Position numbers and translations under genes: made by a program. This document shows positions 1 through 37,899 of a stretch of DNA of 37,899 nucleotides, in pieces. The stretch covers positions 1 through 37,899 of the forward strand of contig JALXAX010000183.1 in the NCBI GenBank assembly GCA_026991755.1, written 5' to 3'. Source of the stretch: Thiotrichaceae bacterium (lineage in GTDB: Bacteria > Pseudomonadota > Gammaproteobacteria > Thiotrichales > Thiotrichaceae). Numbering within the stretch: the stretch's first letter is position 1; every line of letters begins with the position of its first letter. The notes under the pieces are model-generated. The model searched no databases. It was not told the origin of the DNA and saw only the letters and a list, made by a program, of their open reading frames with translations.

Positions 1-61
1 GTTCTTTTTTGGTCTTTTTGGATTTGCTTAGTTCGAAGGTACTTCCAAAGTCTAATTGCAT
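1..61 (-). CDS. Partial antitoxin-like CDS downstream of HigB/RelE-type toxin
   Basis: An open frame starts at ATG (61-59) and runs off the left edge of the window. It encodes MQLDFGSTFELSKSKKTKKE. It lies 4 bp after the stop of the HigB/RelE-like gene in the same direction, which is the usual place for the helix-turn-helix antitoxin of this toxin type. The 20 visible residues precede any HTH, so the antitoxin assignment rests only on position and is an inference. Confidence 0.5.
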   Translation of the reverse strand, partial: MQLDFGSTFELSKSKKTKKE

Positions 62-65
62 AGCT

Positions 66-413
66 CTACTCAAATGAATCGATTGGGGTTGAAGTGATTA
101 TACTAATTTTTGGGAGGTTAATCAGAGATTCCTTAAGAATATGAGCAGGTATTGAATCTTTTTCATTTTTTGCATAGAGCGTAAGTAACCAAGTTTCACT
201 AGCTCTATCTTTCCAGTAATAAATTACCCGAATGCCACCACTCTTGCCTTTATTATTTATAGCCCATCGTATCTTTCTTACACCACCACTGCCTTTTATA
301 ATATCCCCTTTCTCAGGGTTATTCATAAGATAAAGCTGGAATAAACGATACTCTTCATCTTTCATCTATTTTGAAAGGAGCTTTGTGAAAATTGAAGATT
401 CGATAAATACCAT
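66..413 (-). pseudogene. RelE/HigB-type toxin gene interrupted by an in-frame TAG
   Basis: The protein resembles RelE/HigB-type mRNA interferases: it has a GDIIKGSGGVRKIRWA block, a GKSGGIRVIYYW block and a C-terminal LLTLYAKNEK segment. The first ATG that gives an open frame (365) would lack the N-terminal strand and helix. Reading further upstream in the same frame gives ATG at 413 and MVFIESSIFTKLLSK, then TAG (366-368), then MKDEEYRLFQ. The spacing between the FTK and DEEYR motifs fits the family, so the TAG appears to be a point nonsense mutation at codon 16 in an otherwise intact 115-codon gene. Reinitiation at the adjacent ATG, suppression or a sequencing error could each change the outcome. 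The presumed antitoxin follows directly. Confidence 0.75.
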
Positions 414-420
414 TCTTGAG

Positions 421-449
421 ATACTACGGCAATGCCGTATTTTCTTCAA
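421..449 (-). promoter_or_regulatory. Predicted toxin-antitoxin promoter with embedded palindromic operator
   Basis: On the minus strand a -35-like TTGAAG (449-444) and a -10-like TAGTAT (426-421) are separated by 17 bp. A perfect palindrome, TACGGCA-N-TGCCGTA (425-439), fills most of the spacer and touches the -10. That is the layout expected for autorepression by a toxin-antitoxin complex. The predicted transcription start falls only a few bases before the ATG at 413, and no clear Shine-Dalgarno is visible, so a leaderless or near-leaderless message is likely. Confidence 0.55.
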
Positions 450-815
450 GTATTTAATATTTTATGTATGATGATTTTGTAGGGAGTCTCTGAATAAGCC
501 GGATAAAAATTTCTGAGTCTTAACTGAGCTTTATCGAAACTTAGAAGCCTTGGAGATAGAATTTGTCAGGTTTTTGATAGAAAAGTTATCAAAGTTATCA
601 ATAGCCGTACAAATGTGAGTATTCATCCCTTTTTATGATGGCCACGAAAGAACAGTGAACAGCCCCACATAAGATACATCACCTGTACCCTCTAAAAAGA
701 CTGCCATCCGCACTTTTCACTTTTGTGAGAACATCACCCTTTCATTAACCAAATTCAACATTGCATCTAAATATCTCAAGTTTTTTCTGACAAATTAACT
801 AGTATAGTTAGTATT
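450..815. other. Intergenic stretch without recognisable gene
   Basis: About 365 bp between the toxin promoter and the CDP-alcohol transferase gene. I see no ORF with family resemblance, no strong hairpin and no copy of the repeat families found elsewhere in the window. Confidence 0.5.
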
Positions 816-1385
816 ATGAATACCGACTCATTGAAACATTTACCCAACATCATCTCCATACTAAGAATCATCCTGATTGTTCCTATTATTAGTTCTATCT
901 GGGCGGGCAACTATACGTTATCGCTCATTCTTATTTTTATCGCAGGCGTCTCTGATGGCGTTGATGGCTTTCTCGCTCGCTACTTCAACTGGCAATCCAA
1001 ACTAGGCGCTATGCTTGATCCGTTAGCGGACAAGATATTACTCATTAGCCTATTTGTTGTGTTTGCCTTTAAAGACTTGCTCCCCTTTTGGCTCATGTAT
1101 TTGGTGGTTCTTAGAGACTTGATTATTTTATGTGGGGCTATTGCTTACCAGGTTGTCACTAAACAACTTGAAATGAAGCCGATATTTATCAGCAAAATCA
1201 ATACCGCATTACAGATAATACTAGTGTTAGTCATTGCACTTAAACTAGCGGATATTCATATTGCAGACTGGCTGCTCAATAGTATGATTGGGCTTGTCGT
1301 GCTATCCACCGTACTCAGTGGTATTAGTTACGTTGTACGATGGACGCGCTATACCCTTTCAAATAAGAATAACCTGAATCCGTGA
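816..1385 (+). CDS. CDP-alcohol phosphatidyltransferase family protein
   Basis: An integral membrane enzyme of the PgsA/cardiolipin-synthase type, which transfers a phosphatidyl group from CDP-diacylglycerol to an alcohol acceptor such as glycerol-3-phosphate. The family signature D-G-x2-A-R-x8-G-x3-D-x3-D is complete at residues 50-72 (D50, G51, A54, R55, G64, D68, D72), preceded by D47. Several hydrophobic segments span the rest of the 189 residues. The acceptor cannot be read from sequence. The last four residues (NLNP) and the TGA stop come from a family-B miniature element inserted at the 3' end. Without it the frame would end SNKNKVDNLP. The catalytic core is untouched, so the protein is probably functional. 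Confidence 0.85.
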   Translation: MNTDSLKHLPNIISILRIILIVPIISSIWAGNYTLSLILIFIAGVSDGVDGFLARYFNWQSKLGAMLDPLADKILLISLFVVFAFKDLLPFWLMYLVVLRDLIILCGAIAYQVVTKQLEMKPIFISKINTALQIILVLVIALKLADIHIADWLLNSMIGLVVLSTVLSGISYVVRWTRYTLSNKNNLNP

Positions 1386-1534
1386 CTTCAATGCGGATAA
1401 CAGGGGATAAGATATTGGTTTAGCACGGGATTTTAAAAAATCTTAGCTTCACCCTTAGGTTAAGCGGGCATTTTTTAAACCCGTGATGAATCAATAGCTT
1501 ATTCACTGTGCCGTAGTGAAGTCACGGATTCAGG
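1373..1534. repeat. Miniature inverted-repeat element, family B copy 1
   Basis: A 162-bp element with terminal inverted repeats CCTGAATCCGTGACTTC / GAAGTCACGGATTCAGG. It is flanked by a perfect 5-bp duplication AATAA (1368-1372 and 1535-1539) and encodes no protein. It is nearly identical to the copy at 12440-12600. It entered the 3' end of the CDP-alcohol transferase gene and supplies that gene's stop codon. Confidence 0.9.
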
Positions 1535-1567
1535 AATAAGGTTGATAACCTACCATAGCCACTATAA

Positions 1568-1585
1568 GAGACCTTTGCACGAAAG
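1568..1585. repeat. Solitary family-D terminal repeat
   Basis: GAGACCTTTGCACGAAAG matches the left end of the full family-D element at 35925-36083, and the resemblance continues for roughly ten more bases. No matching right end is visible nearby. It lies in the leader region upstream of the AI-2E family permease and is probably a decayed or deleted copy. Confidence 0.6.
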
Positions 1586-1724
1586 ATATGACGGATATAT
1601 GCAAGCTTAATAATTGAGTTAACCGTTTTGATAAAACGGCAAGCTCTATAAAAACGTTGCGTGATATACTCGCATTTATGCTTTAAACATCTTTAGCTCA
1701 TCTTCAAAAAACAGAACAAATACA

Positions 1725-2777
1725 ATGACAAACAATACACGCTGGTTCTGGCTAGCGCTTATTTTATTTAGCTTTATCTTGCTCTACTTTCTGGCTCCCA
1801 TCCTGACACCCTTCGTTATGGGCGCATTGTTAGCTTATCTGGGCGATCCGTTAGTAGACAGACTTGAAACGTTCAAACTCTCTCGAACCTTGTCGGTGGT
1901 TATCGTTTTTGTCGTGCTATCCACTATCTTTTTGATCACCTTTTTATTAGTTATCCCTGTATTAGAAACACAAATTAAAAACCTTATTCATAAACTCCCT
2001 GCCTTTTTAGACTGGGGTTTAAACCAACTACAACCTTATCTAAAGAAGGACTTGGATGTAGATGTATCAGTACTAGAAATAGACCGCATCAAAGCAATGA
2101 TTGGTTCTCATTGGAATCAGGCAGGAGGTATTATTCGTTCATTAATTAGCGCTATCTCGCACTCAGGTATGTTCGTGGTCGCATGGATTGCCAATATTGT
2201 ACTCACCCCTGTCATCGCCTTTTATATGCTGCGTGACTGGGATCATTTTGTCGCTTACATCCACGACCTTTTGCCACGCTCCGCAGAGCCAACCATCAAC
2301 CAGCTCGCAAAGGAATCGGACGAGGTGTTAGGTGCTTTTTTAAGAGGGCAGCTACTAGTTATGCTCTGTTTAGCAACCATCTACACCTTTGGCTTATGGC
2401 TAGTGGGCGTCGAGTTTGCTTTGCTGATTGGCTTACTGGCAGGCTTCTTAAGTTTCGTACCTTATCTAGGGTTAATTATCGGCGCAGCTGTTGCCGTGCT
2501 TGCAGTGATGTTCCAAACACAGGACTACATGGATGTCATGTTGGTATTATTAGTATTTGCTATCGCGCAAATCATTGAAGGCATGATCCTTACACCACTA
2601 CTAGTAGGGGAGCGTATTGGCTTACACCCCGTAACCGTTATTTTTGCGGTATTAGCTGGCGGGCAACTGTTCGGCTTCTTTGGTGTTTTATTAGCGCTAC
2701 CGATTGCTGCAATACTTGCCGTTATCATGCGCCATCTGCATAGCTCCTATAAAGAAAGTCATATTTATAGAATCTAA
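1725..2777 (+). CDS. perM: AI-2E/PerM family membrane protein
   Basis: A 350-residue polytopic membrane protein of the AI-2E transporter (PerM/YdiK) superfamily. Visible features are two N-terminal hydrophobic segments (about 8-75), an extracytoplasmic helical region (about 85-145) with a YLKKDLDVDV stretch, the family-typical SFVPYLGLIIGA block and ILTPLLVGERIGLHPVTVIFAVLAGGQLFGFFGVLLALP near the C terminus. Members export autoinducer-2, Na+ or unknown small molecules, and the substrate here is not determinable. The hda gene starts one base after its stop, suggesting co-transcription and translational coupling. Permease-hda adjacency is common in gammaproteobacteria. Confidence 0.85.
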   Translation: MTNNTRWFWLALILFSFILLYFLAPILTPFVMGALLAYLGDPLVDRLETFKLSRTLSVVIVFVVLSTIFLITFLLVIPVLETQIKNLIHKLPAFLDWGLNQLQPYLKKDLDVDVSVLEIDRIKAMIGSHWNQAGGIIRSLISAISHSGMFVVAWIANIVLTPVIAFYMLRDWDHFVAYIHDLLPRSAEPTINQLAKESDEVLGAFLRGQLLVMLCLATIYTFGLWLVGVEFALLIGLLAGFLSFVPYLGLIIGAAVAVLAVMFQTQDYMDVMLVLLVFAIAQIIEGMILTPLLVGERIGLHPVTVIFAVLAGGQLFGFFGVLLALPIAAILAVIMRHLHSSYKESHIYRI

Positions 2778-2778
2778 C

Positions 2779-3498
2779 ATGTCTACTCAACAGCCCTCTA
2801 ACCAACCCTTTCAACAACCACTGCTCAACCTCGCTTTGCATGATGGACAGCGCTTTAACACGTTCTACGCTAGCGCTGAAAACGCTTTAATAGTGGATGA
2901 TTTACACTCTTCCCTAACGCAAAATGAACATAAGCAAACTATCATCTGGGGCAGTAAAGACACGGGTAAATCCCATCTGCTCCAAGCCACCTGTTACGCG
3001 GCTTATAACGAAGGCGTCAGTGCAGCTTATATGCCATTAGCAAACCTTAAACGACATGGCACAGCCATTTTCGATGGCTCATCCAGCTATCATATGATCT
3101 GTATTGATGATGTAGATAGCGTCATCGGTAATGATACCTGGGAGCTGGCGTTGTTTAATCTCATTAACCAAAGTAGAGAAAGTCAGCAGGTTTTAATGTT
3201 TAGCTCCAGCGAAAACCCACGCCACTTGGACTGCAAACTAGCGGATTTACTGTCACGCTTATTGTGGGGTGCTAGCCATCAACTCAAAGAACTCAATGAT
3301 GATGATAAAACCAACGCATTAAAATTCCGCGCAGCTCATCGTGGAATTGAGCTTGATAATGCGGTGATTGAGTATATATATAAGCGATACCCACGAGATT
3401 TTACTACGCTTATGGATATTCTGGATAAGCTGGATATTGCCAGTTTAGCTAGTCAACGTAAAATCACGATACCGCTAGTAAAACAGGCTCTTCAATAG
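2779..3498 (+). CDS. hda: DnaA regulatory inactivator Hda
   Basis: A DnaA-like AAA+ protein that, bound to the DNA-loaded sliding clamp, stimulates hydrolysis of DnaA-ATP and so prevents over-initiation of replication. I chose the ATG at 2779, which gives 239 residues and the N terminus MSTQQPSNQP; a longer in-frame extension lies inside the permease gene. Seen: a clamp-binding-like QPLLNLAL near residues 13-20, Walker A GSKDTGKS (58-65), Walker B ICIDD (107-111) and the box VII arginine in SRLLWG (R160). There is no DnaA domain IV DNA-binding helix-turn-helix, which separates Hda from DnaA. It follows perM by one base. Confidence 0.92.
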   Translation: MSTQQPSNQPFQQPLLNLALHDGQRFNTFYASAENALIVDDLHSSLTQNEHKQTIIWGSKDTGKSHLLQATCYAAYNEGVSAAYMPLANLKRHGTAIFDGSSSYHMICIDDVDSVIGNDTWELALFNLINQSRESQQVLMFSSSENPRHLDCKLADLLSRLLWGASHQLKELNDDDKTNALKFRAAHRGIELDNAVIEYIYKRYPRDFTTLMDILDKLDIASLASQRKITIPLVKQALQ

Positions 3499-3500
3499 AA

Positions 3501-3512
3501 CCTGAATCCGTG
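3501..3512. repeat. Family-B terminal fragment
   Basis: CCTGAATCCGTG, identical to the outer 12 bases of the family-B terminal repeat, begins two bases after the hda stop codon. No internal element sequence or right end follows, so it is a remnant or a chance match. The position immediately after a stop matches other element insertions in this window. Confidence 0.4.
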
Positions 3513-3593
3513 TAAAGACAAGGCTCGCGGTAGTCATAACAAGCATTACCGAAAGCACAAATAGACTCAACACACTAAAAAGGAATCGCCATT

Positions 3594-4346
3594 ATGGATA
3601 TGCAATCATTCTTAGATGACCTCATCAAAACAGGTAAAGAGTACGCTGAAAAAGGACAAAAAATAGCAGAAGAGCAACTCAATATCAATGCCGATGGCGA
3701 TAACCGAGATGCAACATTGGATGGCATGAAAAAAGGCGCCATCGCAGCAGGTGCATTGGCATTATTACTAGGCACTAGCGCAGGCAGAAAGCTAACAGGC
3801 TCAGCACTTAAAATTGGCAGCCTTGCCGCGGTCGGTGGCATTGCCTACAAAACGTGGGAAAAGTGGCAAGCAGAACAAGCTCAAGCTGCGATTGAAGCCA
3901 AAGCTCAAAAAGATGAGCAAGAAGCAGCGATACTCGCTAAGTTTGAAGAAAAAGAAGAAGAAACACCCAAAGCGCTAACTGTCGATAAACTCGATGGCGA
4001 AGAAGCTGAAGCACGTAGCCAAATATTAGTAAAAGCGATGATTGCTGCGGCTAAATCAGACGGCAAAATGAGCGATGACGAGACCACGAGCATCAATCAG
4101 CAAATCCAAAAGCTCAACTTGGGTAACGATATTGAAGATGTGCTTAAATCGGGCTTAGTTACACCGCTTAGCGCAAAATCTGTCGCTAAAATGGCAGATA
4201 ATAAAAAAATTGCTGCTGAAATTTATCTAGTTTCTATCTTAGTAACCGATGCCGAAAATAACCAGGAAAAAGCCTATATGAATGCATTAGCAGAAGCATT
4301 AGAGCTACCTGATGATATGGTAAAAGAGCTGGAAAACTACCGATAG
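3594..4346 (+). CDS. DUF533 / TerB-like protein
   Basis: A 250-residue protein of the DUF533 (YebE-like) group, whose C-terminal half has a tellurite-resistance TerB-like helical fold. Seen: a short N-terminal helix, a Gly/Ala-rich hydrophobic segment (about 46-85, AIAAGALALLLGTSAGRKL) that could insert in the membrane, a charged Glu/Lys/Gln-rich linker (about 88-125), then the conserved acidic block around ILVKAMIAAAKSDGKMSDDE. An AAAGGAA Shine-Dalgarno precedes the ATG. Family function is poorly defined, with links to envelope stress in E. coli. It stands alone between hda and a block of repeats. Confidence 0.8.
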   Translation: MDMQSFLDDLIKTGKEYAEKGQKIAEEQLNINADGDNRDATLDGMKKGAIAAGALALLLGTSAGRKLTGSALKIGSLAAVGGIAYKTWEKWQAEQAQAAIEAKAQKDEQEAAILAKFEEKEEETPKALTVDKLDGEEAEARSQILVKAMIAAAKSDGKMSDDETTSINQQIQKLNLGNDIEDVLKSGLVTPLSAKSVAKMADNKKIAAEIYLVSILVTDAENNQEKAYMNALAEALELPDDMVKELENYR

Positions 4347-4352
4347 TTAGAC

Positions 4353-4519
4353 CTAGGAGGTTGTCCAAGAACTAGAAGCGTAGCGAAAATCACAGGAGTA
4401 TTATAAGCTGGGTTTATTGAATGAGGCGAATAGTTGTTCTATTTAACGATTTCAATAAGCTCAGATTATGATGCTCATGGGATTTGTAGTAGCTTCTTAG
4501 TTCTCAGACAGCCTCCTAG
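4353..4519. repeat. Miniature inverted-repeat element, family C copy 1
   Basis: Bounded by CTAG at both ends (4353-4356, 4516-4519), with inverted repeats of the form GGAGGYTGTCYRAGAACTA. Inverted relative to the copy at 19529-19734 and about 40 bp shorter internally. The right boundary lies in a perfect 20-bp palindrome (4508-4527) because a second GGAGGCTGT tip follows the CTAG. No coding capacity. Confidence 0.85.
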
Positions 4520-4576
4520 GAGGCTGTACTAGTACAACGACTAGTTAACAATGTCGCTATATTGAAAGGCAAGGTT

Positions 4577-4648
4577 GTAGGTTGGCGGTGACGAAGGAAC
4601 CCCAACAAACATGGTTGTGTTGGGCTTCGTTCCTCAGCACCAACCTAC
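4577..4648. repeat. REP-like palindrome, family E copy 1
   Basis: An imperfect palindrome running from GTAGGTTGG to CCAACCTAC, with inner GACGAAGGAACCCCAACA / TGTTGGGCTTCGTTCCTC arms. The same design recurs at 22549-22621 and, diverged, at 35122-35184. It would form a long stem-loop in RNA or single-stranded DNA. It lies between family-C element 1 and the rbgA gene. Confidence 0.8.
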
Positions 4649-4701
4649 AGAAGGTATTTTCCTCTATCTCCTAACCTCCACTCCATAACAGAGTACACCC
4701 C

Positions 4702-5628
4702 ATGCAAATCCAGTGGTACCCCGGCCATATGTACAAGGCCAACAAGGAATTCAAAAAGGTCTTACCCAAGATTGATGTCATTATCGAAATCCTTGACGCT
4801 CGCATTCCTTATAGCAGTGAAAACCCTATGGTAGCAGAGCTTCGTGGCGATAAGCCCTGTATAAAAGTACTCAATAAAAGCGACCTTGCTGACCCTGATA
4901 AAACCCAACAATGGCAAGATTATTTTGAGCAGCAGGAGTCGGTAAAAACGTTATCTGTCACCATGCATGAGACCGATAGAATCAAACAGATTCCCGCACT
5001 ATGTCGCAAGCTTGTCCCGCATAAAGCCCATACAGACCGTGGTATACATGCCATGATTATGGGTATTCCTAACGTAGGGAAATCAACCCTGATCAATATT
5101 TTGGCGGGTCGTATGATTGCCAAAACAGGCAACGAACCCGCTGTCACTAAAAGCCAGCAACGCATTGATCTTAATAATGGTGTTGTTCTGTTAGACACCC
5201 CAGGCGTACTTTGGCCTAATATCGAAAACGAACACAGTGGCTATCGCCTTGCTGCTACAGGTGCGATAAAAGACACTGCAATTGACTATGATGATATTGC
5301 TTATTACACCGCTGAATACTTACTAGACAATTACCCTGATAGACTTAAAAAACGCTATGGACTAGATGAGCTTCCTGAAACTGAAGCGGAGTTTATGGAG
5401 ATTATCGGCAAAAAGCGGGGTTGTTTACGGGCGGGGGCAAATCTGGATGTTGAGAAAATTTCTAAAATTCTTATTGCTGAGTTGCGCTCAGGCGAGCTAG
5501 AAAACATTACCCTCGAAACGCCCCCTATGATGGAGGTTGAAAAACAAGCCGTTGAAGTCAAACGTGAAAAGAAAAGAATCCGAGAAGAGGCTAAGCTCAA
5601 TAGAAAGAAGAAAAGACGTAAAAGGTAA
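4702..5628 (+). CDS. rbgA: Ribosome biogenesis GTPase RbgA/YlqF
   Basis: A circularly permuted GTPase that acts in late assembly of the large ribosomal subunit. The permuted motif order is visible: G4 NKSD (58-61), then G1 GIPNVGKST (121-129), then G3 DTPG (165-168). The N-terminal QWYPGHMYKA block is typical of YlqF proteins. After the GTPase domain comes a helical region, and the C terminus is strongly basic (ending RKKKRRKR), suited to rRNA contact. At 308 residues it is full length. No strong Shine-Dalgarno is seen, but the start is fixed by the conserved N terminus. Confidence 0.92.
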   Translation: MQIQWYPGHMYKANKEFKKVLPKIDVIIEILDARIPYSSENPMVAELRGDKPCIKVLNKSDLADPDKTQQWQDYFEQQESVKTLSVTMHETDRIKQIPALCRKLVPHKAHTDRGIHAMIMGIPNVGKSTLINILAGRMIAKTGNEPAVTKSQQRIDLNNGVVLLDTPGVLWPNIENEHSGYRLAATGAIKDTAIDYDDIAYYTAEYLLDNYPDRLKKRYGLDELPETEAEFMEIIGKKRGCLRAGANLDVEKISKILIAELRSGELENITLETPPMMEVEKQAVEVKREKKRIREEAKLNRKKKRRKR

Positions 5629-5652
5629 ACCCACAACTATCAGTGAGAACTT

Positions 5653-6035
5653 ATGCCTATAGAACCCTTCATAAAGTGCAGCGACATCCCAACTTCTATT
5701 AAATTCTACACAGAACTATTAGATTTTGAGATGGTGCAAGCACCTGACCCCGACCCCAGCTCATTTATGTCAATGTACTCATTTTTAACAAGGGACGGCG
5801 CGGGTATTCATCTATCATCACATAGTGGCGACGGTATTTTTGGAAATGTTATTTATATTCATGTAAACAACATAGATACGTTATACCAACAGTTTGTTGA
5901 TAACGGGCTTAACATAGAAAATCAAATGAAAATCCAGCTCTAGTCATACCACCTGTAACCCAAACATGGGGCATGAAAGAGTTTTCAGTAACCGATCCTG
6001 ATGGCAATAAACTAACTTTTGGTCAACGGCTTTAG
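5653..6035 (+). pseudogene. VOC/glyoxalase-fold gene with a one-base frameshift
   Basis: The first 90 or so codons encode a vicinal-oxygen-chelate module (MPIEPFIKCSDIPTSIKFYT at the start, then GAGIHLSSHSGD and VIYIHVNNIDTLYQQFVDNG). That frame ends prematurely after MKIQL. The expected C terminus, GMKEFSVTDPDGNKLTFGQ, follows in another frame to the TAG at 6033-6035. One additional A in the short A-run at about 5926-5929 would join them as MKNPALVIPPVTQTWGMKEF, giving 127 residues, a normal VOC length. The substrate is unknown. A sequencing error in the A-run is possible. A family-A element lies 32 bp downstream. Confidence 0.8.
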
Positions 6036-6067
6036 CTAAACACTAGCCCGTACCAAACCCTATTAAA

Positions 6068-6303
6068 CCTAGATTCCTCAGTTGACCGCTTCCAACCATC
6101 ATTAAGTAATTGATAAGTTGCTAATAAGTAGTTATTTTAAATTTCATTCTAAGAGTGAAGGCGCTACAGCTTATAGAGCAACCCTTTTAGGCTGATTGGC
6201 TATGTAAAAAAACTCATTAAGGATCAACCATTAAATCCTTTTTTTACTACGCCACTCAGCCTAAAAGAATTACTCTATAAGCCGTTCAACTGAGGATTCT
6301 AGG
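6068..6303. repeat. Miniature inverted-repeat element, family A copy 1
   Basis: A 236-bp element with termini CCTAGATTCCTCAGTTG / CAACTGAGGATTCTAGG and a perfect 5-bp duplication TTAAA (6063-6067, 6304-6308). The centre carries a hairpin of A- and T-runs around AAGGATCAACCATTAA. It is noncoding and more diverged than the other family-A copies, and sits between the VOC pseudogene and the hemerythrin-like gene. Confidence 0.9.
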
Positions 6304-6325
6304 TTAAACCAACCAGATACTAACA

Positions 6326-6760
6326 ATGAAAAGAGCAGAACAGTTACAAAAGCTATCCCGCGAGCATCACGGCTCACTATCAATGGCATTAAAGATTTCA
6401 AAAATTGCAGAAAGCGGTTCTGAAGAAGCGTTAGCAGAAGCCATTGAAACCATCAAAGCTTATTACAAAGATGAGCTAGAAGAGCATTTTCAGCACGAAG
6501 AGCAAACCATTTTCGTACATATCTTCCAGCAATACCGAGAGCATGTGCCGATGGCAACAAGCTTGTTAAAGGAACATGGTTTTTTGAGAATACTAGTACA
6601 GCGTATTAAGCCCGAAACCGCCAAAGAGGACTTGATGGATTTTGCAACGGTATTGAAAAATCACACCCGTGTCGAAGAAAGAGAGCTGTTTCCTATTATT
6701 GAGAAGTTGTTTACGGATGAACAGATGGATGCGGTGCTTAATTTTGTTCCGTTAGACTAG
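6326..6760 (+). CDS. Hemerythrin-domain protein
   Basis: A 144-residue four-helix protein with the His/Glu pattern of hemerythrin HHE domains: EHHGSL near residue 14, EEHFQHEEQ near 52-60, KEHGF near 83 and NHTRVEERELFP near 112-123. Such domains bind a non-haem di-iron centre and sense or carry oxygen, NO or iron. No fused signalling domain is present. It begins 22 bp after a family-A element, so its promoter may lie within that element or have been displaced by it. Confidence 0.8.
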   Translation: MKRAEQLQKLSREHHGSLSMALKISKIAESGSEEALAEAIETIKAYYKDELEEHFQHEEQTIFVHIFQQYREHVPMATSLLKEHGFLRILVQRIKPETAKEDLMDFATVLKNHTRVEERELFPIIEKLFTDEQMDAVLNFVPLD

Positions 6761-6793
6761 GCAAGGCGCGCGCCGCTGGTAAGACAAGATAAA

Positions 6794-7438
6794 CTAAGGA
6801 GCAAGCCTTCTAACATCCCACTGTCCACCCGCCCCATTCTCTTTAAAATACTCAAAGCGATCATGCAGCCTGTTTTCCCTTCCCTGCCAAAATTCTATTT
6901 TCTCAGGGATAATACGATAACCACCCCAAAAATCAGGCGCGGGGATTTCACCTTTAGCAAAACGCTCTTTGAGCTTTTCCAAACGTCCCATTAAGACTTT
7001 ACGTGATGATATTTCAGCGCTTTGTCGTGAAACCCATGCACCTAGCTGGCTACCTCTGGGTCGTGTTGCTATGTACTTGAGCGACTCTACTGTAGAGATC
7101 CTCTCAGCCACGCCTGTAATTTCTATTTGTCGCTCTAACTCTGTCCAAGGAAATAACACAGCCACGTTAGGGTTCGCTTTAATTTCAAGCGACTTTTGAC
7201 TAGATAAATTAGTGAAGAAAACAAAGCCACGCTCATCAAAAGTCTTTAATAAAACCGTGCGAATACTAGGTTTTCCCTGCGCTGAAACGGTAGCTAAACT
7301 CATCGCATTGGCATCTACAATATCCACCTCACACGCTTGTTTAAACCAGCTTTCAAACTGCTTAAAGGGGTCAGCATCAATCATCTCACGGCTTAGGCCG
7401 TCGCGCATGTATTCACGTCTGTATTCACTTATATCCAT
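6794..7438 (-). CDS. pdxH: Pyridoxamine 5'-phosphate oxidase
   Basis: An FMN enzyme that oxidises pyridoxine or pyridoxamine 5'-phosphate to pyridoxal 5'-phosphate, the last step of the vitamin B6 pathway and of salvage. At 214 residues it is full length. Seen: the N-terminal YRREYMRDGLSREMIDADPF, substrate- and FMN-contact blocks VLLKTFDERGFVFFTN and SQKSLEIKANP, RPRGSQLGAWVSRQS, and the diagnostic C terminus WDVRRLAP. It is transcribed opposite to the hemerythrin-like gene and divergent from the metallo-hydrolase. Confidence 0.95.
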   Translation of the reverse strand: MDISEYRREYMRDGLSREMIDADPFKQFESWFKQACEVDIVDANAMSLATVSAQGKPSIRTVLLKTFDERGFVFFTNLSSQKSLEIKANPNVAVLFPWTELERQIEITGVAERISTVESLKYIATRPRGSQLGAWVSRQSAEISSRKVLMGRLEKLKERFAKGEIPAPDFWGGYRIIPEKIEFWQGRENRLHDRFEYFKENGAGGQWDVRRLAP

Positions 7439-7462
7439 AGCCAGTAGTATACTAAGATAAAA

Positions 7463-7480
7463 GAGACCTTTGCACTGAAA
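7463..7480. repeat. Solitary family-D terminal repeat
   Basis: GAGACCTTTGCACTGAAAG, one inserted base away from the family-D end, lies between pdxH and the metallo-hydrolase. It has no partner end nearby, so it is a decayed or partial copy in the divergent promoter region. Confidence 0.5.
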
Positions 7481-7531
7481 GATATGATCTAAAATATCTC
7501 TCTATTAAAAAACTAAACCGAGGATACGACC

Positions 7532-8722
7532 ATGAATAAGATCATCCCACTACTGCTATTCCTTATACTGGTCGCCTCTCTTGCTTTGGGTTATCAACAA
7601 TATACAGCTAGGAATACAGCCAAGAAAAACGCAACTACTCAAGTCGACTCTGCCACACCCGCAGATATAACAACAGCTCAAGCTAATGAAACAGAAGACG
7701 GCATTGAAACCTTCACCCGTGAAGAAGTAGACCATGCTTTTGGCACCAAGCCCGATATTATCCACTATCCTGCTAAGGCTATTGATACTGAAGAAATCCC
7801 TAGTATTGCCATCAAAGAATCCATTTCCGCTGATGAGCCTTTGCATACTTACCAAATAGCCCCCGATACTTATTTTTTCTACGGTAACATCGCAGAAGTT
7901 GACGAGAATAACCGTGGTTATAACGGTAATGCGGGTTTTATAGTCACGGACGATAGCGTAGTGGTGATTGACTCACTTGGCACCCCTAAGCTGGGTAAGC
8001 GCATGATCGCGACGGTGAAGAAGATTACCGATAAACCAATTAAGTATCTCATCGTTACTCACAATCACCCTGATCATGCCTACGGAGCAATCGCTTTTAG
8101 AGAGCTTGGCGGGGTACAGGTGATAGGCCATGAGGGTACGATGAAATATATTGAATCGGATCGGATTGAGCATTCCGTTTCTTATCGAAAAACCTTTATT
8201 GAGTCCGATATGCAAGGCTTTAAACCTGTTACACCTGATCTCCTTATTGGTGGTGATTTATATTCGAAAACCACTATCAGCACTGGCGGTAAAACTTTTG
8301 ATATTTATAACTCAGGCTCACATCACTCGTATGGTGACTTAGTAATCCATCAAGTGGAAGACAACATCGTCTGGGTTTCGGATTTGGCTTTTCATAACCG
8401 CGTTACCTTTATGGCGGATGGTAGCTCACAACAAGCGATTGATGCACAAAACTGGTTATTAACCACCTTTGCAGGTGTGAAGTTGATGGTACCAGGACAT
8501 GGTAGCGTACAAACTTCGCCCTTCTCGATGGTGACTGATACGCAAGCCTATATTAAGCAGGTTAGAAAGGATGTGACTGATGCCATTAATAACGATATGG
8601 AATTACAGGATGCCGTCGATACTATTGAGTTTACGAAATGGAAATCACTCAATATGTATGGCCTAAACCATAAGAAGAATATTGATTTTGTATATCGAGA
8701 ACTTGAGGAAGAGTTGTTTTAG
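7532..8722 (+). CDS. Secreted or membrane-anchored metallo-beta-lactamase-fold hydrolase
   Basis: A 396-residue protein with an N-terminal hydrophobic signal or anchor (about 4-22), a low-complexity linker, then an MBL domain. Metal ligands are visible: HNHPDH (H177, H179, D181, H182), H264/H265 in SHHSYGD, D284 in WVSDLAFH and H323 in VPGHG. The domain most resembles SoxH-like and related periplasmic MBL proteins. The substrate is unknown. Its 3' end overlaps the convergent GDCCVxC gene by a few bases. An antibiotic-resistance role is not implied. Confidence 0.8.
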   Translation: MNKIIPLLLFLILVASLALGYQQYTARNTAKKNATTQVDSATPADITTAQANETEDGIETFTREEVDHAFGTKPDIIHYPAKAIDTEEIPSIAIKESISADEPLHTYQIAPDTYFFYGNIAEVDENNRGYNGNAGFIVTDDSVVVIDSLGTPKLGKRMIATVKKITDKPIKYLIVTHNHPDHAYGAIAFRELGGVQVIGHEGTMKYIESDRIEHSVSYRKTFIESDMQGFKPVTPDLLIGGDLYSKTTISTGGKTFDIYNSGSHHSYGDLVIHQVEDNIVWVSDLAFHNRVTFMADGSSQQAIDAQNWLLTTFAGVKLMVPGHGSVQTSPFSMVTDTQAYIKQVRKDVTDAINNDMELQDAVDTIEFTKWKSLNMYGLNHKKNIDFVYRELEEELF

Positions 8723-8934
8723 GAACAACAACTTGTACCCTCCTGTATAGGAGGGCACGCCACAGAACCATAGGAACAAAACACACAACAGTCACCCTTC
8801 AAAGGTTTTAAAAGTGTTTTACAGTGTGTGCATTCATAGAACCACTGACAAGCATCCGTTGGCATGGTTTCTGTTGCTTGATGCTTACACTCTGGACAAG
8901 TAATAGTTGACTCTAAAATGACTTTCTTACTCAT
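8719..8934 (-). CDS. GDCCVxC-domain small protein
   Basis: A 71-residue cysteine-rich protein containing CPEC, YECTHC and the family-defining GDCCVFCSYGSVACPPIQ. Related proteins, some with selenocysteine, occur beside mercury and other metal transport genes; here all positions are cysteine. It is the last gene of the merT-merP-barrel unit, preceded by a good ACGGAG Shine-Dalgarno. A role in metal binding or transfer is likely but unproven. Confidence 0.8.
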   Translation of the reverse strand: MSKKVILESTITCPECKHQATETMPTDACQWFYECTHCKTLLKPLKGDCCVFCSYGSVACPPIQEGTSCCS

Positions 8935-8989
8935 TATTTACTCCGTTCGTACATAGGTCTCAATATATACCGTCAGCTTGAAAATTTAA

Positions 8990-9709
8990 TCAGAAATGAA
9001 ACCTCGTACTGACGATATAACTTACTTTATTTTCATTATTAATGTCTTTAGTCACACCACCTTCAACAACCCATTTCTTATAAGTCTGCTGCAAACCCAC
9101 GGTAACTTGATGGGTTATCTCATTATTCTCTTGCCACCTTCCATTTAACTCAATAACACTATTTAATTCCTTGACGATACCCCAATCAGGACGCTCTTTA
9201 GGTAACAAACGATACTGCCATGAAATATCATATCGTCCACTATCAGAACGTGACCCCAAGCCCATTTGATACAACGCATCAATATCTATTTCGTTTCGAT
9301 GCTTATAGTGTGTAAATACAAAACCCGTCTGAACTGCAGAACCTCTTTGGCTCTGTGTTGGAATAACCGCTCCAACCAATAACCCTAATCGATCCGTACC
9401 CGAAGCTCTGTCTTTTTGATACGTTACCTGACGATATAAAGCTGAAATATCACCCACACGTTGACCCCCTGATGAGGATAAACGATAAGGTAAGCTAAAC
9501 AATAAGGCCTTCTTAGCATCTAGCCCATAAGCACCACTACTCACAAAAGAATCTGAGTCCTCATTACTATTTAAAGAAAACCTACCAACCGCCCCCCCTT
9601 TTTCAACAGGCAGGGCAACAAAGGTTTTCAAGCCCATTGCATAAGATAGCGCAGGAAAACACCCCGATAACCATAGAATAACTAACCAGAGAGGCTTACT
9701 TCTTCTCAT
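8990..9709 (-). CDS. Outer-membrane beta-barrel protein of the metal cluster
   Basis: I chose the ATG at 9709 rather than 9775. It gives a signal peptide (MRRSKPLWLVILWLSGCFPALSYA) and overlaps the end of merP by 14 bp, suggesting translational coupling. The body alternates polar and hydrophobic residues and ends in Phe (VSTRFHF), the outer-membrane barrel signature. LSGC also fits a lipobox, so lipid attachment cannot be excluded. It resembles barrel proteins annotated generally as transporters in metal or phenol clusters. I infer a pore or export role, and the exact family is uncertain. Confidence 0.6.
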   Translation of the reverse strand: MRRSKPLWLVILWLSGCFPALSYAMGLKTFVALPVEKGGAVGRFSLNSNEDSDSFVSSGAYGLDAKKALLFSLPYRLSSSGGQRVGDISALYRQVTYQKDRASGTDRLGLLVGAVIPTQSQRGSAVQTGFVFTHYKHRNEIDIDALYQMGLGSRSDSGRYDISWQYRLLPKERPDWGIVKELNSVIELNGRWQENNEITHQVTVGLQQTYKKWVVEGGVTKDINNENKVSYIVSTRFHF

Positions 9710-10055
9710 TTTCGTTGTCACTCTGTTTGTTGTCGCCATCATCGCTTTTTTTATCGGCATCATTACTTTTTTCACTAGTAACGACGGTTACTTTCACAGG
9801 CGTAAAACCTGCATCAAGAATAGCTTGTTTAATCACATCAACCTTTGGCAAGTCTTCATCCATTTCTAAGCGGACTTTTTTTAGCTTTAAACTAACCTCT
9901 ACCTTAGAAACTGATTCCATTTTTGAAAACTTCCGCTCCAAACTATCAACACAAAAGGCACACGTCATACCGTGAACATCAATTTCAATGGTTCTTGCAT
10001 AGCTTGTCTGGATAAGAAGAACAGTAGCGACCAACATTAATAATATTTTTTTCAT
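9696..10055 (-). CDS. merP: MerP-like periplasmic heavy-metal-binding protein
   Basis: A small HMA-fold protein with signal peptide MKKILLMLVATVLLIQTSYA and metal motif GMTCAFC. In mercury systems MerP captures Hg(II) in the periplasm and passes it to MerT. I take the ATG at 10055, preceded by AAGGTG, instead of a TTG 30 bp upstream. Unusually, the HMA domain is followed by about 25 very charged residues rich in Asp, Lys and Asn (from SEKSNDADKK), absent from classical MerP. It lies between merT and the barrel gene. Confidence 0.85.
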   Translation of the reverse strand: MKKILLMLVATVLLIQTSYARTIEIDVHGMTCAFCVDSLERKFSKMESVSKVEVSLKLKKVRLEMDEDLPKVDVIKQAILDAGFTPVKVTVVTSEKSNDADKKSDDGDNKQSDNENEKK

Positions 10056-10092
10056 TTTTTTCACCTTAAGACTGTTGCATGGCAAAGTCTCC

Positions 10093-10485
10093 TTATAAAT
10101 TTAATAGGTTTCTAAGAGGAAGTAATAACGTACTAAAGAAGAAACCTATACACCAAATAACAACACTGATCCAAAAAATATACTTATTCCATCTTTTGCT
10201 CGTTTGGCAATGCTCTGCTAACTGAGGGTCAGCAGGGCAACTTTGATTAGGTCGCCATATCACCCAAGCTAAAAATAGTAATAAGAGTGCTGATAAACTT
10301 AACGTCCACAGCTTATGCTCAGCAAGAAAGGCAAGGCCTGGCACGTTATAATTTAAACTTGCAACCACTGCCCCAAAGCCAAGCGATACTAATAAAATAG
10401 GCAAGGCACAACATAATAAAGTACTACTTGTGACAAAGAGTGTTAGCCACTTTAAATAAGATTTATCTGATTTTACGTTTTCCAT
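10093..10485 (-). CDS. merT: MerT-like inner-membrane metal transporter
   Basis: A 130-residue protein with three hydrophobic segments (about 13-40, 57-78, 104-126). It has the paired cysteines in the first (TLLCCALP) and two more in the cytoplasmic loop (RPNQSCPADPQLAEHC). This matches MerT, which takes Hg(II) from MerP into the cytoplasm. The Shine-Dalgarno GAGGAG precedes the ATG. No merA reductase is in the window, so the fate of imported metal is unclear; another soft metal could be the substrate. Confidence 0.8.
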   Translation of the reverse strand: MENVKSDKSYLKWLTLFVTSSTLLCCALPILLVSLGFGAVVASLNYNVPGLAFLAEHKLWTLSLSALLLLFLAWVIWRPNQSCPADPQLAEHCQTSKRWNKYIFWISVVIWCIGFFFSTLLLPLRNLLNL

Positions 10486-10518
10486 ATATCTCCTCGAATA
10501 ACTACCTGTTATTTTGCT

Positions 10519-10549
10519 AGTATAGAACCTAAAGTAACTATAGGTTCAA
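10519..10549 (-). promoter_or_regulatory. MerR-type promoter/operator with 19-bp spacer
   Basis: On the minus strand, -35 TTGAAC (10549-10544) and -10 TATACT (10524-10519) are separated by exactly 19 bp, the overlong spacer that MerR-family activators untwist. The spacer is covered by a 23-bp dyad, GAACCTATAG-TTA-CTTTAGGTTC (10525-10547). The half-sites (CTATAGT/ACT) look closer to Cd/Pb-type operators than to the classical Hg GTACnnnnnnnnGTAC arrangement. Confidence 0.85.
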
Positions 10550-10561
10550 GCGCTAAATAGT

Positions 10562-10993
10562 ATGAAAGATACACATACCCATTTCACCATAGGTACATTA
10601 GCCAAAAAAGCTAACTGCAAGATAGAAACCATTCATTATTATGAAAAAATAGGCCTGATTCCCAGCCCACCCAGAACAGAGGGAGGACACAGGCTTTATG
10701 CGATGACCGATAGTAAAAGATTGAATTTTATTCGCCGCTGTCGAGAACTCGACTTTTCTATAGAACAGATAGTAGAACTTTTAAAATTTATAGATGAGCC
10801 TGATCATTATTGCGGTGAAATTAAAGCAATGGCAATGATACAAGCCAGAGAAGTGCAAAAAAAGATCGACGACTTGGAACACCTGAAAAAAGCCTTAAAT
10901 GACATGGTTAGTCAGTGTAAAGGGGAAGGATTCTCTATTGATAATTGCCCTATTGTTGATGCTCTTTATGTTGAACCTGAAGAATTTGGTTAA
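10562..10993 (+). CDS. merR: MerR-family metal-responsive regulator
   Basis: A 143-residue activator/repressor with an N-terminal winged HTH (IGTLAKKANC, GLIPSPPRTEGGHRLY), a long dimerisation helix and three ligand cysteines C84, C119 and C129. Their spacings of 35 and 10 are near those of mercury MerR (35 and 9). The usual RYYE of the HTH wing reads HYYE here. It is divergent from merT across the 19-bp-spacer promoter. Hg(II) is the simplest inducer given merT/merP, but Cd/Pb-type sensing is possible from the operator. Confidence 0.85.
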   Translation: MKDTHTHFTIGTLAKKANCKIETIHYYEKIGLIPSPPRTEGGHRLYAMTDSKRLNFIRRCRELDFSIEQIVELLKFIDEPDHYCGEIKAMAMIQAREVQKKIDDLEHLKKALNDMVSQCKGEGFSIDNCPIVDALYVEPEEFG

Positions 10994-11010
10994 ACCTATT
11001 CCAGAAGAGT

Positions 11011-11030
11011 CCCCCTCTTTTGCAAAGGGG
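11011..11030. repeat. Short G/C-run hairpin, family F-like
   Basis: CCCC-TC-TTT-TGC-AAA-GGGG forms a small hairpin 18 bp after the merR stop. It resembles the CCCCCTTT/AAAGGGGG stems of family F but lacks the CCCCCTCAATCC portion. A weak terminator role for merR is possible. There is no clear T-run. Confidence 0.4.
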
Positions 11031-11137
11031 CAAACGGCTCGAAGCTACTGAACTTAGAGCCACGACATACTTACCGAACAAAACAAAGTTATATCAACCA
11101 GGTACATTAGATTAATTGACATTTTTTAGCATGAACA

Positions 11138-11446
11138 TTAACCGTTTTTACTCATTCTTTTTTTAATCCAGCTTGACCTTTTCCTCATTGGCAGCACAGC
11201 AACTACATATGCTGTTTGCTCCTTAACTTCGTAATAAATTGAATACGGAAACCTCTTTGCAGTCATTCGGAAGTATCCATATTCCTTAATGTGGACACCT
11301 GCATAAATAATCAAAGACTCTATATCAGATACAAGGGAATCCCAAAAATATTCACCGATGCCTTGTTCTTGATTCTTATAGAAATATCTTCCATCTTCGA
11401 GATCCATCTCTGCTTCTGTGAGTATTTGAATATGTTTAATATTCAT
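11138..11446 (-). CDS. ParE/RelE-type toxin
   Basis: A 102-residue toxin with the compact RelE/ParE fold pattern: AEMDLEDGRYFYKNQEQGIGEYFWDSLVSDIESL (two helices), then RMTAKRFPYSIYYEVKEQTAYVVAVLPMRKRSSW (beta-strands with conserved FPYSIYYEV). Members poison gyrase or cleave mRNA, and the target is not readable here. The start overlaps the antitoxin stop by one base (TAATG), the typical antitoxin-first arrangement. Confidence 0.85.
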   Translation of the reverse strand: MNIKHIQILTEAEMDLEDGRYFYKNQEQGIGEYFWDSLVSDIESLIIYAGVHIKEYGYFRMTAKRFPYSIYYEVKEQTAYVVAVLPMRKRSSWIKKRMSKNG

Positions 11447-11649
11447 TATCTATGTTTTGACTTTAGTTCTTTGATTGATATGAACTCTGCCTTACCACTT
11501 TCTATTTTTTTTCTTCTGTCAGCAAGTTCTACTTTATGCCATTCTGGAGATTCTACTTCAGAAGGATCACTAGTTAGTGAGTCCCATATAGCTTCCATAG
11601 TCTGTAGACGTTCAGCCATAGTCATTTGTGATATTTCAGCGATAGTCAT
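11446..11649 (-). CDS. Addiction-module antitoxin (TIGR02574-like)
   Basis: A 67-residue protein with MTMAERLQTMEAIWDSL, then a charged ESPEWHKVELADRRKKIESGKAEFISIKEL, as in putative addiction-module components paired with ParE-like toxins. The C-terminal half would wrap the toxin. AAAGGA precedes the ATG. No obvious operator palindrome is visible upstream. Confidence 0.85.
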   Translation of the reverse strand: MTIAEISQMTMAERLQTMEAIWDSLTSDPSEVESPEWHKVELADRRKKIESGKAEFISIKELKSKHR

Positions 11650-11751
11650 TGTATTGTCCTTTAATAATTAGGAGCATTTTAACAGAAACCACTATGAATA
11701 CTCTCTTATTGCGACCCTGTGTATAATTTCAACACAATACTTTCTTGAGCT

Positions 11752-11792
11752 ACTCAAACAACCACCTGTTACTCACGGGTGGTTGTTTGAGT
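11752..11792. repeat. Perfect 15-bp inverted repeat
   Basis: ACTCAAACAACCACC (11752-11766) pairs perfectly with GGTGGTTGTTTGAGT (11778-11792) across an 11-base loop. It lies just downstream, on the minus strand, of the original stop of the element-interrupted gene (11799-11801) and upstream of the antitoxin gene. Neither strand has a T-run, so an intrinsic terminator is doubtful. Confidence 0.7.
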
Positions 11793-11958
11793 ATGATGTT
11801 ATAATCTAAAAGTTTGGTTCTTAGTTATTTCTGTTAATAGTTTTTCATAATCAATACTGCTAGTGACATTTATAGCTGTATTGTTCATTACTAAATCTCC
11901 AAGACCTATATTATGTCTGTCTATAAAGTTAATTGGTTCATCTTTACTATTGAATGAT

Positions 11959-12194
11959 CCTAAAATCCTCAGTTAGACAGCCTATAGAGTGATTTTCTTC
12001 GGCTGAATGGCGTAGTAAAAAAAGGAATTAATGGTTGATCCTTAATGAGTTTTTTTACATAGTCAGTCAGTCGAAGAGGGTTACTCTATAGGCTGTAGCG
12101 CCTTCACTCTATAAGTGAAGATAGATAAAGCTGCTTACTTTATTACTATCAGTAGTTTATTTAATACTGGAAGCGGTTAACTGAGGAATTTAGG
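11959..12194. repeat. Miniature inverted-repeat element, family A copy 2
   Basis: 236 bp with termini CCTAAAATCCTCAGTTA / TAACTGAGGAATTTAGG and a perfect 5-bp duplication ATGAT (11954-11958, 12195-12199). It splits codons of the 140-residue gene after KAS. Internally it holds a near-palindrome of two 30-bp arms (TATAGAGTGATT / GGTTACTCTATA type) and a central A-run/T-run hairpin. No ORF of note. Confidence 0.92.
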
Positions 12195-12439
12195 ATGATG
12201 CTTTCCAAATCCAGTTTACATCAACCCAATGCTCTATATCATTTATATAATCGGGGTTATCATGTGACTCAATTGCACAACCAATAGCTATAACTCTATT
12301 TTTGTTATGATATAAAAGTACTAAGTCTCCCTCCTTTATGGGGTCAACTTTATGTAGCTTGCCCCAAAATGCAGCAGCTTTATTTTGCCGAAGCATATAT
12401 TTGTATCCATTAGGATTTCCGTTTTCCTCTTTAGTATTA

Positions 12440-12600
12440 CCTGAATCCGTGACTTCAATGCGGATAATAGGGGATAATAGATTGGTTTAGCACGGGATTT
12501 TAAAAAATCTTAGCTTCACCCTTCGTTAAGCGGGTATTTTTTAAACCCGTGATGAATCAATATCTTATTCCCTATGCCGTAGTGAAGTCACGGATTCAGG
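12440..12600. repeat. Miniature inverted-repeat element, family B copy 2
   Basis: 161 bp, nearly identical to copy 1 at 1373-1534, with the same 17-bp terminal inverted repeats and a perfect 5-bp duplication TATTA (12435-12439, 12601-12605). It interrupts the 140-residue gene near codon 9. Confidence 0.92.
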
Positions 12601-12835
12601 TATTAGTATTTACTATCCAAACTTTCATTTTACACCCCTAAATATGTTTAAAAAACCTTCATAAAATATGATTATTGCATGCAATTAGTACCATTTATTC
12701 TTGAAATGTTCAAATATCTACCAAATAAAAGTAAATTAAGTTTGTTCACATTTGGACAGCTAACGCCCAGTTGGGTGGGGAAATTTAGAAAGTATGAAAT
12801 TAATATCGAAGTATCATTATATTACTCACCTTGTT

Positions 12836-12873
12836 AAATCCCCCTCAATCCCCCTTTAAAAAGGGGGAAGCCA
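12836..12873. repeat. Family F C-run/G-run repeat
   Basis: AAATCCCCCTCAATCCCCC followed by a TTTAAAAAGGGGG closing arm, 40 bp downstream of rhlE in its direction. The family recurs at 19421, 22669 and 24558. The surrounding stretch 12629-12914 contains no gene. The hairpin may end rhlE transcription. Confidence 0.65.
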
Positions 12874-12914
12874 GGCATCATTACTTGAATGTCTTTTTAT
12901 AACCCTACTGCAAC

Positions 12915-14144
12915 TCAACTGCGTTTTTTAGATTTAATCTTAGTTTGCGTTGCCTTGTTCTTACGAGCAGGTCGCTTTTGCTCGGCTACTTGCCGAATTA
13001 ACGTATCACGGTGTGATGACTGAAAACCTTCACGTTTTACCCGCGTAATCTTCTGACCAATCAAGCGCTGGATGCTGCCTAAAGTACGCTCTTCCTCACG
13101 GCTGACAAAAGAAATTGCGTGGCCTTGGCTGCCTGCACGTCCTGTTCTGCCTATGCGATGCACGTAGTCTTCTGCCAAAAAGGGCAAGTTGAAGTTGACA
13201 ACATAATCCAAGCCTTCAATATCCAGGCCTCGCGCAGCGACTTCTGTGGCTATCAGCACCTGCACTTTGCCTGATTTAAACTCTTTTAATGCACGGCGGC
13301 GTGCGTTTTGTCGCATATCCCCATGACAAGTCGCAACGGGGTAGCCCTTCAGCTTAGCTTTCAGTTGATCCGCTTGCTTCTTGGTACTAGTAAATACCAG
13401 TACTTGAAACCAGTTATTTTCTTCTAGCAACTCCAGGAACAAATCAACTTTTTGGTCTTCGTTGACGGCATACAGCACATGCTCCACTGTTTCAGCCGTC
13501 ACCTGATCTTTTGAGACGCGAATTTCTTGATGATTTCTCAATAACTTCTTAGCCAAGTCATTAACTGCACCCGACGAGGTCGCCGAAAACAATAAGGTCT
13601 GATGCTTTTTGGTGACACCTTCAAGCAGGGTTTGAACATCGGTAATAAAGCCCATATCGAGCATGCGATCAGCCTCATCCATCACCACACATTCAACAGG
13701 TGCAAGGTCTACGTTGCACAAGGTAAGGTGCTCTAGTAAACGCCCGGGTGTAGCGATCAGCACATCAACACCCTGCTTTAGCTTCTGCTCTTGCCCCCCC
13801 ATTTTAGCGCCACCATAAACAGCTGCAATCGACAACGGCAAAAACTGTGCATACTCACCAATCGTACTAGCCAGTTGCTCTGCCAGCTCTCGCGTAGGTG
13901 TTAGGATTAGTGCGCGTGGCCCTGATCCATCGGTTTCATCACGAGGGTTATTCATCAATTGTTGTAAAACAGGAATCGCAAAAGCGGCTGTTTTTCCCGT
14001 TCCCGTTTGCGCTATTGCCAACAAGTCTTTACCACGACGTGCAGGGATAATCGCCTGCTCCTGAATCGGAGTCATCTCACGGTAGCCACACCGACCTATC
14101 GCCTTTTGCAGGTCGGGGGTTAAATCTAGTGATGAGAAAATCAT
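12915..14144 (-). CDS. rhlE: DEAD-box RNA helicase, RhlE type
   Basis: An ATP-dependent RNA helicase. Motifs in order: Q motif region GYREMTPIQEQAI, motif I AQTGTGKT (45-52), Ia PTRELAEQ, Ib TPGRL, II DEAD (156-159), III SAT, then FTSTKKQAD, TEVAARGLDIEGLDYVVNFN and VI HRIGRTGRAG. The basic C-terminal tail (KNKATQTKIKSKKRS) is typical of RhlE-like proteins. At 409 residues it is complete. Likely role: RNA remodelling in ribosome assembly or decay. It is transcribed alone. Confidence 0.92.
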   Translation of the reverse strand: MIFSSLDLTPDLQKAIGRCGYREMTPIQEQAIIPARRGKDLLAIAQTGTGKTAAFAIPVLQQLMNNPRDETDGSGPRALILTPTRELAEQLASTIGEYAQFLPLSIAAVYGGAKMGGQEQKLKQGVDVLIATPGRLLEHLTLCNVDLAPVECVVMDEADRMLDMGFITDVQTLLEGVTKKHQTLLFSATSSGAVNDLAKKLLRNHQEIRVSKDQVTAETVEHVLYAVNEDQKVDLFLELLEENNWFQVLVFTSTKKQADQLKAKLKGYPVATCHGDMRQNARRRALKEFKSGKVQVLIATEVAARGLDIEGLDYVVNFNLPFLAEDYVHRIGRTGRAGSQGHAISFVSREEERTLGSIQRLIGQKITRVKREGFQSSHRDTLIRQVAEQKRPARKNKATQTKIKSKKRS

Positions 14145-14441
14145 GGGGAATCCTTAAAGCTTAGCTACAGCGACAAAAGTGCTACGGCAATAAGCCACAG
14201 CAATAAAACAAGTCTTGAAGTATATAGGATTTTTCAACCGACTCTAAGAAGCATAACCAAGCTCAACGTTAAGGCTCAGAAATGCTGAAGCTAGTTACTC
14301 GTGTTCTACAATAGGGCATTTTCTGCATATCATAGTGCGCAATCACCGTATAACTAGGATGCCCATCATTAGAATATAACTAAGGCAATAATCTTATACA
14401 TATAATCAATGTCTTACGCACCACCACTTCATATTAATTAT
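14145..14441. other. Intergenic regulatory region between rhlE and the nitrite channel
   Basis: About 300 bp between two divergent genes, AT-rich toward the right. I see no gene. An enhancer-type site for a sigma-54 activator would be expected here. The best candidate is a weak TGCATATCATAGTGCGCA dyad (about 14325-14342), one base longer than the NtrC consensus and not convincing. Confidence 0.4.
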
Positions 14442-14457
14442 TGGCACGATATTTGCT
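14442..14457 (+). promoter_or_regulatory. Sigma-54 (-24/-12) promoter of the nitrite-channel gene
   Basis: TGGCACG-ATAT-TTGCT matches the RpoN consensus TGGCACG-N4-TTGCW at every specified position, with GG (14443-14444) and GC (14455-14456) correctly spaced. Transcription would begin near 14468, leaving a leader of about 40 bases to the ATG at 14509. It implies control by a sigma-54 activator, most plausibly NtrC-type nitrogen control given the downstream genes. Confidence 0.85.
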
Positions 14458-14508
14458 TATTGAAAACCGTTATTAACCTTCTATTCATTTCTAACGGAGA
14501 AAAGCACG

Positions 14509-15318
14509 ATGTCCTATTTGGAACCGACAGAATTTGTTACAAAAATGGTCGATGCAGGTGAATCTAAAGTCTACATGTCCACCAAAGATACGTTAATTCG
14601 TGCCTTTATGGCGGGTGCCATTTTATCACTAGCGGCTATTTTTGCGATTACCGTTGCCGTCAAAACAGGTTCACCTTTGACAGGAGCGATACTTTTCCCC
14701 GTTGGTTTCATTATGCTTTATCTAATGAAGTTCGACTTACTGACAGGTGTTTTTACCCTCGTGCCGCTAGCACTGTTGGATAAGCGACCTGGCGTTACCT
14801 TCAATCAGGTATTGCGCAACTGGGGACTTGTCTTTCTGGGTAACTTCGCAGGTGCTTTAACCGTTGCCTTTATGATGTCTTTTATACTGACTTATGGCTA
14901 TTCAACGGATGGCGGTGTTATCGCAGAAAAGGTGGGACATATCGGTGAATCCAGAACATTAGGCTACAAAGAGCACGGCTTTTCTGGCTGGGTTACTATC
15001 TTCATTCGTGGCATGTTGTGCAACTGGATGGTATCCATGGGCGTAGTGGGTGCAATGATTTCAACATCAGCAACAGGCAAAATGATGGCTATGTGGATGC
15101 CGATTATGCTGTTCTTCTTCATGGGTTTTGAGCATTCAATCGTCAATATGTTTTTGTTCCCTTTCTCAATGATTATGGGTGGCAACTTCACTATAACTGA
15201 CTATTTTATCTGGAATGAAATACCTACAGCCCTTGGGAATATGGTAGGTGGATTTGCACTAGTAGGCTTACCGCTTTACTACACTCATGTTAAAACCAGT
15301 GTAGAGAGAAAACTATAA
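14509..15318 (+). CDS. Formate/nitrite transporter (FNT) family channel
   Basis: A 269-residue FocA/NirC-type pentameric channel with six hydrophobic segments. Seen: MAGAILSLAAIFAITVAV (TM1), the broken TM2 region with LFPVGFIMLYLMKFDLLTG, RNWGLVFLGNFAGAL, GMLCNWMV, and the gating/proton-relay histidine in MGFEHSIVNMF. FNT proteins move formate, nitrite or hydrosulfide. I favour nitrite because of the sigma-54 promoter and the following PP2C-kinase gene, a gene type found in nitrate-assimilation loci of Pseudomonas. Hydrosulfide cannot be excluded. ACGGAGAA precedes the ATG. Confidence 0.85.
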   Translation: MSYLEPTEFVTKMVDAGESKVYMSTKDTLIRAFMAGAILSLAAIFAITVAVKTGSPLTGAILFPVGFIMLYLMKFDLLTGVFTLVPLALLDKRPGVTFNQVLRNWGLVFLGNFAGALTVAFMMSFILTYGYSTDGGVIAEKVGHIGESRTLGYKEHGFSGWVTIFIRGMLCNWMVSMGVVGAMISTSATGKMMAMWMPIMLFFFMGFEHSIVNMFLFPFSMIMGGNFTITDYFIWNEIPTALGNMVGGFALVGLPLYYTHVKTSVERKL

Positions 15319-15347
15319 CCCTCTACAACCTCATTGACCTAAAACAT

Positions 15348-15380
15348 AAGAGCCTCTACTGTTCTAAGCAGGAGGCTCTT
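15348..15380 (+). promoter_or_regulatory. Hairpin sequestering the kinase Shine-Dalgarno; possible attenuator/terminator
   Basis: AAGAGCCTC (15348-15356) pairs perfectly with GAGGCTCTT (15372-15380), with a further CTG/CAG pairing inside. The only Shine-Dalgarno of the next gene, AGGAGG (15370-15375), is in the 3' arm, 10 bases before its ATG. It is followed by only a short T/A tail (TTTATATA). The stem can act as a weak terminator and as a translation block, lowering kinase output relative to the channel. Confidence 0.75.
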
Positions 15381-15385
15381 TATAT

Positions 15386-17116
15386 ATGCCACACTCTTTA
15401 AAAATCACCATTGGACAACACTCTGATAAAGGCCGCAAAGCCATTAACCAAGACTTCCATGGTGTCTACATCCCTACTGAACCTTTACTCAGCTCAAAGG
15501 GTATTGCCATTGCTATCGCTGATGGGATTAGTAGTAGTGAAGTCAGCCAGATAGCGAGTGAAACGGCCGTTAGTGGTTTTTTAAGCGATTACTATTGCAC
15601 CTCCGAATCGTGGTCCGTCAAAACAGCGGTACAGCGGGTGTTATTTGCCACTAATTCATGGCTATACGCACAAACCAAAAATAGCCAATACCGATTCAAT
15701 AAAGACAAAGGCTATGTCTGTACCTTTAGCACGTTGGTGCTTAAATCAAATACGGCTCATATTTTCCACGCGGGAGACTCACGTGTTTATCGCTTACTGG
15801 ACAATCACCTTGAGCAACTTACCGAAGATCACCGACTATGGATTTCTCAGGAAAAGAACTACCTAAGCCGTGCGTTAGGTATTAATGAACAGCTTGAAAT
15901 TGACTACCAAACCCTGCCTTTAGAAGAAGGTGATGTCTTTATGTTAGCAACCGATGGCATTTATGAATTTGCCCCTGAAGCTTTCATTATCGACACCATC
16001 AACAACCACTCTGATGATTTAGACCAAGCAGCTAAAATCATTTTAGATAAGGCTTATCAACAAGGTAGTACCGATAACCTCACCCTGCAAATCGTTAGGG
16101 TAGACGAACTACCCGCACAAGAAGCCAACGAGCTACATCAACAGTTAACTACGCTACCCTTCCCGCCTGAGTTAAGGCCACGCATGGAGTTTGACGGCTA
16201 TAACATTATCCGTGAGGTTTATATCAGCAGCCGTAGCCACGTGTATTTAGCCGTTGATCAAGCGTCAAACAAGAAGGTAATCCTCAAAACACCTTCTACC
16301 GAATTACAAAATAACACCCAGTATCTAGAGCGTTTCTTGTTGGAAGAATGGATAGCTCGGCGCATCAATAACGCCCACGTACTAAAGGCATGTGAACAAA
16401 CCAGAAAACGTAATTATCTCTATACCGTCACCGAATATATTGAGGGGCAAACGCTGGCACAATGGATGATCGACAACCCAAAACCCAGCATTGAAACGGT
16501 ACGTGGCATTGTCGAGCAAATCGTAGTGGGGCTAAGAGCCTTTCACCGCCAAGAAATGCTGCATCAAGACTTGCGCCCCAATAACATTATGATTGATCAA
16601 ACAGGTACGGTGAAAATCATTGATTTTGGTTCAACCTATGTGGCGGGTGTGATGGAAACTGTTCAGCTAGATGAACAAGAGCATATCTTGGGAACGGCTC
16701 AATATACGGCTCCTGAATATTATTTGGGAGAAAGTGGCACTACCCGCTCGGACTTATTTTCCCTGGGCGTAATCGCCTATCAAATGCTATCGGGCAAATT
16801 ACCTTATGGTACGGATGTAATCAAAGCACGCACCAAAGCCATGCAACACAAACTCAACTATCGTTCGGTATTGCAAGATGATCATGAAATCCCCGCTTGG
16901 GTTGATGAGGCGATACGTAAGACTGTTCACCCTAACCCGCTGAAACGTTATGCGGAGTTATCAGAATTTATTTATGATTTGCGCCACCCCAATAGCACCT
17001 TTTTGAATAAAACACGCCCACCTTTAATGGAAAGGAATCCTGTTGTTTTTTGGAAAGGAATCTCTTTTTTTCTTTTTATAATGGTCATTGTGTTATTGGT
17101 GAAGGATCGGTATTAG
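15386..17116 (+). CDS. Bifunctional PP2C phosphatase / Ser-Thr kinase, membrane-tailed
   Basis: A 576-residue fusion. Residues 5-240 are a PP2C phosphatase with metal-binding acids visible at D23, D46-G47, D131, D190-G and D230-N. Residues 268-540 are a Hanks-type kinase: nucleotide Lys in VILK (K301), catalytic loop HQDLRPNN (D395, N400; Gln replaces the usual Arg), DFG (413-415) and APE (442-444). A single hydrophobic segment (about 552-572) ends the protein, placing both domains in the cytoplasm. Such fusions sit in nitrate/nitrite assimilation clusters (for example beside nasA and nirB in Pseudomonas). I infer control of nitrogen uptake. HQD in place of HRD may favour constitutive activity. 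Confidence 0.88.
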   Translation: MPHSLKITIGQHSDKGRKAINQDFHGVYIPTEPLLSSKGIAIAIADGISSSEVSQIASETAVSGFLSDYYCTSESWSVKTAVQRVLFATNSWLYAQTKNSQYRFNKDKGYVCTFSTLVLKSNTAHIFHAGDSRVYRLLDNHLEQLTEDHRLWISQEKNYLSRALGINEQLEIDYQTLPLEEGDVFMLATDGIYEFAPEAFIIDTINNHSDDLDQAAKIILDKAYQQGSTDNLTLQIVRVDELPAQEANELHQQLTTLPFPPELRPRMEFDGYNIIREVYISSRSHVYLAVDQASNKKVILKTPSTELQNNTQYLERFLLEEWIARRINNAHVLKACEQTRKRNYLYTVTEYIEGQTLAQWMIDNPKPSIETVRGIVEQIVVGLRAFHRQEMLHQDLRPNNIMIDQTGTVKIIDFGSTYVAGVMETVQLDEQEHILGTAQYTAPEYYLGESGTTRSDLFSLGVIAYQMLSGKLPYGTDVIKARTKAMQHKLNYRSVLQDDHEIPAWVDEAIRKTVHPNPLKRYAELSEFIYDLRHPNSTFLNKTRPPLMERNPVVFWKGISFFLFIMVIVLLVKDRY

Positions 17117-17121
17117 AGAAC

Positions 17122-17357
17122 CCTAAATTCCTCAGTTAACCGCTTCCAGCACTGATTAAGCTACTGATAGTATTAAAGTAAGAAGCTTTATCTATCTTCA
17201 CTTATAGAGTGAAGGCGCTACAGCCTATAGAGCAACCCTCTTCGACTGACTGGCTATGTAAAAAAACTCATTAAGGATCAACCATTAATTCCTTTTTTTA
17301 CTACGCCATTCAACCGAAGAGAATCACTCTATAGGCTGTTTAACTGAGGATTTTAGG
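17122..17357. repeat. Miniature inverted-repeat element, family A copy 3
   Basis: 236 bp, termini CCTAAATTCCTCAGTTA / TAACTGAGGATTTTAGG, inverted relative to copy 2. Flanks AGAAC and GTAAC match at three of five bases, so the duplication has drifted. It begins 5 bp after the kinase stop and extends into the 3' end of the DUF779 gene, whose stop it supplies. Confidence 0.88.
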
Positions 17358-17731
17358 GTAACAGGTCGTAAGTTCTCTAATTCCTCATCGGTAAATAATC
17401 GTGATACGGTCATAAAACGTAATCCCAGCGGAATTTCTAAAGAAAAACTTGCGCCGCGACCTTCTGTGACATCAATCGTTAAGTGGGTGTTTTTCCAAAA
17501 TTCAAACTGATCGCCAGCCATATAGAACTCACAATCGTGAATAACACCCAGCATGACATCACGCGAACCGACCATAAAATCACCCACCGCAAAACACATA
17601 GGCGCAGAGCCATCACAGCAACCACCACTTTGGTGGAACATTAAATCGCCATGTTCTTCGCGTAGCTGATCAATCACTGCCATTGCTTTTTCAGTGACTG
17701 TTACACGTTCGCTGAATGGTTTTTGAGTCAT
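17324..17731 (-). CDS. DUF779 protein, element-derived C-terminal tail
   Basis: DUF779 proteins are small partners of NAD-dependent aldehyde dehydrogenases. The conserved core FHQSGGCCDGSAPMCF, HDCEFYMAGDQFEFWKNTHLTIDVTEGRGASFSLE and LRFMTVSRLFTDEEL is intact. The final eleven or so residues (LKSSVKQPIE) and the stop come from the family-A element, so the protein is about 135 instead of the usual 120 or so residues. The paired cysteines suggest metal or redox chemistry, unproven. It follows the aldehyde dehydrogenase gene with a 102-bp gap, same direction. Confidence 0.88.
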   Translation of the reverse strand: MTQKPFSERVTVTEKAMAVIDQLREEHGDLMFHQSGGCCDGSAPMCFAVGDFMVGSRDVMLGVIHDCEFYMAGDQFEFWKNTHLTIDVTEGRGASFSLEIPLGLRFMTVSRLFTDEELENLRPVTLKSSVKQPIE

Positions 17732-17833
17732 TATGGTTATCCAAACATAGAATAAAAACCTCCCTTACATGGCTATAAACCACATAAGGAAGGCGCCTCT
17801 CTCGCTTTTATTTATTACCGAACAAATTACGGC

Positions 17834-19321
17834 CTAAAAGAACCCAAGTGCATTCTTATCATAAGAAATAAGGATATTCTTAGTCATTCGATAATGATTA
17901 AGCATCATCTTATGTGTCTCTCGGCCAATTCCTGATTTCTTCTGTCCACCGAAGGAAGCATGAGCAGGATAAAGGTGATAGCAGTTCGCCCAAATACGTC
18001 CCGCTTGAATACCTCGACTCATGGTTTGCATCTGATGCACATCTCGCGTCCATACGCCTGCACCCAGGCCATACATGGTGTCATTGGCGATTTGTAGCGC
18101 TTCTTCTTCATCTTTAAAAGTAGTTACGCACAAGACAGGGCCAAAGATTTCCTCTTGGAAAACACGCATGCTGTTGTTGCCTTTAAGGACGGTAGGCTGA
18201 ATATAATAACCATTGGGATAGGTCTCATTGTTATACGCTTCACCACCGCAAAGCACCTCTGCTCCTTCTTCCTTACCAATCTGAATATAGTTAAGAATTT
18301 TCTCATATTGATCATTGGAGGCTTGCGCGCCCATCATCGTATCCCCACTCAAGGTATCGCCCATGGTGATGGCTTCAATTCTTTGTAAACAGCGTTCCAT
18401 AAAGGCATCGTAGATACTTTCCTGAATCAAGGCACGGGATGGACAGGTACACACTTCACCTTGGTTGAAAGCAAATAGCACCAGTCCTTCAATAGCTTTA
18501 TCAAAGAACGCATCGTCTTCCTGCATAATGCTTTCAAAGAAGACGTTAGGTGATTTTCCACCTAGCTCTAGCGTTACAGGGATAATATTTTCTGAGGCAT
18601 ATTGCATAATCAAACGCCCCGTTGTGGTTTCACCCGTGAAGGCCACCTTACGAATATCAAAATGGGTCGCTAACGGTTTACCTGCTTCAAGACCAAACCC
18701 GTTCACAATATTTAACACGCCTGCTGGTAATATATCTTCCAGTAATTCCATCACTAACAAAATAGAAACAGGTGTTTGTTCAGCAGGCTTTAGTACCACA
18801 CAGTTGCCTGCCGCTAGCGCGGGTGCAAGCTTCCAGGCCGCCATTAGAATAGGGAAGTTCCAAGGAATAATTTGCCCTACTACACCCAAAGGCTCGTGTA
18901 CTTCCATGGATACGGTGTTTGCATCTAAATCAGATATATCACCCGACTCGCCACGAATGACACCTGCAAAATACCGAAAATGATCAACCGCCAGCGGTAT
19001 ATCCGCAGCCATGGTTTCGCGGATTGCTTTACCGTTGTCCCACGTTTCTGCAGTGGCAAGTACTTCCAAGTTTTGCTCAATAGCGTCTGCAATTTTCAGC
19101 AGCGTATTACTGCGTTCCGCTACGGATGTTTTACCCCAGTCGGCAGATGCTTTTTTAGCGGCCTCTACCGCCAAATCAATATCTTTACCATTAGACCGTG
19201 GAATACGATTGATCACCTCACCATTCACTGGCGAAATATTATCAAAGTATTGACCATCCACAGGCGCAATCCATTGTCCCCCAATGAAATTCTCATACTG
19301 TTCTTTAAAAATGTCTGACAT
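17834..19321 (-). CDS. NAD(P)-dependent aldehyde dehydrogenase (ExaC/AcoD-like)
   Basis: Oxidises an aldehyde, probably acetaldehyde or another short-chain aldehyde, to the acid in the cytoplasm. I chose the ATG at 19321 ([17 protein letters not shown]) because AAGGAG lies before it; an upstream in-frame ATG at 19360 has no clear support. In the resulting 495 residues, N155 (WNFP), general base E252 (LELGGKSPN) and nucleophile C291 (EVCTCPSR) are present. DUF779 downstream and an AraC-type regulator upstream form a common module for alcohol/aldehyde use. Confidence 0.92.
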
Positions 19322-19420
19322 CTTTTTCTCCTTATTCTCGCCGTTAAATGATTGATTCACATGAACTAAACCTAGAAAACCAAGCTAACTTATCTAATAG
19401 GCACCTTCCCTAAATTAAAG

Positions 19421-19452
19421 CCCCCCTCAATCCCCTTCACACAGGGGGAAGC
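19421..19452. repeat. Family F C-run/G-run repeat
   Basis: CCCCCCTCAATCCCC then CAGGGGGAAGCT, another member of the family seen at 12836, 22669 and 24558, here upstream of the aldehyde dehydrogenase gene. The 3' arm is shortened by a CACA interruption. Confidence 0.6.
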
Positions 19453-19528
19453 TTGTAGTTCTTATCTAGGAAGATGTCTAATATCATTTGCCACTACGGT
19501 GCTATACTTTTCAGACCTCATCATTAGC

Positions 19529-19734
19529 CTAGGAGGCTGTCCGAGAACTAAGAAGCTACTGCAAATCCTAGGAGCATCATAATCTGACTTTATTGAAATC
19601 GTTAAATATTTAGTGCTTTGCTTGCAAATGACTTAAAAGCGAATGCAGAACAACTATTCGCCTCATTCAATAAACCCAGCTTATGATACTCCTGTGATTT
19701 TCGCTACGCTTCTAGTTCTCAGACAGCCTCCTAG
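19529..19734. repeat. Miniature inverted-repeat element, family C copy 2
   Basis: 206 bp, CTAG at both boundaries (19529-19532, 19731-19734), inverted repeats GGAGGCTGTCCGAGAACTA / TAGTTCTCAGACAGCCTCC. It is inverted relative to copy 1 and carries about 40 bp that copy 1 lacks (near TTTAGTGCTTTGCTTGC). It occupies most of the divergent region between the aldehyde dehydrogenase and AraC-type genes, so it probably reshaped their promoters. Confidence 0.88.
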
Positions 19735-19838
19735 TCAAAGTTTTCATCAGACTTATAAAGTAAGCTTTTTGTAGTGGCTAGACTTGTATAACAGTCCTGA
19801 ATAGTTAAGTGTGAGTCCAAAGTTAGGAGATTAGGCGC

Positions 19839-20774
19839 ATGAAACCCACTGAAACCAAACACCTAGATCGACAACGGGGTAAACATTTACGCCCTCCTAA
19901 ACAGCTGATTGAGAACCGGGTAAGCTTTGCTGGCCCTAACTCCGAGGTAAGTATTTACGATACCTATGAAGCAGCGAAACGCGTACAGCTCAATTCAGGA
20001 GAGTTATTGTTTTGTGGCATGATGACGGGGCGCAAAGTCATGCACATGCCTAATCAAGAGAAAGGGCAGGTGTTTTTACCCCATGAGTGCTTCATTATGG
20101 CACCAGGTGAAGTGGTTGAAATAGACTTCCCAGAAGCTAAAATGGACACTCCAACTACTTGCTTAACGGTCGAGATTTCTAAAGAAAAAGTCAGTGCCAT
20201 TAGCGAACGACTGAGTGATTCCATACCCATGCTAGAAGTCGCCAATGAATGGCAATTTGGTAAACCGATCTTACACACTCATCACTCCAGCGAAACACAA
20301 CGCTTGCTCAACCGACTCACCACCCTATTCACAGAAAACCATCCCGATAGAGACACCTTGATTGATCTGAATGTATCCGAATTGATCATTCGTATGCTGC
20401 GCCATAAAACGCGAGATTTCCTGCTCACTTATTGCAGTAAAGACCCTGAAGCCAATAGTCTGATAGCCGCACTAGACTGGATCAATAGCACGTTATCCAA
20501 ACCACTCAATATAGACCATCTTTGCCGTCATGCAGGCATGAGCCGAAGCCGTTTGTATGTGGAATTTAAGGAGAAAATAGGCTGTTCGCCTGTGGAGTTA
20601 CAACAGCAACTCCGTTTAAAACGCGCTGCCGAACGCATCCGAAACGGTGAAGCCATTACTGCGATAAGCTACGACCTTGGCTTTAACAGCCCTAGCCATT
20701 TTTGCCATCGCTTTAAGAACTTTTTTGGCTGTTCTGCGACGGAATATAAAGTGCGTCAACAGCTGGAAGACTAG
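19839..20774 (+). CDS. AraC-family transcriptional regulator
   Basis: A 311-residue regulator. The C-terminal 100 residues carry two HTH motifs: PLNIDHLCRHAGMSRSRLYV with EFKEKIGCSPVELQQQLRLKRA, then AITAISYDLGFNSPSHFCHRFKNFFGCSATEYK. The N-terminal half (about 25-190) looks like the AraC_N/cupin-type effector domain. It is divergent from the aldehyde dehydrogenase gene and likely controls it. AGGAG precedes the ATG. Its 3' end overlaps the convergent patatin gene by four bases. Confidence 0.9.
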   Translation: MKPTETKHLDRQRGKHLRPPKQLIENRVSFAGPNSEVSIYDTYEAAKRVQLNSGELLFCGMMTGRKVMHMPNQEKGQVFLPHECFIMAPGEVVEIDFPEAKMDTPTTCLTVEISKEKVSAISERLSDSIPMLEVANEWQFGKPILHTHHSSETQRLLNRLTTLFTENHPDRDTLIDLNVSELIIRMLRHKTRDFLLTYCSKDPEANSLIAALDWINSTLSKPLNIDHLCRHAGMSRSRLYVEFKEKIGCSPVELQQQLRLKRAAERIRNGEAITAISYDLGFNSPSHFCHRFKNFFGCSATEYKVRQQLED

Positions 20775-21922
20775 CGTATATGCTCAGCAGACATCACTTG
20801 CTCTGCATAAGCCTTGCCCACTTCACTCAACATATCCATCGTATCTAGCACATCCATTTTACGCATTCGCTTAATTTGCTTTTCAGAATAGTCGGTAATG
20901 CCCAGCTCTTTTGCTAACCAGTCTGCTTCTAAAATCGCATCATAACGGGTGTAAGAAAACAGTGGATTATCCGTTAGCATTTCGTTTTCTAACGTACCCA
21001 TCGCTAGGTCAATTTCATTTGAAGGCCCAATCGGTTTGCCGAACCATTGCATCATTGCCTGATTCAGCTCTGTCGTATCATCCATCAATGACATCAGCGA
21101 CTTAGCCCCACCAATAGCACTCGGTACTAAAGAAAAACCACCTTGCTTTATGTGCTCTCTTTGCTCCCAGCTGCCTGTACCCATAGACAGTATAAAGAGT
21201 TCATCTTCTCCTGTATCCCATTGATAGTGGTAGCCTTTCATGGTAGCCAGCATCAGTAATTGCAAAGCAGGGTTATTGTGTGGGCTGACTCCACCGTCTA
21301 TAAACTTACCCCACACACCTTCTGATATTTTAATAATTTCAGGCGAAAAAAAGCTAGGCGCTGCCGTACTCGCACGAATGATTTGTTTGAGAACATAACT
21401 GCCATTATCGCCATTACCTTCAGCAAAAAACTGCCCATCGGGATTATTATCAACCACCCACACGCTACCCGTATCTAGGCGTTTAGTAACAATACCCAAG
21501 GCTATCCCTTCGCGGGTAATGTCTTTCATCAAGCGGTTTTCGAAATGTTTCTCTAAGCACTCATTAATCGGCTTGGTTGCAAACTTGGCACGAATAATCC
21601 CATAACGAAACCAGCTGTTTTTAAAGATGATTTTACTTAGCTCACGGTAAAGATCATCCAGCTCATCCGCCGTTTTACCGATGGCAATAGCACTGGCGAT
21701 AATAGCCCCTGTTGATGTGCCACCCACTAGTTGGAAATAATCCCGTAGCAGAGCATGAGGGTTATTCGTCTTTTCTCGGATGATGGTCTCTAAACGCTTT
21801 AACAACTGCACCGTGAATAACCCGCGAATGCCACCGCCATCTAGTGCCAGAATACGCTTTTTGCCTTTGCTGAGGACATTCTCACGGAATTTACTATAGG
21901 GATCGTTTTGGGATGTTGGCAT
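20771..21922 (-). CDS. Patatin-like phospholipase
   Basis: A 383-residue lipid acyl hydrolase with the Ser-Asp dyad: oxyanion loop GGGIRG (29-34), nucleophile S70 in GTSTG and D209 in DGG (209-211). No signal peptide is seen, so it is presumably cytoplasmic. The start has GAGGA 8 bases upstream and lies 12 bp after the GDYV-repeat gene, indicating an operon. Patatins of this general type serve as membrane-degrading effectors in some antiphage systems (CBASS CapV), but no nucleotidyltransferase gene is nearby. A housekeeping or lipid-storage role is equally possible. Confidence 0.88.
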   Translation of the reverse strand: MPTSQNDPYSKFRENVLSKGKKRILALDGGGIRGLFTVQLLKRLETIIREKTNNPHALLRDYFQLVGGTSTGAIIASAIAIGKTADELDDLYRELSKIIFKNSWFRYGIIRAKFATKPINECLEKHFENRLMKDITREGIALGIVTKRLDTGSVWVVDNNPDGQFFAEGNGDNGSYVLKQIIRASTAAPSFFSPEIIKISEGVWGKFIDGGVSPHNNPALQLLMLATMKGYHYQWDTGEDELFILSMGTGSWEQREHIKQGGFSLVPSAIGGAKSLMSLMDDTTELNQAMMQWFGKPIGPSNEIDLAMGTLENEMLTDNPLFSYTRYDAILEADWLAKELGITDYSEKQIKRMRKMDVLDTMDMLSEVGKAYAEQVMSAEHIR

Positions 21923-21934
21923 CTATTATCCTCG

Positions 21935-22462
21935 TTACCCTTTCTTGGCTAGCTGATAAGTACCTAAAAAGGAAGATTTAGCGATACGATAGACCTCATT
22001 CAACTGAGGCAAGGGCGACACTAAATAATCCCCCCGTTCTACTCGCTGAGTCTCCCCCCAAGCCGCTTCTAGCTCGAAAGGTGTGTTTTCTACCGCTAAT
22101 AGCGACAACACCATTTCATCCACCTCAACGGCTTGTACTTGGCCTTTGGGTAAATACTCATCCCAGTGACTCTTATCATTATCGTCCTCGTTAGTATCTA
22201 CAGCTTTTGAAAAGCTGTACAAGGTAGGAAATTTATCTTTAGACACTACATAGTGCTCTTTAGAAGAAGTGAGATTCGCCACAATGTAATCCCCCTTGTT
22301 AGCAGTATTAACCGTTTCTTTTTTTCCATCGACAACCGTAGTAACCACCTCTTCTTCACTCGCCTTACGCGCATGGATGGGTTGGAATTTTTGGTAGTGC
22401 TTGGCTGATGCTGTAATAGCTGGGAGTATTTTCTGTTGTAATTGTTGCTGTGAAATAGTCAT
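21935..22462 (-). CDS. Unrecognised protein with duplicated GDY[IL]V module; patatin partner
   Basis: 175 residues, no signal peptide or membrane segment. Two copies of a module are visible: KGDYIVANLTSSKEHYVVSK (56-75) extending to YSFSK, and RGDYLVSPLPQLNEVYRIAK (143-162) extending to YQLAK. They share the pattern GDY[IL]V..L....E.Y.[IV][AS]K..F...Y. This resembles the PGDYG-type domains described in bacterial genomes, a resemblance I cannot confirm. Operonic with the patatin gene 12 bp downstream, so it may regulate, inhibit or deliver the phospholipase. Function unknown. Confidence 0.7.
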   Translation of the reverse strand: MTISQQQLQQKILPAITASAKHYQKFQPIHARKASEEEVVTTVVDGKKETVNTANKGDYIVANLTSSKEHYVVSKDKFPTLYSFSKAVDTNEDDNDKSHWDEYLPKGQVQAVEVDEMVLSLLAVENTPFELEAAWGETQRVERGDYLVSPLPQLNEVYRIAKSSFLGTYQLAKKG

Positions 22463-22548
22463 TTATCCATAAACCTTTTGTTAATCCATATTCTTTGAGA
22501 CCATTGTGTAGCTCCCTTCTTTTTGAAGGGTGTTGCGAAGGATAAATC

Positions 22549-22621
22549 GTAGGTTGGCGCTGAGCTTGCGAAGCCCAACAATCAAAGCCATGTTGGGCTT
22601 CGTCCCTCAGCGCCAACCTAC
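22549..22621. repeat. REP-like palindrome, family E copy 2
   Basis: Runs from GTAGGTTGGCGCTGAG to CTCAGCGCCAACCTAC with inner GCGAAGCCCAACA / TGTTGGGCTTCG arms. The best-preserved stem of the family. It lies upstream of the GDYV-repeat/patatin operon, followed on the right by family-F and family-G repeats, which together fill the 364-bp gap 22463-22826. Confidence 0.82.
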
Positions 22622-22668
22622 AAGACATACTTTGCTTTGCTATCATGTCAATAGGTCTCATAACTCTT

Positions 22669-22703
22669 AAATCCCCCTCAATCCCCCTTTATTAAGGGGG
22701 GAG
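22669..22703. repeat. Family F C-run/G-run repeat
   Basis: AAATCCCCCTCAATCCCCC, then TTTATTAAGGGGG. The most complete stem of the family here. Located between the TIR-DUF1566 gene and the GDYV-repeat operon, where it could reduce read-through. Confidence 0.65.
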
Positions 22704-22772
22704 GCTGCATATACAAGTAGCATACATTCCATCAATGATCATACTGTTAGAGTATAGAATAAGAAGTCTTGA

Positions 22773-22842
22773 GGACGTGCGGCTTTAGCCGCGCATAAAC
22801 GGCACGGTAGTGGCGCACTGGCGCGACTAAAATCGCACGTCC
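22773..22842. repeat. Palindromic repeat G, overlapping the end of the TIR gene
   Basis: GGACGTGCGGCTTTAGCC ... GACTAAAATCGCACGTCC with a second inner GCGC pairing. The right arm provides the last codons (DVRF) and the TAG stop of the TIR-DUF1566 gene. Only one copy is in the window. Confidence 0.75.
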
Positions 22843-24293
22843 AATAATGAATGGACTAAACGCACACGTGCAGTACTTCTGCGATTATTCCCACTGTCGT
22901 AACCATCACTGAAGCCGACATACCATGCGTAAGACGCTCTTTCAGTTGATGACCAATACCAATCACTACCTGTATTAGGAAAAGCTTTTTGGTCAATCGT
23001 TGGGCTTTTATAATCCCCTCCTCTATCATCTTTACCCGAACAAGTTTGATCCCAGGCTTCTTTCTGAGGAATACCATTACTACAATAAACCAAACTACGA
23101 AGTTCCTTTAAAGTAGGTAGACGCCAATCAGAATACCCAGCAAAAATGGCATCTTTACCCTTTTTAATTGCTTCCGACCAAGTGTAATCTTTGGCTTCAC
23201 CCTGCCCACAATTAGAGCCACTCAATCCTTCTGCACATTTTTTCCACATGAGCCCTGTTTTAGTATCAGTGACTGTGCCATCGCCATTATCGATGTAATG
23301 ACCGATACGGGTTTGCTTGGCTAATTGCGCAGCTTTTTGTTTTGCTAGTGCGGCTTTCTTTTTTGCTTCAGCTTGTTTTCTTTCTTTGGCTAGTTTTTTT
23401 GCTTTAGCCTCTTTTTCTTTCTTTTCTTTAGCTAGTTTTTCTGCTTTAAGCCTTGTTGCTTCTAGCTTTTCTTGTGCTAGCTTTGCTGCTTTTTCCTTTT
23501 TCTCTTTGGCTAGTCTTTCCTTTTTGGCTTGTGCGTCTGCTTGTTGTTTCTTTTCTTCAGCTAGCTTTTTGGCTTTTTCTTCTTCATCTTTCTTCTCTTG
23601 GGCTAAACGCTTCGCTTCTGCCTCTGCCGCAGCTTGTTGCTTCTTTTCTTCGGCTAGCTTTCTGGCTTTTTCTTCCTCATCTTTCTTCTCTTGAGCTAGG
23701 CGTTTCGCTTCTGCCTCAGCTTTAGCTATCTCTTGTGATTGTGAGTTATCTGTTATGTGAAGTGTTGTTCCTCCATTTTCTTCAGTAGGTTGTAAGGCAA
23801 CATAACCTGCACTAGCTACGCCTATAACTGCCAATATCCCTATCACCCAACTCCAAGGTTTGGATCTTTTTGGTGGTGGAGGCGGAGGTAACGTATCTCC
23901 TTCCAACGGGGCGTGTATAGCAATCGCACGTAGTAATCGCTGATAACGCGGGTCATCTGTTTTGCCTTTCCATTTTTGTAGATCAGCTGACTGGATATGC
24001 CCAAACTGCATAGGAGGTTCGACATCGTGATACAGCACAGGCACGTATACGTTACGCGCTAGCCCTTTATTGCTTTCGGCTTTAACCCATGTGGACTGGA
24101 TAGCGTCTTTTGACCAGACGGTTAATACGCATTTGGTACTTTCCAAGGCTTCTTTGATAACGGTTTCGTAGTCTTGCCCTGGTAATATTTCAGGATCCCA
24201 CCAGACATCATAGCCTTCAGCTACTAAGGTAGCGGCTAGTGTTTTAACCCAAGGTTTATCCTTGCGGCTATAGCTGATGAAGATATCGGTCAT
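22827..24293 (-). CDS. TIR-domain / transmembrane / coiled-coil / DUF1566 protein
   Basis: A 488-residue receptor-like fusion. Residues 1-125 form a TIR domain (TDIFISYSRKDKPWVKTLA, WWDPEILPG, WVKAES with the candidate NADase Glu at 73). A proline run (136-141) leads to one membrane segment (147-166). Residues 188-330 are an Ala/Glu/Lys coiled coil containing two near-identical 31-residue repeats. The C-terminal 150 residues are DUF1566: DNGDGTVTDTKTGLMW, WRLPTLKELRSL, WYWSSTERASYAWYVGFSDG and VRLV. Topology would place TIR in the cytoplasm and DUF1566 outside. The last residues DVRF come from repeat G. Ligand and TIR activity are unknown. Confidence 0.85.
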   Translation of the reverse strand: MTDIFISYSRKDKPWVKTLAATLVAEGYDVWWDPEILPGQDYETVIKEALESTKCVLTVWSKDAIQSTWVKAESNKGLARNVYVPVLYHDVEPPMQFGHIQSADLQKWKGKTDDPRYQRLLRAIAIHAPLEGDTLPPPPPPKRSKPWSWVIGILAVIGVASAGYVALQPTEENGGTTLHITDNSQSQEIAKAEAEAKRLAQEKKDEEEKARKLAEEKKQQAAAEAEAKRLAQEKKDEEEKAKKLAEEKKQQADAQAKKERLAKEKKEKAAKLAQEKLEATRLKAEKLAKEKKEKEAKAKKLAKERKQAEAKKKAALAKQKAAQLAKQTRIGHYIDNGDGTVTDTKTGLMWKKCAEGLSGSNCGQGEAKDYTWSEAIKKGKDAIFAGYSDWRLPTLKELRSLVYCSNGIPQKEAWDQTCSGKDDRGGDYKSPTIDQKAFPNTGSDWYWSSTERASYAWYVGFSDGYDSGNNRRSTARVRLVHSLLDVRF

Positions 24294-24320
24294 GGTGTGA
24301 TGAAGCGCCCGTTTTAATTG

Positions 24321-24459
24321 GTTTTGTTGTAACTACTCAGCTTACCCACTACTTTGCCCAATAGCTACGTTGAAAGTGCTCATTTATACTTATAAACTGC
24401 GCGCTTTCGCCTTGCTCTTGAACAAAGTAGTGGGCAATCTGAGCAGTTACGTTTTGTTG
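24321..24459. repeat. Single-copy inverted-repeat element with 9-bp direct flanks
   Basis: About 121 bp (24330-24450) whose ends are inverted repeats (TAACTACTCAGCTTACCCAC / GTGGGCAATCTGAGCAGTTA, with ACTACTTTG / CAAAGTAGT inside), flanked by identical GTTTTGTTG (24321-24329 and 24451-24459). It looks like another miniature element, with a 9-bp target duplication. It lies just upstream of the TIR-DUF1566 start. Confidence 0.7.
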
Positions 24460-24557
24460 AGTCTTTAGATAATAGCGGGTTTTTGTGGATGCGTATAGAC
24501 AGTGATTACGCGAAAATGGGGCGCTAAAAAAAACAAGCTCACAGGCTGGGGTTGTCA

Positions 24558-24593
24558 CCTCCCCCTTTGTAAAGGGGGATTGAGGGGGATTTG
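24558..24593. repeat. Family F C-run/G-run repeat, reversed
   Basis: CCTCCCCCTTTGTAAAGGGGGATTGAGGGGGATT in inverted orientation relative to the other copies, ending directly next to the stop codon of the DUF1501 gene (24594-24596). Probable terminator or REP-like hairpin for that gene. Confidence 0.65.
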
Positions 24594-25754
24594 CTAACTC
24601 AAAAACGGCAGTGTGCCATACTGCCCCCACGGATTAGGTCGTCGCCACCAGTTTTGTGCAATCGTGCCATACATTTGCCTAAAATCGGTAGTGTGTGCGA
24701 CATTTCCATTACCATCTAGCTGCCCCATATTAGGGTGTTTGCCGTAGATACCACGCTTTACTTTGCCACCAAAGACCATGTGTGTTGATGCTGTTCCGTG
24801 GTCTGTACCCATGCCTCTGTTTTCTGCCGCTCTTCTACCAAATTCTGAGTAGGTTACGACTAATACCTTGTCCCACAAGCCTTTGCTTCGCATCACTTTT
24901 GCAAAAGAGCTAATACCGCTTGCTAACTGAAATAATGCGTTATTTTGTAGTTGAATTTGGCTGGCGTGGGAGTCAAACCCTCCTTGTGTCACTTTGTATA
25001 CAGGGGCATCTACTCCGCTTAGCATCATCTGCGCCACGGCTTGTAGACCATGCCCTAAATCACCTGTAAAACCTGGGATAGGTCTAGGGCTTGTACCCAC
25101 TTTTTCAGCAATTTGCTCACCTACTGTATGTAACTGATGCCTAATTTTGGTGACATGCTCTATGGCAGGGTTACGGTGGTTTATCTCTATATCTTTGATA
25201 TTCTTAGCGGCACGAATAAACGAGGCAGGGTTTTGCATAGTCACTGCATTCAGTTTGCTACCCGCTAAGATACCACCACCTTCTACGCCTCCTTTATTGA
25301 TGATAACGCCATGTAGCCCTTGCTTAAGCTCAGGCACTACTTGCGCTAACCAGCCATTGCTATAGTCGTTGATAGATGCACTTTCCCAGATATCGAGTGA
25401 TTGGAAATGAGACAGCGAGCTATGCGGATAGCCCACTCCTTGCACCCATGCCATCTGCCCTTTTTGCCACAATGGTTTGAGTTTTTCGAGCTGTGGGTGC
25501 ATCCCAAAACCTTCTTGATTTGCACCTTCCAGCTTGAGCACAAAGCGCTCTTTTATACTAATATTCTTACGCAATTTATAATAATTATCATCACCATAGG
25601 GGACTAGCGTATTAAAACCATCATTACCCCCTTTTAGATGAATTAATACAACGGTTCGACCTGTTTTACTCAAATCAGCGGCATTAGTAAGGCTGGGGAA
25701 CATACTGCCCATACCGACTAATCCTGCATAGTGTAAAAAGTCTCTTCTATTCAT
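24594..25754 (-). CDS. DUF1501 exported protein
   Basis: 386 residues, beginning with a twin-arginine-type signal (MNRRDFLHYAGLVGMGSMFPSL...NA). Seen: RTVVLIHLKGGNDGFNTLVPYGDDNYY, HPQLEKLKPLWQKGQMAWVQGVGYPHSSLSHF, GFDSH, VVTYSEFGRRAAENRGMGTDHGTAS. The last is the DUF1501 signature, which belongs to the alkaline-phosphatase/sulfatase-like superfamily, with D/H residues suggesting metal binding. Nearly always paired with a DUF1800 gene, as here (33 bp downstream of it). Function unknown; periplasmic. Confidence 0.9.
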   Translation of the reverse strand: MNRRDFLHYAGLVGMGSMFPSLTNAADLSKTGRTVVLIHLKGGNDGFNTLVPYGDDNYYKLRKNISIKERFVLKLEGANQEGFGMHPQLEKLKPLWQKGQMAWVQGVGYPHSSLSHFQSLDIWESASINDYSNGWLAQVVPELKQGLHGVIINKGGVEGGGILAGSKLNAVTMQNPASFIRAAKNIKDIEINHRNPAIEHVTKIRHQLHTVGEQIAEKVGTSPRPIPGFTGDLGHGLQAVAQMMLSGVDAPVYKVTQGGFDSHASQIQLQNNALFQLASGISSFAKVMRSKGLWDKVLVVTYSEFGRRAAENRGMGTDHGTASTHMVFGGKVKRGIYGKHPNMGQLDGNGNVAHTTDFRQMYGTIAQNWWRRPNPWGQYGTLPFLS

Positions 25755-25787
25755 GTTTCGACATTCCTGACTGATAGATTCACAGTC

Positions 25788-27080
25788 TTAATAAATTTGA
25801 TACGCTGGGTCTAGCGTCAACGCGTGAATCAGGCGCTTGTTTCCTGCTTTTTCAGGGAAAGCATGTGCGGGCGGGATAGGCAGTAGCCATTTCGCCATTT
25901 GCTCTTTTGACAGGTCTGGAGGCAGCAGCCGATCTATGCCACTTTTTTCACTTCGCATACTGCCTCGGTTTAGGTTTCTTAATAGGCCATCACGCAATAA
26001 GAGTGATTGGGTGCTTAACCAGGCATCACCCGTCACCCAGCCTTTTACGGTGGGCTGGTCAAACAAAGCTTGTCCCATTAGGTTGAGCTGATGAACGAGG
26101 TTATCCTTAGGTAATTTCATTGGTAACGCTCTTAATGTACCCACCGCAAGGTCTATTGGTGATTTAATAAGCGCCCCTCGGTTAGATTCTGCCCAAAATT
26201 CATTGCTGGTTAAGACGGTTCTTAGCAGTGTGGTTATATCGTAATTTGCGCTGACCAATTTCTGCGCCCATTGCTTAACGATGGTGGGGTTGGGGCGAGA
26301 GGTATTTATAAACTCTTTCCACATTCTTTCAGCTATTCGTTCAGGGGTGCGCTTGTGTTTGAGCATAATATCAAGCGTCTGATCACCATTAAAGTTGCCT
26401 TTCTGCCCTAAAATAGTTTTTACGCTAGTATCGTGCAGGTCTGCATGATTGACAAAACGTCCTGTACGATCATCAATACTCCAGCCTGTAAAGGCTTTTG
26501 CTGCCTCATGGATATCATTCTCATTATATCGACCTCTGCCCACCGTAAACATTTCTAACACTTCACGCGCAAAGTTTTCGTTGGGTGCGCCTTTCATGTT
26601 TTGATTACCATCCAGATACACCAACATGGCGGGGTCTTTTGCAATCTCATGCAGTAGCACTTTGAAGTTACCTAAGGCATTTTTTCTCAACAGCAGGTTT
26701 TGTTGGTACAAAAGGCTCGACGAAAGTGTTTTAGAAATAGTTGACGGAAATACGTTGTGCCAGAACAGTGTCATCCGCTCCACAAAAGGAGCGGGAGTTG
26801 TTAACAGATGCTGAACCCACCACTTCTGCAACGCAGGCCCTTCTGTGCTAGCAATACGCATGATCATTTTCTTGCTACGCATATTACTGCGTAAGCCAGC
26901 AAGCTTGCTCCATGGTGTCATGGCGGGCGGTCTGGGTGGTGTTGAGTTTCGCTGTTTTAAAATTGCATTAACAGCTTGTGGCATAGGTTTGCCAATGATT
27001 TTTTGAATGCTTGCCCATTCTGGACCAAATCCAGTTCTGACAATGAGATGTCTGGCTTCATCAAAGCCTAACTTATCCAC
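25788..27080 (-). CDS. DUF1800 protein
   Basis: 430 residues; the N terminus is the typical DEARHLIVRTGFGPEW, followed by QKWWVQHLLTTPAPFVERMTLFWHNVFPS, QNMKGAPNENFAREVLEMFTVGRGRYNENDIHEAAKAFTGW and the HADLHDTSVKTILGQKGNFNGDQTLDIML block. DUF1800/DUF1501 pairs are widespread and of unknown role. No signal peptide is obvious with this start; an upstream start was not found. First gene of the two-gene unit. Confidence 0.9.
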   Translation of the reverse strand: MDKLGFDEARHLIVRTGFGPEWASIQKIIGKPMPQAVNAILKQRNSTPPRPPAMTPWSKLAGLRSNMRSKKMIMRIASTEGPALQKWWVQHLLTTPAPFVERMTLFWHNVFPSTISKTLSSSLLYQQNLLLRKNALGNFKVLLHEIAKDPAMLVYLDGNQNMKGAPNENFAREVLEMFTVGRGRYNENDIHEAAKAFTGWSIDDRTGRFVNHADLHDTSVKTILGQKGNFNGDQTLDIMLKHKRTPERIAERMWKEFINTSRPNPTIVKQWAQKLVSANYDITTLLRTVLTSNEFWAESNRGALIKSPIDLAVGTLRALPMKLPKDNLVHQLNLMGQALFDQPTVKGWVTGDAWLSTQSLLLRDGLLRNLNRGSMRSEKSGIDRLLPPDLSKEQMAKWLLPIPPAHAFPEKAGNKRLIHALTLDPAYQIY

Positions 27081-27301
27081 GTTTTATACCCCTAGGTTAA
27101 ATCCATTTAAATGAGAGCAGGATGAAAAAGTAAATTAATAGTCTTCACACTATCCCTATATATTCGTATTGTAAAGCAGTCTAATGTTTGACTGAGCATT
27201 ATAGAATAGTTCAAACAATTTATAAGATGTGAATCACAAGATGCCAAAGTAATGTGACTAAGGAACTAAACAATAGTAGTGAATACTACTTTAGGGATGA
27301 A

Positions 27302-27333
27302 AAACACCCGCCTAAGTTACTAGACGGGTGTTT
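27302..27333 (-). terminator. Intrinsic terminator of the Bax-inhibitor-type gene
   Basis: AAACACCCG (27302-27310) and CGGGTGTTT (27325-27333) form a stem. On the minus strand it is followed by TTTTT. It lies 50 bp past the stop of the upstream minus-strand gene. The rest of the 27081-27383 gap holds no gene. Confidence 0.85.
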
Positions 27334-27383
27334 GAGGCTGACAAGTATCAACCTGATTTCTTTAGCTTAAACGCTAGCGTTTA

Positions 27384-28100
27384 TTAATCGTCACCCGCCA
27401 TGCTCATCATAAACTGTAGGATATACCAGAACAATAAACCAACACTTGAGAATAAAGATAACGCTGCTGCCACGTGTTGCTCAGAATTATATTCATGAAT
27501 AATGTTTGACGTACTGTAAAGAACAGATGCCGCAGCAAACAGAATCATCGCGCCAGAGAACCAAGTCCCTAGTGAGAAGCCAAATACCATCGCAGCGATA
27601 ATTACACCAAAGGCGATAAAACCACCGATAGCTAAAGCACGACCCAAGAACGAAAAGTTGATCTTGCTAGTGAATGCTGTGAACGTCAAACCTGCAACCA
27701 AAGCAACAGTTACTATGCCCGCGTTTTGCAATAGCTGACCATCAGGTGCCATTCGCATTGCCATAAAGATCAACGGCATAAAAATAATCGCTTCAGCCAC
27801 AATGAAAACACCCAGACCTAAATATTGCTTTTCGCGTGAGATAGATGAGTGCGCCCACTGGTTGGCAAAGTGTGAAACAAATGCGAATACACCCAAAACG
27901 ATCAACCATGACCATTTACTACCTGATAACATCACTGCAAATTGTTGTGCTACACCACTTTTGAAAAGCAACGTTTCAACAATAGCGAACACTGCGATTG
28001 CACCTGCAAGGTGCATGTAAGTTCTTTTTATAAATCCCGCTCGCTCAGATTCGGATGCGTTTGCAACCACCTGACCAGAGTTCATATCAAGATAAGACAT
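27384..28100 (-). CDS. Bax inhibitor-1/YccA family membrane protein
   Basis: About 238 residues with seven hydrophobic segments, TMBIM/BI-1 type (YccA in E. coli, a modulator of the FtsH protease). Conserved pieces are AGAIAVFAIVETLL, ALAIGGFIAFGVIIAAM and the C-terminal LFSSVGLLFWYILQFMMSMAGDD. The ATG at 28100 (MSYLDMNSG) has GAGGAAA in front; the longer TTG start at 28112 overlaps that Shine-Dalgarno. Terminated by the hairpin at 27302. Confidence 0.9.
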   Translation of the reverse strand: MSYLDMNSGQVVANASESERAGFIKRTYMHLAGAIAVFAIVETLLFKSGVAQQFAVMLSGSKWSWLIVLGVFAFVSHFANQWAHSSISREKQYLGLGVFIVAEAIIFMPLIFMAMRMAPDGQLLQNAGIVTVALVAGLTFTAFTSKINFSFLGRALAIGGFIAFGVIIAAMVFGFSLGTWFSGAMILFAAASVLYSTSNIIHEYNSEQHVAAALSLFSSVGLLFWYILQFMMSMAGDD

Positions 28101-28233
28101 AAATTTCCTCAATTAAAATAATTTCAACTCTTTAACTATAGTGACATATTAGGGAATATCAATATAATTCGGCTCAATACACATCGACAATAACGATAAG
28201 ATACTTCGATAAAATTTGAGGGTGTATAGCGAG

Positions 28234-28322
28234 GTAGCCTGTATGGAGCTTTGCGGAATACAGGTATCATTGTTTTCCCTTGCTTGTGCTTCCCGTATTG
28301 CGCTGTGCTTCATACGGGCTAC
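28234..28322. repeat. Palindromic repeat H plus family-B tail fragment nearby
   Basis: GTAGCCTGTATGGAGC ... GCTTCATACGGGCTAC with inner TGCGGAATACAGG / CCCGTATTGCG arms, a REP-like palindrome between the Bax-inhibitor gene and hrpA. Just after it, AAGTCACGGATTC (28335-28347) matches the right end of the family-B elements, a probable remnant. The 275-bp gap 28101-28375 holds nothing else I recognise. Confidence 0.7.
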
Positions 28323-28375
28323 TTGTGGCAATCAAAGTCACGGATTCTGATAATATTAAACAAAACGAGTAAACT

Positions 28376-31300
28376 TTGAGCCATTCCTTAAACCAGCTAC
28401 AACAAAAACTAAGCCACTGTCGTGCAACCGACAGATTTCGCTTTAAGCGTCGGCTTCAGCAGCTCAAAAAAAACGTCTCTGAGTCCAAAGCTAAAACTCT
28501 ACTGGCGGATATTGAAAAATCTATCGCTATCAGAGAGCAACGCAAAGCCAACCTCCCCTCCCCCGATTACCCCGAATCTCTACCCGTTTCTGCCCGTAGA
28601 AAAGAAATACTCGAAGCGATTCGTGATCATCAGGTGGTTATTTTGTGTGGCGAAACAGGCTCAGGTAAAACCACACAAATTCCTAAAATATGCTTGGAGC
28701 TAGGGCGTGGGGTTGACGGCTTTATCGGTCACACGCAACCGCGTAGGCTAGCGGCTCGAACGGTGGCAGCTAGAATTGGTGACGAGCTAAAATCAGATGT
28801 TTATGTAGGCTACAAAATCCGTTTTCAGGATCGTACTCAGCCACAAACCTATATCAAACTGATGACTGACGGCATTTTGCTTGCCGAAATTCAGCAAGAT
28901 CGTTTTCTTAATCAATACGACACGCTAATTATTGATGAGGCACACGAGCGTAGCTTGAACATTGATTTTCTACTCGGCTATTTGCGCTGGTTACTACCTA
29001 AACGTCGTGATCTTAAACTGATCATCACCTCAGCAACGATTGATCCTGAAAAGTTCTCAAAACACTTTTCCAATGCGCCGATTATTGAAGTGTCAGGGCG
29101 TACTTATCCTGTTGAAATACGCTATAACCCGTTGATTGCAGACGATGCGAAAGAAGGCACTCAGCAAGCAGATATGTATGAGTCCATTGTCGATGCGGTG
29201 GATGAACTAAGAGCAGAATCGCATGATGACATTCTTATCTTTCTGTCAGGAGAGCGAGAAATCCGTGATACAGCCGAGATTCTTCGCAAACAAAACTACC
29301 CTGCTACGGAAGTGTTGCCATTATTTTCGCGCTTGTCTAATAAAGATCAAAACCTTATTTTTAAGCCGCATAACAAACAACATATTGTTTTAGCAACCAA
29401 TGTGGCGGAGACCTCGCTCACCGTACCAGGCATTAAATACGTGATTGATACAGGGCTAGCACGCATTTCTCGCTATTCGTGGCGCTCTCGTATTCAGCGC
29501 TTACCAATTGAGAAAATCTCCCAAGCCTCCGCCAATCAACGTTCAGGTCGTTGTGGACGAACCAGTGACGGTATCGCTATTCGCCTGTATTCGGAAGAGG
29601 ATTATCTGAGCCGATCTGAGTTTACTGATCCTGAAATTCTGCGAACTAATCTCGCCTCGGTTATCTTACAAATGATTCCGTTGCGCTTGGGTTCTATCGA
29701 AGATTTTCCCTTTGTTGAGCCACCTGATTCCCGCCTGATTCGTGATGGTTTCAAACTGCTATTTGAACTACAAGCCGTTAAGAAAAACCAACAGCTCACA
29801 CCTGTCGGTCGCCAGCTAGCACGCATTCCTATCGACCCACAATTAGCAAGAATGCTAATCGAAGCCGAACGTTTGGGTGCGCTTAAAGAAATCCTAATTA
29901 TCGTCAGCGCTTTATCCATCCAGGATCCGCGTGAGCGCCCGATGGAAAAACAGCAAGCCGCTGATGAAAAACACAGCCGCTTTAAAGACAAAGAGTCGGA
30001 CTTTTTAGGCTATATCAACTTATGGGATTACTTTCATCAAAAGAAAGCCGAACTCTCGCAAAACAAGCTACGCAAGCTATGCCGTAAAGAATACCTTGCT
30101 TACATGCGTTTGCGCGAGTGGCAAGATATTCACTTTCAGATTAAGCAAAGCTTGCCAAAAGGCGTGAAAATCAACAGTAAAGATGCCAGTATCGACACTA
30201 TTCATCAATGCCTCTTAAGCGGATTACTTAGCCATGTTGGCACCAAGGATGAAGATAATTATTACCAAGGCACACATAACCGCAAGTTTATGATCTTCCC
30301 GGGTTCTGCGCTGAAAAAGAAATCGCCTAAGTGGGTGATGGCTGCGGAGATGGTCGAAACCTCGCGCTTGTTTGCACGCATTGTCGGCAAGCTACAACCC
30401 GAATGGATTGAACGCGCAGCCAAGCATCTCATCAAACATCACTATTCCGAACCGCATTGGCAAAAGCGCCCAGCTCAAGTGGGCGCACACGAGCGGTTGA
30501 CGTTGTATGGCTTGACGGTAAACCCAAAGCGAAACGTCAACTTTGGCAAGATAGACCCTGTGCTAAGTCGGCAGATTTTTATCCGCCATGCTCTGGTATA
30601 TGGCGAATACGACTGCAAAGCCGAGTTTTTTAGCCACAACCGTAACTTAATTGAGGACATTGAAAACCTCGAAGCTAAATCACGCCGCCGTGATATTTTG
30701 GTTGATGAAGAAACCCTGTACGACTTTTATGAGCAGATTATCCCTGAACATATTTACAGCGGTCATTCGTTTGAGAAATGGCGAAAGCAGCAAGAACGCA
30801 AGGATGCAGAAGCACTCTTTTTAACCAAAGCCTATTTATTGCAGCGTGACACAGACCATGTTGATGATGATCAGTACCCTGATCAAATCACCATTAATGA
30901 CGCCGTATTCCCGTTGAGTTATCACTTTGACCCTGGGCGTATGGACGATGGTGTAACGGTACAAATCCCGCATATTTTACTCAACCAACTACGCCCAGAA
31001 CCGTTTGATTATCTAGTCGCAGGGATGATTGAAGAGAAAATTATCGCCATCATAAAAGGCTTGCCCAAACAGACACGCAAGCAATTTGTACCTGCTCCAC
31101 AATATGCCCAAGCCATTGCAGAAAATATTACTGCTGAGGATATAGCCAAACAGCCTTTGTTAGAGACTATCAACTACCACCTAAGGCGTATGACTGGTGC
31201 AACTATTCCACAGGACCTATACGATGCGGTTGAGCTGGATGATCATTTATTAATGCGTTTTCAAGTCATTGACGAGAAAGGTAAAACACTCAAAACTGGG

Positions 31301-32242
31301 CGTAACCTTAATAGTTTAAAAGACAATGTAAGCCATAAGGCTAAGCAAAGCTTTCAGACGTTGGCGAAGCAATCTAATAATAATATTGAGCAAGAAGGGT
31401 TAACCGAATGGAGTTTTGGAGACTTGCCTGAAGATTTAGTCATTAACTCTAACGGTATCAGTATTCGTGCCTACCCTGCTTTAGTTGATAACAAAACCAG
31501 TGTAGCCATTAAGCTGTTTGATACGCCTGAAAAAGCAAAGCAAAGTCATACCAAGGGTTTATTACGATTATTTATTTTAGTGGATAGCAAACAGTATAAC
31601 GCTCAAAAACGTAAGCTTAACAACATCCAGAATTTGTGTTTGCGCTATACCTCAACGGGTACGTGTGAAGAGCTAAAACACGGTATCGTGCAAGCTGCTT
31701 TTCGAAATGTGTATTTGCAGGATGAGGCTATTCGTAGTCAGCAAGCTTTCACCGAAACGTTGGCATCACAGAAGAACACTATCGCCGAGAATTGTGCGGA
31801 GTTATGCCACCTGCTTGACCCTATTCTTAAGCAGCATCACGAGATTCATAAACAGCTCAAAGGTAGTATTAAACCTAATTGGCTAGAAGCGCTGGCGGAT
31901 ATAAAAGACCAGATGGAACATATTATTTATAAAGGCTTTTTGAGCGAAACCAGCACTGATGAGTTACGCCAAATACCGCGTTATCTAAAAGGTATTTTAC
32001 GCAGACTGGACAAGCTGGCGGCTAGCGAACAACGAGACCGTAGCTTGCGTTTGGAAGTACAACCGTTGTGGGATCAGTATAAAAGTGAGATTAAAAAGAA
32101 GCCTCAGAAACGCGAGCTTTTAAGGGCATATCGCTGGCAGATTGAGGAATTTAGGATTTCTTTGTTTGCACAGGATTTGGGGACAAATCATCCTGTTTCT
32201 GCTAAGCGGTTGAAGAAGCTTTGGCATGAGGTTAATGGGTAG
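28376..32242 (+). CDS. hrpA: ATP-dependent RNA helicase HrpA
   Basis: A 1288-residue DEAH helicase, matching the length of E. coli HrpA (about 1300), which resolves stalled ribosome collisions. Seen: GETGSGKTT (92-100), HTQPRRLAA, DEAH (187-190), SAT (219-221), LATNVAETSLTVPG, NQRSGRCGR, then helicase-associated and long HrpA-specific regions (from about 640). The start is TTG. The N terminus (LQQKLSHCRATDRFRFKRRL) aligns with the family and no ATG lies near. No strong Shine-Dalgarno. Confidence 0.93.
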   Translation: MSHSLNQLQQKLSHCRATDRFRFKRRLQQLKKNVSESKAKTLLADIEKSIAIREQRKANLPSPDYPESLPVSARRKEILEAIRDHQVVILCGETGSGKTTQIPKICLELGRGVDGFIGHTQPRRLAARTVAARIGDELKSDVYVGYKIRFQDRTQPQTYIKLMTDGILLAEIQQDRFLNQYDTLIIDEAHERSLNIDFLLGYLRWLLPKRRDLKLIITSATIDPEKFSKHFSNAPIIEVSGRTYPVEIRYNPLIADDAKEGTQQADMYESIVDAVDELRAESHDDILIFLSGEREIRDTAEILRKQNYPATEVLPLFSRLSNKDQNLIFKPHNKQHIVLATNVAETSLTVPGIKYVIDTGLARISRYSWRSRIQRLPIEKISQASANQRSGRCGRTSDGIAIRLYSEEDYLSRSEFTDPEILRTNLASVILQMIPLRLGSIEDFPFVEPPDSRLIRDGFKLLFELQAVKKNQQLTPVGRQLARIPIDPQLARMLIEAERLGALKEILIIVSALSIQDPRERPMEKQQAADEKHSRFKDKESDFLGYINLWDYFHQKKAELSQNKLRKLCRKEYLAYMRLREWQDIHFQIKQSLPKGVKINSKDASIDTIHQCLLSGLLSHVGTKDEDNYYQGTHNRKFMIFPGSALKKKSPKWVMAAEMVETSRLFARIVGKLQPEWIERAAKHLIKHHYSEPHWQKRPAQVGAHERLTLYGLTVNPKRNVNFGKIDPVLSRQIFIRHALVYGEYDCKAEFFSHNRNLIEDIENLEAKSRRRDILVDEETLYDFYEQIIPEHIYSGHSFEKWRKQQERKDAEALFLTKAYLLQRDTDHVDDDQYPDQITINDAVFPLSYHFDPGRMDDGVTVQIPHILLNQLRPEPFDYLVAGMIEEKIIAIIKGLPKQTRKQFVPAPQYAQAIAENITAEDIAKQPLLETINYHLRRMTGATIPQDLYDAVELDDHLLMRFQVIDEKGKTLKTGRNLNSLKDNVSHKAKQSFQTLAKQSNNNIEQEGLTEWSFGDLPEDLVINSNGISIRAYPALVDNKTSVAIKLFDTPEKAKQSHTKGLLRLFILVDSKQYNAQKRKLNNIQNLCLRYTSTGTCEELKHGIVQAAFRNVYLQDEAIRSQQAFTETLASQKNTIAENCAELCHLLDPILKQHHEIHKQLKGSIKPNWLEALADIKDQMEHIIYKGFLSETSTDELRQIPRYLKGILRRLDKLAASEQRDRSLRLEVQPLWDQYKSEIKKKPQKRELLRAYRWQIEEFRISLFAQDLGTNHPVSAKRLKKLWHEVNG

Positions 32243-32295
32243 GAAACACTACACAAGTCATGACTTGATCAGTTTCCTTGGCAAATGCCAACACA

Positions 32296-32514
32296 TCACT
32301 TATTCCAAGATATATTTACTTTTCTATGATTCAACACACAGTCACGAAGATAAAGATTAATTAAGCTTTGATAAGGAACACCCGACTCAATTGCCATGTC
32401 TTTAAAATAACCAATAATATCTTCACTAAGCCTCATGGTAACTGACTTTTTTAGCTTTGAAGCATACGGGTTTTTACGAGATTGTAATTTTGAAAGATCG
32501 TACTCTTTTTTCAT
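32296..32514 (-). CDS. brnA: BrnA-like antitoxin
   Basis: About 72 residues with the BrnA/CopG-like pattern RKNPYASKLKKSVTMRLSEDIIGYFKDMAIESGVPYQSLINLYLRDC. It neutralises BrnT and represses the operon through a ribbon-helix-helix. I use the ATG at 32514, which has GGGTG before it. The partner brnT upstream is truncated, so this gene seems orphaned and its operon promoter may be lost. Confidence 0.85.
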   Translation of the reverse strand: MKKEYDLSKLQSRKNPYASKLKKSVTMRLSEDIIGYFKDMAIESGVPYQSLINLYLRDCVLNHRKVNISWNK

Positions 32515-32526
32515 CGTTATCACCCT

Positions 32527-32661
32527 TTATCCTTTATAGAACTTCCTTTCATTTTTTGTTGCTTTTCGAGCAGATATGATACGAAGCACATCGCCCTGTC
32601 GTTTTTCACAATAACAGGTCATTAGCATTCTAGTCTTGTTACTAACTCCTAAAATAAGAAA
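32527..32661 (-). pseudogene. brnT: brnT toxin remnant (5'-truncated)
   Basis: The C-terminal 44 codons of BrnT are readable: FLILGVSNKTRMLMTCYC, then DVLRIISARKATKNERKFYKG, then stop. An in-frame TAG lies a short way upstream and no N-terminal toxin sequence is present before the neighbouring gene. The catalytic N-terminal part is missing, so no active toxin is expected. Confidence 0.8.
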
Positions 32662-32685
32662 TAGAAATAATATCAAGACTAGTAA

Positions 32686-33216
32686 CTAAGCCAAATGACT
32701 ACTAGTCCCCAGCGCCTCAGCAATTTGTGCAAATGCCTCAACTTCACCATCGCTCACTTGTGTACCACCAAAGCCAAGAAAACCACCTTCTTTAGCTGCT
32801 TTCGCTACGTTTTCAGCAATTCTCATTGACCATTCCTTATACTCGCTGGCTTCTTCTGCTGATGCTTTTTCATCTAATAACTTGGCTACTGCCTGACTGT
32901 CTGCAATCAATTGTTCGCGTAATTTTTCACTTGAATTAACACCTTTTTCTTTCAACCTTGCCATGCTTTTCTCACGCATCTCCTTTGCCTTCCCCATCGC
33001 CTCTTTAAACTCACCTATCGTCGGCAGGATACCTGTAATGATTTCGTTATTTGGGTATTCCTTAATACCATTTAAAAAGCTCTTTGAGCTGGCAAACATT
33101 TCTTTAATCGTTCCTAAGCCACTACCTTCTGCAAAGGCCATCACCGTTCCAATTAAAGTCGGGGTATTGGTTAGCAAGAAAATTTCATCTTCCGTAAAGC
33201 GGTCTTCGATAGACAT
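32686..33216 (-). CDS. Unrecognised helical protein
   Basis: 176 residues from the ATG at 33216 (AAGGAG Shine-Dalgarno; longer in-frame starts lie in the upstream repeat). Mostly amphipathic and charged helix: MSIEDRFTEDEIFLL, KEAMGKAKEMREKSMARLKEKG, EEASEYKEWSMRIAENVAKAAKEGGFLGFGGTQVSDGEVEAFAQIAEALG. The GFLGFGGTQVSDGE ending is shared by various TerB-like or uncharacterised cytoplasmic proteins. No signal peptide, no catalytic motif. Function unknown. Confidence 0.7.
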   Translation of the reverse strand: MSIEDRFTEDEIFLLTNTPTLIGTVMAFAEGSGLGTIKEMFASSKSFLNGIKEYPNNEIITGILPTIGEFKEAMGKAKEMREKSMARLKEKGVNSSEKLREQLIADSQAVAKLLDEKASAEEASEYKEWSMRIAENVAKAAKEGGFLGFGGTQVSDGEVEAFAQIAEALGTSSHLA

Positions 33217-33237
33217 GGTTAACTCCTTGTAATTATA

Positions 33238-33258
33238 GACCTTTGCACGAAAGGTCTC
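33238..33258. repeat. Collapsed family-D element
   Basis: GACCTTTGCACGAAAGGTCTC, in which the left family-D terminus runs straight into a right-end GGTCTC with no interior. It forms a GACCTTT/AAAGGTC hairpin. It sits just upstream of the helical-protein gene start. Confidence 0.6.
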
Positions 33259-33357
33259 AATAAATCTATAAATGCTACTTGAGAATAGGACATTTCTTAC
33301 AAAGATCATGGGGAAATTTATAGCAACAACTGCACAGTTCAGAACAATAAAACACTT

Positions 33358-34179
33358 CTAGCTGAAACCTAACCCTACCGATAATGCATGAAGATGCTCA
33401 ACATCAAAATCAGGCCTAACACCATTAGGTAGTTTAGCCCCAGCCTCAAACCTTCCTGTACGCACCAATGCCGTTGGCATCCCTAGTTTTTGTGCACCAA
33501 GAATGTCGGTATCAGGTCGATCTCCAATCATTAAACAATCTTCTGCTGTTAAGCCTAGCCGTGCTAGTGCCATCTCATACAATAAAGGAAACGGTTTACC
33601 GATAGTTATCGGCTTAACACCCGTAGCAACCACCAACGGGGCAACTAACGCTCCGCCTCCAGGTACGATACAGCGGATAGGTTTTCCTGTTTTTTTGTCT
33701 TCGCAAACCGCATCAACACTGGCATCAGGATTGGTCGAAATCAATTGAGCGCCTTTGGCTACAATAAGGTTAGTCGCAACAGTCAGCTTATCAAAATCAA
33801 TCCCCTCACCTTCACCCACTACGACATAATCGGCATCTATTTCACTTTCTGTTCCATAGCGAAGCAAGGCATTGTGCAAACCTTCTGCGCCTAGCGCGTA
33901 AAAAGAGAAGTCCTTTTTCTGGCTTGATAAATACTCAGCCGTAGCGATACCAGAAGTTATAATTTGCTCTTTACTAGGCTTTGGAAAGCCTAAACGCTCT
34001 AGCTTTTCGGCTATGGCTTCGGGTAATAAAATCGGGTTATTGGTAATATACACATGCGGAATAGTCGCTAGTTGATGTATAAAATCGACAGCATAAGGCA
34101 ACGCTTTATTACCGTGGTATAAAACGCCATCCATATCTAATAGTATGGCCTTGGGTAGTTGACTCTTTGACTCGCTCAT
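33358..34179 (-). CDS. HAD-superfamily phosphatase, NagD/HAD-IIA type
   Basis: 273 residues with motif I LLDMDGVLYHG (DxD), motif II ITNNP, motif III/IV GKPFPLLYEMALARLGL and MIGDRPDTDILGAQKLG. The cap position between II and III marks subfamily IIA (NagD, phosphoglycolate or nucleotide phosphatases). The substrate is undetermined. It is divergent from the DUF72 gene by about 55 bp. Confidence 0.88.
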   Translation of the reverse strand: MSESKSQLPKAILLDMDGVLYHGNKALPYAVDFIHQLATIPHVYITNNPILLPEAIAEKLERLGFPKPSKEQIITSGIATAEYLSSQKKDFSFYALGAEGLHNALLRYGTESEIDADYVVVGEGEGIDFDKLTVATNLIVAKGAQLISTNPDASVDAVCEDKKTGKPIRCIVPGGGALVAPLVVATGVKPITIGKPFPLLYEMALARLGLTAEDCLMIGDRPDTDILGAQKLGMPTALVRTGRFEAGAKLPNGVRPDFDVEHLHALSVGLGFS

Positions 34180-34234
34180 GTGAATACCATAGTTCTGCTT
34201 ACATCCTGATTTGAAACATTTAAACCTATTATTG

Positions 34235-35086
34235 ATGCTAAAACCACACTACTACATTGGCCTACCCGAATGGCGACACCCTGACTGGTACGCCGAGGGC
34301 AAGAACCCCAAAGAGCCACTCAAAATCTACTCACAATATTTTTCGACCGTTGAAGGGAATACGACATTCTACGCCCTGCCAAACCCGAATACCGTACAAG
34401 CTTGGGATGAATCTGTGCCTGATGACTTTCGCTTTTGCTTTAAATTCCCCAAAGCTATCACCCACGAAGCCATGCTTCAGTATTGTTCTAGTGAAGTGGG
34501 TGAATACTTTAATCGACTATCCCCACTGGGCGACAAGCTGGGGGTATTGTGGTTACAAATGAGTAGTGCTTTTACACCTGATCAATTATCTGCGCTACAA
34601 CGCTTTCTTGAAAACCTACCCGAAGATTTTAACTATGGGATTGAAGTCAGAAATATCGGCTTCTTTGCAAAGGATGACCTACAAAAACGCTTTAACCAAC
34701 TCTTACTCAAACATAACGTAAACCGTGTGATGTTTGATACTCGCATACTTTTTGCTAACCCTGCACCTGATGCAGACAGCCAAAGAGCGCTGGTTGAAAA
34801 GCCACGCCTGCCCATGCATGTGGTGGCAACGGGTGATTATCCGATGTTGCGTTTTATGAGCCCGATGGATTTAGGCTTGTCTGAAGTGGCTTTGGATCAA
34901 TGGGCTAACAAAACCATTCAATGGATAGATGAAGGCAAAACACCCTATGTATTTTTTCATACGCCTTATAAAGCGCCGGTACCTGATTTGGCACAACGCT
35001 TTTCTAAAAAAGTAGCAAAGCTTAGAGCTGATATTGAACCCATTACGCTTTGGGAGAGACAGCCGCAGCAGACTGATCTTTTTTGA
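34235..35086 (+). CDS. DUF72 family protein
   Basis: About 283 residues of the DUF72 TIM-barrel-like family: YYIGLPEWRHPDWY, YSQYFSTVEGNTTFYALPNPNTVQAW, FRFCFKFPKAITHE, LGVLWLQMSSAFTPDQL, FNYGIEVRNIGFF and YVFFHTPYKAPVPDLA. The ATG at 34235 is preferred over TTG 24 bp upstream because the family begins at this point. Function unknown. Followed by a family-E palindrome. Confidence 0.85.
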   Translation: MLKPHYYIGLPEWRHPDWYAEGKNPKEPLKIYSQYFSTVEGNTTFYALPNPNTVQAWDESVPDDFRFCFKFPKAITHEAMLQYCSSEVGEYFNRLSPLGDKLGVLWLQMSSAFTPDQLSALQRFLENLPEDFNYGIEVRNIGFFAKDDLQKRFNQLLLKHNVNRVMFDTRILFANPAPDADSQRALVEKPRLPMHVVATGDYPMLRFMSPMDLGLSEVALDQWANKTIQWIDEGKTPYVFFHTPYKAPVPDLAQRFSKKVAKLRADIEPITLWERQPQQTDLF

Positions 35087-35121
35087 CAGTGCGACTTCAG
35101 AGATTGTGAAAGTATTTATAT

Positions 35122-35184
35122 GTAGGGTGAGGCGCACCGTTTACCATATGCTTATGGTGCGCTTCGTTCCTCAGCACACCCTAC
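35122..35184. repeat. REP-like palindrome, family E copy 3
   Basis: GTAGGGTGAGGCGCACC ... GGTGCGCTTCGTTCCTCAGCACACCCTAC, diverged from copies 1 and 2 but sharing the GCTTCGTTCCTCAGCAC arm. Lies between DUF72 and the convergent RraA-like gene. Confidence 0.75.
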
Positions 35185-35249
35185 AAATAGCACTTTTGAA
35201 TACTTCCACAGTCCCCTTTTCACATCATTAAACCTAAAAAATACATTCA

Positions 35250-35858
35250 TTAGCCCTTATGCTCAGCCAATAGCTTCATCACCTTGGCATGATGTGCTTT
35301 TTCCCAGTCTTCCAGCGAAGTAGACTGGTCTAGCTCAGTTCGTTTTTTGGCAATAGCATAAGCCTCCGCTTGTTGAGCATGAGGAATAACCGCAATGCCC
35401 TCCTCATCCGCCACCACTATATCATTAGGGTTTACAGCAACCGAACCACAAACAATAGGTTGGTTAAGGGGCAAAACAGACTCTTTAATACCGGGCTTAG
35501 CCACACAACCGAGGGCGTACACAGGAAACTTAGCTTCTCTAATCTCAGCCAAATCCCTAATCACACCGTCGATAATCATCCCTGCTATACCTCGGCTTTG
35601 CGCGATAGCACACACATTCCCACCCGCTACTGCATGGGAATCATCACCCGCATCGACTACCAATATAGAACCCGCAGGAGCTTCATAAATAGCCGCATGC
35701 AACATCAAATTATCACCCTTTGCTAGCTTAACGGTGTAAGCAGGCCCTGCGATTCGGGGCATTCCTTGCCATAACGCTTTGATAGAGTAATCAATAAACT
35801 GTTCGCGTGGTAACGCATCTGCATACTCGGTGGTCGCATAATCGGCATAGTTAGTCAT
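35250..35858 (-). CDS. RraA/HMG-aldolase family protein
   Basis: 202 residues of the RraA-like fold shared by RNase E inhibitor RraA and 4-hydroxy-4-methyl-2-oxoglutarate aldolases. Seen: GSILVVDAGDDSHAVAGGNVCAIAQSRG, the IDGVIRDLAEI catalytic Arg-Asp loop, FPVYALGCVAKPG and VNPNDIVVADEEGIAVIP. Length is nearer the aldolase side (about 200-230) than E. coli RraA (161), so I favour an aldolase or decarboxylase. Substrate unknown. Confidence 0.85.
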   Translation of the reverse strand: MTNYADYATTEYADALPREQFIDYSIKALWQGMPRIAGPAYTVKLAKGDNLMLHAAIYEAPAGSILVVDAGDDSHAVAGGNVCAIAQSRGIAGMIIDGVIRDLAEIREAKFPVYALGCVAKPGIKESVLPLNQPIVCGSVAVNPNDIVVADEEGIAVIPHAQQAEAYAIAKKRTELDQSTSLEDWEKAHHAKVMKLLAEHKG

Positions 35859-35924
35859 TGGTATATTGGAGTCTCTTGGAGGTAATAATAGGAAACTATA
35901 GCTTATTATCTACATTTAGATAAA

Positions 35925-36083
35925 GAGACCTTTGCACGAAAGAAATGACGAATAAAAATGGCTTGAATTCCCTCTATTTCTGCTAAAAATTCGGCCAATA
36001 GCTCGGCTATTACCCTCTTTTTTAGCAAAAATAGAGAAAATTACGCTCATTTTTCTCTCGCCATTCTTTCATGCAAAGGTCTC
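35925..36083. repeat. Miniature inverted-repeat element, family D (full copy)
   Basis: 159 bp with ends GAGACCTTTGCACGAAAG / CTTTCATGCAAAGGTCTC and a 5-bp duplication ATAAA (35920-35924, 36084-36088). Inside is a further inverted structure around AATAGCTCGGCTATT. Fragments of its ends lie at 1568, 7463 and 33238. GAGACCTTTGCA ends resemble those of IS5-type insertion sequences; attribution is unconfirmed. Confidence 0.88.
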
Positions 36084-36088
36084 ATAAA

Positions 36089-36379
36089 AACTAAAAAGCC
36101 TCTTATTTAACATCTTCTGTACTACTGTAAATAAACTCTTCATTAGAAGTATCAACTAACAGCTATAGTTGCTTGGCTCACCAATCCCAGTGCTCTTCCT
36201 AACTACAACACTATGGACATGCATCATCTATTCATTCGCTCTCACCCATCGAACCGATTTCAGGTCAACATCAGCAAATTTTGTTTCAACTTATTTGCAA
36301 GACGTGTATGTTGATGAAGTAATCACACCGTTATTGGGTCATACCATTACATGCTACAGGTCGAATTGAGTAACTTTTC
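36089..36379 (+). other. Gap before histidine kinase with a doubtful 66-codon ORF
   Basis: 36169-36369 is an open frame whose end reads SANFVSTYLQDVYVDEVITPLLGHTITCY. This has a faint resemblance to the helix and LLGHT box of tyrosine recombinases but lacks the catalytic residues around it. I treat it as a possible degraded integrase tail or chance. No response-regulator gene is recognisable here. Confidence 0.35.
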
Positions 36380-37723
36380 ATGCGTTCATTACAATCACAT
36401 TTAGGCGTTTGGCTAGGTGCTTTGCTAGTTATCATCTTTGGCGCGCATGTTTTGTTGATGAGCCATTTTCCTCGCTATCTCGCTGAGGAGCGTGTAGTCA
36501 CACGTTTAAAACACGACACGGATTCTCTATACACACGGCTAATTATTAAAGAAAACCAATCACCTGCTTTAACTTCTGGCCCTATTGCGGGCATTTATAA
36601 AAAACCTCAGTCGGGACATTATTTTCAGGTGCAGCAAAAAGAGGGCGAGTTACGCTCGCCCTCTTTGCAAAATGAGAGGTTAAACTTATCCAATGCTAAA
36701 AAAGCATTCTCCTGGAAGTATCGAGATAATCATGTCTTTCATATCAAGGATTCCAACGGTTTACCTTTACTTGCTTGGGTTACTCAAGTTGAAAAAAATG
36801 GTCAGAAGCTAACCATCACGCTAGCTGAGGAAATTACTGATTTGGAAGAGGATATTGCCGAACTCAAAAAAGCCTATTTTCTGGGAACTAGTGTCGCCAT
36901 CATCTTACTGATTATTTTACAGCGCTTTATTATTCACCATGCGATTAAGCCTGTAGACAAAGCTCGACAAGAACTTTTATCTATCGAAAAAGGGGAGCGA
37001 CAGCAGATTGATCAAGCTGTCCCCTCTGAAATCCAGCCATTGGTTGATGAGCTGAATCATTTACTCGGCGTTATGGGGAAACGATTGGAGCGTTCAAGAA
37101 ATGCTACAGGTAACTTGGCACATGCTTTAAAAACACCACTTTCTGTGCTGAATCAATTACAGGAAGAGCCTGAAATACGAGGTAATAAAGAGTTATATAA
37201 GGATATTTCTGACATTAGCACGAGTATTCATACCTCTATTAATAGAGAGTTGAAACGTGCAAGATTATCGGGCGGAAGCTTGCCAGGCCAACGCTTTGAG
37301 GTGGATAAAGAAATACCCCAGCTCATTGAGGTGATGAGTAAAGTCTATACGGAAAAGAAATTGAATATCACCTACTTAATTCCCGCTGACAAACACTATC
37401 AAGCGGACAGAGAAGATATGCTGGAAATACTGGGTAATCTATTAGATAACGCTTGTAAATGGGCGAACCAATCTATCAAGCTAAGCGTTTTAGACCAACC
37501 AGGTTTTGTCTTTACCATTGAAGATGATGGTAAAGGTATTGATCAAAAAGTTGAGAGTATCTTAATGCAACGTGGTGTACGTTTGGATGAAAATACTCCT
37601 GGAGATGGACTTGGACTGTCTATTGTTAAGGAGATTATTGATCAGTACGAAGGGGAGATTAGTTTTTCAACTTCGGTTGATTTGGGTGGGTTGTTGTTGA
37701 CGGTGCGATTGCCTGGGGATTAA
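36380..37723 (+). CDS. PhoQ-like sensor histidine kinase
   Basis: 447 residues: N-terminal membrane segment (about 8-28), periplasmic sensor (29-165), second segment (166-185), HAMP-like stretch, H-box GNLAHALKTPLS (H248), N-box GNLLDNACKW (N357), DDGKGID (382-388) and GDGLGLSIVKEI (408-419). The organisation matches PhoQ-type kinases. No cognate regulator gene is adjacent upstream, where phoP would normally be, nor in the 176 bases after. Signal unknown. It may act with a regulator encoded elsewhere. Confidence 0.88.
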   Translation: MRSLQSHLGVWLGALLVIIFGAHVLLMSHFPRYLAEERVVTRLKHDTDSLYTRLIIKENQSPALTSGPIAGIYKKPQSGHYFQVQQKEGELRSPSLQNERLNLSNAKKAFSWKYRDNHVFHIKDSNGLPLLAWVTQVEKNGQKLTITLAEEITDLEEDIAELKKAYFLGTSVAIILLIILQRFIIHHAIKPVDKARQELLSIEKGERQQIDQAVPSEIQPLVDELNHLLGVMGKRLERSRNATGNLAHALKTPLSVLNQLQEEPEIRGNKELYKDISDISTSIHTSINRELKRARLSGGSLPGQRFEVDKEIPQLIEVMSKVYTEKKLNITYLIPADKHYQADREDMLEILGNLLDNACKWANQSIKLSVLDQPGFVFTIEDDGKGIDQKVESILMQRGVRLDENTPGDGLGLSIVKEIIDQYEGEISFSTSVDLGGLLLTVRLPGD

Positions 37724-37806
37724 CAGGAGTCGCTACATAGGCTAACCTAACCCCTTTGTGTACTCGCAATAATATCAGATACCCCTTCTTCCCTATCCAG
37801 CTTCAA

Positions 37807-37899
37807 CCTAAAATCCTCAGTTAGACAGCCTATAGAGTGATTCTCTTCGGCTGAATGGCGTAGTAAAAAAAGGAATTAATGGTTGATCCTTAATGAGTT
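37807..37899. repeat. Miniature inverted-repeat element, family A copy 4 (cut by window end)
   Basis: Starts CCTAAAATCCTCAGTTAGA and matches copy 2 for all 93 visible bases with few changes; the right half lies outside the window. Left flank TTCAA (37802-37806) would be the duplication if intact. Lies 84 bp after the histidine-kinase stop. Confidence 0.88.

Follow-up and report, generated by a model that had tools for sequence, protein, structure and literature searches.

Which part could a protein joining a TIR domain to a lectin-like domain across one membrane segment play in a member of the Thiotrichaceae, and does it act together with the genes beside it? The question is raised by one reading frame of the window, that is, the whole stretch of 37,899 nucleotides of contig JALXAX010000183.1 analysed here. 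The features considered in the present work are the following:

22827..24293, minus strand: gene for the TIR-TM-stalk-Lcl_C protein, a putative receptor of 488 aa with an ATG start.
23916..24293, minus strand: TIR domain, residues 1-126, Pfam TIR_2, predicted cytoplasmic.
24075-24077, minus strand: codon of the putative catalytic Glu73, within the TIR domain.
23793..23849, minus strand: single membrane segment, residues 149-167, Kyte-Doolittle, N-inside by charge.
23319..23729, minus strand: charged TolA-like helical stalk, residues 189-325, a single helix in the AF2 model.
22854..23279, minus strand: Lcl_C (DUF1566) domain, residues 339-480, Pfam, C-type-lectin-like by fold match, predicted outside.
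22827..22961, minus strand: counterpart of the segment that in relatives is the variable region of a diversity-generating retroelement (DGR), by column identity and codon bias.
22773..22842, no strand: palindromic repeat overlapping the 3' end of the gene, arms 22773-22794 and 22821-22842.

Layout, domains and topology of the protein

The order TIR domain, membrane segment, helix and DUF1566, proposed in a first-pass annotation of this DNA, was borne out by the reading frame 22827-24293(-), by Pfam and by hydrophobicity, and we regard this layout as established. TIR_2 matches residues 4-121 (E 2e-26, above the Pfam cut-off) and Lcl_C, the family formerly called DUF1566 (PF07603), matches residues 339-480 (E 1.3e-30, 106.5 bits against a cut-off of 34.9). 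The AlphaFold2 model, with a mean pLDDT of 83 from 63 aligned sequences, displays the TIR domain, a helix at 189-325 and Lcl_C; residues 136-190, membrane segment included, are mostly below pLDDT 50.

The WVKAES glutamate, which had been singled out as catalytic, is found at position 73, and the alignment pairs it with the corresponding Glu in AbTIR and PdTIR. Loss of this residue among homologues had been named as an argument against NAD cleavage; it is kept in 30 of the 31 TIR rows of the alignment, the exception being L097 (on the same contig as L064), which has Val there and a deletion in its TIR domain. In fold searches, AbTir was the first row given by Foldseek for the TIR-bearing model, and VIA-align placed the TIR of a Hydra Toll-related receptor on top (Z 17.5), with SPARTA at Z 14.2-17.1, SARM1 at Z 13.5-15.7 and AbTir at Z 14.5. 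The protein therefore has both the fold and the conserved glutamate of a TIR NADase, which suggests that the domain is probably an NADase; the residue aligned with Glu73 is the catalytic one in AbTIR-type and SARM1-type enzymes. The ThsB models of Thoeris match the TIR domain weakly (E 2.5e-5), and a ThsA-type domain is absent from the nine window proteins scanned, a subset of the window ORFs. The conservation of the TIR core and of its glutamate across the fusions argues against neutral decay, and thus against an adhesin of the cell surface to which a TIR-like part without signalling function was added on the inside. This explanation is very improbable, even if L097 has lost the Glu together with part of its TIR domain and even if Lcl_C domains do occur in adhesins, such as Legionella Lcl (as described in PMC11162425) and, with a match far below the cut-off, Leptospira Lsa25.

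Only one hydrophobic segment was found in the protein (residues 149-167, Kyte-Doolittle mean 2.15). The 15 residues before it contain three Lys/Arg and no Asp/Glu, those after it none and three, respectively, a distribution which favours TIR inside and Lcl_C outside. The same N-inside bias was observed in all six proteins examined, i.e., those of the window and of genome G017, L056, L059, L060 and L067. These data point to a bitopic protein with a cytoplasmic TIR domain and an outer Lcl_C. The external position assigned to DUF1566 in the annotation is thus supported by charge for the window protein, but it does not extend to every relative; in six relatives bearing TIR and Lcl_C no membrane segment was found, so that Lcl_C can also be cytoplasmic.

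The region between membrane and Lcl_C, annotated as a 140-residue coiled coil, is in the AF2 model one uninterrupted helix of 137 residues (189-325), rich in Lys, Glu and Ala. Its hydrophobic periodicity at 3.5-3.65 residues is not significant, the observed power being reached by 512 of 2000 shuffles, or by 266 of 2000 if Ala is counted as hydrophobic. A heptad coiled coil was therefore rejected, neither the window stalk nor that of G017 having significant periodicity. The TolA model matches the stalk with 37.2 bits, under its cut-off of 59.45; together with the absent periodicity, this implies that the supposed coiled coil is more aptly described as a single helix of the TolA type. At a helix rise of 0.15 nm per residue, 137 residues would span about 20 nm. 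Reach across the periplasm does not appear to be essential, since members without a stalk exist.

The Lcl_C domain was folded (pLDDT 88.7) and searched separately; the fold search with the full model lists mainly TIR rows. Its best match is the C-terminal domain (CTD) of Legionella Lcl, 8q4e (Z 13.3, rmsd 2.8, 114 residues), which is also the only Foldseek match below E 0.001, followed by the Bdellovibrio Bd2740 CTD (Z 11.1) and by animal C-type lectins; the DGR variable proteins TvpA (2y3c) and Mtd (1yu3) score Z 9.0 each. According to these models, Lcl_C has a C-type-lectin-like fold. Legionella Lcl belongs to the same Pfam family and shares the fold, but is a secreted collagen-like adhesin without TIR, with 24-25% identity to the window Lcl_C. 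Its CTD is described as a trimer that binds sulphated glycosaminoglycans, and the authors suggest that DUF1566 might serve in carbohydrate recognition or trimer formation (PMC11162425). The Legionella domain is reported there to be without disulfides, whereas in the window family Cys353 and Cys362 are mostly conserved. Of 41 Lcl_C rows, 36 have Cys at the position of Cys353 and five have Tyr; in a related alignment the Tyr rows are five fusions of one genus joining TIR and Lcl_C directly. A disulfide was considered as a marker of the compartment and set aside; it remains a mere hint, as L075 keeps the Cys although no membrane segment was found in this fusion.

Taken together, we favour, with modest confidence, a single-pass TIR NADase receptor of the inner membrane that would sense an envelope ligand through Lcl_C, the window copy being a probably fixed one without a working DGR. 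The TIR domain would face the cytoplasm and the stiff helix of about 20 nm would cross the periplasm, placing the lectin-fold Lcl_C at the far end, where its ligand at the envelope may be a glycan or a surface part of a phage or competitor. The ligand would cluster Lcl_C, and the TIR domains brought together in this way would switch on NAD cleavage, stopping an infected or damaged cell. The binding face of Lcl_C would be of the kind that DGRs diversify.

Relatives of the protein and its genomic neighbourhood

Relatives were searched in a family sample of 63 genomes, in which part-of-protein matches at E 1e-10 occurred at 111 places in 36 genomes; 39 distinct regions were examined, 35 of them around such matches, and some of the TIR-Lcl_C regions are 4-6 kb long. 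By profile, 11 genomes, the window genome included, have TIR and Lcl_C in one frame; one more fusion (L075, in G054), whose TIR was recognised by eye, has no membrane segment that we could find. The full TIR-TM-helix-Lcl_C layout occurs outside the window only in G017, an uncultured Thiotrichaceae MAG, the orthologue of which (L053:596-2029) is 54-56% identical over nearly the whole length. The fusions of G044, G050, G059 and G060 are without the helix, and a membrane segment exceeds the threshold in the G044 protein (L067) only; in those of G050 and G059 a Lys-rich flank is followed by a weaker hydrophobic stretch and the G060 protein is alike. The three fusions L059, L060 and L061 have no segment above threshold, L059 and L060 showing the weaker stretch. 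The direct joining of TIR and Lcl_C is found in five genomes of a single genus, whose records bear the names Cocleimonas, Leucothrix or Thiotrichaceae, Lcl_C starting about 11-13 residues past the TIR match. In a scan of named genomes, fusions made up 8 of 79 loci (the best 79 of 144 confirmed), all labelled Thiotrichaceae, Thiothrix, Cocleimonas or Leucothrix. In the class, 369 genomes were scanned with up to four candidates scored in each; among the matches listed, only the window genome and G044 combine TIR and Lcl_C in one frame.

The modules of these proteins recombine. Behind TIR and the membrane segment, the outer domain is exchanged for SH3_3 domains following a charged stretch (L056) or, in several relatives, for an FGE-sulfatase domain, and Lcl_C is placed on a kinase with a membrane segment (L087). 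Moreover, L072 combines a signal-peptide-like N-terminus with LRR and Lcl_C, and in L070 a TIR-TM gene (with a DUF4384 match below cut-off) is divergent from a caspase-Lcl_C gene, L069 and L068 looking alike. The receptor layout seen in the annotation is therefore upheld from several sides: the charge bias, the confident AF2 model of both domains, the orthologue of equal layout, the relatives with Lcl_C behind a signal-peptide-like N-terminus or on a kinase with a membrane segment, and the relative in which bacterial SH3 domains replace Lcl_C behind TIR-TM and a charged stretch.

Some of these features would also suit a sensor of envelope stress or of self, in which Lcl_C touches peptidoglycan, the outer membrane or sheath polysaccharide and TIR serves in signalling or as a scaffold, with no part in phage defence. 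Bacterial SH3 domains usually bind the cell wall, and it is such domains that end the sister TIR-TM protein L056; the stalk is TolA-like, and the closest solved relative of Lcl_C binds sulphated glycosaminoglycans (PMC11162425). The catalytic Glu is nevertheless kept, and the DGR-diversified sensor domain of relatives, described below, fits a ligand that changes better than a constant one of the cell itself; we thus hold a sensor of this type to be rather unlikely, and prefer the NADase receptor for an envelope ligand.

As for the neighbourhood, the TIR gene lies upstream of the GDYV-patatin genes, as annotated, on the same strand and 364 bases apart. From this position a three-gene defence island had been proposed, in which the TIR receptor would sense and the CapV-like patatin phospholipase would kill, together with the GDYV protein. 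Besides the shared strand and the 364-base spacing, the resemblance of the window patatin to CBASS phospholipase models (E 2.7e-35, 122 bits, under the cut-off of 200) speaks for it. In G017, however, the TIR-Lcl_C gene lies on contig C107 and the GDYV-patatin pair on C139, where no TIR hit was found within the 17 kb examined; C107 ends 1.7 kb downstream of the TIR gene, past CopG-like and alpha-2-macroglobulin-like genes (recognised by eye). GDYV is present in two of 63 genomes (E 1e-5) and patatin in six of 63 (E 1e-20), that of G036 without a GDYV neighbour. The co-occurrence of TIR-DUF1566 with patatin, the check suggested for the island, amounts to 3/63 genomes (Fisher p 0.077; p 0.21 without the window genome), and neither partner is present in any other TIR-Lcl_C region examined, some of which span only 4-6 kb. 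With separate contigs in G017 and neither partner in the other TIR-Lcl_C regions examined, the island is unsupported; it is largely refuted, and extremely improbable as an explanation of the locus.

Inverted repeats at 22669-22701 and 24560-24592 were considered as the boundaries of a mobile unit and rejected as such; a third copy at 12836-12868 implies that they are dispersed repeats, which are no proof of a unit. No Rfam match was found in the window at gathering thresholds. The neighbours of fusion genes are shared mostly between near relatives, and no conserved neighbour marking the receptor as a defence system was found among the fusion loci.

DGR targets among relatives and the state of the window copy

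Among putative DGR targets of human microbiomes, no Pfam domains have been reported more often than DUF1566 and FGE-sulfatase (PMC4159848). In the family sample, the BPP-1 reverse transcriptase (RT) query had a match in 23 of 63 genomes at E 1e-8, some of these being other RT classes, e.g., in G017. Template/variable pairs were retrieved, with a finder that recovers the BPP-1 pair, in 16 of 19 RT loci, chosen either because TIR or Lcl_C genes lie close to the RT or because the RT match was strong; 20 comparison loci gave one pair, a plain 93-base repeat of the window with 6 mismatches, outside the Lcl_C gene. The three RT loci without a pair (L076, L081 and L234) all have the RT near a TIR gene, so that this closeness is no proof of targeting. 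The motif GLPIGxLxSQ (GIPIGSLTSQ in BPP-1) is present in 10 of 11 RT frames checked, the eleventh being the N-terminal part of a split RT (L232).

Lcl_C genes are DGR targets in G014, which belongs to the window's genus, in G021 and in G046, where the adenine share of changes is 94%, 95% and, for two genes of G046, 94% and 85%, respectively. A TIR-TM-FGE protein of G057, whose membrane segment is borderline (1.61), is likewise a target, with 16/34 adenines and 1/95 other bases changed, and G029 has TIR-NACHT-FGE and SEFIR-NACHT-FGE targets. In G039 (L238) the variable region lies in a frame that overlaps with the last part of a TIR-FGE frame, which looks like one gene split in two, and in G059 an FGE target whose N-terminus is hydrophobic shares its first bases with a TIR-TM gene. 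Template/variable pairs thus exist in Lcl_C and TIR-FGE relatives. G059 also harbors a template for Lcl_C and two Lcl_C genes with variable regions, beside which no RT was recognised; its TIR-Lcl_C gene, located elsewhere in the genome, fits this template weakly (16/34 A and 24/99 other bases changed, 8 changes to A, p 0.012).

The G017 orthologue, which comes from the same genus as the window, carries the signature of a DGR variable region. Relative to the template of G014, changes affect 17/45 adenines and 9/89 other bases, and none is a change to A (Fisher p 2.3e-4); over its final 27 bases the gene matches the G014 variable region exactly, with the homing-type 3' end intact; and codons at the template-varied columns are NNY in 22 of 25 cases, against 193 of 453 in the remaining gene (p 6e-6). 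In the G017 assembly (about 150 contigs) no DGR RT was found, the sole Brt match at E 1e-8 having PQGGPLSP and not the DGR motif, nor was any Lcl_C-type template. This suggests the signature of a remote or former target; remote DGR targets have been described in cyanobacteria (PMC7517822).

Between the window and G017 proteins, identity is 4/23 at the template-adenine columns, 13/17 at the framework columns of the region and 77/118 elsewhere in the aligned Lcl_C domain; change in G017 alone could be the source of the low value at the adenine columns. The window DNA itself, with 17/39 A and 26/77 other bases changed compared to the G014 template, has no significant adenine bias (p 0.20), so that its DGR past rests on the codon bias (NNY in 16/23 codons at varied columns versus 191/466 in the rest, p 0.0065) and on the orthologue.

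No Brt-like RT was retrieved from the window genome at E 1e-8, and its two RVT_1 proteins have the motifs GTPQGGVISP and GIPQGSPIS, unlike the DGR GLPIGxLxSQ. Within the 207 contigs of this genome, where one template might be unassembled, no Lcl_C-type template with up to 3 mismatches, no second copy above 21 bases (BLAST) and no tail of the variable-region type were found. The window gene ends in VHSLLDVRF, compared to VRLVRSGQ in relatives, and its last codons and stop are supplied by the right arm of the palindrome. For this assembly an active DGR target was therefore rejected, there being no DGR RT, template or homing-type end. Lacking an RT and a template that could be found, and with its 3' end in a palindrome arm, the window copy looks frozen, and we infer that it is a fixed descendant of a diversified receptor. 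Alternatively, the window lineage may never have carried a DGR, the columns varying as those of a binding face.

Other genes were compared with the same G014 template, bearing in mind that an A-rich template set against any Lcl_C gene may by itself yield some adenine excess: the excess is weak in L059 (p 0.021) and L060 (p 0.036; identical to L061), stronger in L072 (p 0.001) and L075 (p 3e-5), and absent from L063 (20/43 A, 42/86 others), L067 (16/43, 25/68) and L087 (7/18, 10/27). In the close pairs L063/L066 and L062/L065 the differences are not enriched at the columns of template adenines, and between the DNA of two Lcl_C genes of G054 40 of 70 mismatches have A on one side, which is not telling.

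The concentration of window/orthologue differences on DGR-varied columns, as expected of a binding face, also bears on the possibility that Lcl_C mainly trimerises and binds no informative ligand, the trigger coming from inside or from membrane damage. The trimeric Lcl CTD and the authors' suggestion that DUF1566 may promote trimer formation (PMC11162425) agree with such a role, as do the fusions in which no membrane segment was found; given where the differences fall, we regard it as unlikely. Within the preferred reading of a ligand-sensing receptor, we advance tentatively, as a possibility less probable than that reading itself, a more general scenario: Thiotrichaceae would make bitopic TIR receptors, the outer lectin domain of which is rewritten by DGRs, useful variants would become fixed once the homing end and the DGR are lost, a stage which the window gene would represent.

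Comparison with known systems

DGR-diversified antigen sensors have been proposed in multicellular bacteria, with TIR among their domains and some targets predicted to be periplasmic, and related conflict systems have been tied to multicellular bacteria as well (PMC10907252; PMC7159879). In the former work, the CLec-fold variable domain is joined to, or lies beside, immune effectors including TIR, a gammaproteobacterium being among the organisms. In the text with which we compared (its supplementary figures could hold a similar protein), the targets carry vWA, NACHT, CHAT or ATPase-linked parts, whereas in the window one membrane segment links TIR to Lcl_C; moreover, those targets are DGR-diversified and no DGR was found for the window copy. 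Cyanobacterial DGR variable proteins are described with an N-terminal kinase, caspase-like or TIR domain and a C-terminal CLec domain, some having membrane segments or signal peptides and some being remote from the DGR; most are predicted to be cytosolic, unlike the putative window receptor, and neither DUF1566 nor Thiothrix occurs in the main text (PMC7517822). The FGS (FGE-sulfatase) counter-invader systems with DGRs also have a lectin-fold sensor, and DGR-linked FGS domains have been likened to hypermutating adaptive immune receptors; as described, these sensors are intracellular, with Death-like adaptors (PMC8195603), unlike the putative window receptor. In the open-access literature we found no paper on DUF1566 with a TIR domain, on DGRs in Thiothrix, or on a bacterial transmembrane TIR domain with FGE-sulfatase. 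What is new here is Lcl_C as a DGR target within the Thiotrichaceae, including a species of the window's genus.

With bacterial NADase TIRs (AbTIR and the TIR-APAZ of SPARTA) and with SARM1 the likeness is one of fold, and with AbTIR and PdTIR one of the position of the Glu in the alignment. AbTIR, TIR-APAZ and SARM1 are soluble or Argonaute-linked proteins and not membrane receptors. Animal Toll-like receptors have a similar plan, with an outside sensor, one membrane pass and an inside TIR. The window protein is not a member of that group: its TIR is N-terminal and probably an enzyme, its sensor has a lectin fold in place of leucine-rich repeats, and no LRR was found in the Pfam scan of the protein, so that the Toll-like ectodomain is lacking.

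DGR antigen sensors are proposed, in the text compared, mainly for cytoplasmic or ATPase-linked systems. If a single polypeptide unites a variable outer lectin, a membrane pass and a TIR enzyme, transmembrane signalling could be tested on it directly in a laboratory strain; if the proposal is true, such a protein would be the bacterial analogue of an immune receptor of the cell surface that gains diversity in a somatic-like way. With a window copy that seems frozen and relatives that are diversified, one could also ask how a variable receptor turns into a fixed one. By analogy with these systems, the window layout may be viewed as a membrane-spanning variant of the DGR-sensor ideas, with Lcl_C as the sensor.

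Genes and repeats of the window

Besides the gene of the receptor-like TIR-Lcl_C protein (Lcl_C was formerly DUF1566; 22827-24293, minus strand), the following features were recorded in the window:

15386-17116, single protein with protein kinase and PP2C phosphatase domains
20771-22462, GDYV protein and CapV-like patatin, a pair on the strand of the TIR gene, kept on another contig in G017, the genome with its closest orthologue
24594-27080, upstream of the TIR gene, a DUF1501 gene paired with a DUF1800 gene
1364-1456 and 12431-12523, a repeat of 93 bases in two copies that mismatch at 6 positions
12836-12868, 22669-22701 and 24560-24592, a short palindromic repeat of the CCCCCT type, present three times

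The TIR gene lies between two of the three palindromic copies, which are inverted relative to each other. At the thresholds applied, Pfam, PADLOC and NCBIfam gave no family for the GDYV protein.

Neighbours of TIR-Lcl_C genes in relatives

Among the regions fetched from family genomes (L numbers), DUF1501/DUF1800-like genes lie about 6-7 kb away from the TIR-Lcl_C gene in L059. A response-regulator gene (L063:97-801 and L066:1088-1813, assigned by Pfam; L064:760-1488, by similarity) stands immediately 3' of direct-join TIR-Lcl_C genes, and a gene for a Uma2-family putative nuclease (L060:6674-7390 and L067:6528-7118, by Pfam; L061:7175-7891, by similarity) adjoins TIR-Lcl_C genes in three genomes. 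In L068, L069 and L070, from three genomes, a caspase-Lcl_C protein is encoded divergently from a TIR protein; the caspase call rests on Pfam for L070, which also has a DUF4384 match below the cut-off, and on likeness only for L068 and L069.

Variable Lcl_C genes and retroelement targets

The Lcl_C genes of genomes G048 and G060 end in the variable-region-type tail. At L273:5761-9191 (G059), two variable Lcl_C genes enclose an Lcl_C-type template, and no RT was recognised among the frames listed at the locus.

Targets of diversity-generating retroelements (DGRs) with TIR, SEFIR or FGE-sulfatase (FGE) parts were also observed. The TIR-TM-FGE protein at L235:6087-9596 (G057) is a DGR target, its variable region lying at the last codons, with a template and a DGR-type RT immediately downstream. 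In L077:7952-11879 (G059), a TIR-TM gene, with a Sel1 match below the cut-off, overlaps the start of an FGE target whose N-terminus is hydrophobic, and the RT and template come next. At L244:4440-12140 (G029), TIR-NACHT-FGE and SEFIR-NACHT-FGE are two convergent DGR targets, both matched by a single template that adjoins a single RT.
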